From contig NC_014804.1 of the NCBI RefSeq assembly GCF_000151105.2, positions 1,848,567 to 1,912,566 of the forward strand: DNA of 64,000 nucleotides, in the 5' to 3' direction. Position numbers and translations under genes: made by a program. The notes beneath the pieces were generated by a model. That model was not told the DNA's origin and ran no database searches. It saw only the letters and a program-made list of their open reading frames with translations. Of the stretch, positions 1 to 64,000 are shown in pieces. The stretch is from Thermococcus barophilus MP. Its GTDB lineage: Archaea; Methanobacteriota_B; Thermococci; Thermococcales; Thermococcaceae. Every line of letters begins with the position of its first letter. Position 1 is the first letter of the stretch.

Positions 1-109
1 TGATCTTAATGAACTAAAGGAAATAATTGAAGAAGACTTAAAAGCCGGAGAAGAAGAATACCACAAAGAACGATACAACATAAGCTCAATTGCATTCTTA
101 AGGCAATAG
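1..109 (+). CDS. 3' end of an unidentified protein (partial)
   Basis: An open frame enters from the left edge and stops with TAG at 107-109. Only 35 codons are visible, giving a charged, helical tail rich in Glu and Lys that ends in AFLRQ. The length and composition would suit a small antitoxin or regulator, but nothing diagnostic is visible. It lies just before a decayed HEPN gene. Confidence 0.45.
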   Translation, partial: DLNELKEIIEEDLKAGEEEYHKERYNISSIAFLRQ

Positions 110-132
110 TGGGATATGTGACTATATAATTT

Positions 133-330
133 ATAAAGAACTCGGCATGCTGCTCAAACCATAATAAACGGTTTGAAATTCTAAGAAATTATTATCCTGA
201 GCTTTATGAGATTGTTGACACTGACTTTGAAATTTACAGAGCTGCTTATATTTTCAAAATCCATAAAGAAGATGTCGAGAAGGTGAGAAAAGATGCTTGG
301 CACCTCTATCAAAAAATTCAACGAAATTAA
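133..330 (+). pseudogene. decayed HEPN-domain gene
   Basis: The frame from 169 to the TAA at 328-330 gives a HEPN-like C-terminal half (FEILRNYYPELYEIV, then AAYIFKIHKEDVEKV). The matching N-terminal piece (AAQTIINGLKF) is in another frame from 149, so there is a frameshift near 150-170. No start or complete N-terminal helix bundle precedes it. HEPN proteins are usually paired with the MNT nucleotidyltransferase that follows here, with a 38-base overlap. The usual HEPN partner is therefore probably lost. Assignment rests on sequence character and this pairing. Confidence 0.5.
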
Positions 331-907
331 GAGAATTGCAAAAGAAATTGCAAACATTTACCCTCACATATTTGATGTGGTTCTTTATGGCTCTACAGTT
401 AGAGGAAAAGAGAATCCTAGAGATTTAGACATCATTATCCTGTACAGGGATATCAAGAAACAGGATAGAGAATACTATAAAATCCCATTTGAATTCAGAA
501 AAAAGCTTATTGAGCTTGGATACTCCAGAGAGGAGCTTGATGTAAAGGGTATTGCCATATGGGAACTTTTTGACCCCAACTTTTTTGCATCGTTGGGCAT
601 TTTAGCTGAGGGGTACTCCCTACTTCATGAAAAATTCCTTCATGAGTTACTTAATGGGGAAGCTTATGCAATGTTTCTTTATAAGTTGCCAAAAGATTGG
701 ACGCACAATGAGCTGAATAAGTTCCTGCATGCTTTAAAGGGAAGAGATGGGAAGTCAGGAGTTCTTGGGGAGTTGGGGGGCTTATATTTGTCGAGGGGAG
801 TAGTTTTAATGCCTATTTGGAATACTGAAAGGTTTAAAAGGTTCTTAGAGCGCTGGAACGTCAAGTATGAGTACTCCCTAATAATAAAGACTACAACAAT
901 GGTATAA
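293..907 (+). CDS. MNT-type nucleotidyltransferase domain protein
   Basis: A 204-residue protein with the minimal nucleotidyltransferase (Pol-beta superfamily) signature: LYGSTVRGKENPRDLDIII, in which Gly-Ser is followed by an Asp-x-Asp metal-binding pair at about residues 43-45. In HEPN-MNT modules such enzymes act as antitoxins that nucleotidylate the HEPN ribonuclease. Here the HEPN partner just upstream looks broken, so this may be an orphan. The C-terminal 100 residues lack a recognisable domain. The stop at 905-907 is one base from the GTG of the next gene. Substrate is unknown. Confidence 0.75.
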   Translation: MLGTSIKKFNEIKRIAKEIANIYPHIFDVVLYGSTVRGKENPRDLDIIILYRDIKKQDREYYKIPFEFRKKLIELGYSREELDVKGIAIWELFDPNFFASLGILAEGYSLLHEKFLHELLNGEAYAMFLYKLPKDWTHNELNKFLHALKGRDGKSGVLGELGGLYLSRGVVLMPIWNTERFKRFLERWNVKYEYSLIIKTTTMV

Positions 908-908
908 G

Positions 909-1658
909 GTGAGTTTTATGTTCTCCTTTATTTTTCTCGGCTTTCTCGTTGGCTTTTTAGTTGGGCTGACTGGCATTGGTGGGGGAGCTTTGATGACCCC
1001 CTCGCTTATTTTCTTGGGAATTGAACCTTTAATGGCTGTTGGCACCGATTTACTGTATGCAACTGTTACGAGGATTTTTGGTGTGTTCTTCCATCATAGG
1101 AAGGGGAGTATTAGGTTTGATCTGGCTTTGAGGCTCTTTGCTGGTAGCTTGCCTGCAATTCTGCTTGGCTCTGTTCTGCTTAGGGTCATTGACAAGAGCA
1201 CGCTTAATAATTACCTGACTTTGTTGCTTGGCGTGATTCTTGTCGTCAGCTCATTCTTCAGCTTAGTTAAGGGAGAATTCCACGTTCCAATAAGACCGAG
1301 GAGGGAATATCTGTATCTTTTGGGATTCATTGTTGGTTTAACCGTTCAGTTCACTTCGGTTGGCGCTGGAGTCATAGTGAGCTTTGCATTGATGAATTTA
1401 GCCAAGCTGAGTCCGAGGGAAGTTGTTGGTGTCACGATATTTTATGGTTTGCCCCTGTCGTTTCTCAGTGCTTTGAACTATGCTTTTTTGGGCAGTACGA
1501 ATTATCATTTGGCTTTGCTCCTGATTGCTGGAACCTTACCGGGTGTGTATCTTGGAACCCATGTGAACAGAAAGGTGGATAGAGATAAGCTGAAGAGGGT
1601 TATTAACGTGATAATTTTGGTTATTGGCCTCTTGACACTCTTTCAGAGGGTGATTTGA
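909..1658 (+). CDS. TauE/SafE family membrane transporter
   Basis: A 249-residue integral membrane protein with about 7-8 hydrophobic segments. The two homologous halves carry the family's glycine-rich entries: GLTGIGGGALMTPSLI near residue 19 and GLTVQFTSVGAGVIV near residue 138. TauE/SafE (DUF81) proteins export or import sulfite, sulfonates or other small organic anions; the substrate cannot be read here. The start is GTG at 909, one base after the preceding stop; an in-frame ATG follows at 918. It has no metabolic neighbours that would hint at a cargo. Confidence 0.85.
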   Translation: MSFMFSFIFLGFLVGFLVGLTGIGGGALMTPSLIFLGIEPLMAVGTDLLYATVTRIFGVFFHHRKGSIRFDLALRLFAGSLPAILLGSVLLRVIDKSTLNNYLTLLLGVILVVSSFFSLVKGEFHVPIRPRREYLYLLGFIVGLTVQFTSVGAGVIVSFALMNLAKLSPREVVGVTIFYGLPLSFLSALNYAFLGSTNYHLALLLIAGTLPGVYLGTHVNRKVDRDKLKRVINVIILVIGLLTLFQRVI

Positions 1659-1680
1659 GCTGTTTTTGATTACGAGTCAG

Positions 1681-1740
1681 GGGCTTTCGTCCGTTTAGAC
1701 CCCCCGTTTTATTTTGCTTCTATCTCGTGCTTATGTGTCG
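1681..1740 (+). repeat. dispersed repeat, copy A
   Basis: Sequence downstream of the transporter, with a GGGG/CCCC-containing head and then a tail TTTTGCTTCTATCTCGTGCT. Related copies lie at 3080-3122 (tail almost identical) and 17090-17137 (head and pyrimidine-rich middle). The head could fold as GGGGC...ACCCC followed by T-rich sequence, so a transcript-end function is possible. Copies A and B flank the DUF3368 toxin region in direct orientation. Confidence 0.6.
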
Positions 1741-1813
1741 TGCAATAAAACGGTCCTCTAAACAATAATCTTTTTATGTTTCCTTATAGTTACTATTCTC
1801 ATGGTGAGATATT

Positions 1814-2074
1814 ATGAGTGAGGTTTTTGTCTCTGTTCCTCAAGATTTGGCGAGGATTTTAAGGGTTAGTGAAAAAGATCTTCCAAAAGTCGTGAGGCTT
1901 TATCTGGCAATTGAGCTCTATCGTGAGGGAAAAATCAGCTTAGGTAAGGCGGCGGAGATTGCCAGAGTGACGAAGTGGGAGATGATGGAGATTCTAGCGT
2001 CAAAAGGCATACCCCTCCAGTATGATGAAGAAGACTTAAAAGAAGATGTCGAGACTCTGGAGAGGTTGCTATGA
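1814..2074 (+). CDS. UPF0175 family antitoxin
   Basis: An 86-residue protein. The helix-turn-helix region KISLGKAAEIARVTKWEMME (residues 39-58) followed by LASKGIPLQYDEEDLKED is the hallmark of UPF0175 small proteins, which pair with DUF3368 PIN-like toxins. The ATG at 1814 follows GGTGAGAT, and an A+T-rich possible TATA element lies near 1770-1785. It overlaps the next gene by 4 bases (ATGA), implying translational coupling. By analogy it binds its own promoter and neutralises the toxin. Confidence 0.8.
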   Translation: MSEVFVSVPQDLARILRVSEKDLPKVVRLYLAIELYREGKISLGKAAEIARVTKWEMMEILASKGIPLQYDEEDLKEDVETLERLL

Positions 2075-2559
2075 TAGTAGTTTCAGATTCCGGGCCGTTA
2101 ATAGCATTAGCTAAGATTGGGAAATTAAATGTTTTAATGGAACTCTTTGGACAGATAACAATCCCAAGAGCCGTTTGGATTGAAGTTGTCGAGAGAGGAA
2201 AAGGAAAGCCTGGTTCTGATGAGGTTAAAAACGCAAATTGGATTAAGGTTATTGAAGTAGAGGACAAATTAAGTGTTGAAATTTTAAGGAAAGAGATTGA
2301 GATTGGAGAAGCTGAGGCTATAGTTTTGGCTAAAGAGCTCAACGCTAACTTAATTATTTTGGATGAGAAAATTCCAAGGATTATCGCCAAGTCTCTTGGC
2401 TTAACCGTTGTTGGAAGTTTGGCCATCCTCTTTATTGCAAAGAAGAGGGGCATTATTGGAGAGGACTTAGATTTACTAATAAATGAACTGCGAACTAAAG
2501 GCGTTCGCTTTAGTGATAAAGTTATTGAAGAGCTGAGAAGAATGTGCGGTTCTGCTTGA
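2071..2559 (+). CDS. DUF3368 PIN-like toxin
   Basis: A 162-residue PIN-fold protein. The N-terminus MIVVSDSGPLIALAKIGKLN is typical of DUF3368, with the first acidic residue at Asp6. Further family features are the PRAVWIEVV strand, the GEAEAIVLAKEL helix and the LIILDEKIPR strand. PIN proteins of this kind are predicted Mg-dependent RNases. It is full length and coupled to the UPF0175 gene upstream through an ATGA overlap, so this is an apparently intact toxin-antitoxin pair. Confidence 0.82.
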   Translation: MIVVSDSGPLIALAKIGKLNVLMELFGQITIPRAVWIEVVERGKGKPGSDEVKNANWIKVIEVEDKLSVEILRKEIEIGEAEAIVLAKELNANLIILDEKIPRIIAKSLGLTVVGSLAILFIAKKRGIIGEDLDLLINELRTKGVRFSDKVIEELRRMCGSA

Positions 2560-2561
2560 GA

Positions 2562-2901
2562 TTATATATCATGTCTGATTTTCTTTTCATACACTTCTAT
2601 TGTGTAAAGACCATAAAAGTCTATCCTGGGTTGGGGAGTGTTACCTTTCAAAACTCCCTCTAAACTCTCTATTGGAGAGTAGAAGACACTTTTAATCATC
2701 GTTCTTAGAATTTGATCTGCCTCTCCCGGTGTTAGAACGCCAGTTTTAACACTTAACGCCAAAATACCTCTTTCAATTCCAAGGTTGAATTCTTCTAAGA
2801 TTTGCTTTGTGATTATGGAGTCTCTCAAAATGTCTTTTAGTAGTTCAAGCTTTCCGACTTTAGCAAAGTTCGATAGCACTGCATTGTCAATTACAAATAA
2901 T
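2562..2901 (-). pseudogene. degenerate DUF3368 PIN-like toxin
   Basis: The leftward frame keeps the family N-terminus (LFVIDNAVLSNFAKVGKLEL), but no ATG, GTG or TTG lies at the right place in frame. After LTPGEADQI the usual catalytic C-terminal half is replaced by unrelated sequence ending EKKIRHDI. It is related to the intact toxin that ends next to it at 2559, tail to tail. Its antitoxin, just upstream at 2891-3079, is also damaged. It is probably a dead module; a short product could start at the in-frame codon near 2879. Confidence 0.65.
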
Positions 2902-3079
2902 TCAGTGCCTCCACATCTGCTATGACATCTTCCTTGCTCAATTTTCTAATAGGAATGCCTCTTTTATGAAACTCTTCGATTAGCTCCTCTCGGGTTATTC
3001 CTAAAAGTTCTGCCGCTTTACCCAAGCATTAATTAAAGTTGCAGTAGTGAGTTGGAATAATATAAGGTGCTTCACTCAT
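2891..3079 (-). pseudogene. degenerate UPF0175 antitoxin
   Basis: The C-terminal half, GKAAELLGITREELIEEF followed by KRGIPIRKLSKEDV, is clear UPF0175 sequence from 3028 down to the TAA at 2891-2893. Upstream, an ATG at 3079 opens MSEAPYIIP, like the UPF0175 N-terminus, but this frame stops at 3031-3029. The middle is missing. The 5' end abuts repeat copy B (3080-3122), which suggests rearrangement at that repeat. Confidence 0.65.
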
Positions 3080-3122
3080 TAGACCTCGTTTTATTTTTGC
3101 TTCTATCTCCTGCTTATGTGTC
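3080..3122 (+). repeat. dispersed repeat, copy B
   Basis: Shares the string TTGCTTCTATCTCxTGCTTA and flanks with copy A at 1681-1740. The G-rich head seen in copy A is missing, and the repeat begins exactly where the decayed antitoxin starts. It also contains the first in-frame ATG (3116) of the ATPase downstream, which makes that ATG an unlikely start. Confidence 0.6.
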
Positions 3123-3181
3123 CCAACATGTATTTCGAAAAATATAAAAAGTGCGGTAATTTATATTATTGGGAGTATAAA

Positions 3182-4513
3182 ATGCTGAGGGATGAAGAGA
3201 TATTGGAGGCATTAGTCCCTTATAATTTTTGGGGGAAACCTCAGGAAACTGGTATTGAAAGAGAAGAATATCTGGAAAAGATTGAAACTTTTTGTAGGGC
3301 TGGGAATTTTATAATAGCAATTATAGGTCCAAGGAGAGCTGGAAAGACATTTTTGGCGAGACAGTTTTTAAAAAGGAAAATATCACAAGGGTTGAATCCC
3401 AAACAAACCCTGTATGTGAACCTCGAAGATCCCAAGTTCCATGCATACCTCAGCTTGGAGCTCCTTGATGAAATTTATAAGATTTACAAAGTCTATATCA
3501 ATGATGAAGATTTTTCCCTCATAGTTTTAGATGAGGTGCAAAACCTTCCAAACTGGGAACGATGGGTCAGGAGCATAGCTGAAAAGGAGAATGCTAAAGT
3601 AATTGTAACTGGCTCAACGTCTTCTTTGCTTAAAACTGAAGTTTCTGGAGTCTTGACAGGGAGGAGCTTAACTTTGGAAGTTTTCCCTTTAACCTTTAGA
3701 GAGTTTTTGAGTTTTAGGGGGTTAAATTTGAGAAGCTTTGCAGAAATCGTTGCAAATAAAATAAAAATTGAGCGTCTTTTGGCTGAGTATATGGAATTTG
3801 GGGGTTTCCCGCAAGTTGTGATGGTCGAGGATGAATATTTGAAAAGGGAAATTTTGAAAGAACTTTTTGAGGGAATAGTCATCAGGGATGTCGCTTTTCG
3901 TTATGGATTTAAAGAGTTGAATACTGTGAAGCTGATTGCGGAATTGGCAGTGAACAGGTTCGCTTCGCTTGTAAGTGGGAGTTCTCTTAGGAATGAAGTT
4001 GCTGGGATTGTAAAGAGGAAAGTTTCTCCAAATTTTGTGATAGAAGTCTTAAATGCATTAGAGGAGAGCTATTTGATCTTTAGAATCCCACCGCTTTCAT
4101 ATAAGGTTAGTGATATTAAACGGCACCCGAGGAAACTTTATGTGGTTGACACTGGTATAATAAATGCTGTAGCACTCAGGTTTTCTAAGAATATCGGACG
4201 GTTGGCTGGGAATATTGTGGCACTGCATTTAATAAAAAAATTTGGAAAAGAGAATGTGTTTTATTATAAAGGAAATAGAGAAGTTGATTTTTTAATTAAG
4301 GAGGGCTTAGAAGTAACAAAGGCAATTCAGGTGAGCTGGGATTTAAGTGAGAGTAAGAAGAGGGAAGTTAAGGGTTTGGTCGAAGCAATGGAAGAGTTTT
4401 CGCTGAAGGAGGGGACGATAGTAACATCAGCCTATGAGGGGTTAGAGGAAATTAAGGAAAAACGCATAAGATACATCCCATTGTGGAAGTTTTTGCTGCT
4501 GGGAAGACATTAA
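3182..4513 (+). CDS. AAA ATPase with DUF4143-type C-terminus
   Basis: About 443 residues. Walker A is GPRRAGKTFLARQ, Walker B is LIVLDEVQNLPNWERW, and TGSTSSLL follows as sensor 1. The C-terminal half carries the restriction-endonuclease-like region of DUF4143 proteins, including FYYKGNREVDFLI. These AAA_14/DUF4143 proteins are common in archaea; their role is unclear, with links to toxin-antitoxin and mobile regions. I start it at ATG 3182 (MLRDEEILEAL), because the earlier in-frame ATG at 3116 is inside repeat B. It appears intact and stands alone. Confidence 0.85.
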   Translation: MLRDEEILEALVPYNFWGKPQETGIEREEYLEKIETFCRAGNFIIAIIGPRRAGKTFLARQFLKRKISQGLNPKQTLYVNLEDPKFHAYLSLELLDEIYKIYKVYINDEDFSLIVLDEVQNLPNWERWVRSIAEKENAKVIVTGSTSSLLKTEVSGVLTGRSLTLEVFPLTFREFLSFRGLNLRSFAEIVANKIKIERLLAEYMEFGGFPQVVMVEDEYLKREILKELFEGIVIRDVAFRYGFKELNTVKLIAELAVNRFASLVSGSSLRNEVAGIVKRKVSPNFVIEVLNALEESYLIFRIPPLSYKVSDIKRHPRKLYVVDTGIINAVALRFSKNIGRLAGNIVALHLIKKFGKENVFYYKGNREVDFLIKEGLEVTKAIQVSWDLSESKKREVKGLVEAMEEFSLKEGTIVTSAYEGLEEIKEKRIRYIPLWKFLLLGRH

Positions 4514-4562
4514 GGGCAAAGTTTTGGATAAAATGAAGCAGAGATTTATTTGATTGTGTATT

Positions 4563-4583
4563 CTTGGTAATGTTATTACCAAG
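4563..4583. repeat. perfect inverted repeat between convergent genes
   Basis: CTTGGTAAT and ATTACCAAG face each other across a 3-base centre. A third half-site, TTGGTAAT, follows at 4598-4605. It lies between the end of the rightward ATPase (4513) and the end of the leftward zinc-ribbon operon (4648). Its position suits a shared transcript end or a protein-binding site; neither is proven. Confidence 0.55.
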
Positions 4584-4647
4584 ATATTTTTAAAGAGTTG
4601 GTAATGCAAATACCCACATAACTGGACAGTTATGGTAAAAGGAAACC

Positions 4648-4839
4648 TCATCCTTCAGGTTTGGACTTCTTGCGTATAGCGATGAAAAACATGTGATCGT
4701 CTTCCCTTCTCCAGAAAATCATCCATAACGGCAAATTCCCAATTCTTGATTCCTTTATGATGTCTCCTCTGAGTTTGATGAGTTGTCTTATAAACCCATA
4801 AATCTTTGGTGTTTTTCTGCCTGAGGTCTTCATGCTCAT
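4648..4839 (-). CDS. small basic hypothetical protein
   Basis: A 63-residue basic protein with a hydrophobic patch (NLPLWMIFWRR) and a second one (MFFIAIRKK). I recognise no family. It overlaps the upstream zinc-ribbon gene by four bases (ATGA at 4836-4839), which supports translation as the third gene of the operon. It has no cysteines, unlike its two neighbours. Confidence 0.5.
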   Translation of the reverse strand: MSMKTSGRKTPKIYGFIRQLIKLRGDIIKESRIGNLPLWMIFWRREDDHMFFIAIRKKSKPEG

Positions 4840-5159
4840 AAAGGCTCTAATTCCTTTCCACCCTCTCTGTAAAATATGAGCTGCACTGTGTCAGATTCTA
4901 AAAGCCGCTTCATGCCCCGCTTCATTGGGAATTTAATTTTGAGGTTAATCGGCTCCTTGAGCTCTGCTTTTTGGAAAGCCCCACAAAAGGGACAGGTAAA
5001 CTCGTAGTAGCTTTCTCTGCTTAGTATACTCCTCCCAACTTTCAGATCTTCTTTGGCCAGCGGCATTCCGCAGGAGGCACACGTTAAATCGGATTCTCCG
5101 CTTTCGGACTCTTCAAGAGATATTTTATATAGCCTGGAATCCTTTGACAGCAGGAACAT
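4836..5159 (-). CDS. zinc-ribbon hypothetical protein
   Basis: A 107-residue protein with two CxxC knuckles, CASCGMPL near residue 27 and CPFCGAFQ near residue 57, which probably bind one Zn ion. The C-terminal half (NLKIKFPMKRGMKRLLES) is basic and ends in LIFYREGGKELEPL. Its start lies 35 bases inside the preceding gene, so the two are likely co-translated. No family name is recognised. It could be a nucleic-acid-binding or protein-interaction module. Confidence 0.6.
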   Translation of the reverse strand: MFLLSKDSRLYKISLEESESGESDLTCASCGMPLAKEDLKVGRSILSRESYYEFTCPFCGAFQKAELKEPINLKIKFPMKRGMKRLLESDTVQLIFYREGGKELEPL

Positions 5160-5583
5160 TTCTCTTCCTATAGTATGGAGATCTGGGAAAAGATTTTTTT
5201 AGAACGTTGTATACTGCAATGGCTTCGTGGTTGTTTAAATCCAAGCTGATAACATTTTTCCAGCCACTTGATGTGCCTACATAAAGCGTTAAGGTAACTC
5301 TCTTCCCAATTTTCTTCAGTATCTCTACAATCCAGCTTCGTTTAACTGAAATAACGTCATATCCGTCGGTTATTTTACCATTTTCAACTTTTATTTCAAT
5401 ATCTATGAAGCTATGACAAAAGGGGCATGATGTATACGCGTGAATTCTATCGGCATTAACAGTATCCCCAACTTTATAGTGCTCCAGCATGTTTTCCAGC
5501 GATTTTGTTTGGAAAGTTTTCAGTTTATGCCCGCATACGGGGCATTTAACGTATATATGAACGTAGTCAAACATTCCCATCAA
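5125..5583 (-). CDS. zinc-ribbon hypothetical protein
   Basis: A 152-residue protein with CPVCGHKL (residues 14-21) and CPFCHSFI (near 53-60), a four-cysteine zinc ribbon interrupted by about 35 residues. The C-terminal region (VTLTLYVGTSSGWKN) looks like a beta-rich domain. It leads a three-gene leftward operon (5583 to 4648) in which the first two proteins carry related zinc ribbons. The start could be the first ATG or the one two codons later. Function unknown. Confidence 0.62.
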   Translation of the reverse strand: MMGMFDYVHIYVKCPVCGHKLKTFQTKSLENMLEHYKVGDTVNADRIHAYTSCPFCHSFIDIEIKVENGKITDGYDVISVKRSWIVEILKKIGKRVTLTLYVGTSSGWKNVISLDLNNHEAIAVYNVLKKSFPRSPYYRKRNVPAVKGFQAI

Positions 5584-5745
5584 ACAACACCCCTAATTCT
5601 TTTAACGAGGTTCTTTAATAATTATGGCTCAAAAATATGCACTAAACTGCACAAATTTTTCAAGCTTTGTGTATTATATTTCCTTAGGTGCACGAGATGA
5701 GCGGGTGCATTTTTTCTTTTGAAGGCTGATTTTAAAAACAGCTAA

Positions 5746-7033
5746 TTATTCCTCAAAAATTTGGAGTATTGCATTTCCATCCAGCACTACCAACTCATCA
5801 GGCACGTTCTTAGCCTTCCTGCATATTAGGAGGTAGTGGCTTTCTCCTTTCCAATTGCTCAGCTCGACTTTCTCTTTAGCTCTTCGAGAAGTTTTTCACC
5901 GTTTATGGGCTTGTTTCTCCACTTGCACTCGCCAAATAAGGCTTTTTTCTTGTCTTGGCTGAGGGCAACTACATCTATTTCATAGACTTTTCGCTGCCCA
6001 TTTTCTCTGTAGTAGCCCCAGTGCCGCCCTATCTCAGTGAATTTGAAGGGCAGCTCTTCCCTAGCATTTAGAATCCAGAGCAGTTCTCTGCAGATGAAAT
6101 CGAACCTCTTTCCAGTGTAGTCGGGCAGCATGGAGATTACCTCTTTCCCAAGATCCTCACGCATTGCTTCATACTCACTCAGCCTCGGATGGATGAACCG
6201 GAACCAGAAGTTGAGCAGTGGATGTCTTATGTAAAGCACCCTTTCCTTTCCGAGAATTGCCTTGTCATAGGAGAGCAGCTTGAAGTAATCAACCAGTTCC
6301 TTTATCTGTCTCGTTAGTGATGTCTCTTCTCGATTCATGTAACCAGCTATCATATCGTAATACACCCCAGAACGCCTTCCAAACTCAAGGGAGAGTATCC
6401 TTGGCACTTCCTCTTCTAATGGTGCCGAGGGAGAGAAGAAAAGAGCTCTAATTATTTCCTCTGCGCTCTTTCCTTCGAGCCTCTCATCTTCAATGGCCAC
6501 GTAGTACCTGGGAAAGCCGCCAAAAACTGCATAAAGCTTCATAAAGTCATCTATGTCATCTATTCCAAGTTCCCTTGACATTTCGTAGCTGGCTTTAATT
6601 CCAAGCTCCTTCACGTGAAGTTCACGCTTTATCCTTCCGTAGAGCGGCTCCTTTGAATCCCTGAAGAGCTTTTCAATCATTCCAACTGTTGAGCCGGTGA
6701 AGATCAGCATGAGATTTTTCCTGTTCTCATAGATATCTATGAACTTTTGAAGGGTTGAGAAGATTGATGGTTCAACCCTCTGAAAGTCCTGAAATTCATC
6801 GAAGACGACAGCGCCGTTAAATCTCTCGAAAAGCACTTCAAAAAACTCGTCCCAGCTTGATATACGCTCATACTTTGTTATAACTCCTTTTTTCCTCAGA
6901 ATTTCTTCGTACTCTCTCAAAAGGGATTCAGAAGTCTTACCTCTATTAACGAAGAAGTAAAGATCTTTCTCTCCTAAGAACTCAAGAAGATTTCCATCTC
7001 AATATCTCTGTCAATGAAGCGCACTATATTCAC
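5746..7033 (-). pseudogene. AAA ATPase with P-loop deleted and frameshifts
   Basis: The longest open stretch (6920-5859) encodes an archaeal ATPase with Walker B VVFDEFQDFQR and TGSTVGMIEKLF, but no Walker A. Upstream, RFIDRDIEME (about 7020-6991) is the normal N-terminus in another frame. It joins almost directly to EFLGEKDLYFFVNRGKTSES, so the P-loop segment has been deleted. At the 3' end the long frame stops at 5859. The natural C-terminus (ELSNWKGESHYLLICRKA...LQIFEE) continues in a shifted frame to a TAA at 5746-5748. Two independent lesions make this a pseudogene. Confidence 0.82.
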
Positions 7034-7132
7034 ATACTGAATTATTCACTTAGTATCGGCGGCAGGGATATGGTTCTTAAATGTTGTGGATGGGATTCCA
7101 ATTTTGAGAACAGGAATGTGAGTATACAAAAT

Positions 7133-7143
7133 GCTTATATACA
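7133..7143 (+). promoter_or_regulatory. TATA box for the vapBC pair at 7175
   Basis: GCTTATATACA preceded by A-rich sequence resembling a BRE. It lies about 32-42 bases before the ATG at 7175, giving an expected start of transcription near 7160-7165, just before GCAGGTGAA. Confidence 0.6.
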
Positions 7144-7174
7144 TGTATTACAAATATATCTGCAGGTGAATTAC

Positions 7175-7405
7175 ATGGGAAATGTTATTAGTATTCGTGT
7201 TCCGCCAGAAATTAAGCACGAAATGGATAAGTTAAAGGGTGAAGTTAACTGGAGTGAGGAAATTAGGGAATTCATAAAAAAGAGGATTAAAGAATACAAA
7301 AAGAGAAAAGCCCTCCAGGAGGTTATAGCTTACATCCAAACCTTGCCCGAGGCACCAAAGGGAACAGCACAAAAGTTAGTGAGGGAGGATCGTGATAGTC
7401 ATTGA
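7175..7405 (+). CDS. vapB: VapB-type antitoxin
   Basis: A 76-residue protein. MGNVISIRVPPEIKHEMDKL is a ribbon-helix-helix-like DNA-binding N-terminus, followed by WSEEIREFIKKRIKEYKKRK and a C-terminal toxin-binding tail. I start it at ATG 7175, with AGGTGA just upstream, rather than 35 codons earlier where the reading is not family-like. It overlaps the toxin by 14 bases. It closely resembles the antitoxin at 14894-15115. Confidence 0.85.
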   Translation: MGNVISIRVPPEIKHEMDKLKGEVNWSEEIREFIKKRIKEYKKRKALQEVIAYIQTLPEAPKGTAQKLVREDRDSH

Positions 7406-7808
7406 TTCCTCAGCTTTTTCAAAGTTTTTATTAAAGGAAGAAGGCTGGGAAAAGGTGATCCCTTACTTAGACCCCGGCTTAGAACCACATGCCGTAGATA
7501 TGCTGATTATCGAGACAACAAATGTGATATGGAAATACATGAAAAAGTACAGGCTAATAACGAGAGAACAAGCTATAGGACTTTACAAGCAGATAAGGAA
7601 GCTCATAGGGGAGGAGGTAATAATATTAGAGCCAAGTGAAAAATATTTGCAAGAAGCTTTGAAAATTGCTATAGAATATGACATTTCCATTTATGATAGC
7701 TTGTTTTTAGCACAAGCTAAAAATTTAAAAGCTGAACTGATTACGAGCGATAAAAGACAAAGGGATGTGGCGAGAGAAATTGGAATGGAGGTAGTGTACA
7801 TAAAATAA
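7392..7808 (+). CDS. vapC: VapC-type PIN-domain toxin
   Basis: A 138-residue PIN protein: MIVIDSSAFSKFLLKEEGW at the N-terminus, the central acidic residue in MLIIETTNVIWKY, then ISIYDSLFLAQAK and ELITSDKRQ. All the PIN acidic positions are present, so it should be an active Mg-dependent RNase when free. It starts with GTG inside the antitoxin gene. It serves as an intact reference for the shortened relative at 15102-15482. Confidence 0.87.
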   Translation: MIVIDSSAFSKFLLKEEGWEKVIPYLDPGLEPHAVDMLIIETTNVIWKYMKKYRLITREQAIGLYKQIRKLIGEEVIILEPSEKYLQEALKIAIEYDISIYDSLFLAQAKNLKAELITSDKRQRDVAREIGMEVVYIK

Positions 7809-7812
7809 CGCC

Positions 7813-7974
7813 CATGAAGCTTTGCAGAAGATTGCAAGGGGTGCGGGAATAGTTTTTGCTGGAACTGTTATTTCGATGTTCTTTGGCTTTTTGAGCAGGG
7901 CAGTGATAGCGAGGTATTTTTCGACTGCAGAGTATGGAGTGTTTAATTTAGCTTTGACTGTTTGGATCATTTAA
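7813..7974 (+). pseudogene. flippase gene 5' fragment
   Basis: The frame HEALQKIARGAGIVFAGTVI, then SMFFGFLSRAVIARYFSTAE, matches the first 50 or so residues of the flippase at 18441 in protein and DNA. After LALTV it diverges and stops with TAA at 7972-7974. There is no proper start codon. It lies between vapC and the aglB promoter. A second fragment of the same gene end is at 17159-17226. Confidence 0.85.
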
Positions 7975-8002
7975 TTAGGATAACATTTTTAGGGTGTGAG
8001 TT

Positions 8003-8013
8003 GCTTATTTAAA
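8003..8013 (+). promoter_or_regulatory. TATA-like element for aglB
   Basis: GCTTATTTAAA about 45 bases before the aglB ATG at 8056, with GGTGG as ribosome site at 8046-8050. A transcription start near 8033 would give a short leader. Judged only by match and spacing. Confidence 0.4.
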
Positions 8014-8055
8014 ACAGCAATTGGTATTACACCGATAATCTCAAGGTGGTACTTT

Positions 8056-10362
8056 ATGAAAAAGCTCGATAAGGTATTTGAGCCAAAAGTTGCACTGCCG
8101 TTGGTAACTTTGATTGCTGCAGTATTTAGATTGATCCCATTAAGGTATAAGTATCTGTTTGGATATGATCCCTACTTTCATTTGGCTTACATTGAGGAGA
8201 GCTTGAAAGCTGGGTATTGGTTAAATTTTTTGACAATTGCAGGCGGGCCTTGGGGGGTTCAGGTTAAAAACTTTCATCCGTTGGGACTATGGATGGTTCC
8301 TGCTGATGTTTATAAAATTTTGAAGATTTTTGGAGTTTCTCTTTACGATGCGTTCAGAATAACCCCAGTAATTTTTGGAGTTCTGACAATCATTTTCTTC
8401 TACCTGGCTATGCTCAACTTCTATGGAAAAAGAGAGGCTTTCTTTTCGGCACTTTTTCTTTCCGTAATGTTTGGACACGTTTTCAGGTCAATGGCAAACT
8501 ACTACAGGGGAGACAACTACATGCTCTTCTGGTATTCAGTTGCTCTATTTGGAGTTTCTTTAGCTCTGAAAAAAACTCGGAGAGCTTGGAGGTACAAGAG
8601 ATTTGCTTTTTATTTGATTCCAGCGTTTGCAAGTGGCTTGGCTGCAATATTCTGGCAGGCGTATTATCCGATTTTTATATTCCTGCTTGGAAATGCTGTC
8701 CTTTTAGCTTTTGGTGCTTTTATTTTGGAAAAGGACAAATATTTGGTTGATTCTGCAGTTTTGACTCTTTCAACAGCCTTTGGGGCTTTTTTGGCTAACT
8801 ATCTAGGTGAATACTTTGGATATGGAATGCTTGGAGGTAACAGATGGCTGGCTAAAAAGACTGCAGAAAAACTTGGAATAGAGCTGGGAGCAATTAAAGA
8901 TGTTTATCTTGCAGTTCATCTTAAATATCTGGTTCCCTTAGCTCTCGCTGGAATTTTTGCATTGTTTTTGCTCTCAAGAATTGTAAATGAGAAAAAGCAG
9001 AGAGCTTTAATAGTGCTCATACTTTCAATCCTCGGAGTTTTTGTGCTCTTCATGAGGTTTGATGCGCTTAAAGAGCTCTCCTCTGGATTTGGAATCTTTA
9101 GAGAAGCGCCTATTCTTGAAACCCAGCCTTCAACATTCAGCGACCTTTGGGCAGCTTATAATATTTTGGTGTTTTTGTGTCCGTTGTTTGTCCTCCGCTT
9201 TGTTCCAAAGAAAGTTAAGCTCTCCGATTTTGTCCTTTTGGGCGTCATTGCTCCGAGCCTCTATATGCTCTACACTTGGACTCGCTTTTTGTTCATAGGG
9301 TCTTTTGCTGTAGCGGCTATGGCTGGAGTTGGCTTAATTTGTCTCCATGATTTCTTAAAGCCGAAATTGGAGTCTAAAAAGGCCTTAGCCCTTTCAGTGT
9401 CTTTGCTTGTTGTAGTGCCTATAATAAGTGCCGGTCTGGGATTTGAGAGAGTTTACGCAGAAAGGCCAATAATAAATGATCGCTGGGTTCAGGCTTTAAC
9501 CTGGCTGAAGGACAACTCCAATGAAAATGACGTTGTCTTAGCTTGGTGGGATTATGGCCACTGGGTGACTTATTATGCAAGAAGGTCTCCTATTGTTCAG
9601 GGGGGACCAAGCAGATGGGTTGCTTTGTATTATCTGGGAAAAGTTAATAACAACCAGCTGATGGCCCGTGGAGTTGATTATGTCATTGTCTCCTATGACA
9701 CTGCCCTTAAGTTTGGGGCAATTTTGGATACAGCAAACATTTCGAGAGAAGGTTATTTCCTTATGATTTTACCATTGGTTTCGAAAGTGGGAGCGTTGAT
9801 ATTCCAGCAAGGGCAGTATACCATAACAGCAAGACCCGGAAAAGAATGGAGTATATTAATTAACACTGGAACTGCAGTGTTTTCTCCTAAAGAGGCTTTC
9901 GTGGAGTATAAAAACAGCATTACAAGGCTCAATATCACGGCAAAAAATACTGCTGATGCCTATGTTTATTTGAATTTGAACTACGGCTATGCTGTTTTGA
10001 TGAGTGAGAAAACCTTTAACACTACTTTAGCCAGGCTAATGTTCACGGATGAATATTCAAAAGATTATCAGCTTGTTTACTCTGATGGCGGCTACATCAA
10101 GATATTCAAGTTTAAACATCCCAATGTTGCAGTTGAGCAGACAGAAAAAGAGATAATATTCAAGTTTGAAAATGCTACTGGGACAGGTTTAGGTGTGTTT
10201 GGATATTTGGAGAACGGAACTTTGGTGTTTAAGAGATGGTATCCAGTGAAGGGCAAGAACGAGTTTATACTTCCGAAGGATCAGGTTAATGGAACTGTGA
10301 TAAGGTATGCTTATGCTGAAGGAAAGAAGATTGTTGATAGAGGAGTGTTTAGGAAAAGGTGA
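8056..10362 (+). CDS. aglB: oligosaccharyltransferase STT3/AglB, copy 1
   Basis: A 768-residue membrane enzyme that transfers a lipid-linked glycan to Asn in N-x-S/T sequons at the outer face of the membrane. Visible features: the first acidic motif GYDPYFHL (Asp at about 38), the second loop motif YRGDNYM, some 11-13 hydrophobic segments, and the catalytic WWDYGHW at about 497-503 opening a C-terminal soluble domain of about 270 residues. I chose ATG 8056 after AAGGTGG; a longer frame to 7996 adds 20 residues unlike the family. It is shorter than the long archaeal AglB form. The dTDP-rhamnose genes follow directly. Confidence 0.93.
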   Translation: MKKLDKVFEPKVALPLVTLIAAVFRLIPLRYKYLFGYDPYFHLAYIEESLKAGYWLNFLTIAGGPWGVQVKNFHPLGLWMVPADVYKILKIFGVSLYDAFRITPVIFGVLTIIFFYLAMLNFYGKREAFFSALFLSVMFGHVFRSMANYYRGDNYMLFWYSVALFGVSLALKKTRRAWRYKRFAFYLIPAFASGLAAIFWQAYYPIFIFLLGNAVLLAFGAFILEKDKYLVDSAVLTLSTAFGAFLANYLGEYFGYGMLGGNRWLAKKTAEKLGIELGAIKDVYLAVHLKYLVPLALAGIFALFLLSRIVNEKKQRALIVLILSILGVFVLFMRFDALKELSSGFGIFREAPILETQPSTFSDLWAAYNILVFLCPLFVLRFVPKKVKLSDFVLLGVIAPSLYMLYTWTRFLFIGSFAVAAMAGVGLICLHDFLKPKLESKKALALSVSLLVVVPIISAGLGFERVYAERPIINDRWVQALTWLKDNSNENDVVLAWWDYGHWVTYYARRSPIVQGGPSRWVALYYLGKVNNNQLMARGVDYVIVSYDTALKFGAILDTANISREGYFLMILPLVSKVGALIFQQGQYTITARPGKEWSILINTGTAVFSPKEAFVEYKNSITRLNITAKNTADAYVYLNLNYGYAVLMSEKTFNTTLARLMFTDEYSKDYQLVYSDGGYIKIFKFKHPNVAVEQTEKEIIFKFENATGTGLGVFGYLENGTLVFKRWYPVKGKNEFILPKDQVNGTVIRYAYAEGKKIVDRGVFRKR

Positions 10363-10405
10363 AGTTTTTAATGTTTTGTTAAAAATATAATACGGTGAAT
10401 TGGAG

Positions 10406-11464
10406 ATGAAGGCGTTAATACTTTCGGGTGGTCATGGGACAAGGCTTAGGCCTTTAACGTACTCCCAGCAGAAGCAGCTTATTCCAGTTGCAAACAAGCC
10501 TGTTCTGTTTTACGCTATTGAAGACGTTATTGAGGCAGGAATCCATGACATTGGAATTATCGTTGGGCCAAACGCTGAGCAGGTTAAGAAGACTGTTATG
10601 AGTGTTGACTGGGATGCTAACATTGAATTCATTTATCAAGGAGATCCCCTTGGATTGGCTCACGCAATAAAAGTCGCGAAGGATTATCTTGGTGATGATG
10701 ATTTTGTGATGTATCTTGGCGATAACATACTCAGGGAAGGTATTGTAAGGCATTTGGAGCACTTCAAAAAAGGGAACTTCGATGCAAGCATTTTATTGTG
10801 TGAAGTTCCAAATCCTCAGCAGTTTGGTGTGGCTGAGCTTAGCGAAGACGGAAAGACAATAAAACGCTTGGTTGAAAAGCCAAAAGTTCCTCCAAGCAAT
10901 CTGGCATTAGTGGGAATATATTTCTTCAAGCCGGTAATTCATGAAGCAGTGAAGCATTTAAAGCCATCTTGGCGTGGAGAGCTTGAAATTACAGATGCTA
11001 TACAGTGGCTAATTGATCACGGCTATAAAGTTGGCTGGACAAAGGTCACTGGCTGGTGGAAGGATACAGGAAAGCCCGAGGACATTTTGGACGCAAACAG
11101 ATTGATTTTGGATGACATTGAGAGGGACATAAGGATAAAAACAAGGGCAAAGATCATTGGGAGGGTAGTTATTGAGGAAGGGACTGAGATTGATGAGAAT
11201 ACCGTAATTAAGGGCCCAGCGATAATTGGAAAGAACTGTAAGATTAAAAATGCCTACATTGGACCTTACACGAGCATTGGAAACAACTGTATTATCGAGA
11301 ACACAGAAATTGAAGATTCAGTAATTTTAGAGGGGAGCGAGATCAGATGCGGTGGTAGAATAGTTGAAAGCTTAATCGGGAGAAATGTGAAGATTTTAGA
11401 GCAGAATAATCATCCAATTGGAAGAAGATTGATAATTGGAGACAATTCACAACTGACGCTTTGA
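10406..11464 (+). CDS. rfbA: glucose-1-phosphate thymidylyltransferase
   Basis: A 352-residue enzyme making dTDP-glucose from dTTP and glucose-1-phosphate, the first step to dTDP-L-rhamnose. The nucleotide-binding signature GGHGTRLRPLT is at residues 8-18, followed by the KQLIPVANKPVL lysine region. From about residue 245 there is a left-handed beta-helix of hexapeptide-like repeats (IIGRVVIEEGTEIDENTVI), as in the long archaeal and actinobacterial forms. ATG 10406 is preferred over TTG 10400, with GGTGA at 10394. The next gene starts 9 bases after the stop. Confidence 0.93.
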   Translation: MKALILSGGHGTRLRPLTYSQQKQLIPVANKPVLFYAIEDVIEAGIHDIGIIVGPNAEQVKKTVMSVDWDANIEFIYQGDPLGLAHAIKVAKDYLGDDDFVMYLGDNILREGIVRHLEHFKKGNFDASILLCEVPNPQQFGVAELSEDGKTIKRLVEKPKVPPSNLALVGIYFFKPVIHEAVKHLKPSWRGELEITDAIQWLIDHGYKVGWTKVTGWWKDTGKPEDILDANRLILDDIERDIRIKTRAKIIGRVVIEEGTEIDENTVIKGPAIIGKNCKIKNAYIGPYTSIGNNCIIENTEIEDSVILEGSEIRCGGRIVESLIGRNVKILEQNNHPIGRRLIIGDNSQLTL

Positions 11465-11473
11465 GGTGAAAGC

Positions 11474-13564
11474 ATGAGAGTATTAGTCACAGGAGGCGCT
11501 GGCTTCATAGGGAGCAATTTCATACGCTATATCTTAGAGAAGCACAAAGACTGGGAAGTGATAAATTTAGACAAGCTTGGCTATGGTTCAAAGCTGGCAA
11601 ATTTGAAAGATATCGAAAATGATCCACGGTACACTTTTGTTAAAGGGGATATAAACGATTTTGAGCTTGTTAAGGGGATTATAAAGAAGGTTGACGCTGT
11701 CGTGAACTTCGCTGCAGAGAGTGTTGCGGAAAATGAGTTTGTGGCAATTCATAGGCATGGTAGAATTAGACTTGTTACTTTTGGAGAGTTATTTGAAGAG
11801 CTTAGCAAGACTAACAAAGTAATAAGAGATGGGAAACATGAGATAATTGATGTTTCAGGAAAAAATATCAAGGTGTTGTCATTTTATAACGGTTATGGGG
11901 CATGGTTTCCCCTGAAGAAGATTATCCGACATTACTATAAAGGAAAGCTTATTTGCTTACGTCAAAAATGGGGAGAAATTTATGTTACTCCAAATCACTC
12001 TGTGTATGATGTGTTTGGGAATCTTGTTAGTGCAGAATCAAATCCTGAGCTTTTGGCAATTAGGAGGATAAACTATTATCCCCACGAACATAAGTTCAAG
12101 AGCCCTATCTCAACTCGTGCTGAGAGAAATGGACACTTAAGAGTAACTCTTGACAAAGTGTACACTGGGAAGAAACTAGAGGCACTCCTAAGACTGCTCG
12201 CTGCTTATATTTCAGAGGGAAACGCAACTTACAACAAGGCAAATGGGTCATATTCCGTAGTTATAAACAACAGAGACAGAGACTGGCTGGAACTATTGGC
12301 TGAAGATTATATGCTAATTTCGAATGGCTCATATTCCATTACAAAACGAAAGGATAGTGTTTATCAGTTGGAACTAAAGAGCAAAGAATTTTATCAAATG
12401 TGTACAGACCTATGTGGCAAGAATGCTCCGGAAAAAAGACTTCCAGATTTTGTTTATGGGTTAGATAGGAAATACCAGATTATGTTCTGGGAAACGCTAT
12501 TGAAGGGAGACGGAACATACAGAAAGTGGTCAAGGGACAAAACAGCTGAATACACAACTGTCTCAAGAAGATTAGCGGCAGGTTTGGGTTTGCTCTTGGC
12601 GTTGATGGGTATTGACTACACCTACTATATAAGTAAACCAAGAAGAGGGAACTACACCTCCTACACGATTAGAACAAGGCTGTTTTATAATGTATCCACT
12701 GGAAAGAGAGAATTAATTGAGGTTGAGTACGAGGGTTATGTATATGACTTAGAAGTTGAGAAGTCTCATAATTTCATCGCCGGTGTTGGCAATATAGTGG
12801 CCCACAACACTCATGTGGATAGAAGCATTTCAAACCCTTATGCATTTATTGAGAGCAATGTTCTGGGTGTTTACACTATTCTGGAGGCGATTAGGAAGTA
12901 CAATCCGGAAGTTCGCTTGGTTCACGTGGGCACAGATGAGGTATACGGAGATATAATTGAAGGTTCCTTCACTGAGGAAGATAGGCTAATGCCCTCCTCT
13001 CCATATTCAGCAAGCAAAGCCGCTGGAGATATGCTGGTTTTAGGCTACGCGAGAACTTACAACCTGAATGCTTCGATAACAAGGTGTACCAACAACTACG
13101 GCCCTTATCAGTTCCCTGAAAAGCTCATTCCAAAAACAATAATCAGAGCAAGTATGGGTTTGAAGATACCAATTTATGGAACTGGTCAAAATGTTAGGGA
13201 CTGGTTATATGTTACAGATCACTGTGAGGCGGTTGAGCTTGTTTTGGAGAAAGGTGAGAAGAGAGAAGTTTACAATATCTCAGCTGGAGAAGAGAAGACC
13301 AACCTTGAAGTCGTGAAGACTATATTAAAGCTCATGGGTAAGGATGAGGACTTGATAGAGTTCGTCGAGGACAGGCCAGGGCATGATTTAAGGTACAGCC
13401 TTGACTCAACTAAGATTAGGGAACAACTTGGCTGGAAGCCGAAGCACAACTTCAAGGAGGGAATCAAAAAGACAGTTGAGTGGTATCTGAGCAATGAATG
13501 GTGGTGGAGACCTTTAGTTGATGAAAAAGTCCTCCATCCAACGCCGTGGAAGCTGAGGTGGTAG
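11474..13564 (+). CDS. rfbB: dTDP-glucose 4,6-dehydratase with intein
   Basis: A 696-residue precursor. The exteins (residues 1-82 and 446-696, 333 in all) form a normal-length SDR dehydratase converting dTDP-glucose to the 4-keto-6-deoxy sugar. Seen are the NAD-binding GGAGFIGSN at 7-15, HVGTDEVYGD, the catalytic YSASK (SPYSASKAAGD) and the RDWLYVTDHCEA region. An intein splits the conserved AAESHVDRS motif after AAE. Splicing would give AAETHVDRS, so Ser becomes Thr at the junction. GGTGA at 11464 precedes the ATG. It is the second gene of the rfb set. Confidence 0.95.
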   Translation: MRVLVTGGAGFIGSNFIRYILEKHKDWEVINLDKLGYGSKLANLKDIENDPRYTFVKGDINDFELVKGIIKKVDAVVNFAAESVAENEFVAIHRHGRIRLVTFGELFEELSKTNKVIRDGKHEIIDVSGKNIKVLSFYNGYGAWFPLKKIIRHYYKGKLICLRQKWGEIYVTPNHSVYDVFGNLVSAESNPELLAIRRINYYPHEHKFKSPISTRAERNGHLRVTLDKVYTGKKLEALLRLLAAYISEGNATYNKANGSYSVVINNRDRDWLELLAEDYMLISNGSYSITKRKDSVYQLELKSKEFYQMCTDLCGKNAPEKRLPDFVYGLDRKYQIMFWETLLKGDGTYRKWSRDKTAEYTTVSRRLAAGLGLLLALMGIDYTYYISKPRRGNYTSYTIRTRLFYNVSTGKRELIEVEYEGYVYDLEVEKSHNFIAGVGNIVAHNTHVDRSISNPYAFIESNVLGVYTILEAIRKYNPEVRLVHVGTDEVYGDIIEGSFTEEDRLMPSSPYSASKAAGDMLVLGYARTYNLNASITRCTNNYGPYQFPEKLIPKTIIRASMGLKIPIYGTGQNVRDWLYVTDHCEAVELVLEKGEKREVYNISAGEEKTNLEVVKTILKLMGKDEDLIEFVEDRPGHDLRYSLDSTKIREQLGWKPKHNFKEGIKKTVEWYLSNEWWWRPLVDEKVLHPTPWKLRW
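11720..12808 (+). mobile_element. intein (LAGLIDADG type) in RfbB
   Basis: A 363-residue in-frame insertion. It starts at a Ser (SVAENEFVAIHRHGRIRL), has the block B TxxH motif (VTPNHSVYD), and carries two LAGLIDADG-type endonuclease motifs, LLAAYISEG and LLKGDGTY. It ends with block F (YDLEVEKSHNFIAG) and block G NIVAHN. The residue after the terminal Asn is Thr. Splicing would thus use Ser1, His-Asn and Thr+1. Both acidic residues of the endonuclease motifs are recognisable (Glu in the first, Asp in the second), so homing activity is possible. The intein-free site would lie in the conserved NAD-domain motif. Confidence 0.93.
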
Positions 13565-13566
13565 GA

Positions 13567-13577
13567 AAGTTTTATCT
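13567..13577 (+). promoter_or_regulatory. TATA-like element for the toxin-antitoxin genes at 13611
   Basis: AAGTTTTATCT lies 34-44 bases before the ATG at 13611, with AAGGGGT as ribosome site near 13598. This gives the inserted module its own promoter just after the end of rfbB. Confidence 0.4.
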
Positions 13578-13610
13578 AATCTTAGCCAAACAAATGTAAG
13601 GGGTAATGGT

Positions 13611-13802
13611 ATGGAGACTAAGTACAAAAAGATTGAATTTGAGTTTGAGCTTCCTGACGATGTGAATATTGAGGAAATTAGGGAAAGTCTTAAACGCATT
13701 ATTTTAAGATACCTGAAAGAAGAGGGGTTAAGCGAGAAGGAGCTTGAAAAAGTGAAGATAAGCATTGAGCTGGTGGAAGGGAATGAAGAATCTGAAAGTT
13801 GA
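13611..13802 (+). CDS. small acidic antitoxin-like protein
   Basis: A 63-residue charged protein, METKYKKIEFEFELPDDV followed by helical IEEIRESLKRIILRYLKEE. The beta-strand-then-helix order resembles small archaeal antitoxins of the kind that open PIN modules. Its end overlaps by 20 bases the start of another antitoxin-like gene at 13783. Two small genes ahead of one PIN gene is unusual; one may be left over from an earlier module. Confidence 0.6.
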   Translation: METKYKKIEFEFELPDDVNIEEIRESLKRIILRYLKEEGLSEKELEKVKISIELVEGNEESES

Positions 13803-13983
13803 AATTATCGTTCCTGACAATGTAAAAAAGAGAAAAGTTGGTAAAAAGATAAAGGAGTACATTGAAGCTGTTAAAGCCGCAGAGAGGCTGAACAAACTTC
13901 TCGATGAGGTGGATCTGGATGAAATCGAAAAAGAAGTCGAGGACTTCAGGAAAAAGTTCAAGTTCAGAAGTTCTTCTCATTGA
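13783..13983 (+). CDS. antitoxin-like protein
   Basis: A 66-residue protein, MKNLKVEIIVPDNVKKRKVG followed by a long charged helix (LDEVDLDEIEKEVEDFRKKF). The strand KVEIIVPDNV is like the opening of the antitoxin at 15561. I chose ATG 13783 (after GGAAGGGA) over the upstream in-frame codon at 13765. The PIN reading frame overlaps its 3' end, the normal antitoxin-to-toxin arrangement. Confidence 0.65.
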   Translation: MKNLKVEIIVPDNVKKRKVGKKIKEYIEAVKAAERLNKLLDEVDLDEIEKEVEDFRKKFKFRSSSH

Positions 13984-14278
13984 CACCTCAGTTTTAATTG
14001 ACCACTTCAAAAAGAGGACACATTTAGAGGGCGAAGAAAGGCGTAAAGCGTTTCTCAGGGAGCTGCGGAAGCTGTTTAAAATAGAAGAGATTGATGATCT
14101 TGTTGTTTTAACTTACTGTAAGTTATACCGAGCCTTGAAGCGTAATGGCGAGCTGATTGAAGATGCTGATCTTTTGATTGCCGCTACTGCAATCGCCAAA
14201 GGTTATACTTTGTGGACTAGAAACATAAAGCACTTTGAACGTTTAGAAAAGTTTGGTTTAAGACTTTTTAAAGGGTAA
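13919..14278 (+). CDS. PIN-domain toxin, apparently shortened
   Basis: PIN motifs are clear at both ends: EVLLIDTSVLIDHFKKR and EDADLLIAATAIAKGYTLWT then RNIKHFERL. The central region with the second acidic residue (usually an xTxxEL-like helix) is not visible: DHFKKRTHLEG runs into LRELRKLFKIEE. No standard start codon sits directly at the family N-terminus. The frame is open from ATG 13904 and ATG 13919, but those codons give non-family sequence. It may be a defective toxin with an internal deletion, or it may use a rare start near 13967. Confidence 0.6.
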   Translation: MKSKKKSRTSGKSSSSEVLLIDTSVLIDHFKKRTHLEGEERRKAFLRELRKLFKIEEIDDLVVLTYCKLYRALKRNGELIEDADLLIAATAIAKGYTLWTRNIKHFERLEKFGLRLFKG

Positions 14279-14288
14279 GGTGGTAGCA

Positions 14289-14846
14289 ATGCCTTTCGAG
14301 TTCAAAAGGTTGGAAATCCCAGATGTGATTTTGATAAAGCCCAAGGTCTTTGAGGATGAGAGAGGCTTTTTCATGGAGACCTACAAAAAGCCTGACTTTG
14401 AAAAAGCTGGAATAAAAGGAGAGTTTGTTCAGGATAATCATTCAAAGTCTAAATATGGAGTTCTTAGAGGATTGCACTTTCAGAAAGAGCCCTATGCCCA
14501 AGCAAAGATAGTGAGATGTATACGAGGAGTTATCTATGATGTAGCCGTCGATTTAAGGAAGAACTCCCCAACTTTTGGAAAATATGTTGGAGTTATTCTA
14601 TCCGAGTATAATAAGTACATGCTCTACATTCCAAGGGGCTTTGCTCATGGGTTTGTTGTGCTGAGTGATGTTGCTGAAGTTGTGTATAAAGTGGACAACG
14701 TTTATGCGCCTGATTATGAAGGGGGCTTAATTTGGAATGATCCTGATGTAAACATTCAGTGGCCAGTTGAAAATCCAGTAGTTTCAGAGAAGGATAAAAG
14801 ATGGCCAACTTTAAAAGAGTTAATTGAAAAAGATGAGCTGTTTTAG
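14289..14846 (+). CDS. rfbC: dTDP-4-dehydrorhamnose 3,5-epimerase
   Basis: A 185-residue cupin-type epimerase acting third in dTDP-L-rhamnose synthesis. Seen are the IKPKVFEDERGFFMETY N-terminus, QDNHSKSKYGVLRGLHFQ with the catalytic His, VRCIRGVIYDVAVDLR, and IPRGFAHGFVVLSD. The length is typical. ATG 14289 follows AAGGTGG and is preferred over GTG 14280. It is separated from rfbB by the inserted small genes and PIN gene, and from rfbD by two further modules. Confidence 0.94.
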   Translation: MPFEFKRLEIPDVILIKPKVFEDERGFFMETYKKPDFEKAGIKGEFVQDNHSKSKYGVLRGLHFQKEPYAQAKIVRCIRGVIYDVAVDLRKNSPTFGKYVGVILSEYNKYMLYIPRGFAHGFVVLSDVAEVVYKVDNVYAPDYEGGLIWNDPDVNIQWPVENPVVSEKDKRWPTLKELIEKDELF

Positions 14847-14865
14847 GTGACTCAAAATATTTTGT

Positions 14866-14893
14866 AATACGATAGTGTATTCAGGTGTCGTAT
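14866..14893 (+). promoter_or_regulatory. inverted repeat before vapB (possible operator)
   Basis: ATACGA at 14867-14872 and TCGTAT at 14888-14893 face each other and end at the ATG of vapB (14894). A nested AATAC/GTATT pair lies at 14866-14881. VapBC complexes usually bind palindromes at their own promoter, so this is a candidate autoregulatory site. Confidence 0.4.
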
Positions 14894-15115
14894 ATGGAAG
14901 TTGTCAGCTTTAGAATTCCTCCTGAGCTTAAGAAGAAGATGAAAGATGTTGACATTAATTGGAGTGAGGAAATTAGGAAATTCATTGAAGCCAAAGTTAG
15001 GGAATACAGGAAAAAGAAGGCCTTGGAGGAAATTGACATGATGCTTGCAAACTTATCAAAAACCGAAAAGGGGACTGCGAGAAAGTATTTGAGGGAGGAC
15101 CGTGATAGTAATTGA
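14894..15115 (+). CDS. vapB: VapB-type antitoxin
   Basis: A 73-residue protein, MEVVSFRIPPELKKKMKDVD with WSEEIRKFIEAKVREYRKKK, closely related to the antitoxin at 7175-7405 including the ending REDRDSN. It opens with a ribbon-helix-helix-like strand and helix. ATG 14894 is chosen over GTG 14885, with GGTGTCGTAT upstream. It overlaps the toxin by 14 bases. It lies between rfbC and rfbD. Confidence 0.82.
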   Translation: MEVVSFRIPPELKKKMKDVDINWSEEIRKFIEAKVREYRKKKALEEIDMMLANLSKTEKGTARKYLREDRDSN

Positions 15116-15482
15116 TGCATCTTCTCTCGCTAAATATATCCTAAGAGAAGAGAACTGGAAAACTGAAGTCTCAAACGCCATCTGGAAGCATCATGTGCTG
15201 TACAAGGCAATATCGAACAAAGAAGTTGGGATAATGCTTGAAGTCTTGAAAAAGCTCAAAGAGGATGTTGTAATTTTTGAGCCATTTGAAGATTACCTTG
15301 GGGATGCCGTGAAGATAGCAATTGGTGGGAAGATTTCAATTTATGATGCGCTCTATTTGGCACAAGCAAAGAAATATGGCAGTCTTTTAATAAGTGATGA
15401 AAAACAGTGGAAAATTGCAAAAAAGCTTGGAATCAAAGCAGAATACGTGGAACAGCGGTATCTTGTGGTTGAGGGGAATTGA
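15102..15482 (+). CDS. vapC: VapC-type PIN toxin, shortened
   Basis: A 126-residue relative of the 138-residue toxin at 7392. MIVIDASSLAKYILREENW leads straight into KTEVSNAIWKHHV. The roughly 20 residues between these parts in the relative are missing. The central Glu (in TEVSNAIW), ISIYDALYLAQAKK and LLISDEKQW are retained. The catalytic acids are thus present, but a helix of the fold is probably lost, so activity is doubtful. It starts with GTG. Confidence 0.75.
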   Translation: MIVIDASSLAKYILREENWKTEVSNAIWKHHVLYKAISNKEVGIMLEVLKKLKEDVVIFEPFEDYLGDAVKIAIGGKISIYDALYLAQAKKYGSLLISDEKQWKIAKKLGIKAEYVEQRYLVVEGN

Positions 15483-15515
15483 AAAATGGTGGAGAAACTC
15501 TCTCATAAACTCATA

Positions 15516-15528
15516 AAACTTTTTATCT
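15516..15528 (+). promoter_or_regulatory. TATA box for the module at 15561
   Basis: AACTTTTTATCTC lies 33-45 bases before ATG 15561, and GGAGGTGA is at 15549-15556. This gives the module its own promoter inside the rfb region. Confidence 0.5.
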
Positions 15529-15560
15529 CATCAGATGTTAATACTTGTGGAGGTGAGAGT

Positions 15561-15758
15561 ATGGGTAAGGTTGTAATTACTCTCAACGTTCCAGATGGTA
15601 TGGAGGATGTTGTTAAGTCTATCCTTGAGAGGGAGGCAAAGTTAATTATGAAAAGGCTCTCAAGGGCTGATTTTAAGAATACATTTGGGATTTTAAGGGG
15701 AAAGAAGAAGAGTGTCGAGAATATTGAGGCTGATATTTATGACGAGTGGGAAGTTTAG
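15561..15758 (+). CDS. antitoxin of a PIN module
   Basis: A 65-residue protein. MGKVVITLNVPDGMEDVVKS is a beta strand and helix, followed by LSRADFKNTFGILRGKKKSV and the ending IYDEWEV. The ATG follows a strong GGAGGTGA. The same family appears at 31161-31346 and, decayed, at 31373-31539 and 31564-31803. It overlaps the PIN gene by 20 bases. It presumably binds and blocks that toxin. Confidence 0.75.
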   Translation: MGKVVITLNVPDGMEDVVKSILEREAKLIMKRLSRADFKNTFGILRGKKKSVENIEADIYDEWEV

Positions 15759-16227
15759 GTTCTTCATTGACAGCAATGTTATACTGAACTATTTTTATGG
15801 GGATGAGAATGCGAGAGAAATAATAGAGATTGCAGAAAGTATTGGTGAGATTTTCATAAATGGAATTGTTTTAACTGAAGTTTCAATAAGATACGTGAAG
15901 GACAAAACTGGTGAGAAGAGCTACACTTTGAAGCACAAACCGGAACTCGTTAAAAACGTTGATAAAAGTCCGCTTTATGCAGTTCTCGGCAAGTTTTTGT
16001 ATCTTCCAGATAATGTGCTTATTGGAGAAGATGCAGTAACATTAATGGATATTTACGGTATTCTGCCCAATGATGCTATAATCCTAGCAACCTGCAAGTT
16101 TTACGGGATCAAGTACTTGATATCATTTGACAGTGACTTCAGAGAGGCATGTGAGAAAGAAGGAATTACTCTCATTGAAAGCAAAGAAAAGCTGAATGAA
16201 ATTATCAAATCTGGTGGCTCAAAATGA
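15739..16227 (+). CDS. PIN-domain toxin
   Basis: A 162-residue PIN protein: FRFFIDSNVILNYFYGDENA, the central INGIVLTEVSIRY, then GILPNDAIILATCKFYGIKY and LISFDSDF. All the acidic positions are present. It is a paralogue of the toxin at 30671-31180. ATG 15739 is chosen, 20 bases inside the antitoxin. Its TGA overlaps the ATG of rfbD (ATGA at 16224), so toxin and rhamnose reductase are translationally coupled. Confidence 0.83.
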   Translation: MTSGKFRFFIDSNVILNYFYGDENAREIIEIAESIGEIFINGIVLTEVSIRYVKDKTGEKSYTLKHKPELVKNVDKSPLYAVLGKFLYLPDNVLIGEDAVTLMDIYGILPNDAIILATCKFYGIKYLISFDSDFREACEKEGITLIESKEKLNEIIKSGGSK

Positions 16228-17075
16228 GGGTTGCAGTAATCGGAGCAAATGGTCAACTGGGGACAGATTTGGTTGAAGTCTTTGGGGAAGAAGCAATCCC
16301 TTTGACCCATAAAGACTTAGATGTTACTGATTTTGGGAGCTTGAAGATTTTGAAGGAGCTTAAGCCCGATGTGATAATTAATACAGCAGCTTATGTTAGG
16401 GTTGATGATGCAGAGCTTTACCCGGAAAAAGCATTTCAAGTTAATGCAATTGGAGCTTTAAACGTTGCAAAAATAGCCAACGAAATTGATGCCGTTAATG
16501 TTTACATCAGCACAGATTACGTTTTTGATGGAACTAAAGGAAAGCCTTACATCGAGGAGGATGTTCCAAATCCAATAAATGTTTACGGGCTGAGCAAATA
16601 TGCTGGTGAAATTTTCACTAAAAACTATTCTGGGAGATATTATATCATCAGGGTTGCGAGTTTGTATGGAAAGGCGGGAGCGAGCGGAAAAGGCGGAAAC
16701 TTCGTTGAGTTTATGATTCAAAAGGCCAAGAAGGGAGAGAATATCAGGGTTGTTAAGGATATGTTTATGAGCCCCACCTATACTAAAGATGTCGCCAGAA
16801 CATTGAAGAAGTTCTTGGAGCTAAAGCCAGAGTTTGGAGTCTATCACATGGTGAATGAGGGATATTGTAGCTGGTATGAATTTACGAGGGCGATATTTGA
16901 GATTTTAGGCTGGGAGGTTGGGGTGAAGCCTATAAAGTCAAGTGAGCTGAAAAGATTAGCAAAGAGACCACAGCTTTCGGCGTTAAGGAATGAAAAACTG
17001 GAAAAGCTTGGTTTGAAAATGAGGCATTGGAGAGAAGCTTTGGGAGAGTATTTAAAGGAGAAGGGATATCTCTAG
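16224..17075 (+). CDS. rfbD: dTDP-4-dehydrorhamnose reductase
   Basis: A 283-residue SDR enzyme that reduces dTDP-4-keto-L-rhamnose to dTDP-L-rhamnose. Seen are the GANGQLG cofactor motif at 8-14, INTAAYVRVDDAE, STDYVFDG, the catalytic NVYGLSKYAGE (YxxxK) and RVASLYGK. Length is normal. It is the last of the four rfb genes and starts within the stop of a PIN toxin gene. Confidence 0.94.
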   Translation: MRVAVIGANGQLGTDLVEVFGEEAIPLTHKDLDVTDFGSLKILKELKPDVIINTAAYVRVDDAELYPEKAFQVNAIGALNVAKIANEIDAVNVYISTDYVFDGTKGKPYIEEDVPNPINVYGLSKYAGEIFTKNYSGRYYIIRVASLYGKAGASGKGGNFVEFMIQKAKKGENIRVVKDMFMSPTYTKDVARTLKKFLELKPEFGVYHMVNEGYCSWYEFTRAIFEILGWEVGVKPIKSSELKRLAKRPQLSALRNEKLEKLGLKMRHWREALGEYLKEKGYL

Positions 17076-17089
17076 ATGTCTTTGGACAA

Positions 17090-17137
17090 AGGGGCTTCGT
17101 CCCTTAAACCCCGTTTTTATTTCTTTATCTCGGCGCT
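17090..17137 (+). repeat. dispersed repeat, copy C
   Basis: GGGGCTTCGTCCCTTAAACC followed by CCGTTTTTATTTCTTTATCT resembles copies A (1681) and B (3080). It is followed by a small hairpin, GGCGC TTC GCGCC, at 17132-17144. It sits just after rfbD, so it may end the rfb transcript. The flippase fragment begins 20 bases later. Confidence 0.5.
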
Positions 17138-17158
17138 TCGCGCCGCACTTCATACATG

Positions 17159-17226
17159 GCGAGGCAAGCCAAGCTCTGCAGAGGATTGAAAGAGGACGGG
17201 AATTGTCTTTGCCGGGACTGTAATTA
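17159..17226 (+). pseudogene. flippase gene 5' fragment
   Basis: The DNA from GAGGCAAGCCAAGCTCTGCA onward, about 68 bases, matches the first codons of the flippase at 18441 (EASQALHKIARGTGII), with a lost base that breaks the frame after QRI. The TAA at 17224-17226 ends the frame. Together with the fragment at 7813-7974 it brackets the aglB-rfb cassette. Confidence 0.75.
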
Positions 17227-17310
17227 ATTTTTGTTGAGTCCTGAAAAAATCTCCGAACATCAATGTTTAAATATGTGATGACTCCCAATGTAACATGGGG
17301 TGACCCCACA

Positions 17311-18369
17311 ATGTTGTTCAGTCGCATAAAGAAGTCGAGGAATGAGATGTTTGACCGTGAATATGAGTTTGACAAAATCGTCTCGGCCATAAAAGATGGG
17401 GTGCCGCTTATAGTGGTCACGGGCATCCGTCGCGTGGGTAAAACAACGCTTGTAAAAGTCCTGCTTAATGAGATAGACACGCCCGGAGTGTATATAGATG
17501 CGAGAAAGCTCTGGAGCACCCATGCAAACATCTCCCCCAATGTTATAAAAAAGGAGATACTAAAATCCCTTAACGCTAGGAAAAGCTACGCACCCGTCAT
17601 GAGACTCCTGAAGTCTTTGAAAAGTGTGACGATTGCGGGCTCTGGTGTAGAGTTTAAGGACAAAAACACAGACCTTATAGATGTTCTTGATGATATTGAG
17701 AACAGCGGGGAGAGGGCGGTAATAATTTTCGATGAAGCTCAGTACCTTCGCTACTCTAACTATGACTACACTGCTCTGTTTGCATCCCTGAATGATAGTT
17801 ATGAGAATATCACCCTGATCCTCACGGGTTCGGAAATAGGGGTTCTCGAAGAGTTCCTGGGCTTCAACGACAGGTACTCCCCGCTCTACAAAAGGGAGCA
17901 CGAGATAGTGCACTTAGACCGCTTCAGCAGGGGTGAGAGTATGCAGTACCTGATGAAGGGATTCCATGAGACGGGCATGGATGTGCCGGATGAAGAGATA
18001 AGGGACGCCGTTGAAGTACTGGATGGGATTGTCGGATGGCTCAGGGAGTACGGTTGGCTGCGCTACCGCGGGAGGAGTCACGGCACTGCCATAGACGAGG
18101 TGTTCCAGCGGGCAAAAAGCGATATAATAGACGAGCTTTCAAGGTATTCACGAAGGTACCTCACCATAATGATGGCTGTTTCGGAGGGCTATAACGCGTG
18201 GTCATCCCTAAAAGCGTACCTTGAGAGGGCTGAAGGGAAGAGAATAAACGATGGATCATTGAATACTGCCCTTCGAAATCTCATTAAGTACGGTTACCTC
18301 GAGAAACATGGGGATGAGTACCGCATCACCGACCCGGTAATTGAGAGGGCACTCAGGCATGCGCGCTGA
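17311..18369 (+). CDS. archaeal AAA ATPase (MalT-like/DUF234-lacking type)
   Basis: A 352-residue ATPase. MFDREYEFDKIVSAI is the family entry, Walker A is TGIRRVGKTTLVK, Walker B is VIIFDEAQYLRY, and TGSEIGVLEEFLG is sensor 1. A winged-helix-like C-terminus contains SSLKAYLERAEG and LIKYGYLEKHGDEYRI. I chose ATG 17311, after TGGGGTGACCCCA (which is also an inverted repeat), over the 5'-extended frame from 17263. The gene is GC-richer than those on either side. Such ATPases are common near archaeal mobile regions; role unknown. Confidence 0.82.
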   Translation: MLFSRIKKSRNEMFDREYEFDKIVSAIKDGVPLIVVTGIRRVGKTTLVKVLLNEIDTPGVYIDARKLWSTHANISPNVIKKEILKSLNARKSYAPVMRLLKSLKSVTIAGSGVEFKDKNTDLIDVLDDIENSGERAVIIFDEAQYLRYSNYDYTALFASLNDSYENITLILTGSEIGVLEEFLGFNDRYSPLYKREHEIVHLDRFSRGESMQYLMKGFHETGMDVPDEEIRDAVEVLDGIVGWLREYGWLRYRGRSHGTAIDEVFQRAKSDIIDELSRYSRRYLTIMMAVSEGYNAWSSLKAYLERAEGKRINDGSLNTALRNLIKYGYLEKHGDEYRITDPVIERALRHAR

Positions 18370-18398
18370 AATCTGAAATGGCATGATATATGTTAAAT

Positions 18399-18409
18399 GG
18401 CTTATAAAG
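18399..18409 (+). promoter_or_regulatory. TATA box for the flippase at 18441
   Basis: GGCTTATAAAG lies 32-42 bases before ATG 18441, and AAAGGTGA is at 18428-18435. Match and spacing are good for an archaeal promoter. Confidence 0.6.
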
Positions 18410-18440
18410 GTGGTATCATACGCTGACAAAGGTGAAACCC

Positions 18441-19970
18441 ATGAGTGAAGCAAGCCAGGCACTGCATAAAATCGCAAGGGGCACCGGGATCATCTTTGCT
18501 GGGACGGTTATTTCGATGTTCTTCGGGTTTTTGAGTAGAGCAATAATAGCGAGGGAGTTCTCGAAGGCCGAATATGGGGTGTTTAATTTAGCCTTAACTG
18601 TTTTGAGCATAGGGCTCGTTATAGCCACGCTCGGCTTTCAAAATGCTCTGCCCAGGGAGGTCGCGTTCTACAGGGAGAAGGAGCCCGGGAAGGTTGGTAG
18701 GTTGATTTCAACGGCCATCGCCATAACAGCGGTGAGTGCGGTGACAACGGCCCTCCTGATCTTCTTCCTAGCCGGGGACATATCTTTGATCTTCCGCGAG
18801 GAGCGCCTGGTCAGCGCGCTCAGGGTCATAGTCCTGGCCCTCCCCTTCTCAGCACTAACGGCGGTCATCATCTCGGCCTCAAGGGGCTTCGGCAGGGTGA
18901 GGGAGCAGGTGTATTTTCAGAACATGGTTTACTCGACGGTGTTTTTGGTTCTGGTTGCGGCTGGAGTTGCCATGGGACTCCCTTTTGGGTACGTGTTTTT
19001 TGCCTACGTTGCCGCCCAGGCTGTTACGCTTACTGCGCTGGGCGCAGACGTGAGAAAAAGCAGGCTCTTCACGCTCAGGGCTTCCTTTGACCTAAGAATT
19101 GGGAGGGAGCTGGTGGTCTTCTCGCTCCCCCTCTTGTTTTCGGGGATTCTCGCATTTATAATGAACTGGACAGACACGCTGATGCTCGGCTACTACAAGG
19201 GCTCGGAGGTCGTTGGCCTTTACAACAGTGCGGCACCCATCGCCAGACTTATCCCAATCTTTCTGAACTCTGCAGGGTTTTTATACGCCCCGATAGCCGC
19301 CGGGCTCTACGCCCAGGGAAAAGTTGAAGAGATGGGGAGAACCTACCAGATACTGACGAAGTGGGTGTTCATGCTGACGCTCCCGATATTCAGCGTCATG
19401 TTCCTCTTCCCGGAGGCCACTATAGGGTTCTTCTTTGGGTCAAAGTACGTCCCAGCAGCTTCAGCACTTCAGATTCTGGCTCTTGGCTTCATGTTCCACA
19501 CGTTTTTGGGATTAAACGGGCTGAGCTTAGTTGTGATTGGAGAGAGCAAGTTCATCATGTTATTTAATCTCATCTCTGCAATGTTTAATCTCTTACTAAA
19601 TACATTATTAATCCCGGTTTATGGCTTTGAAGGCGCAGCTGTTGCAACAGTAATTTCGTATAGTACGGGAAATATCTTAGTTTCTTCACGACTTTATCAG
19701 AAAACTAAAATCCACCCCTTCAGCTGGAACTATGTAAAGCCTCTGGCTATTAGTTTTATACTGCTTGGGATTATCAAGGGGCTTAATTTAAAAGTGCCGA
19801 GCATATGGTACGCGGTTCCCATTCTGGTTGCCTTCCTTGGGGTGTATACCCTCCTCGTGCTCCTGAGCAGGAGCATTGATAAAGAGGACGTTGAGCTACT
19901 GCTGGCGGTGGAGAAGAGGCTGGGAGTCGATTTAGGGATAATAAAAAGGGTTTTGAGGAGGTTTGTTTAG
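18441..19970 (+). CDS. polysaccharide flippase (Wzx/MATE-like), copy 1
   Basis: A 509-residue protein with about 14 membrane segments, of the MOP exporter superfamily. It probably flips lipid-linked oligosaccharide for AglB. Motifs shared with the paralogue at 41718 include LSRAIIAREFSKAEYGVFNL, LGFQNALPRE and FGRVREQVYFQN. The ATG at 18441 follows GGTGAAACCC. Two 5' fragments of the same gene lie upstream. GC content drops sharply at about 19500-19790 and recovers after. The stop overlaps by 4 bases the stop of the convergent gene at 19967. Confidence 0.92.
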   Translation: MSEASQALHKIARGTGIIFAGTVISMFFGFLSRAIIAREFSKAEYGVFNLALTVLSIGLVIATLGFQNALPREVAFYREKEPGKVGRLISTAIAITAVSAVTTALLIFFLAGDISLIFREERLVSALRVIVLALPFSALTAVIISASRGFGRVREQVYFQNMVYSTVFLVLVAAGVAMGLPFGYVFFAYVAAQAVTLTALGADVRKSRLFTLRASFDLRIGRELVVFSLPLLFSGILAFIMNWTDTLMLGYYKGSEVVGLYNSAAPIARLIPIFLNSAGFLYAPIAAGLYAQGKVEEMGRTYQILTKWVFMLTLPIFSVMFLFPEATIGFFFGSKYVPAASALQILALGFMFHTFLGLNGLSLVVIGESKFIMLFNLISAMFNLLLNTLLIPVYGFEGAAVATVISYSTGNILVSSRLYQKTKIHPFSWNYVKPLAISFILLGIIKGLNLKVPSIWYAVPILVAFLGVYTLLVLLSRSIDKEDVELLLAVEKRLGVDLGIIKRVLRRFV

Positions 19971-21400
19971 AGCTTGCCTTTTAGTTTTAGGTTTTTGATT
20001 GCTTTTTTGAGCTTTTCATCCTCTTGGTTCTTCTCGTAGTAGCTTGGATCAACGTATTTTGGCTTTCTCTTAGCAAACTCTGAGTCTTCTTCAAAGATTT
20101 CCATTAAAACTCTTCCGTCCATGTCATTAGGGATTGGTAAACCAAAGATGTGGAGGATTGTTGGGACAATATCATAAACGCGAGGGAGTCTCTCAAATTT
20201 TATGCTATCTTTTATGTGTTCCCCATATGTGGAGAAAACTCCATGGATTTCGTGATCTCCTTTGTAAATCGGTTCCACTAGTCTTCTTTTAAGCTCTGCT
20301 GAAAGTTCAACCCCCTTTTTAGGGATTATAAACAAGTCTGGTAGTAGGTGGAGATATGGTCCAGTGTATATCTCTTCGGTGGACACTACCTTAGAGATTT
20401 CTGGAAAAGAGTTTAATGCTCTTTTTACTTGCTCCTTGATTGAGTTTTCAGTAGTATATACTCCCCAAGTATTATGTGATGCAAAAAAGGCCTTTCTTCT
20501 CTGAGAATTCGAGGCATGTGACATTTGGGTTATTCCTTTTTTCATGAGTATTTTCGCTATTTTAGGGGGGAGCATCCTTCTGCCGAGTCTGATTAACGAT
20601 GCTTTAAACTCATTATATTCTATAAAGCCTGAGCGAGCTAGTGCTTGATTCACGTAGAAGATTTTGCGTTTAATCTCAAATCCATGATCACTAACAATAA
20701 AAGTAATATCTGCAATATCCCTTGCATCATGAATGAATTTCTTTATTTTCCTGAAAACGGGACTTACAAGATGCGTGTCTTTTCCTTCTAGGATCTGTGG
20801 AAAAATATGGGAAAACCAATCAGTCTCACTAAACACGAGAAAATACAAATCCCAACTATGTTTTTCCAATAACTCGTAGTACAATGTGAGTCTAGTATTA
20901 GTGAATTCTTCTACAAGTTTTGCATATTCACGTGAGTTATTTTTGTGTTTTTCCCAAGAATGAGGGGGATCAATTAAATATTCATTATATTTTTCCTTGA
21001 TTTTTTTGGGATAGATTTCTTGGCGAGGAGCTGCCCAATCCGAAACTATTATTGTGTTGTCCCTGAATCTGAATCCATCAAAGGGATAACTCATGGGCAA
21101 ATTAATGAGAATACTTCTCAATCCATACACATCTAGGAACTCTGATATCCTAGGATACCGTACATCATACGAAGTTGTAAGTTTGGACTTAAAATTCCGA
21201 GGGTCTATCTTTAAGAAATCTATAATCCCATGTTTTGCAGGATTTACTCCTGTAACTATGGATGTCCAAGCGGGTGGTGTATATGGGGGGATTGTTGAGA
21301 CGAAGTCATGAAGTTGAGACTTTATGCCAATCAACTTTGAAGTCGTTTTATTTGCTCCATCGAGACCAATAATGGCGATTCTATACTTTTTGTTCCTCAC
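19967..21400 (-). CDS. alkaline-phosphatase-superfamily hydrolase
   Basis: A 477-residue protein of the phosphodiesterase/pyrophosphatase type. Seen are the first metal site IIGLDGAN (Asp14), the nucleophile region PPYTPPAWTSIVTG with TGVNPAKHGI, and the second site ITFIVSDHGFEI plus GDHEIHGVF. It has no signal peptide, so it is probably cytoplasmic or membrane associated. Its place among glycosyltransferases suggests action on a phosphorylated glycan or lipid-linked precursor, but this is inferred. Enzymes of the same superfamily are at 26666 and 43186. Lysine-rich C-terminus. Confidence 0.85.
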   Translation of the reverse strand: MRNKKYRIAIIGLDGANKTTSKLIGIKSQLHDFVSTIPPYTPPAWTSIVTGVNPAKHGIIDFLKIDPRNFKSKLTTSYDVRYPRISEFLDVYGLRSILINLPMSYPFDGFRFRDNTIIVSDWAAPRQEIYPKKIKEKYNEYLIDPPHSWEKHKNNSREYAKLVEEFTNTRLTLYYELLEKHSWDLYFLVFSETDWFSHIFPQILEGKDTHLVSPVFRKIKKFIHDARDIADITFIVSDHGFEIKRKIFYVNQALARSGFIEYNEFKASLIRLGRRMLPPKIAKILMKKGITQMSHASNSQRRKAFFASHNTWGVYTTENSIKEQVKRALNSFPEISKVVSTEEIYTGPYLHLLPDLFIIPKKGVELSAELKRRLVEPIYKGDHEIHGVFSTYGEHIKDSIKFERLPRVYDIVPTILHIFGLPIPNDMDGRVLMEIFEEDSEFAKRKPKYVDPSYYEKNQEDEKLKKAIKNLKLKGKL

Positions 21401-21426
21401 AGGATACCCCCCATAGTCATTAGTTA

Positions 21427-21609
21427 TTGCTCACATACTACCTTGGCATTTGGCTTTATATCCTTTTCGTAAAAACAAAAATCTCGCCAGAAAAGAGAAA
21501 TTGGGGCAAGATAGAACTGTACTTGAAAGGCCTCAGCTACGGCAAGTTGGGGATGCTTGGAATCAGCTCCATGACAGTTTGGAAAATAGTTCAGAAATTC
21601 TGGGGTTAA
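21427..21609 (+). pseudogene. possible transposase remnant
   Basis: The gap 21401-21669 holds a frame whose second half, IELYLKGLSYGKLGMLGISS followed by MTVWKIVQKFWG, resembles the helix-turn-helix that opens many IS transposases. It stops at 21607-21609 and no catalytic part follows. The first half (YYLGIWLYILFVKTK) is not family-like. The match is by eye only. I see no other gene in this gap. Confidence 0.4.
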
Positions 21610-21669
21610 CCAGTCGTCTAGTGGTGTTACTGAATAGTCTTAAGAGGAACACTAATGCAATCTTATGCT

Positions 21670-22815
21670 CTATGTAAAGGTTAGATATAGATCCAGCAGC
21701 TTTCTTGCAATTACTTTACTTTTCCATCTTTTCTCTGCTTCTTTTTTGGCATTTTTTCCCAATTTTTGTCTTAGTTTTTTATCATCTATTAATATTCTAA
21801 GTTTTTCAGCAATATTTTCTGGGTTATTTGGATCTGCTAAGACCCCAGTCTTGTTAGGTGTTACTATATATCTATTTGGAAGAATTTTTGAAACGAGAGT
21901 TGGGGTTCCTGTAGCCATAGCTTCTAAAATTACCATTGGTAAGGTTTCTTGAAACGAAAGGAGGACAGTGATAGATGCATTCGAATAAAGGGTTAACATT
22001 TGTTTGTATCTCACTCTCCCTAAGAATTTAACGTTTCTTATCTCATTTCTTCTTACAAAGTCTTTTAGTATCCGAATGTAGTTAGAGTCTCCAGAGCCAG
22101 CAAATATGATCTTAAAGTCTCTAACTTCATTTTCCACTAGTTTCACAGCTCTTAAGAACCCTAACTGGTTCTTTAATGGTATTATATTTGCTGGATAAAG
22201 AATTATATTTTCTTCATTTTTTTTCACTTTAAAAAATTCTTCGGATATTGGATTCTCAATTATAGCGATTTTGTCAGGATCTACCCCAAGAGATATAAAT
22301 TCCTCTTTAGCGTAGGGAGATAGGGCTATGAGTTTGGATACTTTATCTGCATACTTTCTGATTCTAAAAGTATTCCCATAACCATAAGCTACTTTTGCAT
22401 ACTTATTCGTGATATGCTTTCTTTCCTTCCAGACCATTCCATGAACAGTAAGCAATGTGGGAAGTCTATTAAAAATTCCAAAAAATGCCCCAAATGGCAC
22501 GTGGGAGTGTACCAAGTTGTGTGTGTTATGTAACTTATTTGAATACATCTTCACACAATAAATTTCTCCAAATACTGCTTCTAGCGGAATGGACTTGACA
22601 TTAATAATATTAAGATTTGGGGACTCTAACTCACTAACATCTACACTTCTATTGTCGGTAGTGTCCAATGACAGTATGTCTATACTAATTTCATTCTTTT
22701 CTAAAACCTTTTGGAACGTCTTAAGGCCTTTTATGGTGTTATATGATGCAGAGGATGGCCCATCATGTGGATGTAAAACATTTCTAACTATTAGCAAAAC
22801 TTTCATTAGCCTCAC
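21670..22815 (-). CDS. glycosyltransferase family 4 (GT-B)
   Basis: A 381-residue retaining glycosyltransferase. An N-terminal domain contains HPHDGPSSASYNTIKGL and HVPFGAFFG. The C-terminal domain has the nucleotide-sugar motif LLSFQETLPMVILEAMATG (Glu-x7-Glu). It has no membrane span and is probably cytoplasmic at the membrane face. It is the most downstream gene of a leftward operon. Its start overlaps the previous stop by 4 bases (ATGA at 22812). Donor and acceptor are unknown. Confidence 0.9.
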   Translation of the reverse strand: MRLMKVLLIVRNVLHPHDGPSSASYNTIKGLKTFQKVLEKNEISIDILSLDTTDNRSVDVSELESPNLNIINVKSIPLEAVFGEIYCVKMYSNKLHNTHNLVHSHVPFGAFFGIFNRLPTLLTVHGMVWKERKHITNKYAKVAYGYGNTFRIRKYADKVSKLIALSPYAKEEFISLGVDPDKIAIIENPISEEFFKVKKNEENIILYPANIIPLKNQLGFLRAVKLVENEVRDFKIIFAGSGDSNYIRILKDFVRRNEIRNVKFLGRVRYKQMLTLYSNASITVLLSFQETLPMVILEAMATGTPTLVSKILPNRYIVTPNKTGVLADPNNPENIAEKLRILIDDKKLRQKLGKNAKKEAEKRWKSKVIARKLLDLYLTFT

Positions 22816-24383
22816 CTGCCAATGATTACTGCATTGTCAGTATATATTATATCAAAACATCTGTTTGTGTATATGGGGTCTAGATAGTAAGTGTACGGTT
22901 TAAAGAATTTCCAACCAGGTGTTTCCACAACATTAAGTCTTAAGTTTAGTAGTATATAATTACTATGACTTTCTTTACAATATTCAGAAAGTCCGGATAA
23001 AGCACTGTATGTTTTTTCATCTACATACCTTCTTTGAATCTTTAGGGGAAGTTGTCTAGCTCTCGCTTCCAAATAGTACTTATCCACAGTTATCAAATCT
23101 CCTAAAATTGTAATGGTATTGTCTGTACTGTGATACAACCACATGAAACTTCTAGTGATATATTCATATCTGCTTGGAGAGATATTGATAGTTTTATATT
23201 CATAAGTGGTGACAACTCCAAGTGTGGATATTATAAGTAAGAAGATTAATAACATGTTTACCACTCTTTTAATAAAAAGGGCGCTTGTGGAATCTTTAAG
23301 TTCTTTCAAGAATATTACAACAAATATTGCACCCCACAATGCAATATATCTATAAAGGATTATCCCAGCAATCCCATAAGTTAAAAATTCTCCAATAAAC
23401 ACTCCCCAAAACGAAAGCACTATTATATTGTGCTCCATATCATTATTTATATTATTATTTTTTAGTAAGCAAACCACACGAGATGTTATTCCATAAACTA
23501 AGATAAATACAACAGCGAGAAAGTACATTAGATGTATTATAGTAGATGTTGGATCTGACACATATGTATGGGGAGATGTAGGTGATTTTATAAAGAATCT
23601 TCTAAAGAACCCCAATGAGTTTGAATACAGATATGATATATCTATTTGGTAATCTTTCAGGAAATGGTGAAAAAGCATTCTATTAAATGAAAACAAAATG
23701 GATATAAATAGCAATGTATACCATAATCTGTGTATTTTTCCTTTTTCTTCACTTTTAGGCTTACTACTCCTGTAAATTAATACAGAACTAACCATAACAG
23801 AGTATATAAAGAATAAACTCCATCCTTCGGATGTGTAAGAGTAAAGGTGGTTGGCAGAAACTAGGATCAATAGTATCAAGGTTCTTCTAATAGAACCCAT
23901 TTCGGATATATTGGCTATTAAGACAACTATTAAAGGGTATAGCGTACTACCCCAACTATGTGGGAACATGGGGGAATATGCAGCTTTCCCTGCTAATCCT
24001 AAGCTTCCCCATATTGTTATGTACACGGCAAATGAAAGATACATATAATCATTTGACTTAGACATTTTATTGTACAATACTCCCAGGGAGAATAAATATG
24101 GGAGTGAAAGAATTGGGAGAAATTGGAAGTCTTTTGGTGAAATTGTTGTGATTTTTGATAGAATTATATTGCTAAAAATTACGGCAGGGACGTAAAATGG
24201 ATATCCATCCCCTACAGAAGGATCCCGTATATTTACATAAGAAGAATTTAGAAATTGATAAATTGCACTGGTAACCCTGAAATTAAAGGCACCAGTTATT
24301 CCAAGTGTATAATAAAATATTGGCAACGCCAATGTAAGAACGAAAACTAATATTGTTATCAGTGTTTTTAATAACTGCCTCAT
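22812..24383 (-). CDS. polytopic membrane protein, GT-C-like
   Basis: A 523-residue protein with roughly 11-13 hydrophobic segments and a short C-terminal soluble tail (TYSALSGLSEYCKES). An N-terminal exposed loop contains YVNIRDPSVGDGYPFYVPAV, where acidic residues follow the first span, as in GT-C glycosyltransferases or polysaccharide polymerases. I recognise no named family. Overlaps of 4 bases with both neighbours, each of them a GT4 gene, place it firmly in the glycan operon. A polymerase or lipid-sugar-dependent transferase role is plausible but unproven. Confidence 0.7.
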   Translation of the reverse strand: MRQLLKTLITILVFVLTLALPIFYYTLGITGAFNFRVTSAIYQFLNSSYVNIRDPSVGDGYPFYVPAVIFSNIILSKITTISPKDFQFLPILSLPYLFSLGVLYNKMSKSNDYMYLSFAVYITIWGSLGLAGKAAYSPMFPHSWGSTLYPLIVVLIANISEMGSIRRTLILLILVSANHLYSYTSEGWSLFFIYSVMVSSVLIYRSSKPKSEEKGKIHRLWYTLLFISILFSFNRMLFHHFLKDYQIDISYLYSNSLGFFRRFFIKSPTSPHTYVSDPTSTIIHLMYFLAVVFILVYGITSRVVCLLKNNNINNDMEHNIIVLSFWGVFIGEFLTYGIAGIILYRYIALWGAIFVVIFLKELKDSTSALFIKRVVNMLLIFLLIISTLGVVTTYEYKTINISPSRYEYITRSFMWLYHSTDNTITILGDLITVDKYYLEARARQLPLKIQRRYVDEKTYSALSGLSEYCKESHSNYILLNLRLNVVETPGWKFFKPYTYYLDPIYTNRCFDIIYTDNAVIIGR

Positions 24384-25582
24384 AGCTTCTCACCAAACAT
24401 TACCTTTATGTATGTTTTCTCTACATTTTTGGCTATGTTTTTCCAATCATATTTTTGTGAATCTTTTTTGTTTATAGTTGATATCTTCAATATTTGTTTT
24501 TGATTCGAGATAAGAATGATAATAGTATTAATAAGGTTTGATGGGACTTGTGATGTATCTACGAGGTATCCATTTCTTTCCTCTTTTACTATCCAGGGTA
24601 TGCCACCTACTTTAGTAGCGATAATTGGAAGGCCTGTTGCCATTGCTTCAAGGATAGCCGTTGGCACCCCCTCAAATTTGGATGGTAATATGAATACATC
24701 TGCGGAATAATATGCCTGTAGTAGGGGTTTGCCAGTGAGATATCCAGTAAACATAACTTTGTCCTCAATGCCTAACTTTCTTACTAAGTTTTCAAGCTCT
24801 TGTCTTTGTGGCCCATCACCTACAATTAACAAATTTAAGTTAAATTTTTCTTTTTTTAAGAGCTCGTTAAACGCAAGTATTAACTCTTTTACTCCTTTTT
24901 CCTTTTGGAGCCTCCCAACATATAGGATAGTTTTTACATTTCCCTTGTGTGTTTTGTACTTCTCCACATTCTCCTTAAAGCTTTGAAGGCTCTCATAATC
25001 GATTCCATTCGGAATGACAACTATTTTCTCTGGGGACACCCCAATTTTAATGAAATATCTTTTAGCCCTTGGGTCAAGAACAATAATTTTGTCGATCTTT
25101 GATAAAACCCACTTTCCTATACTTTTGTTATAAAACTCTGACAACAGATTTAGCCATCTGTTACTTCTACGTCCATAACCATGAACAGTTAGTATGAGAG
25201 GCTTTTTGTGCTTACTAAGTACCTTTACCAGAAACGTTACAAAATCTGTATGTACAAGCATGTATGAGTGCGTATGAACAACGTCAACATTTCCAACCAT
25301 CTCTTTTAATACCCCAGCTATATAACTAAGCATGTAATATCCTCGGGCATATGGAAAGTATGGGGGCTTGGCTGGGATTCTAGTGATCTCAACGTTGGGA
25401 TTATACTTCTCGTGGTCTATATTTATTTTTCTTGCCCTAAAAATACCTTGAAATTCAATAACGTCCGATGTCAATACAGTAATCTGGTGTCTCTTAGATA
25501 GGTAATTGGATAGATTATACACATAATTTGCTACACCATCTATTGCAGGTTTGAAATGGTCACAAATTTGTAATATCTTCAT
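24380..25582 (-). CDS. glycosyltransferase family 4 (GT-B)
   Basis: A 400-residue GT4 enzyme. The N-terminus is MKILQICDHFKPAIDGVANY (glycine loop), then VHTHSYMLVH, GRLQKEKGVKELI and the sugar-nucleotide motif LPSKFEGVPTAILEAMATG. The length is full. It overlaps the downstream membrane-protein gene by 4 bases. It follows the nucleotidyltransferase gene after 12 bases. It probably adds a sugar to a lipid-linked glycan in the cytoplasm. Confidence 0.92.
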   Translation of the reverse strand: MKILQICDHFKPAIDGVANYVYNLSNYLSKRHQITVLTSDVIEFQGIFRARKINIDHEKYNPNVEITRIPAKPPYFPYARGYYMLSYIAGVLKEMVGNVDVVHTHSYMLVHTDFVTFLVKVLSKHKKPLILTVHGYGRRSNRWLNLLSEFYNKSIGKWVLSKIDKIIVLDPRAKRYFIKIGVSPEKIVVIPNGIDYESLQSFKENVEKYKTHKGNVKTILYVGRLQKEKGVKELILAFNELLKKEKFNLNLLIVGDGPQRQELENLVRKLGIEDKVMFTGYLTGKPLLQAYYSADVFILPSKFEGVPTAILEAMATGLPIIATKVGGIPWIVKEERNGYLVDTSQVPSNLINTIIILISNQKQILKISTINKKDSQKYDWKNIAKNVEKTYIKVMFGEKL

Positions 25583-25594
25583 ATGTACTCCCTC

Positions 25595-26665
25595 CTATAT
25601 TACTATTTTTCCACATGCAATTTTCCAGTATTGTTGCACAAATTCTCTTGCGAGTTTCCATATTTTAATGGGCGATACCTCTTTGGTATTTATTCCAAAT
25701 TCCTCAAGAATTCCCTTTAATTTTTTATATGCAAATGTGGTTTGCTCAGGATCGAGTACCAGAACCATATAAAGTAGAATAACGTGAAGATACCTATCAA
25801 GAGGTTTTCCGAATAGTGTCATCTTTAAGACTCTTCTTGAAACAGAATTCCTCAGCATTAACAAAAGGAACAATGCAATTTGAATCCTCTTTATTACTCC
25901 TATTCTCTGAAAAAGATATTTTGATTCAAACTCTTCTATTATCCCATCTATAGTTCGATCTTTCGTAGAATAGTCTGTTTTAGTTAGTTCAAGAAAGATC
26001 TCTAAGAGTATATCTCTCCCATTCCTTATCAGTGAAGGATCAAAATGCAGTGGGTGCCCCAAGGAGGCCCTAACAATGATTTTATATGCATTTTTGACTC
26101 TTTTATCTGAAGATAATTCCGAGACTATTTTCCAAGATCCGGCATAAATACCCTTTTTTATAAGCTTTAAGTCTGCACAATACAGTATTGCTTTAGCTAT
26201 TTTTCGGTTCACCGTTCTGTGATCGTAGCTTTCATGATTTATCACAAGCGAGTTTACAAAGTAGAAAACTGCATCAAAGAAATATTGGTATAACTCGGAA
26301 TTAGGAAGCTCTCTGGGGGAGTCTATTGTTATCCTCTTTCTAATATCGTCTCCACACAGAATTATTCCTTCTTTTTTTATATGGAACAGGAGAGTATCTT
26401 TTCCTCTTTTCATCCTGCTATATGTCAAAGGCGAGATTGACACATCGGCTTTAAGTTTTTCTTTTAAGATTTTTTCTTTTCTTTTTATTATTGGAAAGAG
26501 CAACGGCAGAAGTATAATAGGAACAACTATGTATAGGTCATAGTCACTTTCAGCAGTACCATCCCCCCGAGCTCTGCTACCGATTAAAATCACCGAATGT
26601 ACAAAAGGCAATTTTAGTTCATTGCAGATAATTTCTTTTGCTGAATCTGTAATAATTGGCTTCAT
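25595..26665 (-). CDS. nucleotidyltransferase-fold protein
   Basis: A 356-residue protein. Residues about 20-55 carry VILIGSRARGDGTAESDYDL, the Pol-beta nucleotidyltransferase signature with the Gly-Ser and Asp-x-Asp pair. The remaining 250 residues are mainly helical and unrecognised. It starts directly after the stop of an alkaline-phosphatase-superfamily gene and precedes a GT4 gene. A MNT domain inside a glycan operon is unusual. It could transfer a nucleotide or phosphosugar to the glycan or lipid, or modify a protein; this is inference from context. Confidence 0.7.
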   Translation of the reverse strand: MKPIITDSAKEIICNELKLPFVHSVILIGSRARGDGTAESDYDLYIVVPIILLPLLFPIIKRKEKILKEKLKADVSISPLTYSRMKRGKDTLLFHIKKEGIILCGDDIRKRITIDSPRELPNSELYQYFFDAVFYFVNSLVINHESYDHRTVNRKIAKAILYCADLKLIKKGIYAGSWKIVSELSSDKRVKNAYKIIVRASLGHPLHFDPSLIRNGRDILLEIFLELTKTDYSTKDRTIDGIIEEFESKYLFQRIGVIKRIQIALFLLLMLRNSVSRRVLKMTLFGKPLDRYLHVILLYMVLVLDPEQTTFAYKKLKGILEEFGINTKEVSPIKIWKLAREFVQQYWKIACGKIVI

Positions 26666-27847
26666 CTACCCCACCAGTGGTTGCCCTTCTACTGTTTTTG
26701 GAATTTCCAGATCTAAAAGTTTCAATATTGTAGGCATAATATCGACAACGCTTGCTTCAGTTATTCCCGAAATAGTAGGGGAAATTAATACTGCCTGCTG
26801 TTCTTTAAGAGCTGGGTGATATCCGTGCATAGCTTTAGGTATGCTCCATGATTTAAAGCTTGGGTATAAGACATATCCTTGATCAACCAAAAATATGTCT
26901 TCACCATATTTGTTATCAGAAAAGTGTATCCTAAGTTGTTTTTTCTCTTTAGTGGATAATAAGTGGCCATAACCCAAGCTGTTGAGTTTTTCTCTAATCT
27001 TTTCTTTGTATCTCTCATCAAAATACCAAAATCTCATCATAGTACTTTCTATTGCTATGAGATACTTCTTGCCTAATTCCTTGTCTTTTACCCATGATAT
27101 AGTGCTAATTTTCTTATTTACGTTTGCCATACCATGATCTGAAAAAACAAGCACTTCGAAATTATTTCCAAATTTCCTTCTATAGGTATTGACTAAATGT
27201 TCAACTTTTCGGTCTATCTCTCTAAGTGTATTCCTATGTTGTTTTGAGCCAACCCCAAATATATGTCCAACTAAATCCGCTTTGCTGAAATAGAAGATAC
27301 TAACATCAGAAGATAATGCATTTTTAAGTGTTGCTTCACTAATATGGGTAGAGTAATAGAATGATACCCCATTTTCAATTAAGACATCAACAAGAGAAGG
27401 CACTGGAAAAGCTTTAGGTTCGGTATAATGCTTGAAAGTTACTACATCAAAGTATGTAATAATCTTATAAGGAATGTTGTATGGTGCCAACTCAGAATAA
27501 CCCAGTTTTTTTGCATAATAAGGATAAACATATTTTGAGAGCAAAAAGTTTATTCCACTGCGTATAATTTGGATCGGAATATAATCAATAGGCTTTGATA
27601 ATTTGATAAGAGGAATTTTCGAATATGGCGAATAATTCGGATTATAGTAGTATTCAATCCATATTCCATGCCTGTCTGGATATGTTCCGGTGAAAATTGT
27701 AGCACCAATGGTAGTTGAGAAACCCAATACAGATTCCAATGACACTATATTCTCTCCTCTATTTGACAATCTATACAAAAAGGGAGTGTCCGTTTCATTT
27801 ATAAACCCAGGGTTTAAGGCATCTATGAATATTCCTAAAATCTTCAC
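26666..27847 (-). CDS. nucleotide pyrophosphatase/phosphodiesterase family
   Basis: A 393-residue alkaline-phosphatase-superfamily protein. Asp9 in GIFIDALN is the first metal ligand. The FSTTIGATIFTGTYPDRHGI region carries the Thr nucleophile (about 45-46). VLVFSDHGMANVNKK and AMHGYHPALKEQQAVLI supply the second metal site. It lacks a signal peptide. It ends one base before the nucleotidyltransferase gene and overlaps the upstream GT4 gene by 1 base. It probably hydrolyses or transfers a phosphodiester on a surface-glycan precursor. Confidence 0.85.
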   Translation of the reverse strand: MKILGIFIDALNPGFINETDTPFLYRLSNRGENIVSLESVLGFSTTIGATIFTGTYPDRHGIWIEYYYNPNYSPYSKIPLIKLSKPIDYIPIQIIRSGINFLLSKYVYPYYAKKLGYSELAPYNIPYKIITYFDVVTFKHYTEPKAFPVPSLVDVLIENGVSFYYSTHISEATLKNALSSDVSIFYFSKADLVGHIFGVGSKQHRNTLREIDRKVEHLVNTYRRKFGNNFEVLVFSDHGMANVNKKISTISWVKDKELGKKYLIAIESTMMRFWYFDERYKEKIREKLNSLGYGHLLSTKEKKQLRIHFSDNKYGEDIFLVDQGYVLYPSFKSWSIPKAMHGYHPALKEQQAVLISPTISGITEASVVDIMPTILKLLDLEIPKTVEGQPLVG

Positions 27848-28995
27848 TAGACAAGCCTCCTTTGGTCGATTATGTTTTTGTATAACTTTTCATATTCTCT
27901 TGCAACTCTGTCCCAAGTGTATTTCTCTTCAACAAGCTTTTTTCCAGCTTTTGAAAGTTGTTTTGCTAAATTTTCATTTTCAAGTAACATTAATAATGAG
28001 TTGGCTAAAGCTTTTTCGTCTTTTGGAGGAACTAAGATTGCGACATCTTTGAAATGATCTCTGTTACCCGGAATATCAGTAGCGACAACAGGTAAGCTGA
28101 AATACATTGCTTCGAGAATTGTAGTGGGTAATCCCTCCGATAGAGAGGGCAAAACAAAAATATCCGAGTTCTCATAAAGCCATGCTAGCTTTTTATCACT
28201 AATCCTCCCTGCAAACACCACCGAATCTGAAAGATTATACTCTCGTACAAGCATTTCAAAATAATTTCTATCCTCACCTTCTCCAACTAATATGCACTTT
28301 ATTTTCTTGCTAGTTGAATTTTTTATAATTTTTATAGCCTTAATTAGCCATTCTACACCCTTCCTCCTTATTAACCGTCCCACATATAGTATTTTGATGT
28401 CTGCATCCATAGTCCACTCGTTACCATCTGCTTCTTTTGCTAATTTCGTAAGAACTTCTGGATCTATGGCATTGTGGAGAATGTAAGTTTTATTGGAAAT
28501 TTTTGGAGCGATAGTAGACAAAAACTCTTTATCAGACTCTGAATTTACTACTATTATATCACTTAGCTCCAGTATTTTCTTCCCAAAAGTTTTCATATAA
28601 GTCTTTTCTATTGTATCAGCTATATAATTTCCAAACTTTAGTTGTCCATGATTCGTAAGAACCAACGGGAAATCTTCCTTTTTCTTGGCATAAGCTGCAA
28701 CCATTGAAGAAAAAGCATGTTCATTGTGAATGTGAACTATATCAAATTCCTTAAATCGTTTAGGAACTTGCAGGAACTTTGGAACAATTGGATTTCTTAA
28801 AGGTCTTGTGATTAGATTATATCTTTCAACGGTTATTCCATCAATTTCTTCAAATTTCTTGGATTTTGGAAAATTTGACGTTATAACACGAACTTCATGT
28901 CCCATTTTAACTAAGTATTTACTTAGATTATACACGTATCTTTCTTGTCCTCCGGGATACGGGAGAAAGTATGGAACAAATTGTAGTATCCTCAT
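27847..28995 (-). CDS. glycosyltransferase family 4 (GT-B)
   Basis: A 382-residue GT4 enzyme: MRILQFVPYFLPYPGGQERY, then VHIHNEHAFSS, GRLIRRKGVEWLI and the Glu-x7-Glu motif LPSLSEGLPTTILEAMYFS. The N-terminal PGGQERYVYNL motif is typical of transferases in archaeal surface-glycan loci. It is tightly packed, 3 bases after the GT2 gene and overlapping the next gene by one base. Confidence 0.92.
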   Translation of the reverse strand: MRILQFVPYFLPYPGGQERYVYNLSKYLVKMGHEVRVITSNFPKSKKFEEIDGITVERYNLITRPLRNPIVPKFLQVPKRFKEFDIVHIHNEHAFSSMVAAYAKKKEDFPLVLTNHGQLKFGNYIADTIEKTYMKTFGKKILELSDIIVVNSESDKEFLSTIAPKISNKTYILHNAIDPEVLTKLAKEADGNEWTMDADIKILYVGRLIRRKGVEWLIKAIKIIKNSTSKKIKCILVGEGEDRNYFEMLVREYNLSDSVVFAGRISDKKLAWLYENSDIFVLPSLSEGLPTTILEAMYFSLPVVATDIPGNRDHFKDVAILVPPKDEKALANSLLMLLENENLAKQLSKAGKKLVEEKYTWDRVAREYEKLYKNIIDQRRLV

Positions 28996-28998
28996 CTC

Positions 28999-29889
28999 TT
29001 ACTCCCTCACCATCCTCGCTAAGACGTTCAGCGTCAATCCCGCAATGAACAGCTGAATTCCAATTAGAGTAAAAATCCCCGCAGCTATAGCCTGAGTTAA
29101 AAACACATCTCCCCCGCTCCAGTATGGCTTCAATGCCCAGTATGCAAATACCCCAGCAACTGCAAAGCTGATTAAACTCAAAATGCTGAACAATAATAGA
29201 GGCCTCTTATACCCAATCAGCCCCACAACCTTAGCTAAGACCCCAACTCCATGCGAAACTGGATTCTTCTTGTGCTTTTTAGGAACGTCGTACCTGACGT
29301 TTATCGGAACCTCAACTATCTTCAAGCCCTTCTCGGCTAACTCATGTATCATCTCGCTCTCGACGTGATATCCATCGGCATTCAGCTCCAAGCTCTTCAA
29401 GGCTTTTCTGCTTAAAGCCCTGAAGCCGCTCTGTGAATCTGTGATCTTAACTCCTGATGCAAGAACTGTTGTCTTGTTCAGCACCCATAGTCCAAGCCTC
29501 CTGTAGAAGGGGATGTTCTTATGTGCATTATTCAAATACCTCGATCCAATAACTAAATCTGCCTCACCCTCAATAATCGGCTTTAACAAAAGAGGGATCT
29601 CTTCCGGATTGTGCTGTCCATCTGCATCCAAACAAACAACGGCATCATAATCATTAGCTAAAGCATGCTCAAAACCCGTCTTCAATGCCTGTCCTTTTCC
29701 CCTATTGGTTTTATGCTTAAGAACAACGGCTCCAACTTCTCGAGCTATTTCAGAGGTTCTATCCTTAGAGCCATCGTCAACAACAAGAACATCCCCATAC
29801 TTCTTAGCTAAAGCCACAACTGAGCCGATCGTTAATTCTTCATTATATGCTGGAATCACTATCAAAACCCTGGAACCGTCATTCGACAT
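28999..29889 (-). CDS. dolichyl-phosphate sugar synthase-like GT2
   Basis: A 296-residue GT-A enzyme with a membrane anchor. VIVIPAYNEELTIGSVV opens the domain. VVDDGSKDRTSE and CLDADGQHNPEEIPLL give the Asp-x-Asp-type metal site. DSQSGFRALSRKAL follows, and two C-terminal membrane segments begin near 225. Such enzymes make dolichyl-phosphate sugars that feed lipid-linked oligosaccharide assembly. I start it at ATG 29889 after GGGGGAGTGAAC; a GTG lies two codons earlier. It heads the leftward operon. Confidence 0.9.
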   Translation of the reverse strand: MSNDGSRVLIVIPAYNEELTIGSVVALAKKYGDVLVVDDGSKDRTSEIAREVGAVVLKHKTNRGKGQALKTGFEHALANDYDAVVCLDADGQHNPEEIPLLLKPIIEGEADLVIGSRYLNNAHKNIPFYRRLGLWVLNKTTVLASGVKITDSQSGFRALSRKALKSLELNADGYHVESEMIHELAEKGLKIVEVPINVRYDVPKKHKKNPVSHGVGVLAKVVGLIGYKRPLLLFSILSLISFAVAGVFAYWALKPYWSGGDVFLTQAIAAGIFTLIGIQLFIAGLTLNVLARMVRE

Positions 29890-29950
29890 GTTCACTCCCC
29901 CGTTTAAGGTTTGCTGAAAGCCATGATTTTACTTTCCTCTTGGTGATTTT

Positions 29951-29964
29951 ATTATTATAAAGCC
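29951..29964 (-). promoter_or_regulatory. TATA box for the leftward glycan operon
   Basis: On the minus strand GGCTTTATAATAAT lies about 62-75 bases before the ATG at 29889, after a purine-rich stretch. It would start transcription near 29930. The rest of the gap 29896-30071 is A+T-rich and shows no gene. Confidence 0.5.
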
Positions 29965-30071
29965 ATCTCACTCTGTGCATTTCTACTATAAGTTATGTCT
30001 ATTACATTGTTGAGCACAAGTTAATTAATAAACTTTTTTTGGAATAGTTAAATGGTGAAGTAAACTGTTTT

Positions 30072-30638
30072 TCAGCTTTTCATTCTCAATTTAAACTCAA
30101 CTTTTTTCAAATTCCTAATTTCTTTCAGAATCAGCAGTATTATAAACCCAGCGGCTATGGCAACTTGATTCTCTGGGGTGTACAGATATGGATACTTTGC
30201 TTTCACAATCCACAGCATCGAGAACAGCACCAGCACACCAGCGGCAACATCTCTCAAAGCCCTGAAGCTCAGTCCCTCTTCCCCGGCAATCAGCAGGGCT
30301 GTTCCCCAAGGTAAAAGATAACCATACAGCAGTCCGGCAGCTAAAACAAAAATTCCGATCAGCTGGAGCGGTGTGAACTTCACCTTGAGCTCAGTCCCAC
30401 TTAAAATTTCTCTAAGAATGGCTATCGATGGAACAATGATTGCCAGAGCTTTTAGAGATTCATACGAGATAAAATCTCCAACATGAACCTCACTAACCAA
30501 TAAAATCCCATAGAAGAAATATATCAGCAGGGCTGAGTCTCTGCTCTTTCTTGAAGCTAAATACGCCACAACCAATAATATCACAGCCCATGCTCTGAAC
30601 GCTATTCCAGCTATGAGTGAAGCTATCAGCCATATCAT
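30072..30638 (-). CDS. small polytopic membrane protein
   Basis: A 188-residue protein with about six hydrophobic segments (IWLIASLIAGIAFRAWAVIL at the start) and a basic C-terminus (RNLKKVEFKLRMKS). I recognise no family and no catalytic residues. It sits between the glycan operon and a toxin-antitoxin island and has the same direction as both. A PIN toxin gene ends 32 bases before its start. Confidence 0.6.
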   Translation of the reverse strand: MIWLIASLIAGIAFRAWAVILLVVAYLASRKSRDSALLIYFFYGILLVSEVHVGDFISYESLKALAIIVPSIAILREILSGTELKVKFTPLQLIGIFVLAAGLLYGYLLPWGTALLIAGEEGLSFRALRDVAAGVLVLFSMLWIVKAKYPYLYTPENQVAIAAGFIILLILKEIRNLKKVEFKLRMKS

Positions 30639-30670
30639 TGTTTTAACCCCTTTAGATTATGCGGGATGAC

Positions 30671-31180
30671 TTATGTCTTCTTATCTCCCTTTGCCGGAAT
30701 ACCTCTTTCTGTAAGCTCCTCTTTCAGCTTTTCAACGCTGTCAATTAGCACTATCCCCTCTTTTTTGCATGCCTCTTTAAAGTCATCGTCAAGCGAAACC
30801 AAGTATTTAATCCCGTAGAACTTGCAGGTCGCTAAAATCAAAGCATCATTTGGAAGCAAACCATACTTTCTGGATACCTCGATTGAAAGAAGTATTATTT
30901 CAGAAGTTACTTCCAAAAAGTTTGGAATGCTTAACATTGGAAAGAGGGATTTTAGAAATTCCTCCGCTGTTTCTTTAACCAGCGATTTGTTCTTTTTTAG
31001 TTCCCAGTAGGATTTTCCAGTTTTTGCTTTTATAAAGATGAAGAATACTTCACTGTACACAATCCCATTTACGAACGCAGTAAAGCTGTGCTTAAAGATG
31101 TGTTCCAGCAACTCAACTGCTCTTGGATTATCCTTTGCAAATTCAATTATAACATTGCTGTCAAGGAACAAGCTCGTCAT
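30671..31180 (-). CDS. PIN-domain toxin
   Basis: A 169-residue PIN protein: TSLFLDSNVIIEFAKDNPRA, the central VNGIVYSEVFFIF, then GLLPNDALILATCKFYGIKY and LVSLDDDFKEAC. It is a full-length paralogue of the toxin at 15739. It starts 20 bases inside the antitoxin gene upstream. The PIN acidic residues are all present, so it should be an active RNase when not blocked. Confidence 0.83.
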   Translation of the reverse strand: MTSLFLDSNVIIEFAKDNPRAVELLEHIFKHSFTAFVNGIVYSEVFFIFIKAKTGKSYWELKKNKSLVKETAEEFLKSLFPMLSIPNFLEVTSEIILLSIEVSRKYGLLPNDALILATCKFYGIKYLVSLDDDFKEACKKEGIVLIDSVEKLKEELTERGIPAKGDKKT

Positions 31181-31346
31181 AGAGTTCTGCCTCCAGTTCT
31201 TCCCAGCTTTTTGCGGTCTTTAAAGAACCTCTCGCCTTTTTTAAAGCTTCATCAACATTTGCTCGGGCTTTTAACCTCTCAATTTCCTCTTTAATCTTCA
31301 CTTCAACTTCTTTTGGGATCCTAAATGTAATAACAACTTCCCCCAT
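31161..31346 (-). CDS. antitoxin of a PIN module
   Basis: A 61-residue protein, MGEVVITFRIPKEVEVKIKE, with a middle that matches the family (LKKARGSLKTAKSWEELEAE) and the ending YDELVP. It is related to the antitoxin at 15561. The ATG follows GGGAGGGGACATGGT. It overlaps the toxin by 20 bases. Two decayed relatives lie just upstream (31373-31539 and 31564-31803). Confidence 0.75.
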   Translation of the reverse strand: MGEVVITFRIPKEVEVKIKEEIERLKARANVDEALKKARGSLKTAKSWEELEAELYDELVP

Positions 31347-31372
31347 ACCATGTCCCCTCCCTTATCGGTCGG

Positions 31373-31539
31373 TTAAATAATATCATCATAAATCTCAGCC
31401 CTCAGCTCTTTTGCGGACTTTTTGGTTTTAGCTAATCCAAAAGTTCTCTCTAGAATGTATTTCTTCTTTTTCAGCTCATTGATCATTTCTTTGCCTCCTC
31501 TTCAAGGCCTTCAGGAACGACAATCGTTATTTCTCCCAT
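31373..31539 (-). pseudogene. decayed antitoxin
   Basis: From ATG 31539 the frame reads MGEITIVVPEGLEEEAKK and stops. One frame over it continues as ERTFGLAKTKKSAKELRAEI and YDDII to the TAA at 31373-31375. It is the same family as 31161-31346 with a single frameshift near 31485. No toxin gene follows it; the next gene is the intact antitoxin. Confidence 0.7.
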
Positions 31540-31563
31540 TTTTATGCCACCTCAACAGGTTTA

Positions 31564-31803
31564 TCAGCATTCCTCATTATAGTTTTTGTCGTACCCGCTC
31601 TCAAAAATTTTAGCCTTAAGGTCTTTTGCAGATTTTTTTAGTTTTTAGTATGCCTTTTAGGGATCTAAAGCCTTTGATGAATTCCTCTAAGTCTTCTTTT
31701 CCGACTAAGGTCCTGACAAATTCTCTATCTCCCGCTTTACAAATTCTTCCATCCCATCTGGAACATTAATTTTGATTACTACTTTTCCCACTTCTTTCCC
31801 CAT
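31564..31803 (-). pseudogene. decayed antitoxin
   Basis: ATG 31803 opens MGKEVGKVVIKINVPDGMEE, then the frame breaks. It resumes as LVGKEDLEEFIKGFRSLKGI, breaks again within an A-run, and ends KSAKDLKAKIFESGY. At least two frameshifts. It belongs to the family of 15561 and 31161. It lacks a toxin gene downstream. Confidence 0.7.
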
Positions 31804-31855
31804 TATCAATTTTTGTTATTCTCTAAAAAGTTTTTCTAAGGCTTAAAGCTTTTAA

Positions 31856-31969
31856 TTAAATTGTTTTGTCCAAATCTTCTCTGGCTTCGAGCTTAAGCTC
31901 ATCAATTTTTATTGGCTTTGTAAGCTTTAACACGCCATCTTCATAGACAGCCTCAAAGCTTTTGACATT
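31856..31969 (-). pseudogene. decayed DUF104 (AF2212-like) antitoxin
   Basis: The frame NVKSFEAVYEDGVLKLTKPI, then KIDELKLEAREDLDKTI with TAA at 31856-31858, matches the AF2212/PG0164-type antitoxin N-terminus (usually MSKxFEAIYENGVLKP). A one-base shift separates the ATG (ATGTCAAAAGC) from the body. A member of another antitoxin family, also without a toxin. Confidence 0.6.
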
Positions 31970-31980
31970 TTTCTTTTCCT

Positions 31981-32005
31981 AAGCTCCCCTTAGGGCGGGG
32001 ATAGG
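31981..32005 (+). repeat. hairpin resembling an IS200/IS605 end, copy 1
   Basis: AAGCTCCCCTTAGGGCGGGG is a GC-rich imperfect hairpin in an A+T-rich setting. It closely resembles the sequence at 34298-34323. Hairpins of this kind (GCCC TTTA GGGC) mark the ends of archaeal IS200/IS605-type elements. No tnpA or tnpB gene is nearby, so this would be a solo remnant. Confidence 0.4.
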
Positions 32006-32061
32006 TACTTCTCACCCTTCCATTTAAGTGCTCCGCAAGGAGAAGTTTTAAAAGAAGAAAG

Positions 32062-32544
32062 TCACTCTCTCTTTTGCTTCTTCTTTGGTTTTGGAGGCCT
32101 GGGAACTACTGTAAAGCCGTAAGTTGCAAAGTCACTGTCGAAGGTAAAGGCTTTGGTGATTTCGAGGCGTTCCATGATTGCGAAGCTCAGGCAGTCCACC
32201 AGATCCATGCCATCTTGATCTTTGAATTTTTCGAAGAGTCTCCATGCCTTTTCCCAGTCTTCTTCAGTCTCATCTTCGATGAGTATGTATTTGCTTGAGC
32301 AAATCAGGTTTTTAAGTTGTATTGCGACGCGTTTTCCGTTTACCTTTGAAGCACCGTTGAGGAATTCTACGAGAACAGGGCGTCCAACTACGAATTTTGC
32401 ACCTTTCAGGACGGAAGACTCAAAATAGCTCACGGCAATCTCATGATTCTTGTCTCCCTTATCGAAAAAGGCAATTAATGTTCCTGTATCCATATAGATG
32501 AGTTCGGGTTTTACTGCACGTCCGGGATTCATTCGCTTGACCAC
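32062..32544 (-). CDS. PIN-domain toxin
   Basis: A 160-residue PIN protein: PELIYMDTGTLIAFFDKGD, the central GRPVLVEFLNGAS, and GMDLVDCLSFAIMERLEI then AFTFDSDFATYGF. The basic tail (PKPKKKQKRE) is unusual. It starts within the end of the antitoxin gene (32529); GTG 32544 or ATG 32532 (MNPGRAV) could be the start. Predicted RNase toxin. Confidence 0.82.
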   Translation of the reverse strand: MVKRMNPGRAVKPELIYMDTGTLIAFFDKGDKNHEIAVSYFESSVLKGAKFVVGRPVLVEFLNGASKVNGKRVAIQLKNLICSSKYILIEDETEEDWEKAWRLFEKFKDQDGMDLVDCLSFAIMERLEITKAFTFDSDFATYGFTVVPRPPKPKKKQKRE

Positions 32545-32798
32545 TCAACCACGCCCCAAGTGTCCTTCTCACTTGCTTCTGGGTCTCCAGTGTGGAGGAG
32601 TCCTATGCCTTTCCAAATGGGATCGTCGTAAATATTTTTGACGAGATCTTTCTTGTGTGCATCAGCATAATCGCGCAAGCTTTCTCTAATAACTTCTTTG
32701 AGAGAAACGCCCCGGTGTATTGCAATCGCCTTCAGGACATTGTAGGTTTCCAAATCTATTTCCGTTTGCACGACTTTCATTTTTTTCGTTGCCACCAT
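32529..32798 (-). CDS. ribbon-helix-helix antitoxin
   Basis: An 89-residue protein. KVVQTEIDLETYNVLKAIAI then GVSLKEVIRESLRDYADAH is a clear ribbon-helix-helix DNA-binding domain. The C-terminal tail (DTWGVVEWSSE) probably binds the toxin. It overlaps the toxin gene by 16 bases. Its promoter region has a pair of direct repeats around a TATA box (32821-32859), a likely site for autoregulation. Confidence 0.83.
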   Translation of the reverse strand: MVATKKMKVVQTEIDLETYNVLKAIAIHRGVSLKEVIRESLRDYADAHKKDLVKNIYDDPIWKGIGLLHTGDPEASEKDTWGVVEWSSE

Positions 32799-32820
32799 TT
32801 ACCTTACCCTAATTGAGAGT

Positions 32821-32859
32821 TTACATTTAATCTCTTATAAAATTTTTGTTACATTTAAT
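32821..32859 (-). promoter_or_regulatory. promoter with direct-repeat operator
   Basis: TTACATTTAAT occurs at 32821-32831 and again at 32849-32859, 28 bases apart. Between them, on the minus strand, lies TTTTATAAGAG, a TATA box 36-46 bases before the ATG at 32798. Repeats bracketing a TATA box suit repression by the ribbon-helix-helix antitoxin. Confidence 0.55.
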
Positions 32860-32974
32860 TACTTAAGAAAGCCATGTTGAATGTAAATAACACTTGAAGA
32901 TTTCATACCATATTGCCGCATTCTTCCTTTTCCTTTATACTCCTCATTGCCAGTTAAAGCCTCAACAATTGAAA

Positions 32975-33307
32975 TCATTCCTCCACAATTTTTAATCTGG
33001 GATAAGCTTTCTGGATAAAACTAAAGTGCTTATCCCGAGTTACGATGGTGAGGTCTCTGTTCAGGGCAACTGCTGCTATTACAGCATCAACTGCTGGAAC
33101 AGGAGTTCCTCTCTCCACCATTGTCTGCGAAATTTCAATGGCGAGGAGATAATCATCTAACGACGGAGTTAAAACTGTCAGGTCAAGTTCTGAACCTCTG
33201 GGAAACTCCACAATATTTAGAATTGTCGTGTATCCTTTGAGCCTTTCAGATGACTTTACAGCGTTTATAATTACATTCGTGTCGTAAAGCTTTTTAGGCG
33301 CTTCCAT
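32975..33307 (-). CDS. PIN-domain toxin, short
   Basis: A 110-residue PIN protein: [20 protein letters not shown], the central [13 protein letters not shown], then [20 protein letters not shown] and [10 protein letters not shown]. The four acidic positions are visible despite its small size. It starts 37 bases inside the antitoxin gene. The overlap is longer than in the other modules, and a later start would lose the first catalytic strand. Confidence 0.82.
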
Positions 33308-33552
33308 TCTGCTCCCCTCGATTTTTCGTAGTACTCTTCATATTTTTCAACTGGTGTTTCCTTAATCCTTTTTCTAAAATCGTTTCCAAGCATTTTGAGG
33401 AGCTCTTCGCTTGGGATTTCAAGCCCTCCTTTTTCCACTTTCTCCAAGTACTCTATTATTGCCTTCCTTGCAACTTCGCTCCACTTAATCTCTTTGTGTT
33501 TCTTCATCTTTTCGTATATCTCAGGGGGGATTGATAAGGTTATATTGGGCAT
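33271..33552 (-). CDS. ribbon-helix-helix antitoxin
   Basis: A 93-residue protein. [20 protein letters not shown] and [19 protein letters not shown] form the DNA-binding strand and helices. The C-terminal part ([19 protein letters not shown]) is the probable toxin-binding arm. It overlaps the PIN gene by 37 bases. A palindrome at 33581-33594 coincides with its TATA region. Confidence 0.82.
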
Positions 33553-33580
33553 GATATCACCAGTGCTGACTATGTGTATT

Positions 33581-33594
33581 CACTTATTTAAGTG
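33581..33594 (-). promoter_or_regulatory. palindrome over the TATA region (possible operator)
   Basis: CACTTATTTAAGTG: the arms CACTTA and TAAGTG are perfect around two central bases. It lies 29-42 bases before ATG 33552, exactly where a TATA box is expected (minus strand CTTAAATAAG). Binding of the antitoxin here would block transcription. Confidence 0.5.
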
Positions 33595-33640
33595 TTTTCA
33601 CCATTTGAGATTAGTTCCATGAATAGTCAACATGCTGGGA

Positions 33641-33654
33641 GAAAGTTTTAAATC
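33641..33654 (+). promoter_or_regulatory. TATA-like element for the module at 33678
   Basis: GAAAGTTTTAAATC lies about 25-37 bases before the first possible start (33678). The transcript would therefore be leaderless or nearly so. Confidence 0.4.
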
Positions 33655-33677
33655 TCCTGAGGGTTCAATAACCACTG

Positions 33678-33878
33678 GTGGTGGGAGTGGAAGAGATCGA
33701 ATATATATATGGAAAAAATGGAAAGATTAAGGCTGTTATAGTCCCTATAGATCTCTGGGAGAAGATTAAAGCAAAGTTTTTTGATCCATCTGAGTTCAGA
33801 GGGATATATAAAGATTTAAAGGTCGACTTCGAGAGGGAGCTCAGGGAGCTGAGGGAAGAATGGGAAAGGGATATTTAA
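33678..33878 (+). CDS. antitoxin of a PIN module
   Basis: A 66-residue protein, VEEIEYIYGKNGKIKAVIVP then LWEKIKAKFFDP and a charged helix. The N-terminal beta structure (YIYGKNGKIKAVIV) is like small archaeal antitoxins with an AbrB- or Phd-like opening. GTG at 33678, 33681 and 33687 are all possible starts; GGTGGTGGGA before 33687 suits a ribosome site. It overlaps the toxin by 19 bases. It is transcribed away from the module at 33552. Confidence 0.7.
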   Translation: MVGVEEIEYIYGKNGKIKAVIVPIDLWEKIKAKFFDPSEFRGIYKDLKVDFERELRELREEWERDI

Positions 33879-34264
33879 TCGATACAAACATTCTGATCTA
33901 TTACTTGGCTGATGCGATCCCAGAAGGGGAGATTAATAAAGTGGAGGATATTCTTAAAACCTCATTTAATGTTTCAATAATCACAAAGATTGAATTCTTG
34001 GGGTGGCGTGGACATACTGACGAAGGCTTTAAAAAAGCGGAAGAGTTTATAAGCTTCGCCAGGGTTATCCCTCTAACGGATGAAATTGCAAACTTGACAA
34101 TAGACCTAAGGCGAAAATATAAAATTAAGCTCCCAGATGCAGTAATTGCTGCAACGGCACTTTATCATGATTTAATCCTCGTTACGAGAAATGAAAAAGA
34201 CTTCTGGGGAATTAAAGGATTGGAAATTTATAATCCGTTTAAAAATTATGAGGGAAACCCATGA
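33860..34264 (+). CDS. PIN-domain toxin
   Basis: A 134-residue PIN protein: GKGYLIDTNILIYYLADAIP, the central VSIITKIEFLGWRG, then KYKIKLPDAVIAATALYHDL and LVTRNEKDFWGI. The acidic positions and the length are normal. It starts with ATG inside the antitoxin gene. An IS605-like hairpin lies 34 bases after its stop. Confidence 0.85.
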   Translation: MGKGYLIDTNILIYYLADAIPEGEINKVEDILKTSFNVSIITKIEFLGWRGHTDEGFKKAEEFISFARVIPLTDEIANLTIDLRRKYKIKLPDAVIAATALYHDLILVTRNEKDFWGIKGLEIYNPFKNYEGNP

Positions 34265-34297
34265 AAGCCTTGTTGATAATGACTTTTCTCATTTCAC

Positions 34298-34323
34298 AAG
34301 CTCGCCCTTTAGGGGGGAGGAGG
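34298..34323 (+). repeat. hairpin resembling an IS200/IS605 end, copy 2
   Basis: AAGCTCGCCCTTTAGGGGGG then AGGAGG. CTCGCCC and GGGGGGAG form an imperfect hairpin around TTTA. It matches the element at 31981-32005 closely and in the same orientation. The two bracket three toxin-antitoxin pairs. No transposase gene is in the gap 34265-34487, which is otherwise A+T-rich. Confidence 0.4.
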
Positions 34324-34487
34324 TCGGGCTTTGTCCCCAAGAACTTTCAATAAGATAAAGTGCACTCCAAGAAGGGTGACTTTTCTAAATTTTTTGTATC
34401 TCTAATAGCAATTATTTTTGTTATTTTTGTTACTTAGGATTTTGATAATAGTATAAACCATAGAGAAATTATCATGCTTTGCCGACA

Positions 34488-35774
34488 TCATCTCAGCTCT
34501 CTAACAATTTCCCTCAAATAATCACTTGGCCCCAAATCTATCGTTGGAATAACTGAGTTGAACTTCCTAACAGTCTTCTCCCTCTCCAAGTACTTCTCAT
34601 ACAAAAACTTCAAAGTCTCTTCATCAAGCTCACCTGAATAAAAGAGAATTGGATTTGGGGATAAGATAATACCTTTGTGCTTCTTCCTTATCATGAGCAT
34701 TAACCTGTAAAGCTGAGACGTGTTGCTCATCAAATCCGTTATGAGTATCAGGTATGAAGGGGTCTTGATGTTCAGCAGAGCCTCCGCAACGCTTCTCCTT
34801 TTCTTGGGAAATAGCTTTCCTAAAAACCTCCTTCCCCTCTCGCTCAGCTTTAATGATATGCTGCTCTTAAAGCTTAGCAGACCCCTTTCCGGCTTGAACC
34901 TTATGGCATTTCTTATTTTGTCGAGCTGATCCCTCCCTTTTGCCGGCTTGATGGCCTTAAAGCCCTCGTCCCAGTAAATTATCATTCCAACGCTGTAGTT
35001 TTTCTTTAACAACAGTGTCGCTAAATGCAGGGCTAAGGTTGAGGCGTAGTCTATCTTTGCCCTTTTTACTCCCTTCCTCATCTCCCTCGTTGCATCAAGC
35101 ACAATGTAAACATCGCTTTCCCTCTCCTTCAGGAACTCCCTGACTATAAGCTTCCCCAAACGCGAGCTTGCCTTCCAGTCTATCCTCCTCAGGTCATCTC
35201 CCGGCAGATACTCCCTCAATCCATAAAGCTCCATGCTCTCTAAACCTAAAAGGATGCTCTTCTTGTACACTTCACCAAGTCTGATGCTGTAGTCTTCTTT
35301 GGCTGCCTCTCTTATGGAATCCACTGAAGGAAAGACCTCAATTTTATACTTCCCAAGGATTATCTCATCAAAGTAAAGTTCGCTCGTGTCATACACATAA
35401 ATCTTGGTTAATAGCTCATACTCTCCCTTGTTCTCTGGAGTTATGAAATACTCAACGAACTTCTCTTCGCCTGGCATTAAAACAACCTCGCTAGGAGCTT
35501 CAACCTTAATTTCCCTGGGTGCCTCCTCTTTTACTTTGATCTTAACTGCACTCCCCAGATTTTTGATCTTTAAAACCACTTTGCTTCTCTTCCCCTCTTC
35601 CAATCTTTCTTCAAAAACCTTAGAAACCTCGATTTTTGGATTGAACCTTCTCTGGGAATAGACAATGTATCCGCTAACACCCACTCCAAAGATAGCACTG
35701 AATACATTGCCCGCTAAATACCCGTGAAGAAAGCTTATTCCAGCTAAGGTCCACAGCACGTCTTCCCTCTTCAT
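34488..35774 (-). CDS. DUF58 domain protein
   Basis: A 428-residue protein with a hydrophobic N-terminus (two short spans, residues 8-40), a beta-rich middle, and the DUF58 signature LREYLPGDDLRRIDWKASSR near 190-210. A von Willebrand A-like fold follows (VYIVLDATREMR). DUF58 proteins are regularly encoded beside MoxR ATPases and are thought to be assembled or activated by them at the membrane. It overlaps the MoxR gene by 4 bases and is the last of a four-gene leftward operon. Confidence 0.9.
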   Translation of the reverse strand: MKREDVLWTLAGISFLHGYLAGNVFSAIFGVGVSGYIVYSQRRFNPKIEVSKVFEERLEEGKRSKVVLKIKNLGSAVKIKVKEEAPREIKVEAPSEVVLMPGEEKFVEYFITPENKGEYELLTKIYVYDTSELYFDEIILGKYKIEVFPSVDSIREAAKEDYSIRLGEVYKKSILLGLESMELYGLREYLPGDDLRRIDWKASSRLGKLIVREFLKERESDVYIVLDATREMRKGVKRAKIDYASTLALHLATLLLKKNYSVGMIIYWDEGFKAIKPAKGRDQLDKIRNAIRFKPERGLLSFKSSISLKLSERGRRFLGKLFPKKRRSVAEALLNIKTPSYLILITDLMSNTSQLYRLMLMIRKKHKGIILSPNPILFYSGELDEETLKFLYEKYLEREKTVRKFNSVIPTIDLGPSDYLREIVRELR

Positions 35775-36709
35775 ACCGGCACCTCAACGCTATCAAGGAT
35801 TTCCCTGACTATGTCCTCGCTCTTTACCCCCTCGATCTCGTACTCCGCCCTAACGATAAGCCTGTGTGCCAAGACACTAACGGCAACTTCCTTTATATCA
35901 TCGGGTATCACGTAGTCTCTTCCCCGCAGAAATGCAAGGGCTTTTGAGGCGTAAAGCAAATGCTCGGCAGCCCTCGGAGATGCACCAATTAATAGTCTCT
36001 CATCTTTCCTTGTCTTCGATATTATCTCATAGAGGTAATGAAGAACATCTTCACTTGTCTTAACCTTCTTTGCTTGATTTATGAGTGTCAATATCTGCCC
36101 TCTTGTGAATATTTGCTTAACCTCCCTGAAATCCCCCTTGTCCTTTCTGATCAGCAGGGTAAGCTCTTCTTCCTTATCAGGATAACCGACTTTGATGTGA
36201 AGCATGAATCTGTCAATTTGAGCCTCGGGAAGATTATAAACGCCTTCAAATTCTAATGGATTCTTGGTTGCTATCACAAGAAAAGGATCCTCTAAGGGAA
36301 ACGTTCTTCCCTCTATCGTCACCTGCTTTTCCTGCATTGCCTCTAAAAGAGCCGACTGAGTCTTCGGCTGAGCCCTGTTTATCTCGTCCGCAAGGATTAT
36401 ATTGGCAAATATTGGGCCCTTTTTAATTTTGAACTTCCCGTCTCTCTGATCATAATACACCGTGCCGAGAATATCAGCTGGCAGTAAATCAGGTGTCAGC
36501 TGAATCCTTGAGAACTTCAGCCCCAAAGCGTTTGCAAAGCTTTTGGCTATTGTTGTCTTTGCAACTCCGGGTATTCCTTCAAGTATCACGTGTCCTTCAG
36601 CTAACAGTGCAACAGATAGGAGCTCTATGACATCATCTTTACCGACAACGGCATTATGGATTTCTTCTTTGAGCTTTTCAAGGAATTCTTTTCCGTTCAT
36701 TTTAACCAC
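35771..36709 (-). CDS. MoxR-family AAA ATPase
   Basis: A 312-residue AAA+ ATPase of the MoxR group. Walker A is LEGIPGVAKTTIAKSFANAL, and the Walker B region is NIILADEINRAQPKTQSALL. Pre-sensor and sensor motifs follow (EAMQEKQVTIEG and VIATKNPLEFEG), then GASPRAAEHLL as sensor 2. MoxR enzymes act as chaperone-like maturation factors, usually with a DUF58 or VWA partner, which here is the next gene. It overlaps both neighbours (4 and 8 bases). Confidence 0.94.
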   Translation of the reverse strand: MVKMNGKEFLEKLKEEIHNAVVGKDDVIELLSVALLAEGHVILEGIPGVAKTTIAKSFANALGLKFSRIQLTPDLLPADILGTVYYDQRDGKFKIKKGPIFANIILADEINRAQPKTQSALLEAMQEKQVTIEGRTFPLEDPFLVIATKNPLEFEGVYNLPEAQIDRFMLHIKVGYPDKEEELTLLIRKDKGDFREVKQIFTRGQILTLINQAKKVKTSEDVLHYLYEIISKTRKDERLLIGASPRAAEHLLYASKALAFLRGRDYVIPDDIKEVAVSVLAHRLIVRAEYEIEGVKSEDIVREILDSVEVPV

Positions 36710-37712
36710 CCAGCTTTTTACCGGTTTTAATCTCTCTCACAATTTTTCTCAAAACCTCTTCATCGTAGCCTTCTTCTTTCAATTCATTTATAACTTCATC
36801 TAAGCTTTTTTCTTCTTCCTTAAAGAGTTTGTTGAATAGGAATGTCAGACTTTTCTCAGCCAATGATGCCGCAAAGCCGCTTTCGATAACCAAAGCAAGT
36901 ACAGCAACTCCAAGCACAACGTAAAATGCTTTAACTCTATCAAAACTCCTCCTTATTACGAGCGTGGCCATGTGATAAGGATTGAAGCTTGAGTGGTGTG
37001 CTTCGTCTATGTATACCACATCGGAACTTATGTATTCTGCAAAATTTCTTATGAACTTCTCATTCTCCCTGAACATGTCGTTTATGAAAACGCTTGGATC
37101 CGAGAATAGTACTATCTTTCCCTTTCCGTATTTCAGCTCGCTCATTATTGGATACTCTCTCTGATTGTTCCCGAGAAGTGCCACTTTGCTTGTGTATATT
37201 TCTCCTTCTGCATTCAGTATAACTGAAGGGACATTTAAAACAAGCTTGTCGACTCCTGCTCCAAGTTCTGGATCTAAAATCCTCACAAGTTCAGGGAAGT
37301 TGTAGTTTTTGGAGTAAAACACGTCGATGAAGCTCACTTTTGAAAATCTGGCCGTTAAATTCAAACCTTTCAGTATCTGATTTCCAGTTCCAAAATCATC
37401 GATTAAAACCAAAGTTCCACCGTTCTCTAAGAACTTCTTGATCTCATCAATTTCAAGGGTGGAATAGCCCATATCGGGGCCAAGGATTAAAAGCGTGCCC
37501 CTTTTTTTCCCAAGCTCTATTGAATTAAATGGGGAGATAATTGGGATTATCTTGGAATTATCATAGAGGACTTTTCCAAAGCTTGATGCCCCGTTCCACT
37601 TAGTGTTGAAGATGCTGAAATCAGTGCTTGAAGTGAAGATAGGAATTGATAAAGGCATTATTAGAAGGAATATCCCAAAGGTTATCAGCAGACCATAAAT
37701 TACTCTTCTCAT
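36702..37712 (-). CDS. DUF4350-type membrane protein
   Basis: A 336-residue protein with an N-terminal membrane segment (residues 5-25). An extracytoplasmic domain contains LLILGPDMGYSTLEIDEI and GGTLVLIDDFGTGNQIL, which is DUF4350-like (glutamine amidotransferase-like fold without the catalytic Cys). A second span lies near 270-290, followed by a charged tail. It lies between the MoxR gene and the DUF4129 gene with overlaps, a set-up common for these four families. The role is probably in the same membrane complex. Confidence 0.75.
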   Translation of the reverse strand: MRRVIYGLLITFGIFLLIMPLSIPIFTSSTDFSIFNTKWNGASSFGKVLYDNSKIIPIISPFNSIELGKKRGTLLILGPDMGYSTLEIDEIKKFLENGGTLVLIDDFGTGNQILKGLNLTARFSKVSFIDVFYSKNYNFPELVRILDPELGAGVDKLVLNVPSVILNAEGEIYTSKVALLGNNQREYPIMSELKYGKGKIVLFSDPSVFINDMFRENEKFIRNFAEYISSDVVYIDEAHHSSFNPYHMATLVIRRSFDRVKAFYVVLGVAVLALVIESGFAASLAEKSLTFLFNKLFKEEEKSLDEVINELKEEGYDEEVLRKIVREIKTGKKLGG

Positions 37713-39664
37713 AGCTCTTCCCTCACTATGAAGGAAACTATTACCCTTCCGGCAGACTTTATGTACTCAATTACCTCATTTCTTTTCAGTCTTTTCCTTC
37801 CATAAAAGTACCTCTCATGAAGCTGTGTGAGTCTTTCCAAATCATAGGAAAAGCTTTCATTTCGAAGCTTTCTTAAGAGCTCTCTCGGAGTCAGAGTCGG
37901 CTTTAAGTTATAATAGCTAATCAATTTGTAATAAACTTCCCTGTAAATATCGCGAAGTCTCTTAACTTTTTTACCTTCTTCTTTGACTTCTAACTCTTCC
38001 AATGATTTAATAAGCTCTACAAACTCTTCATCACTAATTCCTTTTCTTTGCCCTTTCTTAGAGGATACAAAAACATAGAGTACAAGGAGCGATACAAAAG
38101 CCAGTGCAATTATTAGAATTTCCCTAAAACTGTACTTAATGACGCTAATTTTCAAAAGATTTGACTTAGCTGGGGCGTAATATTCGTCTCCAGAGAAATA
38201 GGCATAAATCTCGTGGGTTCCGGTACTGTTGAAGCGCAGTTTAAAGCCAAAGACAGTTTTAGTCAGCCACTGCTGATACAGCTTGCCATCAACATAGACT
38301 GATATTAAAATTGGTCTTTTTGCTCCCTTTACCTCACCAAAGATGTAGAGTTCCTGTCCTATTTTGACTTTGGCTTTGTCAGTTTTTATTTTTATGTCAA
38401 CTGGATGTCTCATAAAGTAAACACTCAAAGATGCAGAGCTCCCGGCATATATTTCGTTTCCAAGATAAGTGACATTAACTAAATATTTCCCTTCTTTTTT
38501 TCTGCTTATCTCAAAGGAAAAGCTTCCATTTTTCAGTGTTTTTAATGTGAGCTTTTCTCCATCGAAACTTGCCCTGATTTCTTGAGCTCCAAGAGGATTT
38601 CTGTAATAATCCAGGAGGATTCCTTCTATCCTAAGCTTTTGATCAACATATGCACTTTTTTCCGATGAGATGATTAGATTTGTTGGGATCTTTGAAACAT
38701 TTATCAAGAGAATATTTGAAGTTTCTAATTTATTCTCTCTCATTCCGGTTGCGAAGACTCTATAGCTTCCGACTTGTTTGAAAACATGCTTGAGTGAAAA
38801 ATAGTTGTTCCTAACTGGAACTGCAAATGATTCATTCCCGATGTGTATTTCAACCTCGTTAAATCCGGGGGCATATCCGTAAAATGTAACGTTTTCATAA
38901 ACAAATGGATTGAGCTTTGAGGCATGGAGGGTTAGCCGTTCTGGAATTGGTATTATTCTGTTTTTTTCTATAAACTCTTCTGTATTTACAGGTTTTCCTG
39001 TTTTTTTCTCCTCTTTTTTGATAAGTTTCTGCAATTCTTCCGGGGATAATACTTGATAAGCTCTAAGTATCTTTTCATAAACAAGGTACATCCTTTTTAT
39101 CTCTTCCAGCCTTTCTCTAAGCTGAGTGGTGTCCAGCTTCACGGTAACGTTGTTCTCATCGAGAAATTCCAGCACGTCTATTTCATCCAAAGCCTCTTCT
39201 GAAAGTGAAATCCCCTCTTTTATGAGATTTAAACCTTTGGTGGCATTCATATAGGAATAATAATCCTTTTCCGTTTTTACTTTTTCAATGTTATCTAAGA
39301 AAATTTTCTGCCCTTCTGCGATCTCTTTGATTCCCTTCCCCAACTTCAGGAAGGGGGGAAGGTATTTTTCGATTTTACTCTCAATTCCCATTGTTTTATA
39401 AAATTCAACCTCTTCTCTTGTCATGTTAAGTCTCGTTTCCAGCTTCAGTGCATAGTTTACTGAGTCATTGTTTTCATCTATGATATTTTTCAGAACAATG
39501 TCTGAATACAGCAAAATGGATTTTAAATAGATATAAATGCCCTTATCGTTTTCGCTTGCAATCTCATAGGGAATATGCCTATCTAAAGCTAATCCTAACC
39601 CACTTGAAGCGATGAGGAGGACTATAACAAAAACCAAAACTCTCTTCATTTTCCTCAACTTCAA
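37709..39664 (-). CDS. surface Ig-like protein with DUF4129-like C-terminus
   Basis: A 651-residue protein. A signal or anchor segment lies at residues 8-27. A helical region at about 30-220 is followed by several beta-sandwich domains (KLNPFVYENVTFYGYAPGF; SAYVDQKLRIEGILLDY; DKAKVKIGQELYIFGEVKG). A membrane segment lies near 515-535. The cytoplasmic tail has the DUF4129 features REVYYKLISYY and TPRELLRKL. It is the first gene of the leftward MoxR operon and could act as the outward-facing partner of that system. Confidence 0.8.
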   Translation of the reverse strand: MKLRKMKRVLVFVIVLLIASSGLGLALDRHIPYEIASENDKGIYIYLKSILLYSDIVLKNIIDENNDSVNYALKLETRLNMTREEVEFYKTMGIESKIEKYLPPFLKLGKGIKEIAEGQKIFLDNIEKVKTEKDYYSYMNATKGLNLIKEGISLSEEALDEIDVLEFLDENNVTVKLDTTQLRERLEEIKRMYLVYEKILRAYQVLSPEELQKLIKKEEKKTGKPVNTEEFIEKNRIIPIPERLTLHASKLNPFVYENVTFYGYAPGFNEVEIHIGNESFAVPVRNNYFSLKHVFKQVGSYRVFATGMRENKLETSNILLINVSKIPTNLIISSEKSAYVDQKLRIEGILLDYYRNPLGAQEIRASFDGEKLTLKTLKNGSFSFEISRKKEGKYLVNVTYLGNEIYAGSSASLSVYFMRHPVDIKIKTDKAKVKIGQELYIFGEVKGAKRPILISVYVDGKLYQQWLTKTVFGFKLRFNSTGTHEIYAYFSGDEYYAPAKSNLLKISVIKYSFREILIIALAFVSLLVLYVFVSSKKGQRKGISDEEFVELIKSLEELEVKEEGKKVKRLRDIYREVYYKLISYYNLKPTLTPRELLRKLRNESFSYDLERLTQLHERYFYGRKRLKRNEVIEYIKSAGRVIVSFIVREEL

Positions 39665-39718
39665 AAGAAAACGGTAAACATTTTAAAGTTAATGGTCATA
39701 GAGGGGAAGGGAAAGAAC

Positions 39719-40477
39719 ATGAAAGTTGAACGTTTGGCAGGGATTGCTTTAATCATCACAGGTGGGAGTCTCCTAATATATGGTGCTGTGAATGCAAATC
39801 AATCTTTGATTAATTTAGGTCTTGCTGGGATTTTTTTGGGTGTGGTGATCTTAACGTTTAAATCTCATGAATATGTAAAAAGAGAAGCCTTGGATTCGCT
39901 AACTCTCCCCTATGTCAAAGCTCTTCAGAAAATTGTGAATGATCTGGGCTTAGAGGGAAAAGCCCTCTATATACCTCCCTATGAAAATCTCAAAGAAGGT
40001 GGGGTTTTTATTCCACTTCATGAAGAGTTCGACTTAGATTTAGGAAGACTCGATGATGAGACCGTGTTTTTAACAAATGTCAGCAGTGAAAGGCAGATGG
40101 GACTTTCAATTAGGCCCTTGGGCTTGGACCTTCTCAGGAAATATGAGGAGCATCTGGAGTATTCTCTTGAAAATTCAAACTACAAGGAAGTGGAAAGCGT
40201 GTCCTCTTCTGTCCTGAGAGCTTTAGATCTTGCCAACACCGTGTATATTGAGGAAGAAAACAACAGCTTCAGAATAATCGTATCCCCTACCAACAAAGAA
40301 ATCTGCAGAAAAAACATAGAACACTGCGACCAGGTAGCATGTCCGATATGCTCCTCGATTCTGCTTGGCTTGGCAAAAGCATCAAATGAAGTTGTTATGA
40401 GTGAAAAGTTCTCCTTTGTAAAGCATGGAATAGAGATAAAAGCCAGAAAGCTCGGAGGGATTAGAGAGTGGATGTAG
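39719..40477 (+). CDS. membrane-anchored protein with a Cys cluster
   Basis: A 252-residue protein with two membrane segments at residues 5-45 and a soluble domain. The C-terminal part has CRKNIEHCDQVACPICSSIL, four cysteines that may bind metal. I recognise no precise family. ATG 39719 is chosen after AGGGGAAGGGAAAG; an in-frame ATG at 39692 is less likely. It is transcribed divergently from the DUF4129 gene and followed by overlapping membrane-protein genes. Confidence 0.65.
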   Translation: MKVERLAGIALIITGGSLLIYGAVNANQSLINLGLAGIFLGVVILTFKSHEYVKREALDSLTLPYVKALQKIVNDLGLEGKALYIPPYENLKEGGVFIPLHEEFDLDLGRLDDETVFLTNVSSERQMGLSIRPLGLDLLRKYEEHLEYSLENSNYKEVESVSSSVLRALDLANTVYIEEENNSFRIIVSPTNKEICRKNIEHCDQVACPICSSILLGLAKASNEVVMSEKFSFVKHGIEIKARKLGGIREWM

Positions 40478-40710
40478 AAGATTATATTTTACTCTTTCTC
40501 TCCTTTTGGATTTTAATTTCTGCATTGGCCACAAAGACGGTTGATGTATTCTTAACCCTAACGTTGATAGGTCTTCTCATAACTCTGGAAGTTGGCGGGC
40601 CCTTTCTCAGCAAAGAGCAGAAAGAAAACATGAAGCCCTTAATCGAGCTGCTCCTCATTATATTTGCAATAATCGTCATGAAAAAGGTCTATGAGGTGTT
40701 GTCTGGGTGA
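40468..40710 (+). CDS. small membrane protein
   Basis: An 80-residue protein with three hydrophobic segments (YILLFLSFWILISALA; VFLTLTLIGLLITLEV; LLLIIFAIIVMKKV). GTG 40468 overlaps the previous stop by 10 bases. The next gene begins at or just after its end. No family is recognised. Tight packing supports co-expression with the DUF1616 protein. Confidence 0.65.
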   Translation: MDVEDYILLFLSFWILISALATKTVDVFLTLTLIGLLITLEVGGPFLSKEQKENMKPLIELLLIIFAIIVMKKVYEVLSG

Positions 40711-40715
40711 GAATA

Positions 40716-41702
40716 ATGAAGTGGAGAAACTACTGGGATTTGATAACAATAATTGCTTTATCACTGCTCCTGGATTTCCTTATAGCGTTCTTCCCAGACA
40801 GCCTGCTTAGAAAGGCATTAGGCTTGGCATTTGTCCTGTTCTTTCCGGGCTACGTCTTTATAACCTCTCTCTTTCCAAATAAGAAAGAACTCGACAATCT
40901 CGAGCGCTTGGCTTTGAGCTTTGGATTAAGTATAGCAATCGTTCCCCTCATAGGCTTGGGCTTGAACTACACACCTTGGGGCATAAGGTTAATTCCGATA
41001 TTGGTCAGCTTAACGATATTCAATCTAATATTTGGAATTCTGGCAGTATATAGGAGGGCAAAAGCCATTGATCCGTGGATTCCGAGGATTAGCATTGAAA
41101 TGCTCAAAGAAGAGCTCGAATGGGACAAGGCAAGCAAATTGGACAAAGCTCTGACGGTAATCTTGGTGATCGCAATAATCTCTTCAATTGCAACTTTAGC
41201 TTATGTTATAACCCATCCAAAGCCTGGGGAGAAGTTCACCGAATTTTACATTCTCGGTCCAAATGGGAAAGCCGCTGATTACCCAACGGAGCTTTTTGTT
41301 GGAGAGAATGCAACCATCATTTTGGGGATAGCCAACCACGAATACAGGAATGTTACATATTACGTTGAGGTCTGGCTTGTTAACTTAACCTACGACTTCA
41401 ACACAAACACCACCCACATATACAACATGTACCTCCTCGACCGCTTTAACGTAACTCTGCCCCACAAACCAGTGAACATTGAGGGCAACTGGACTCCACA
41501 GTGGGAGATGAACTACACTTTCAGCATCGATAAGCCCGGAAAATGGCAGCTCTGGTTTTTGCTCTTCAAAGACAAGGAGCCACCGTTGCCAAAGCCAATA
41601 AACGGAGATTACGCTCAGACAAATGCAACTCAGAGAATTCTCGATGCCATTGATGGGAAAATACTGAGCTTAAAGCTGAACATTGAAGTTAGAAAGATTT
41701 GA
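40716..41702 (+). CDS. DUF1616 family membrane protein
   Basis: A 328-residue protein. Four N-terminal membrane segments include the DUF1616 features FVLFFPGYVFITSLFPNKKE and LERLALSFGLSIAI. A further span lies near 145-165. The outward beta domain has N-x-S/T sequons (WLVNLTYDFNTNTTHIYN). Proteins of this type are common in archaeal surface-polysaccharide loci. ATG 40716 follows GGGTGA; GTG 40707 is also in frame. It precedes a flippase gene by 15 bases. Confidence 0.85.
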   Translation: MKWRNYWDLITIIALSLLLDFLIAFFPDSLLRKALGLAFVLFFPGYVFITSLFPNKKELDNLERLALSFGLSIAIVPLIGLGLNYTPWGIRLIPILVSLTIFNLIFGILAVYRRAKAIDPWIPRISIEMLKEELEWDKASKLDKALTVILVIAIISSIATLAYVITHPKPGEKFTEFYILGPNGKAADYPTELFVGENATIILGIANHEYRNVTYYVEVWLVNLTYDFNTNTTHIYNMYLLDRFNVTLPHKPVNIEGNWTPQWEMNYTFSIDKPGKWQLWFLLFKDKEPPLPKPINGDYAQTNATQRILDAIDGKILSLKLNIEVRKI

Positions 41703-41717
41703 GAATTCGGTGGGACA

Positions 41718-43184
41718 ATGAAAGATGAACTTAAAAAGATTACAGCTGGTTCAAAATTGGTACTTGTTGGAACTTTAGTGTGGATAACTCTTGAATTCCT
41801 TAGCAGGGTAATTATTGGAAGGCATTTTTCCTCAGAGGAATATGGGATCTATAATCTGACATTGAGTATTTTCACTTTGTCTTTACTGCTAGCTACACTA
41901 GGGTTCCAGAGTGGAGTTCCCAGAGAAATTTCATATTACTCAGAGAAATCACCTTCAAAGGTGGACAAACTGATATCAACAGCGTTAATTATCATCATGG
42001 CAACCAGCGTGCTGGTTTCTCTAGTTTTAGTAATTAATGCGGAAAATATTGCCGGTATATTTAAGAATGAACGTTTAATATCCCCGTTAAGAGTAATTTC
42101 ACTTGCTTTGCCTTTTTCGGCTTTATCAGTAACTATAACGGCCATATCTAGGGGGTTTGGAAGAGTTAAAGAGCAAATTTGTTTCCAGAACATATTTTAC
42201 CCAACAATATTATTAATCCTCATAGTAGTTGTAATCTTGAGGCAGTATCCTTTTAATTATGTTTTTTGGGCATATGTTGGAGCAAATTATCTGACTTTTT
42301 TAGCGTTGTTTATTCTAATATGGAAAATTAAGCTTGTTAAAATAGGGTTACTTTTTGACAGCAAACTGGGAAAAGAGTTACTTTTGTTCTCTATTCCTCT
42401 CCTTTTAAGCAGTATTTTAGGGTTTGTAATGACATGGATAGATACATTAATGATTGGCTATTATCTCTCTGCTACGTCTGTTGGAGTGTATAACGCCGCA
42501 GCGCCTATTGCCAAGCTATTGCCGGTTATCTTGAACTCGGTAGCCTTTCTCTATGTGCCCGTTGCGTCCAAACTTTATGCCCAAAATAGAGTTAATGATT
42601 TAGCTAAAATCTATCAATCACTGACAAGGTTGGTGTTTTTTTTCACCTTCCCGGTGTTTGTCATTGTGCTTCTGTATCCCGAAACAATCTTGGGGTATGT
42701 ATTTGGATCAAAATACATTACTGCAACCCCTGCTTTGAGAATTTTAGCTGTTGGATTCATTGTCCATGTGCTTTTTGGGTTGAACGGGATGAGTTTGGTA
42801 ATTATTGGCAAAACAACACTTAATTTAGTTGGAGAGCTTACTGCAGTTCTTGTGAATGTTATCTTGAATATACTCCTGATACCAAAATACTATCTAATTG
42901 GAGCTGCTATCGCCACTACATTCTCATATATACTTGCAAATCTTGTAAGGTCTTTTTGGCTTTATCGGCTTTTGAAAATCCATCCGTTTACAAGGGAATA
43001 CATAAGGCAGATAACTGTTAGCGTCCTTACTCTGGCAGTTGCTTATTTGCTGAGTGTTGGGCTTTTTGAGAAAAGTCTGGGTTTTCAGCTGATTGGAGGA
43101 GTCTCGACATTCGTTATGTATTTCGGGATAATACTTTTAAGTGGAAGTGTTAGCTTGAAAGAACTTAAAGTTCTCCTAGAATGA
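41718..43184 (+). CDS. polysaccharide flippase (Wzx/MATE-like), copy 2
   Basis: A 488-residue protein with about 14 membrane segments. It aligns along its length with the flippase at 18441: LATLGFQSGVPREISYYSEK, SRGFGRVKEQICFQN and FGLNGMSLVVIGKT. It is uniformly A+T-rich, unlike copy 1. The start follows GGTGGGACA. It probably flips the lipid-linked glycan made by the second glycan locus. Its stop faces the stop of the sulfatase-like gene two bases away. Confidence 0.92.
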   Translation: MKDELKKITAGSKLVLVGTLVWITLEFLSRVIIGRHFSSEEYGIYNLTLSIFTLSLLLATLGFQSGVPREISYYSEKSPSKVDKLISTALIIIMATSVLVSLVLVINAENIAGIFKNERLISPLRVISLALPFSALSVTITAISRGFGRVKEQICFQNIFYPTILLILIVVVILRQYPFNYVFWAYVGANYLTFLALFILIWKIKLVKIGLLFDSKLGKELLLFSIPLLLSSILGFVMTWIDTLMIGYYLSATSVGVYNAAAPIAKLLPVILNSVAFLYVPVASKLYAQNRVNDLAKIYQSLTRLVFFFTFPVFVIVLLYPETILGYVFGSKYITATPALRILAVGFIVHVLFGLNGMSLVIIGKTTLNLVGELTAVLVNVILNILLIPKYYLIGAAIATTFSYILANLVRSFWLYRLLKIHPFTREYIRQITVSVLTLAVAYLLSVGLFEKSLGFQLIGGVSTFVMYFGIILLSGSVSLKELKVLLE

Positions 43185-43185
43185 G

Positions 43186-44184
43186 CTAAATTTTCTGCTT
43201 GAGTTTTAACTGAGATATTGCCCGTTTTATCTTCTTAAGTTCTTTCTGTTTTGATGATTCGTGCAGCATGTATCTCTTTTCTATTCTTGCGATGTCCTTT
43301 TTGATGTCTTTTATAGGCCTCAGTTTAGGCTTGTCTTCCTCCTCAAAAATTAGCCAAGGCACTTTAACCAAATCCGGAATTCTTCCTATCCCATGTCCAT
43401 AAACTTTTATGGGTAGAAGTTTTGTAACAGGTTTTCCAAAAATTTCCCCATGATCCGACGTTATTATGGTACGTCCCGGGAGATAATGTAGCAATAGCTC
43501 CACGTATGGCAGTACAATCCGCAAATTTTCAATGTATGCCCTTATGAGTTTTGAAAGACTGAAATAAGCATAAATTTCTGAGAGATATATGCTGTGTAGA
43601 GGTTCTTTTGGAAATCCTGAAAGTGACATCGAATGATTCTTCTCGACGGAGTTTTTGATTATGTTCATTGCATTGTCTTCAAAGTTCTGTAAAGAAAAAT
43701 ATGGATGGTGAGGCTGTAAGAAATGTACAACAAACCTTTTATTGGGATACTTTTTAAGTGTCTTGATAGTCTGCTCGTAAACTTTATTCGGAGGGACTGT
43801 ATTGTACCTCTCGTTCCAACCATTTTTCCATACGGAGATTACCTTGTAAAATTTGCCTTTTAGATATTTGTCAACAAAAGGATTTGCTGTGATGTATATT
43901 ATATCGTCATATTTTTTGTCTGTGAAATTCTTAAGTAAAAATTCTCCTGTCCAGGATCCCTTAGAAATCTTATATTCCAGTCTCCCTGGTAACCTTCTTT
44001 TTATGTACTCACTTTTGAAGATATCATACCTGCAGTCATCGAGGATTATTAGGTTTCTCCAGTCATCTTCGAATATAGAGTCCCCATTATTTTTTTGCGT
44101 TAGTTCTACAATGCCTTTTAGTGTATATTCTTTAAAACGGTGTATAATTAAGTTAACCCACGAATATTTTTTGCTTCCTAACAT
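43186..44184 (-). CDS. sulfatase-like alkaline-phosphatase-superfamily protein
   Basis: A 332-residue protein. LIILDDCRYDIF supplies the first metal ligands, KGSWTGEFLLKNF the probable nucleophile, RFVVHFLQPHHPYF an internal strand, and RTIITSDHGEIFGKP plus KVYGHGIGRIPD the second site. It lacks a signal peptide. It is convergent with flippase 2, just as the hydrolase at 19967 is convergent with flippase 1. A phosphotransferase or phosphodiesterase acting on glycans is plausible. The C-terminus is lysine-rich. Confidence 0.8.
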   Translation of the reverse strand: MLGSKKYSWVNLIIHRFKEYTLKGIVELTQKNNGDSIFEDDWRNLIILDDCRYDIFKSEYIKRRLPGRLEYKISKGSWTGEFLLKNFTDKKYDDIIYITANPFVDKYLKGKFYKVISVWKNGWNERYNTVPPNKVYEQTIKTLKKYPNKRFVVHFLQPHHPYFSLQNFEDNAMNIIKNSVEKNHSMSLSGFPKEPLHSIYLSEIYAYFSLSKLIRAYIENLRIVLPYVELLLHYLPGRTIITSDHGEIFGKPVTKLLPIKVYGHGIGRIPDLVKVPWLIFEEEDKPKLRPIKDIKKDIARIEKRYMLHESSKQKELKKIKRAISQLKLKQKI

Positions 44185-44294
44185 TTTGCATCCTCATAGT
44201 GTTCATGAATGCATAAACAATTTTAAAAACATTGTTACAATAAAATTAATCATAGGAGTACTGGCAATCGATAATTACAGGGTTGGGGAGCCAA

Positions 44295-46271
44295 ATGGGA
44301 AATCCAAAAATCCTTTCTAACTATAAGGTTCATTTTCCTCTTTTGATTCTTACAGTTGCTTTAGGATACAGAATTTATCCTTATTTCACGCAGAAGTACT
44401 TATTTGGCTTTGATCCATATGTTCATCTTTCGGTGATTAGAGAATTTCTGAACGGTAATATTCGGGATAACTTAATCTATCCATTATCTCTGGCCCCATA
44501 TGGAGCGCGTATAAATGAACCGCTTGGTATCTACTATGTTCCAATATTGATTTTCAAGATATTAAAACTTTTAGGGCTATCACTATATGATGCCTTTAGG
44601 ATAACTCCAGTACTGTTTGGAATTCTTACGATAATTTTTTTCTACTCTTTCATTGCTAAGTTACATGGGAAGAAATGTGCAATCTACTCAGTGCTATTCT
44701 TAGCTATTAGCTTTGCTCATATTTCGAGATCTATGGCGAACTATTATAGGGCTGATAATTATGCAGTTTTTCTCTTCTCTATTGTTTTATGGGCATTTGG
44801 TGCTTTACTGCAAAAGACAGACTTCAATGTGCATACAGCATTCTATATAGCAACTGCTGGTATTGCACTGGGAATCTCTTGTGCTTTTTGGGGAGGCTAT
44901 ATCGCACTGTTTGTCTTCGTTTTTGGGATTTTGTTCTTTTCTTTAGTTGCTTCCCTTTTAAAAAAGGGCAAACAGCACTTTTATTCGTCAATATACGTTT
45001 TACTGTCCATAATCTCCGGAGGGGTAATTGTCTTTCTGATTGGGCCAAAAGTTAATTATCATTATTTTCAGAATTTTTCTAAAGTTTTCATGTACCCTTT
45101 GATTTTTGTAATTCTACTTTTTGGATTCACACTTTTATCATTAAGATTTGAGCTTTCTAACAAGGCGAAAATATCAACCATTATTATCATGAGTATTGTA
45201 GCAGTCTTTGGAGTCTCATATTATAACCCGACGCTATTCAAGGAGTTGTTAACAGGATTTGGATATCTAAACTCTAGTGGGGTGTATAGGACAATAATGG
45301 AATTAAGAAGACCTACCCCTTTTGACTTATGGATTGGATTTGGCATTTCTATATTCCTTGTGCCATTTTACTTTTTGCACATGAAAAAGAACAGCCTACT
45401 CTTTATCCATTTGGGCTGGATTATTCCAAGCATGTATCTGCTCTTAAACGCTGTTAGGTTCATTTTCTTGGCATCTTTAGCAATTGCTTTTATGGCGGGC
45501 ATAGGATTGGTTGAGATTGAGAACATAATGAAATCCATTAAGTTCATTTCAAAGAAAGCAAGTATGGCAATTATAATGAGTATATTTCTTCTAACTGGCT
45601 ATTTGTCGTTTGCTTCATTAAAGAATCTGCATCCGGTCATGGATCAGAACTGGGAAAATGCTCTCCTATACTTAAAATCCCATTCAAATGAAACAGATAT
45701 CGTGCTAGCTTGGTGGGATTATGGAGGTTTCATTCAGTACTACGCTGAAAGACCTACCCTCACAGACAGCGTTTATGGTCAAGTAATGGCTAAATATGTT
45801 GCGAGATATTATTTGGGGTTAGTTCCTACCCAAGAACTAAAACGTAGAGGGGTTAAGTATGTCATAGTCAATAAAGAATTGATTTTGAAGTTTGGTACAA
45901 TAATTAGAACTGCAAATGAATCCGGTGGATACCTCATGGTCATGCTACCTCTCGATTATACCCTTGGTAACACTCTTGTTTTTTCTAATCACAACATTAT
46001 TTTTGTCCTAAAGAGAGATGGTGAATGGCTTGGTACTTTACAAATCGGTGGAAGAAAAATAAAGATATCAAGGTTATTAGTGGAGAGTAATGACATTAAA
46101 GAAGTTCAGCTTGACAAAGATGGGTTGATATTGTATGCTAACTTAAACTATGGTTATGCGGTAGTTATGGATGAAAAAGCATTTAATACTAAATTTTCAC
46201 AATTAATGTTTCGAAATAAAGGGGATTTAATTTATTCAGATGGAGGCACAATAAAGATATTCAGAATTTGA
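44295..46271 (+). CDS. aglB: oligosaccharyltransferase STT3/AglB, copy 2
   Basis: A 658-residue STT3 protein. GFDPYVHL near residue 40 is the first acidic motif, YRADNYAVF the second, and WWDYGGF (about 473-479) the catalytic motif. It has about 12 membrane segments and a C-terminal domain of 180 residues, about 90 shorter than in copy 1. ATG 44295 is likely; a TTG lies 4 codons earlier. It leads a run of three glycosyltransferase genes. Presence of two AglB enzymes implies two glycans or two sets of acceptors. Confidence 0.92.
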   Translation: MGNPKILSNYKVHFPLLILTVALGYRIYPYFTQKYLFGFDPYVHLSVIREFLNGNIRDNLIYPLSLAPYGARINEPLGIYYVPILIFKILKLLGLSLYDAFRITPVLFGILTIIFFYSFIAKLHGKKCAIYSVLFLAISFAHISRSMANYYRADNYAVFLFSIVLWAFGALLQKTDFNVHTAFYIATAGIALGISCAFWGGYIALFVFVFGILFFSLVASLLKKGKQHFYSSIYVLLSIISGGVIVFLIGPKVNYHYFQNFSKVFMYPLIFVILLFGFTLLSLRFELSNKAKISTIIIMSIVAVFGVSYYNPTLFKELLTGFGYLNSSGVYRTIMELRRPTPFDLWIGFGISIFLVPFYFLHMKKNSLLFIHLGWIIPSMYLLLNAVRFIFLASLAIAFMAGIGLVEIENIMKSIKFISKKASMAIIMSIFLLTGYLSFASLKNLHPVMDQNWENALLYLKSHSNETDIVLAWWDYGGFIQYYAERPTLTDSVYGQVMAKYVARYYLGLVPTQELKRRGVKYVIVNKELILKFGTIIRTANESGGYLMVMLPLDYTLGNTLVFSNHNIIFVLKRDGEWLGTLQIGGRKIKISRLLVESNDIKEVQLDKDGLILYANLNYGYAVVMDEKAFNTKFSQLMFRNKGDLIYSDGGTIKIFRI

Positions 46272-46281
46272 GGGTAACACC

Positions 46282-47406
46282 ATGAAAATCACATTCATCT
46301 ATGATGCTCTTTATCCTGAAGTTAAAGGAGGAGTTGAAAAAAGAATATACGAATTAGGGAAGAGACTAGCTAAAAAACATGAAGTTCACTGGTATACCTT
46401 TAAGTGGTGGGGAGATAAAGAGATAATAGAAAGGGATGGAATTATTGTACACGGAATTGCTCTCCCCAAAAATCTGTACAGTGGTGATAGAAGAAGTATA
46501 AGAGAGGCTATTGATTTTTCATTTCATCTCCTCCTTAACAGACTCGAAAAAAGCGATATTATTGACTGTCAGGAATTTCCTTATATTCCCTGTTACTCTA
46601 CAAAATTCCATTCCCTGTTGAGTAAATCTGAACTCATAATAACTTGGCATGAGTATTGGGGAGAATATTGGAGAGAATACATTGGTCATTCGGCACCTTT
46701 TGGCAAGTTCCTTGAAAATAATCTGCTGAAAATTACAAATAATCACATTGTTGTTTCAAAATTAACGCTTGCAAATTTATCAAAATTGGACTCTAAAAAT
46801 TTTTCCTTAATACCAAATGGTATTGATTTAAAGCGAATACAAAAAGTTAGATCTCATGATGTAAAACACGATGCAATATTCGTAGGTAGGTTAATAAAAC
46901 ACAAAAATATTGGATTTCTCCTTAGATCCATAAAATTCATTCGTTCCGATTATCCAGATTTTACTTTGGGTATAATAGGTGATGGCCCAGAGAGAAAGAA
47001 GCTTGAAAAGCTTGTGAAAGAGCTTGGAATATATAATAATGTGGAATTCTTGGGATTTTTGGATTCTCATGAGGCAGTCATTGAACACATTAAATCATCA
47101 AAAGTTCTCACATTCCCATCTTTACGAGAAGGATTTGGTATAGTTGTTTTGGAAGCGAATGCTTCTGGCATACCTGTAGTTACAGTTAATGCTCCCATGA
47201 ATGCATCAAAAGAATTAATTATTCCGGGAAAAAATGGCTATATCAGTGAACTAAATGAAAAATCTTTTGCAGAGAAAATTTTATTAGCTTATGAGAATTC
47301 GAGGAAAATGAAGAGGACATGCATAAACATAGCGAGGAAATATGACTGGGATGTTATAGCAAAAAGACTTGAAAAATACTACGAGGGTGTTTTAAGTGAG
47401 CATTGA
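46282..47406 (+). CDS. glycosyltransferase family 4 (GT-B)
   Basis: A 374-residue GT4 enzyme: FIYDALYPEVKGGVEKRIYE, then ITWHEYWGEYWREYIG, GRLIKHKNIGFLLRSI and the Glu-x7-Glu motif FPSLREGFGIVVLEANASG. It starts 10 bases after aglB and overlaps the next gene by 11 bases. It probably adds a sugar to the lipid-linked glycan used by AglB copy 2. Confidence 0.92.
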   Translation: MKITFIYDALYPEVKGGVEKRIYELGKRLAKKHEVHWYTFKWWGDKEIIERDGIIVHGIALPKNLYSGDRRSIREAIDFSFHLLLNRLEKSDIIDCQEFPYIPCYSTKFHSLLSKSELIITWHEYWGEYWREYIGHSAPFGKFLENNLLKITNNHIVVSKLTLANLSKLDSKNFSLIPNGIDLKRIQKVRSHDVKHDAIFVGRLIKHKNIGFLLRSIKFIRSDYPDFTLGIIGDGPERKKLEKLVKELGIYNNVEFLGFLDSHEAVIEHIKSSKVLTFPSLREGFGIVVLEANASGIPVVTVNAPMNASKELIIPGKNGYISELNEKSFAEKILLAYENSRKMKRTCINIARKYDWDVIAKRLEKYYEGVLSEH

Positions 47407-48511
47407 AGTGTCAATAGTACTGCCGACAATGAATGAAGAAGATGCAGTAAAAGCCGTTCTGCCAAAAATAAAAGACGTTATGGAAAAAACAGGTATATCA
47501 TATGAAATAATCGTAGTTGATAAAAGTAACGACAGAACCCCAGAAATTGCAAAGAACCTTGGTGCGACAGTTATAAGACAAAAAGGAAAGGGATATGGCG
47601 ATGCTTATTTAGAAGGATTTAAACATGCCAGAGGTAAGTATATTATAATGCTTGACCCAGATGGCAGTTACGACCCATTAGATATCCCAAGATTATTGGG
47701 TCCTCTCTTAGAGGGCAAAGCAGATTTTGTCATGGGGACAAGACTTAAAGGTAAAATTGAAAAAGGAGCAATGCCTCGGCTACATAGATACATTGGGAAT
47801 CCTTTACTCACAAAAATTCTCAACATATTGTTTAAGGCAGGAATTTCAGATGCGCACTGTGGAATGAGGGCAATAAGAAAAGATGCATTGGAAAAATTGC
47901 CTTTAAAGTGCAAAGGAATGGAGTTTGCCAGCGAGATGGTAATTGAGGCTGCAAAGAAAAAACTCAGAATTGCTGAGGTTCCAATAACATATCATCCGAG
48001 GATTGGGGAATCAAAGCTCAGCTCCTTCAGAGATGGATGGCGGCATTTAAGATTAATGTTGCTGTATTCTCCCTCTCATCTGTTTTTGTTCCCCGGTATT
48101 ATTTTGGCACTCTTGGGCATTGGACTGCTCTCCTACACCTATTTAGTAAATCCAATTCGTTTGCACACTATGATACTGGGGAGTCTTTTAACTATCGTGG
48201 GATTTCAGATAATAAACTTCGGCATTTCAAGTAAGGTATATGCCGTTAGGGAAGGTCTTGAAGAGCCCAGCAGGTTAACAAAATTCTTCATGAGGTATTC
48301 GATCTTAGAAGAAGGGCTAATAGTGGGTGGAATAATGTTCCTTATCGGAATAAGTTTAGGTATTAAGATATTCCTGGAATGGAAAGCCTCCGGGTACGGC
48401 TCATTGTTCAAAATCAATGAAGGCATCCTTGTGTTAACTCTGACGGTTTTGGGGTTACAGTTGATGTTCTTTTCATTCTTTGTAAGCATTTACATGCTTA
48501 AGGAGGGCTGA
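47396..48511 (+). CDS. GT2 glycosyltransferase with C-terminal membrane domain
   Basis: A 371-residue GT-A enzyme of the dolichyl-phosphate sugar synthase type: VSIVLPTMNEEDAVKAVL, IVVDKSNDRTPEIA, IMLDPDGSYDPLDIPRLL (metal-binding Asp residues) and DAHCGMRAIRKDAL. Four membrane segments follow from about residue 222. GTG 47396 lies inside the previous gene. It probably makes a dolichyl-phosphate sugar or loads one onto the lipid carrier. Confidence 0.9.
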   Translation: MSIEVSIVLPTMNEEDAVKAVLPKIKDVMEKTGISYEIIVVDKSNDRTPEIAKNLGATVIRQKGKGYGDAYLEGFKHARGKYIIMLDPDGSYDPLDIPRLLGPLLEGKADFVMGTRLKGKIEKGAMPRLHRYIGNPLLTKILNILFKAGISDAHCGMRAIRKDALEKLPLKCKGMEFASEMVIEAAKKKLRIAEVPITYHPRIGESKLSSFRDGWRHLRLMLLYSPSHLFLFPGIILALLGIGLLSYTYLVNPIRLHTMILGSLLTIVGFQIINFGISSKVYAVREGLEEPSRLTKFFMRYSILEEGLIVGGIMFLIGISLGIKIFLEWKASGYGSLFKINEGILVLTLTVLGLQLMFFSFFVSIYMLKEG

Positions 48512-48519
48512 AATGAAAA

Positions 48520-49566
48520 ATGAAAATATTGATTGTGTCTCCTTACTTCCATCCAGAGGGGGGAGGTCTTGAGAGATACGCCTATCAGATGGCCAGGAAA
48601 TTATCGAGAAGCAATGACGTTACTGTTGTCTGCATGACAAAAAAGGAATCAAAAACAGAGAGGGTCGGAAAGATTAAAGTTTACAGATTAAAGCCCCTGT
48701 TTATACTGTCGAACACACCTGTCAGCTTAATCTTTGTGATTAAACTTGCCCAAATGATAAAAAAGGGAGAATTTGACTTAATAATTGCACACACTCCAGT
48801 TCCTTTTGCGGCTGATGTTGCCTCCCTGCTTGCAAAAATCTTTGGAATTAAAATAAAGATTGTGTATCATACAGTGGGATTAAAAAAGGGTAATACAGTC
48901 TTGGATATAGTAGGCAGAGTTTATTCATATACATTAGAGAAGCTGACCCTCAGAAATTGTGAGATAATCTCGGTCTCGGAGAAGGTCTGGGAGTACCTCA
49001 AATCCCGGGGATATAACTCAAGGATTATTATTCCCGAGATAAGTGAAGATTTAAGGGACATCAAACTTGATAGGAACATTAAAAGAGAAAATGCAATCCT
49101 CTTCGTTGGACAACTAAGCAGATATCATAGATTCAAAAATCTTGATATGCTGATTGAAGTCTTTGCTCGGGTTTCAAAGGAATTCCCAGACTGGAAGCTC
49201 TGGATTGTTGGGGATGGGGATTTAAGAGAGTATTATGAAGATTTGGTTAGAAAATTAAACCTAAAAGACAAAGTTAAGTTTTTTGGAAATGTTGAAAATC
49301 CTGAAGATCTTGCTGAAATTTATTCCAGAGCAAAAATTTTAGTCCTACCCTCGTCATTTGAGTCGTTTGGAATGGTTGTTTTGGAAGCACTGCATTTTAG
49401 AATATCTGTTGTAGTAAATAAAAACGTTGGGGCAGTTGATAGGTTGATTCTTCCTAGAAAGAATGGATTTATTTTTGACACGAGGTCTGAATTACTTATA
49501 ATTCTAACGAAATTATTAGATAATCCCAAAATTGTTAGAAAAATGATGTTTAGAAAAAATCTATAA
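48520..49566 (+). CDS. glycosyltransferase family 4, short C-terminus
   Basis: A 348-residue GT4 enzyme: MKILIVSPYFHPEGGGLERY, GQLSRYHRFKNLDMLIEVF, and LPSSFESFGMVVLEALHFRI with the Glu-x7-Glu motif. It ends KIVRKMMFRKNL, about 25-30 residues short of the relatives in this window, which have a final helix after this point. It may be truncated at the 3' end, but all catalytic parts are present. It is the last gene of the second glycan operon. Confidence 0.87.
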   Translation: MKILIVSPYFHPEGGGLERYAYQMARKLSRSNDVTVVCMTKKESKTERVGKIKVYRLKPLFILSNTPVSLIFVIKLAQMIKKGEFDLIIAHTPVPFAADVASLLAKIFGIKIKIVYHTVGLKKGNTVLDIVGRVYSYTLEKLTLRNCEIISVSEKVWEYLKSRGYNSRIIIPEISEDLRDIKLDRNIKRENAILFVGQLSRYHRFKNLDMLIEVFARVSKEFPDWKLWIVGDGDLREYYEDLVRKLNLKDKVKFFGNVENPEDLAEIYSRAKILVLPSSFESFGMVVLEALHFRISVVVNKNVGAVDRLILPRKNGFIFDTRSELLIILTKLLDNPKIVRKMMFRKNL

Positions 49567-49766
49567 TATTTTAGGTGCTGTATTGATGAACACATTAGGC
49601 ATTGTATTCATTAATACATTTATAATATTATCTTAGGAAATATCTTTGATATAGACAATATTGTCTTTATTATTTTAATTGGCTTAATATTAATATACTG
49701 ATGTCCCGAATGTTAGCGTAAAAAACATCTTGTAATGTATTTATTTAAAACTATTGCTCCGAAAGG

Positions 49767-49776
49767 CTTATATTTG
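49767..49776 (+). promoter_or_regulatory. promoter of the giant surface-protein gene
   Basis: GCTTATATTT preceded by CTCCGAAAG (BRE-like) at 49757-49765. Transcription would start at about 49793-49800, some 55 bases before the ATG. The rest of the gap 49567-49852 is A+T-rich with no gene. Confidence 0.65.
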
Positions 49777-49799
49777 GATAAAACATAATATCACATTGG

Positions 49800-49825
49800 C
49801 CTTTCACGAGGCCGGCCTCTGAAGG
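49800..49825 (+). promoter_or_regulatory. hairpin at the predicted mRNA 5' end
   Basis: CCTTTCACGAGGCC pairs with GGCCTCTGAAGG with two single-base bulges, around a perfect GAGGCCGGCCTC core. It lies within a few bases of the expected transcription start and 28 bases before the ATG (ribosome site AGGTGA at 49841). A 5' hairpin could protect this long transcript; it might equally be a protein-binding palindrome. Confidence 0.5.
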
Positions 49826-49852
49826 TTTTAAAAAATAAAAAGGTGAAATAGT

Positions 49853-52800
49853 ATGAATAGAAGGAATAGAGCAAGGTTTTTGAGCGTGTTGCTAGCAGTG
49901 CTAATGCTACTAAGTGCAGTGCCAATGTTTACACCAGAAGTAGTTGCACAAACGTATCCAACGACTATCAAGATTGTCGGAAATGCAACAAACTGTGGAG
50001 TCAAGTTGTTCCAAGGATTTCCCTATGAAATAGTCATGAATATTTCATATTTAGATAGTTCTGGAAACGTGACTGCAATAAGCAGTAATGTTTATGCTAG
50101 GATATATTACTACAATACTACAAGTGGATCATGGATTCTGGCCTATGAAACTCCTGATCCAGGATTCTCTGTTCAGAATGGTAATGCAACAATTATCATA
50201 AACTCCACGCTGAGCCCAGGTTTCGTCAGCAATGAATATAGGGAAATCCCACAGGGAATCACAATGCTAAGGGTTACTTTGTATGATCCGGTATATAACA
50301 TAAGTGCCAGTACAGATTTTGCCGTACTATTCCCATACACTGTCAGTACAACCATAACCAGTACAGTACCCTACTTAAACGGAACCTGGATGTACGATAG
50401 AGCCTTCAAAGAGATACCCTTTAACCTCACCGTCAATGTCACCTACGACTCTGATGCAGTTACATGCTTCGGAATTGCGATTCCCTCGAATGTAACAGTA
50501 GACATTACAATGCCAAATGGCAGCGTTATTTCCGATACGCTCCCATTGACAAATGGAACCGGTGAAAAGGTGTACGCCAACTTAGAGTCCTCTGTCCCTG
50601 GAACTGGGAATGTGGTGGTTACAGACTCACTTAATGGCTTAACAGCACCTCCAGAGTACTTCCAGGTCTACGACTGGAACATCAACTTCTTTACGATTAG
50701 CTTCAGCTTGACATATCCGCCATATGCGTGGATTCCATTTAACTTGAGTGGAACAGTTAACGCATACACGACTTTCGGTGGGCTGGGAACGTATACATTG
50801 GGTGTCAACGATACTATCTACTTGGTGCTGTTAAACAACACAATATTCAATACGACTGCAATTATGACCAATGGGACAGCTCCGTTTAACATAACTGACA
50901 TCATCCTCCCGGGAGGCACCGATTATGCTCTATATGCAAGTATGGGTAACTACTCCCCAGAGACCACCTACTACTTCAACGTATCTTCATGGGACATCGA
51001 GATAACCCCGACCATAACCTGTACTAGTGGTGGTGCAGTGTGTGACTACTTCTATGCTGGTGTAAACCAGACCCTTAACATAACAATTAACTATCCAGTT
51101 AGCCCATACAATATTACCTCAACTGCCAACTACAGCGTGCTCCTCAACGGCGTTGAGATGTACTCTGGCAACATAACCATCATAAACAACACCGGAAGCG
51201 TCGAATTCCCGGTCAACTTCCCGGAGAACGGAACTGTTGTAGTGAAAGTCTGGGACGAGACCTACCATCCAGAGGTTAACAATGTAACCCTCGAGGTCAA
51301 GGATTGGGGCATTGGATATGGCTATTTGGTCGAGCACTATCCTGGAACTTGGTACTCAGTATTTGATGACAAGTTCTACGTGGGAATACCCGCAGACCTT
51401 AACCTGACAATCCTTTACAATGAACCTTGCCCAGTCAACTCAACTCTCGAGATAACCCTCCTGCTTCCAAACGGTACTGTGCTAACTTACAACGTCACTG
51501 TTACTGACAGCAACATGACCAACTTTGCGGTTCCCCAGACCTTCCTGTTCAGTGAGCCTGGATTCGTCGTTGTAACCTACAACGACACCACCCTTGGTAA
51601 GAGCGTTACCTTCAGCATACCTGTCAGGGACTGGGGCATATTCGTTGACGCTTCACCTGAGGAACTCACCCAGGACGAGAGCGTCAACCTCAACGTCTTC
51701 GTTGTGGAGTCTCTGTACTTTGACTGGCCAGGTGAGAGGAATGTTACTGTTACACTTGAACTTCCTGATGGATACGTCGAGACAAAGAATCTGACCCTTG
51801 AGGCCAACGATGACATCTATGGAGGTCAGGGCGGCTATCAGGGAATAATAACCTTCGAGAACGTCACACCGACAATGCCGGGAATTGCTTGGGTCACCGT
51901 TACCGACGTCCTCAGCGGCAAGTCTGTGAAGATGCCAATAAAGGTTAACGCAGCGATAACTCCAGGCAACAAGTGGATTGATGTGACTGCAACACCAGCA
52001 AATGAGCCAGTTTATGCCTACATCGGTAACTCTCTCAGGATAGAGCTTCAATACATGTACAGCGATGGCATAGCCGCCTACAAGGACTACGATGACCACA
52101 TCGTTAACGTTACCATAACCGACGCCGATGGGACTGAATACTTCCTCCAGCTTCCGGTTGACAACGGATACCTCCTCATACCCAGCTACGCTATACCTGT
52201 TAACGGCACCAACGACATCGCCATAGAGGTTGTTGATGCCTACAACTCCAGCATTACCGGCGGTACTGTGGTCCCAGTCACCCAGTGGAATGTCACGTTT
52301 GACTTCGCCACTAACGGCACCGTCTGGGAGTACGTTGACAACACCCTCTACGTTACCGTCCACGTTAACGGCCCGAACGTTCCAGTCGACGTGAGCATAA
52401 ACGGTGACCTCTACACCAATGTTGCTGACGGCCAGGTTATCGAGTATCCGATAACCGACCCGCAGGGAACGCTCGTCTACAACGTCATCGCCACTTACAA
52501 CGGCCACCAGGTTGGAAGCGACACTTACACGGTACTCCCACAGGAGTGGAATGTCACGTTTGACTTCGCCACTAACGGCACCGTCTGGGAGTACGTTGAC
52601 AACACCCTCTACGTTACCGTCCACGTTAACGGCCCGAACGTTCCAGTCGACGTGAGCATAAACGGTGACCTCTACACCAATGTTGCTGACGGCCAGGTTA
52701 TATCAGTTGACATAGTTGATCCAATGGGCATTCTCACTTATAATGTCACAGCCATCTACAACGGCCACCAAGTTTCTGACGAGTGGATACACCTTATTCA

Positions 52801-55800
52801 AGTCAGATCTTGGAACGTTACGTTTGAGTTCTCCTATGCTGACGCTGCGACTGGCATTGGTGAGCTCTATCAGGGATTCAACGCTCGGCTTAACGTAACA
52901 GTTCACGTTAATGGCCCGGACGTTCCAGTTGACATCTGGTGGTGGACTTGGAACCTTGGAAACTATACAGATGGGTCTGTACTCTATCTTGGCTTTGGCC
53001 CAGTTCCTGCAGTTATTACACAGCAGTTCAAGGCTACTTACGAGGGACACATCGTTGGAAATGATACCTTTGTATACTCCTCTGCTACATGGAGCACAGA
53101 AGTTTCCGCACCTGATGAGCTCTACTACTTGCCGGACGGCTACACCAACATGGACGTTAAGATAGGCGTTGACTTGGCTGGGCTTCCGGAGATAATAACT
53201 GGAGGCTACAACGTCACCATAGAGCTCAACGTCACGCTCCCGAACGGCACAGTCATTCACAGGGTCGTTAACGGAACCAACTCGACGGTCTTTGACCTTG
53301 GAGACCTCACCTTCAATGAGAGTGGCGTGGTCACATACGTTGTCAAGGTTTACAAGCACGTTCCATGGCCAGGAGGGCCGCTCTATGAAGTCGGAAGCGC
53401 CAGCGGTACCATACCCATCGAGCTTGCCCTTGATGCCGTCATAACTGGAACCTACTACGAGAACATCCCGATGGACTTTGTGGTAAACGTCTACTCCATT
53501 TCCGACAGCCCGGACATAACCGTAACGATAAGCGGTACCAACTACACCGTCACGGCCGATCACGATGGTGTACTAACCATCCCGAACGTCACCCTCGAAG
53601 CCGGTAACTACACAGTCATAATAACCGATGCATCCCTTAACGCCACAATAACCAGGACCCTTGAAGTTCGCAACTGGGGCATCTACGTCGTCCCAACGCC
53701 TACGAATATAACTGCTGGTAGCGTCTACACCGTCACATTTGACATTAGCCTCATTGACCAGTACGGACAGCCCGTTGTTGTGAACGACAAGATACGCCTC
53801 CGCCTCGAGTTCAGCGACACCGATATCATCCCAAGCGGATTCTACGACCTTGTCTACTACATGGATATTGCCGATAATGGACATCTCACCAAGACAGTCA
53901 GCGTGTTCTCACCAGTTGCAGGAACGTTCCAAGTTATAGTCTCCGACAAGTATGGTAAGATGAACAACACCGAGCAGATCATCGTAAACGAGCCCAACCC
54001 CGCCGATCTCACATATGTGTACGTTAACATCAGAAAGCAAGGATCACTTAACCCGCCGGAGGAGCCAGTCAAGCTTTACTGGGGTCTTGAGCTTGGTGGG
54101 GTTAGGAAGTACTTCCCAGTATTCAACGCAACCATAAGTGACGACTACTCCGAGGCCATGTTCGCACTCTACCCGCAGAGTCCGTTCAGCCTCTATGTCA
54201 TAGCTACTCCACTCAACGTTACCGCTCCCATTCTCACGGAGAACGAGCCGTGGGTCAGTAACATTACGGTTCAGAACGAGACCATAACCACATACACCAA
54301 GAACGTTACTGTGATACCCATTGAGGATGGATGGAACATCTCTGTGAGCGTCTACAAAGCAACTCTCCACAACGTCACGATCGAGCACTACCTCTACAAC
54401 GTACCCATAACTCCGGGTGTCATCCAGCTCCAGCCCGGTTCAGCGTCTGTACAGGGTAATGCCATCTACGCGGGGCTTAGTGTTGAGCCCGAGCACTATG
54501 AGGAGTACATCTTTGGTCCATATGAGACTGCTAACTCTACTATGATAACCATAGAGCCCAACGAGCTTATGCTCATGCTCATAGACAACACCACACTCAA
54601 GCCGACCCAGGCTGGTGAGTACTTCACCTTCAAGGCTATGCTCAGCATAACCAATGCTGAGGAGCAGTTCAATGCCCAGTGGATGCCCTTCGAGTCCTGG
54701 ATCCAGGCTATAGGCTTCCTCAACGACACTGAGAAGGGTGAGATAATCAGCGAGATACTCGACCAGATTGGAAACGTCTCAGCCCTCAACGGCCCAGTTG
54801 CCAACGAGACCCTTGACTTCCATATTGACAATACCGACATTGCCTACCTTGAGCCGACCAACGCTACCACTGACGAGATGGGAAGCGTTGTCTTCAAGGT
54901 CTACACCCAGGCCACTCCGGATATGACTCCGGAAGAGCTCAGTACCCTCATGGGTGCCGTTGACGTCTGGGCAACCTATGGCGATCTTGAGAGCAACCAT
55001 ATCACAGTCAACTTCGGTGGTACAGGTTCAATATCCGGTGACATAACCGATGACAGTGGAATGCAGATTGCAGGTGCCACCGTCATCGTCAAGATATGGA
55101 ATGGAACTGCATGGGTTAACGCTACGGACTTCGAGGGCAATGTTCTAGTCACTGTGTCTGCAGAGGATGGTCACTACGCGCTAAACAATGTTCCAGCAGA
55201 GAAGAACGGAACTGAGTACATGGTCGTTGCAAAGAAAGGCAACCTGACCGGTTACGCCTACGTCACAGTGTATCCGTTTGCAACATCCACTGCGGACATC
55301 AAGCTCGGTGGAGAAGCCCAATACGCAGGTATTGCAATGTACAAAGAGAAAGTAGAAACTGCAGATACGGTGTACTTTGTCTTCAACAACCTTGGAACTC
55401 CAGATGCATTCTCAGTGTCTCAATACGTATCTCGTACAGTTCCAATAACTACTAGGACAGTGTCGTTACTTGCTGAAGACTTCAACATGAGTGCAGTCAC
55501 TGCCAACGATGTTGTAATCTCAGTCGGTGGACCTTTAGTTAATCCAGTCACAGCAGCATATGAGAACATTGCTCCAGTGCATATGGTAATTGACGGAAAG
55601 GACATTACAATAGTATCACCACAAGGCAATGTTACATGGACAGCACCAACTCCATGGTGGAACGTCACAGAGGGATACTTCATAATCCAGCTCTTCACAG
55701 ATGAAAACAGCGGAGCATTAGTCGTAACAATCTATGGTACTGATGCTGATAGTACTGCGGCTGGGGCTTACTACTTCCTCACTGAAGTCTATCCAAACAT

Positions 55801-55945
55801 TGCTGCTTATAACAGCATATCGTACATTGTTGGAAAATGGGAGGATACTGAAGCAGGAGCAGACATTCCACTGCCAGGAGCGAACCTTGGAGATACAAGC
55901 GGATTCAGCGCCGGAGACACAATCACAGTAATCTTTATAGGCTGA
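49853..55945 (+). CDS. giant secreted S-layer-like protein
   Basis: A 2030-residue exported protein. The signal peptide is FLSVLLAVLMLLSAVPM with cleavage likely after VVAQ (about 33). Many beta-sandwich (Ig-like) units of about 90-100 residues follow, often starting VxxWxIxxxx, with dense N-x-S/T sequons. Residues 812-863 and 899-950 are identical repeats. A carboxypeptidase-regulatory-like unit (GSISGDITDDSGMQIAGATV) lies near 1725. Residues about 1835-2030 form an S-layer-type C-terminal domain ending GDTITVIFIG. It is probably a structural cell-surface glycoprotein and a substrate of AglB. Codons are GC-rich in the middle and A+T-rich at both ends. Confidence 0.88.
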   Translation: MNRRNRARFLSVLLAVLMLLSAVPMFTPEVVAQTYPTTIKIVGNATNCGVKLFQGFPYEIVMNISYLDSSGNVTAISSNVYARIYYYNTTSGSWILAYETPDPGFSVQNGNATIIINSTLSPGFVSNEYREIPQGITMLRVTLYDPVYNISASTDFAVLFPYTVSTTITSTVPYLNGTWMYDRAFKEIPFNLTVNVTYDSDAVTCFGIAIPSNVTVDITMPNGSVISDTLPLTNGTGEKVYANLESSVPGTGNVVVTDSLNGLTAPPEYFQVYDWNINFFTISFSLTYPPYAWIPFNLSGTVNAYTTFGGLGTYTLGVNDTIYLVLLNNTIFNTTAIMTNGTAPFNITDIILPGGTDYALYASMGNYSPETTYYFNVSSWDIEITPTITCTSGGAVCDYFYAGVNQTLNITINYPVSPYNITSTANYSVLLNGVEMYSGNITIINNTGSVEFPVNFPENGTVVVKVWDETYHPEVNNVTLEVKDWGIGYGYLVEHYPGTWYSVFDDKFYVGIPADLNLTILYNEPCPVNSTLEITLLLPNGTVLTYNVTVTDSNMTNFAVPQTFLFSEPGFVVVTYNDTTLGKSVTFSIPVRDWGIFVDASPEELTQDESVNLNVFVVESLYFDWPGERNVTVTLELPDGYVETKNLTLEANDDIYGGQGGYQGIITFENVTPTMPGIAWVTVTDVLSGKSVKMPIKVNAAITPGNKWIDVTATPANEPVYAYIGNSLRIELQYMYSDGIAAYKDYDDHIVNVTITDADGTEYFLQLPVDNGYLLIPSYAIPVNGTNDIAIEVVDAYNSSITGGTVVPVTQWNVTFDFATNGTVWEYVDNTLYVTVHVNGPNVPVDVSINGDLYTNVADGQVIEYPITDPQGTLVYNVIATYNGHQVGSDTYTVLPQEWNVTFDFATNGTVWEYVDNTLYVTVHVNGPNVPVDVSINGDLYTNVADGQVISVDIVDPMGILTYNVTAIYNGHQVSDEWIHLIQVRSWNVTFEFSYADAATGIGELYQGFNARLNVTVHVNGPDVPVDIWWWTWNLGNYTDGSVLYLGFGPVPAVITQQFKATYEGHIVGNDTFVYSSATWSTEVSAPDELYYLPDGYTNMDVKIGVDLAGLPEIITGGYNVTIELNVTLPNGTVIHRVVNGTNSTVFDLGDLTFNESGVVTYVVKVYKHVPWPGGPLYEVGSASGTIPIELALDAVITGTYYENIPMDFVVNVYSISDSPDITVTISGTNYTVTADHDGVLTIPNVTLEAGNYTVIITDASLNATITRTLEVRNWGIYVVPTPTNITAGSVYTVTFDISLIDQYGQPVVVNDKIRLRLEFSDTDIIPSGFYDLVYYMDIADNGHLTKTVSVFSPVAGTFQVIVSDKYGKMNNTEQIIVNEPNPADLTYVYVNIRKQGSLNPPEEPVKLYWGLELGGVRKYFPVFNATISDDYSEAMFALYPQSPFSLYVIATPLNVTAPILTENEPWVSNITVQNETITTYTKNVTVIPIEDGWNISVSVYKATLHNVTIEHYLYNVPITPGVIQLQPGSASVQGNAIYAGLSVEPEHYEEYIFGPYETANSTMITIEPNELMLMLIDNTTLKPTQAGEYFTFKAMLSITNAEEQFNAQWMPFESWIQAIGFLNDTEKGEIISEILDQIGNVSALNGPVANETLDFHIDNTDIAYLEPTNATTDEMGSVVFKVYTQATPDMTPEELSTLMGAVDVWATYGDLESNHITVNFGGTGSISGDITDDSGMQIAGATVIVKIWNGTAWVNATDFEGNVLVTVSAEDGHYALNNVPAEKNGTEYMVVAKKGNLTGYAYVTVYPFATSTADIKLGGEAQYAGIAMYKEKVETADTVYFVFNNLGTPDAFSVSQYVSRTVPITTRTVSLLAEDFNMSAVTANDVVISVGGPLVNPVTAAYENIAPVHMVIDGKDITIVSPQGNVTWTAPTPWWNVTEGYFIIQLFTDENSGALVVTIYGTDADSTAAGAYYFLTEVYPNIAAYNSISYIVGKWEDTEAGADIPLPGANLGDTSGFSAGDTITVIFIG
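52285..52440 (+). repeat. 156-bp perfect direct repeat, unit 1
   Basis: Identical to 52546-52701, 261 bases (87 codons) away and in frame. It encodes WNVTFDFATNGTVWEY through to NVADGQV, most of one Ig-like unit. A third, diverged unit follows at about 52811. Confidence 0.95.
52546..52701 (+). repeat. 156-bp perfect direct repeat, unit 2
   Basis: Identical base for base to 52285-52440. The 105 bases between the two units encode the rest of the beta-sandwich unit and the link to the next. Confidence 0.95.
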
Positions 55946-55971
55946 AGCCTTTTTCCAACCTTTCTTTTCTC
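55727..55971 (+). repeat. 245-bp perfect repeat, first copy
   Basis: Identical to 60678-60922. It covers the last 72 codons of the S-layer-like gene (TIYGTDADSTAAGAYYFLTE onward), the stop codon and 26 bases of pyrimidine-rich 3' sequence (CTTTTTCCAACCTTTCTTTT). Even third codon positions are identical, while the sequence just upstream of the repeat is diverged between the two genes. Confidence 0.97.
55946..55971 (+). terminator. pyrimidine-rich transcript end
   Basis: AGCCTTTTTCCAACCTTTCT and TTTCTC directly after the stop codon; archaeal transcripts commonly end in such U-rich tracts. The same sequence follows the stop of the next large gene. Confidence 0.5.
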
Positions 55972-56045
55972 ATCCTCTTTTCGTTTTGAAAATTTGTTAA
56001 AATTAGGAAACATTTACCCTACATTAGTTTTTTCTGAATGGGGGG

Positions 56046-59000
56046 ATGATAATGAAAAAAGAACTTCAATGCTTGTTAATTATAAGTTTGCTTTTGATGA
56101 GTCTCGGAACAGTACCAGCGTTTCAAGGAAACTATGTAGAAGCAGGTAGTGAAAATGTTTTTATCACTGTCGACTCAAGTAACTTTCCAAGTGAAGTAGT
56201 GCTTCGCATTTCATTAAACGTTTCAGAGACTTTGAGTGCAGAGAATTTTGAAGTCTATGAAAATGGTGTAAGACAACAAATAACAGGCGTCTATTACACT
56301 GGAGAAGGACTTATAATGCCAATAGACGTTGTGTTTATAATAGACAGAAGCGATAGCATGGACAGTTATATAGAGGCTATTAAAAATAGTGCTTATCAAT
56401 TTTCCTATGACCTCGAAAGAATTGGAGGGGAAAACGTCAGATTTGCTCTTGTAACTTTTGCAAATTATGATGATGCGAGAATAGATCTACCTCTTACAAA
56501 TAATGTTTCTGAGTTTGTGGAAGCACTGAATTCCATATATACAGCAGGAGGTACAGAGTGGAGTTTTGGTGGAATCCTCAAGGCACTTGATTTGGAATTC
56601 AATCCAAATGCTCAGAAAGTGTTTATAGTTGTAACAGACGAAGATGATCAGTCTCCTTATTCTGTTGAAGAAGTAGCGAATAATTTGACAGCAGAAGGAG
56701 TTTTGTTAGCGCTAGTTTATAACCATAGAGATGGCCAAAAGCTTTCTGCTCTTTCAGAGATGATTGGTGCGTTAGATATAGATATCAGTGAAGTCCAACA
56801 GAATGGGTTCGAAGAGGTCTTGCACTATATAACAACGACAATTGGCCAGCAATATCAGATAGTTTACACACCCACCAATCAAAGCATGGATGGGGGTGAA
56901 AGACTGGTTAAGGTTATCATAAATCTTCCAGACGGTACCTACATGGAGGCCAATGTAAGTTATATTGCAAAGGAAAGATCTATAAAAAGGTACGAGAAGG
57001 TAATGCTGACTGATCAGGAGATACTTAATATACTTGGGGATATTGCTCAGTGGTTTGATGAAAGCAACAGATATCTTTCTATGATGGTAGACAACTATCA
57101 AAACATTAATCTTGCAAGTGCTTCGTATTATTCCATGATCCATAGGGAGTACATTCCCCCACTTCCTCTAGAGGAGCCAAGAGAATTCAATGAATTTTTA
57201 AGCAAAATAAATGATCTGCCGGATTCCCCTGCCAATACCAGGGAAGTTGAAAATCTCTTAATGTATTTCACTTTGGCATTGAATGAAGAAGGAGATTCTT
57301 TAACACTTAAAAATGGTACCACAAATGTTACGATAACACTGTGGAGAGTTATTGGATTTCCACTAGTGCCCGTTGTATCTTCAGAATATCCTATTGGGAC
57401 TCCACAGATAAGGACAGGGGAAATATATAAAATTAGTATTCAGGATGTCCTACGGAATAGCACTTTCTATATATCACACTCTGTGAGCAAAGGCTCTCCA
57501 AGATTCCAACAGGTTGAAATTCAAGACCTAAAGATTCCAGTAGAACCTATTGAAATAAGTACACTCTATGAAAGAGTAACTATTTATCAGCCTATGGAAG
57601 TAGATAACAATGCATATTTAGTGCCGAAAATAGAAATGGAAAAAATAATCGGGGGAGTTAGGGGTAAGAATGGTGCCATATTAGCAGCCCCTATGTCGTC
57701 TACGGTCAAAACGTTAACTGACTATATAGTTGAGCAAGAGTATGGATACAAGACTTTTAAGAGTACTTCAGTGGATCCATTCTCCTCCCTTTATATATAC
57801 GCTGGTGTGAGTGGCATTATAGAGGCTAAAGTCAAGTTTTTATTCTGGAGACTTCTTGGGATTGGCGGGGGGCTAGATGTACAATTTCGATATTATCCCG
57901 TTAGAGACAGAATGACTATAAGATTGGGAAGTAGAGTTGGAATTGAGTCAATTGCAGGGGAAATATGGCTAATCAGGGGAGTAGAAACTGCCAGTATCTC
58001 CAATGCTTCAGAAATTGGTGACATGGTAAAACTATGGTTTCTGTACACATTTACTGACATACCTTTACTTGATCAATTAGCCTACGGGGAGCTTCAAAAG
58101 ACAATTCTTGACGCTGAATACTCTAAACGCTCGGAATTTCTAAATAGCACTTATCTCTTTGCAGTGGTAGAAAAGAGCTTGAACTTTGGTAAACTACCAG
58201 GACAAAGTTTTGTCACAATGTCCCAGTGGGATCGCTGGTCTAGAAGCCCCCATTCAAAACTTACTGTAACACAAGTTAGTAGTATCAAAAACAACCTTTA
58301 TCGTAGAAGTTTTCAGAACTATGTGTATAAATTTGAAGAAGGTATAAAAATAAGTTACCCAATTATAACAGTGAAAGCCGAAGTTCCCCTCGTCATGGCA
58401 TACGAAATCCCTTCAGTTGTTTCTGCAGGGATATTTGGAACAGTAAAAGCGTCTGCAGGGGTATCGACAATGCTATATGGTTACCAAATAGTTGATCCGG
58501 TAGCGTCAACTTCAGTTGGGACCTATATCATGAATGTGAGTTTAATCTCAGAATCTCCAGTTGATACTAACTCTGATGGTCTTTTTGATGGTTTGAGGCT
58601 TACAATAGAAATCCACTCCAATGCAACTGGCGAGTATAATGGACTGTTTTATTTGCTAGCCAACAACACGGTAATAGTTGCGTGGCCAGCGGATCTGTCT
58701 ATTACTAATAGTTTCACTCTGCTGGAGATCCTAATTCCCAGCCAATATCTTTACTACACCAACTATACTGGCCCATTTGACGTGGGGCTGATAATTGAGG
58801 ATGAAAATGGGAGTATCGTATATTCCAACTTCAGCTTGGGTAGAACAAACAGCTACGACTACAGGCAGTTTGAGCACGTTACTCCGCAGTTTGACTTTAG
58901 GTATGTCCCAGTTGACTCGGACAAGGATGGGAAGTACGATGAAATTCAGGTTAACATCACAGAACTCAACAATCTCACAGGAATTACAATCTCTCCAATA

Positions 59001-60896
59001 CTTATGGCACCGAGCTGGATGGTTTATCTAAATTCTACTAACCTGACCTCTACCAGCGTGTATACCACATACATTGACGGAATGCATGTTAGGAAGTTTA
59101 TGGGTAACTTCTCCTTTATGATCCATGTGACAAATAAGACAAGTGGAATATATCTTGGATCGTATAACTGGTCTATCAATGTCGACCCTATGAAATTCGA
59201 ATCGGCATATCCAACAATAGTAGACGTTATTCCTAGAACTATAAATTACAAACCTGCAGTAACTTTTACCGTTAACGTTTCAAGGGATTCAAACATTTCG
59301 ATAATACTCAAGTATAGTGTTGGTGGACTTGTGTATGACACTTGGGGATACTTTGAGAACGTCACTCCGGGCATACAGAATTTTACTGTCTTCTTAGACC
59401 CGTCTGCATTCGTATTGAATAATACTAGAAAAGCCACGCTGTTATCCGCTACTCTGATAACTAATGATTTAACAACTGACTCAGTAAAAATAAACAAGGA
59501 AGTATCTTTCTTCTTGTTATCGAGAGCAGATATATTGAACATCGATCAGAACCTCAACGCTGTCAAAAAACTTCTAAACATGACTATAGACCTCATAAGC
59601 TATGAAGATGTGAATTCAACAGTAGTTGTTGTACTGTCTTCAGGAAATGTAACTCTTACAAACCTCGCTTATCCAGAAATGCACGAAAAGACAATCTTGG
59701 AACTCCCGGTTACATTTAACCTTTCAGGAATTCTCTCGAACGTCAGTGAAAATGGAACGCTTAGTGTTATAATGTACGATGAGAATGGAGAACTGTTAAA
59801 AATGAAAACTGTAAACGTGGACTTATCTCCTCTATTTACTCCAGGCCACTTGAGGGTTTATTCTAATCCCTCTGGAGCCAGCGTGTACATTAATAATGTT
59901 TACTTTGGGACTACGCCCTTGGAGGTTGACCTTCTACCAGGAGAATATACGTTAGAGCTTTCCAAAGAAGGTTATCAAAAGCTTATTATCTCCGTTACAA
60001 TAAATTCGGGAGAAAGCAAAACAATTTATGCAACTCTATCACCCGGTTTCCTCCCAGCAACGCTTGAAATTTCATCGTTCCCCTCTGGGGCCAAAGTATA
60101 CATTGATGATGAACTTAAGGGACTTACCCCATTAACTGTAGAAGTCTCCCCAGGAACTCACACTGTGAAGTTAATTAGGGATGGGTATCATGAGTATGTT
60201 ACCACATTAACTATAGATCAAGGGGAAACTATAACAATTAACGTGAGACTAACTCCATTAGTTAACTACGCACCGTTCTCTATTGGGGACTACACTACAG
60301 TAGTGAATAATGCTAGTTCGGTGTTCTTTGTCTTCAATAATTATGGGACGCCTGATGCTTTCTCTGTTTCTCAGTACGTGTCAAGAACGCTTCCAATTGA
60401 CAAGCGTGCTGTTTCAAGATTAGCCAGAGAATTTGATTTCAATGAAGTAGCTTCTAATGACCTTATCATCTCTGTTGGTGGGCCTTTGGTTAACAATGTT
60501 ACTGCAAGGTATGATAATGCTTCAGCAGTGCATATGAGTATTAGTGGGGGGAGTATAACTATTGTAACACCTCAGGAGAATATCACTTGGATTGTCCCTA
60601 GACCTTGGTGGAATGTTACAGAGGGATACTTTATTATTCAAGCCTTCTATGACAGGGAGTTTAATACTACAGTGTTTACAATCTATGGTACTGATGCTGA
60701 TAGTACTGCGGCTGGGGCTTACTACTTCCTCACTGAAGTCTATCCAAACATTGCTGCTTATAACAGCATATCGTACATTGTTGGAAAATGGGAGGATACT
60801 GAAGCAGGAGCAGACATTCCACTGCCAGGAGCGAACCTTGGAGATACAAGCGGATTCAGCGCCGGAGACACAATCACAGTAATCTTTATAGGCTGA
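56046..60896 (+). CDS. giant secreted VWA/PEGA/S-layer-C protein
   Basis: A 1616-residue exported protein. A signal peptide (LLIISLLLMSLGTVPAF) is followed by a von Willebrand A domain with MIDAS motif IIDRSDSMD near 96 and VTDEDDQ near 197. Two calcium-loop-like motifs occur (DTNSDGLFDGL near 840, DSDKDGKYDEI near 957). Two PEGA domains follow at about 1268-1405 (SNPSGASVYINNVYFGTTPL; SFPSGAKVYIDDELKGLTPL), then the S-layer-type C-terminal domain at about 1415-1616. It is probably an adhesive surface glycoprotein. The start is ATG 56046 or 56052, after GGGGG. Confidence 0.88.
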   Translation: MIMKKELQCLLIISLLLMSLGTVPAFQGNYVEAGSENVFITVDSSNFPSEVVLRISLNVSETLSAENFEVYENGVRQQITGVYYTGEGLIMPIDVVFIIDRSDSMDSYIEAIKNSAYQFSYDLERIGGENVRFALVTFANYDDARIDLPLTNNVSEFVEALNSIYTAGGTEWSFGGILKALDLEFNPNAQKVFIVVTDEDDQSPYSVEEVANNLTAEGVLLALVYNHRDGQKLSALSEMIGALDIDISEVQQNGFEEVLHYITTTIGQQYQIVYTPTNQSMDGGERLVKVIINLPDGTYMEANVSYIAKERSIKRYEKVMLTDQEILNILGDIAQWFDESNRYLSMMVDNYQNINLASASYYSMIHREYIPPLPLEEPREFNEFLSKINDLPDSPANTREVENLLMYFTLALNEEGDSLTLKNGTTNVTITLWRVIGFPLVPVVSSEYPIGTPQIRTGEIYKISIQDVLRNSTFYISHSVSKGSPRFQQVEIQDLKIPVEPIEISTLYERVTIYQPMEVDNNAYLVPKIEMEKIIGGVRGKNGAILAAPMSSTVKTLTDYIVEQEYGYKTFKSTSVDPFSSLYIYAGVSGIIEAKVKFLFWRLLGIGGGLDVQFRYYPVRDRMTIRLGSRVGIESIAGEIWLIRGVETASISNASEIGDMVKLWFLYTFTDIPLLDQLAYGELQKTILDAEYSKRSEFLNSTYLFAVVEKSLNFGKLPGQSFVTMSQWDRWSRSPHSKLTVTQVSSIKNNLYRRSFQNYVYKFEEGIKISYPIITVKAEVPLVMAYEIPSVVSAGIFGTVKASAGVSTMLYGYQIVDPVASTSVGTYIMNVSLISESPVDTNSDGLFDGLRLTIEIHSNATGEYNGLFYLLANNTVIVAWPADLSITNSFTLLEILIPSQYLYYTNYTGPFDVGLIIEDENGSIVYSNFSLGRTNSYDYRQFEHVTPQFDFRYVPVDSDKDGKYDEIQVNITELNNLTGITISPILMAPSWMVYLNSTNLTSTSVYTTYIDGMHVRKFMGNFSFMIHVTNKTSGIYLGSYNWSINVDPMKFESAYPTIVDVIPRTINYKPAVTFTVNVSRDSNISIILKYSVGGLVYDTWGYFENVTPGIQNFTVFLDPSAFVLNNTRKATLLSATLITNDLTTDSVKINKEVSFFLLSRADILNIDQNLNAVKKLLNMTIDLISYEDVNSTVVVVLSSGNVTLTNLAYPEMHEKTILELPVTFNLSGILSNVSENGTLSVIMYDENGELLKMKTVNVDLSPLFTPGHLRVYSNPSGASVYINNVYFGTTPLEVDLLPGEYTLELSKEGYQKLIISVTINSGESKTIYATLSPGFLPATLEISSFPSGAKVYIDDELKGLTPLTVEVSPGTHTVKLIRDGYHEYVTTLTIDQGETITINVRLTPLVNYAPFSIGDYTTVVNNASSVFFVFNNYGTPDAFSVSQYVSRTLPIDKRAVSRLAREFDFNEVASNDLIISVGGPLVNNVTARYDNASAVHMSISGGSITIVTPQENITWIVPRPWWNVTEGYFIIQAFYDREFNTTVFTIYGTDADSTAAGAYYFLTEVYPNIAAYNSISYIVGKWEDTEAGADIPLPGANLGDTSGFSAGDTITVIFIG

Positions 60897-60922
60897 AGCC
60901 TTTTTCCAACCTTTCTTTTCTC
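60678..60922 (+). repeat. 245-bp perfect repeat, second copy
   Basis: Identical to 55727-55971, covering the last 72 codons, the stop and the 3' tract of the VWA/PEGA gene. This gene is uniformly A+T-rich and the repeat matches the style of its surroundings no worse than in the first gene, so the direction of copying is not evident. Confidence 0.97.
60897..60922 (+). terminator. pyrimidine-rich transcript end
   Basis: The same tract as at 55946-55971, following the stop of the VWA/PEGA gene, then a short gap with a TATA-like AAGATTTTTAATTA near 60941-60954 for the next gene. Confidence 0.5.
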
Positions 60923-60990
60923 CTTTTGTTATTCAGTTATCGCAAGATTTTTAATTACCAATATTTTACCATTCTATGGGGGATTAGGAA

Positions 60991-61719
60991 GTGAAAGAGA
61001 AATATTATCTTATTGCATTGATAATTGTTCTTTCTCTTTCTATAGTTGTCTTAATAAACATACAGAATCCTTCTGAAGGATTTTCAAAGGTGTACTTTGA
61101 AAATTTAACAGTTCCTGAATATATTATTCCTAACAAAACATATACAATGATGTTTGTAATTGAGTCGCATGAGCTATATCCTGTTAATTACTCCTTTGAA
61201 GTATATGTTAATGATGAGTTGATTAAGCAGGGAAAAGTGGCTGTAAATCCTGGACAGCGAAATGAGATACCATTTGAATTTTCAATATCTAAAGTAAGCT
61301 ACGAAAAAGTGGTACTAACCCATGAGCAGAACATTTACTTTGTAAATGGTTTGTCACTTATTGTAGGAAATATATTAAGATTTCAAAATTTGATGTCCAA
61401 TATGAGTGCTGATGAACTCTTATACTTAATCAACCACACTCCAGTTATGTATGATGGTTCGAATAATCTAACGTTTATCTTAGATGTCTCAAGGAATATC
61501 TCAATTACCCAAACAAGAATCATCAAAAACTCTGCTAAAATAAAGGAAGTTTACCAGTTTAATATGAGCAAAGTCGGGGATGAGAGCTATAAAGTCGTTA
61601 CATCCTTTCTGAAAACAAAGTACATCCCTGAGCCTGTTATTATGAAAGTTGTGGTAAAATCAAGCACTGGTAAAGTTTATCAGCTATCCGCAACCATAGA
61701 GGTGAAAGGTGAGAAATAA
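60991..61719 (+). CDS. membrane-anchored extracytoplasmic beta protein
   Basis: A 242-residue protein with one N-terminal membrane segment (LIALIIVLSLSIVVLINI). An outward beta domain (VPEYIIPNKTYTMMFVIESH; FEVYVNDELIKQGKVAVNPG) is like CARDB or the outer part of DUF1616 proteins. It has several N-x-S/T sequons. GTG 60991 follows GGGGGATTAGGAA. The next gene starts within its stop codon (TAATG), so the two are coupled and may work together. Confidence 0.72.
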   Translation: MKEKYYLIALIIVLSLSIVVLINIQNPSEGFSKVYFENLTVPEYIIPNKTYTMMFVIESHELYPVNYSFEVYVNDELIKQGKVAVNPGQRNEIPFEFSISKVSYEKVVLTHEQNIYFVNGLSLIVGNILRFQNLMSNMSADELLYLINHTPVMYDGSNNLTFILDVSRNISITQTRIIKNSAKIKEVYQFNMSKVGDESYKVVTSFLKTKYIPEPVIMKVVVKSSTGKVYQLSATIEVKGEK

Positions 61720-63929
61720 TGCTTATTACTTTTCTCCTTTTGTTGTTTTTGATGGTTAGTTTATACGTCCTTTTCTTTGAATCTAATTGTAAAGCTAAGC
61801 TTGGTATAATAGCTATTGTTTCCTTAGTTGTAACATATTATATTAGGGTTGGATTTGGGCGATACTTCACTACTATTGATGAATCATATTATATTTCCCT
61901 TATTGGAAATCCAGTTTGGTACAAAACATCTATAGTTTCTGGGTTTGTAGTTCCATTCCTATTACATTCTATAAGGATCTTGCTAGGTATAGATCCTGTT
62001 AGCTTGGTAGTCTATTATTCATTGGCTTTTGCAGTCCTTTATGTAGGTATAATCTACTGGGCATATACAAGGGTAGGGATTTCAAAGAAATACTCTACTA
62101 TTTCGCTTGCAGTCTTGTTTGTGTCAAGCTTTTATATTTGGTCATTCATACAAATTCGTCCGCAGCAGTTGGGTATACTTGTTGGACTTTCAATAGTTTC
62201 CTTGTTTATGAGCATAAAGCCTAACAAGATGTTCTTCATAATAATGCCTGTATTGTTCACTTTATTGATTTTTACCCATATCTTCTCCTTTTTTCTTTTC
62301 TCGATACTTTTGATGGCATACTTTGTTTTAGTTTTCATTAAATCTGAATCATCGGAAGAAGTCTTCAAAAAGTTTCTTGGTATATCTTTTGCTGTGCTCA
62401 TAGCATGGCTGGCTTTCTTATCTTTCCCCTATTCAAGCAGAACAATACGCACTTTAGTTTGGTTGTTAAATAGCATGCCCCAATTCGACAATTTTCAGTT
62501 GTTACTAAACTATTTCTCTTCTCTTTCTACTTTTGCATATATCATGCTGGTATTTCTCATATATCATGCAGGGAAATTCCTCCATAGTAGATATCTTAAC
62601 GACCTCGTGAATCTTTGGGAATCTCTTAGGGGAATACTGATTAAATTCTCATTACAAATAATTTTCTTAGCATTGATATTTTTATCTGTTGGTTTTTACA
62701 TTCAATTCAAGCTTGGGGCAAGTACGTATACTAAGATATACAGAGGGTCGGTCTTGACTCTGGTGTTCTTCCAGTTGGGGAATATATTTTTTGGGTTTAT
62801 GTTCGTTAGAGGATTTTTAGATAAATTAAAAGATAATACACTTACAGAATTTGATATTATGGCAATTATATGGATATTTATTGGAATTGCAATGCTTTTC
62901 ATATCCTTTTTTATGCCGAAAGGTAGTGCAATATGGGGGTTTAGTAACTGGATGGTAAGAGTTGCACAGTACTTTGTAATATTCGCCGCTCCCACTGTTA
63001 CCTATGCGTTATATAAGGACATTAAGGCAATGGGATTGTCCCATTTAAAGCTCGCTATTTCTATATTGATTTCGGTGTTAATAGTAATTAGCATGATAAA
63101 CACTGCCAGACCTCCACAAATATATGACTATGATATTGTTTGGAGTGACGAGATGATTGACGTTGCCAAAGAAGTCAGACTTTCAAATACGTTAATGTTT
63201 AGGTACAACGTTTCACCATATTTGAAGTTTGCTATGGAGAACTTACTGAAGGCTTATGGAAAGCCTGTGGAGATTACACAAGGTTCAAGTATAGTCCTGT
63301 CCTCTGATGCTATATATGTGTATGGTAGCAACTACCATCCTCTTTCATTAGGGTTTTTCTCTAAAAAAAGAGGCCCAGTAATTGTAATTTTGGGAACATC
63401 AAATCCAAAAGTTAAGCAATACTTCACTACTTTATTAAACAAGGAATTTCCAGCATTAATCATAGGTGAGATAGACAATTGTGAAATGTATATTAAGCAG
63501 GGATATCCACTTATTGTCATGGGAGGGAAATTAGCAAACAAATGCACCCAGCTATTAGAAAAAAATAGAGCAATGTTAGTTTATATGGATAAAGATTCCG
63601 TGGTTACTCCCTATTTCACGTACTCAGTTCCATCTCCCAAAAAAGAATGGTGGAATGTTAATGAAGGTCTTTTTGTCATTCAAGCAGTTAAGTACCATGG
63701 AGCTCCAATACTGATAATTGAGGGTACAAATATAGATGCTACTGTTGCTGGAGTTTGGTACTTTGTGAATAAAGTTTCCCAAGACATAGAAAAGTATAAA
63801 AATACCTATTATATTGTCGGTAAATGGATTGAATCGGATAACAAAGTACTTCGCTTCCTTAAGTTTGATCCAAACGACAACAATGGCTTCAGTGAGGGTG
63901 ATACTGTTGAAATTATTGAGATTGGATAA
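61719..63929 (+). CDS. GT-C-like membrane protein fused to S-layer C-terminal domain
   Basis: A 736-residue protein. Residues 1-465 hold about 12 membrane segments. An acidic loop after the second span (FTTIDESYYISLIGNP) recalls the catalytic Asp-Glu loop of GT-C glycosyltransferases. Residues about 500-736 form an outward domain with the order of the S-layer C-terminal domain of the two giant proteins: YPLIVMGGKLANK, EWWNVNEGLFVIQA, GTNIDATVAGVWYFVNK, YYIVGKW and NGFSEGDTVEIIEIG. I know no family with this combination. It could anchor, glycosylate or assemble the surface lattice. Confidence 0.75.
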   Translation: MLITFLLLLFLMVSLYVLFFESNCKAKLGIIAIVSLVVTYYIRVGFGRYFTTIDESYYISLIGNPVWYKTSIVSGFVVPFLLHSIRILLGIDPVSLVVYYSLAFAVLYVGIIYWAYTRVGISKKYSTISLAVLFVSSFYIWSFIQIRPQQLGILVGLSIVSLFMSIKPNKMFFIIMPVLFTLLIFTHIFSFFLFSILLMAYFVLVFIKSESSEEVFKKFLGISFAVLIAWLAFLSFPYSSRTIRTLVWLLNSMPQFDNFQLLLNYFSSLSTFAYIMLVFLIYHAGKFLHSRYLNDLVNLWESLRGILIKFSLQIIFLALIFLSVGFYIQFKLGASTYTKIYRGSVLTLVFFQLGNIFFGFMFVRGFLDKLKDNTLTEFDIMAIIWIFIGIAMLFISFFMPKGSAIWGFSNWMVRVAQYFVIFAAPTVTYALYKDIKAMGLSHLKLAISILISVLIVISMINTARPPQIYDYDIVWSDEMIDVAKEVRLSNTLMFRYNVSPYLKFAMENLLKAYGKPVEITQGSSIVLSSDAIYVYGSNYHPLSLGFFSKKRGPVIVILGTSNPKVKQYFTTLLNKEFPALIIGEIDNCEMYIKQGYPLIVMGGKLANKCTQLLEKNRAMLVYMDKDSVVTPYFTYSVPSPKKEWWNVNEGLFVIQAVKYHGAPILIIEGTNIDATVAGVWYFVNKVSQDIEKYKNTYYIVGKWIESDNKVLRFLKFDPNDNNGFSEGDTVEIIEIG

Positions 63930-64000
63930 CTTGTGGAAACGATCTGAAATTGTTCCAGTTATTATATTCATTGTCGCTTTTTTAATTAGAGTACGAAATC
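63916..64000 (+). CDS. start of a further membrane protein (partial)
   Basis: The frame from TTG 63916, 63922 or 63931 overlaps or abuts the previous stop. It reads LWKRSEIVPVIIFIVAFLIR to the window edge, a basic start and a first membrane span like that of GT-C or STT3-type proteins. Too little is visible to name it. Confidence 0.45.
   Translation, partial: MRLDNLWKRSEIVPVIIFIVAFLIRVRN

Follow-up and report, generated by a model that had tools for sequence, protein, structure and literature searches.

Class 1 inteins are defined by a set of residues (PMC4031507), and those that combine Ser1 with Ser+1 or Thr+1 form an established subgroup of 58 InBase inteins in 16 alleles, whose signature is an NX-motif histidine preceded by Arg or Lys (PMC10189870). 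The TFIIB intein is cited as being of this Ser1/Ser+1(Thr+1) type (PMC10189870). LAGLIDADG homing usually converts the DNA flanking the insertion site, and a precedent for co-conversion of the +1 residue itself is the haloarchaeal MCM-d intein, for which most empty sites carry Pro and occupied sites carry Ser (PMC10643990).

Here we analyse an intein at one site (site a) of the RfbB gene in a 64,000-nucleotide stretch of the Thermococcus barophilus MP genome (NC_014804.1, positions 1,848,567 to 1,912,566; hereafter the window). Its best match, both by sequence (E 2.3e-25) and by fold (E 1.1e-21), is the Pol-2-type DNA polymerase intein PI-PkoII (PDB 2cw7), with which it has in common the HN terminus, the RH (NX) motif and a LAGLIDADG domain with Glu/Asp, and whose relatives at loci L007, L009 and L011 likewise start with Ser1. 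PI-PkoII differs in its 538-aa form, its host gene and its Ser+1, and the aligned Pol-2-type inteins are only 31–33% identical to the RfbB-a intein. The polymerase intein at YAD/TDG (L007 7762-8928, 389 aa) resembles RfbB-a in combining Ser1 with Thr+1 and in having an endonuclease-bearing size, but its Thr belongs to the polymerase YADTDG motif and its identity to RfbB-a is 28%. The TFIIB mini-inteins (5o9i, 5o9j) match RfbB-a in sequence and in their class 1 splicing domain, but they lack an endonuclease and occupy another host gene. As in haloarchaeal MCM-d, for which co-conversion is the published explanation (PMC10643990), the +1 residue of RfbB-a differs between occupied and empty sites. 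Whereas the Pro to Ser change in MCM-d is required for any splicing, the difference at RfbB-a is Ser to Thr, both of which are chemically able.

The host open reading frame (11474-13564, plus strand, as are all window features with coordinates in double-dot form below) encodes 696 aa that read VVNFAAE/SVAENEFV...GNIVAHN/THVDRSISNP across the two junctions. The model TIGR01181, which matches it in two parts (516.9 bits, the cut-off being 365.1; E 1.8e-155), identifies it as the dTDP-glucose 4,6-dehydratase RfbB/RmlB. The N-extein (11474..11719, 82 aa) ends in NFAAE and comprises the NAD-binding Rossmann part, while the C-extein (12809..13564 including the stop codon, 251 aa) starts with THVDRSIS, is covered by TIGR01181 and has a homologue in 2hun. 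Between them lies the 363-aa intein (11720..12808), which matches the Pfam models Intein_splicing (PF14890, E 1.9e-11) and LAGLIDADG_3 (PF14528, E 2.5e-8) and the NCBIfam intein N-terminal and C-terminal domain models (TIGR01445 and TIGR01443), all above curated cut-offs. Taking its 363 codons out leaves 333 aa, and 37 Thermococcales RfbB genes are natural alleles that lack exactly this stretch in frame, and such alleles align across the N-extein. The preliminary description had placed a 363-residue intein with Ser1 and Thr+1 at this position, and its boundaries are borne out by the reading frame, the intein models and the empty alleles.

The gene is preceded by an RfbA-like glucose-1-phosphate nucleotidyltransferase (10400..11464, PF00483) and followed by the dTDP-4-dehydrorhamnose 3,5-epimerase RfbC (14280..14846, PF00908) and the dTDP-4-dehydrorhamnose reductase RfbD (16224..17075, PF04321), and the locus is therefore a rhamnose-nucleotide gene group. 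A PIN-domain protein lies between RfbB and RfbC (13904-14278); its counterpart beside the intein-bearing RfbB of another Thermococcus genome, G089 (L052 14185-14616), is 19 aa longer internally, so that part of the window copy may have been deleted. Elsewhere in the window, a large protein at 44283-46271 matches the oligosaccharyltransferase STT3, and another at 7996-10362 appears STT3-like by eye (WWDYGHW motif).

We aligned the intein with the four other same-site copies described below and with more distant inteins. Ser1 (codon AGT, 11720..11722), the first splicing nucleophile, is invariant in the five copies, as is His71 in the sequence IRHYY (11930..11932) together with the Arg70 before it; this pair corresponds to the NX-motif signature of the Ser1/Ser+1(Thr+1) subgroup introduced above (PMC10189870). 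Block B, TPNH (Thr90 and His93, 11987..11998), is invariant in the five copies and in the more distant inteins. Blocks F and G, VYDLEVEKSHNFIAGVGNIVAHN (12740..12808, TIGR01443), contain Asp343, His362 and Asn363, which are invariant across eight aligned inteins, and Asn363 is followed by Thr+1 (codon ACT, 12809..12811) as the first C-extein residue. The window copy therefore has the full class 1 set of Ser1, TxxH, block F Asp, penultimate His, terminal Asn and Thr+1. It also has both LAGLIDADG motifs with their acidic residues: motif 1, LLAAYISEG (residues 159-167, 12194..12220), with its catalytic Glu kept in the four Thermococcales copies, and motif 2, LLKGDG (residues 260-265, 12497..12514, PF14528), with its catalytic Asp kept in all five. 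Lys239 is placed between the two motifs. An AlphaFold model of the intein (mean pLDDT 80.7, pTM 0.84; weak at residues 121-146, 269-272 and 321-327) gave Foldseek matches to inteins at probability 1.00, consistent with a HINT fold; the best were the intein-endonuclease structures 2cw7, 7qsu, 7qss, 7qst and 1dq3, with TliVMA and PI-PfuI among them. Judged by these features, the insert is a class 1 intein of ordinary kind, LAGLIDADG homing endonuclease domain included. Ser1 in place of the usual Cys, remarked on earlier, is indeed present but is not unusual in itself, because it falls in the described subgroup noted above, whose marker histidine it carries.

Searching RfbB homologues for insertions at the same position, as had been proposed, revealed the intein in four of 94 Thermococcales genomes, namely the window genome (G000) and three others that bring the total to three genera. 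The copy in G089 is 96% identical to the window copy and those in G022 and G009, from other genera, are 86% identical. A fifth copy, 77% identical, occupies the same site on a contig of a Nitrososphaeria metagenome-assembled genome (MAG; JALTTZ010000057.1, L006 6001-7092). RfbB or a weaker paralogue was found at 1e-40 in 59 of the 94 genomes, and extending the search from order to phylum gave no further carriers. A phage or plasmid origin of the intein was considered and rejected, as no relative of it was found in the viral contigs, phage records and plasmid records searched. On the Nitrososphaeria contig the rfb genes are arranged in an order of their own, and the RfbB encoded there shares only 66–68% identity with Thermococcales RfbBs, so that contamination from a Thermococcales genome seems unlikely. 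The presence of so similar an insert in this MAG suggests transfer between archaeal phyla. In this copy the sequence of LAGLIDADG motif 1 is AAYISVG: Val has taken the place of the catalytic Glu while the splicing residues are intact, which suggests that its endonuclease is dead. We also note that G089 has two rfb gene groups, one with the intein-bearing RfbB (L052 11758-13845) and one with an intein-free RfbB (L053 9258-10259); the latter sits on a 22-kb contig, and a mixed assembly is possible. The literature that we searched, a sample thin on subscription papers, contained no mention of an RfbB/RmlB intein of these archaea. The site a intein may be a new allele; catalogues could list it, the carriers including single-contig genomes.

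We compared the history of the intein with that of its host gene, the latter represented by a tree of 71 RfbB exteins. Five changes in the presence of the intein are needed on this tree, and all five are forced by well-supported branches. Each of the ten carrier pairs shows higher identity between inteins than between exteins; G000 and G022, for example, share 86.2% in the intein and 81.1% in the extein, and the window copy and the Nitrososphaeria copy 76.9% and 67.6%. For the two carriers from one genus (G000/G089), dS is 0.226 for the intein and 0.842 for the extein. The lower divergence of inteins than of host genes in all ten pairs, together with the five changes on the tree, leads us to conclude that the intein moves horizontally, a spread that can be read from the sequences as directly as the structure of the element; this points to movement more recent than the divergence of the host genes. 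Vertical inheritance in the Thermococcales with many losses, the empty Ser alleles being reversions, is very improbable on the same evidence and also because Ser is found in the empty genes closest to each Thermococcales carrier, even if one intein-free gene with Thr (ASETHVDRS in G074) could be a scar of such a loss. The scattered, sparse distribution, with close relatives that lack the intein, speaks for a mobile element also where regulation is concerned: that the intein is conditional and regulates the supply of rhamnose, for instance by temperature, seems extremely improbable, despite the environment-coupled splicing proposed for the RadA intein of P. horikoshii, likewise a member of the Thermococcales (PMC5790916).

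Between G000 and G089 the intein as a whole has a dN/dS of about 0.09, and its splicing and endonuclease regions, at about 0.07–0.11, are both under purifying selection. A dead or splicing-defective intein would leave an inactive 696-aa RfbB, since a motif of the NAD domain is interrupted, and in the Nitrososphaeria copy one catalytic endonuclease residue is gone (Glu to Val). That reading is scarcely credible, as splicing residues and reading frames are intact in all five copies and the extein sits on a short branch and is under purifying selection. No second RfbB above 1e-40 was found in the window genome; given this and the constrained extein, the enzyme is presumably made in this organism and hence spliced.

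We therefore favor, with high confidence, a class 1 endonuclease-bearing intein at AAE/[S>T]HVDRS that is predicted to splice, to home and to co-convert the +1 codon. For the splicing activity, the DNA cleavage and the co-conversion step, we infer the following course. Ser1 of the precursor would undergo an N-O acyl shift, the resulting ester would be attacked by Thr+1 and Asn363 would cyclise, joining the 82-aa and 251-aa exteins into a 333-aa RfbB that reads AAETHVDRS. The LAGLIDADG domain would act as a homing endonuclease by cleaving rfbB genes that lack the intein, and repair on an intein-bearing copy would both insert the intein and co-convert flanking DNA, the +1 codon included. Ser-type host genes would thus turn Thr upon invasion, because the co-converted DNA takes in that codon.

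The distribution of the +1 residue bears on this last step. Intein-free Thermococcales RfbB genes have Ser+1 (AAESHVDRS) in 36 of 37 cases, the exception being G074, while all five intein-bearing genes, four from Thermococcales and one from the MAG, have Thr+1. Among the empty genes, those closest to the Thermococcales carriers encode Ser, whereas L144, the one closest to the MAG gene, encodes Thr natively. Beyond the order, Thr occupies the site in 54 of 108 other RfbB homologues; sampled genomes of the MAG's class have 20 Ser and 9 Thr, and viral contigs 34 Ser and 45 Thr. The claim in the preliminary description that Thr replaces a conserved Ser thus holds within the Thermococcales but not across the family, where Thr cannot be called unusual. 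A requirement for Ser was likewise entertained, since all five solved-structure alignments shown have it, yet the 54 homologues with Thr argue against it. As both residues are common in distant homologues, the spliced AAETHVDRS enzyme should be active.

In comparisons of independent pairs, Thr went the same way as the intein in three to four of five and the opposite way in none (sign test p 0.125, five pairs being too few to reach 0.05). Within 20 codons of the site, the excess similarity of the carriers to one another ranked second of 297 windows, at a scale picked after looking and with weaker results for other window sizes. Such a window-size-dependent signal is suggestive at most, and a clear co-conversion tract in the flanking codons was not accepted. 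This weak tract would also fit if Thr+1 had instead arisen by point mutation after each invasion, without co-conversion, under selection for better splicing with Thr than with Ser. The Ser and Thr codons are one base apart here and the carriers' Thr codons differ (ACT, ACC and ACA), which also fits; the intein itself would stand in either case. We consider point mutation unlikely, because on the tree the same change would have to arise independently about four times, following an invasion in each case, no carrier with Ser+1 was found, and flanking DNA is normally converted in LAGLIDADG homing (PMC10643990).

Returning to co-conversion, we tentatively suggest, as a reasonable possibility, that the intein and its Thr+1 codon are one moving unit. 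The intein would work well only with Thr, so that each homing event would rewrite a conserved residue of the NAD motif and leave a lasting Ser to Thr mark that can outlive loss of the intein, of which G074 may be a scar. It is possible that the intein had first become adapted, outside the Thermococcales, to an RfbB of the Thr type and then brought Thr along. The intein-free RfbB of G074 (L019 1492-2499) is altered at both of the intein sites found in this gene, reading ASETHVDRS and HISSDEVHG, and its ACACATGTCGA flank is that of the Nitrososphaeria carrier. Its sites are possibly a scar of intein loss or homing-resistant.

The second of these sites, site b, lies in the RfbB catalytic motif at HIS/TDEVYG, where two other Thermococcales genomes, G069 (L043 781-3306, plus strand) and G053 (L044 3-2447, minus strand), have a different intein of 505–506 aa. 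It resembles RfbB-a in host gene, in the Ser1/Thr+1 combination and in its endonuclease-bearing size, but its +1 residue is the native Thr of the motif and the two inteins are about 26% identical over part of their length. A further genome, G011 (L045 1052-1904, minus strand), contains a broken RfbB whose 5' part is missing; it retains part of the site b intein, and its C-extein is frameshifted. With this second intein RfbB is a two-site intein host.

The list of intein hosts is dominated by DNA-metabolism genes. RfbB, an enzyme of sugar-nucleotide metabolism, now joins it with two separate sites, each within a conserved motif of the NAD domain or active site. The clean contrast between empty Ser sites and occupied Thr sites provides a natural test of whether inteins bring their own +1 nucleophile along, in hosts that are hyperthermophiles and of which many can be cultivated.
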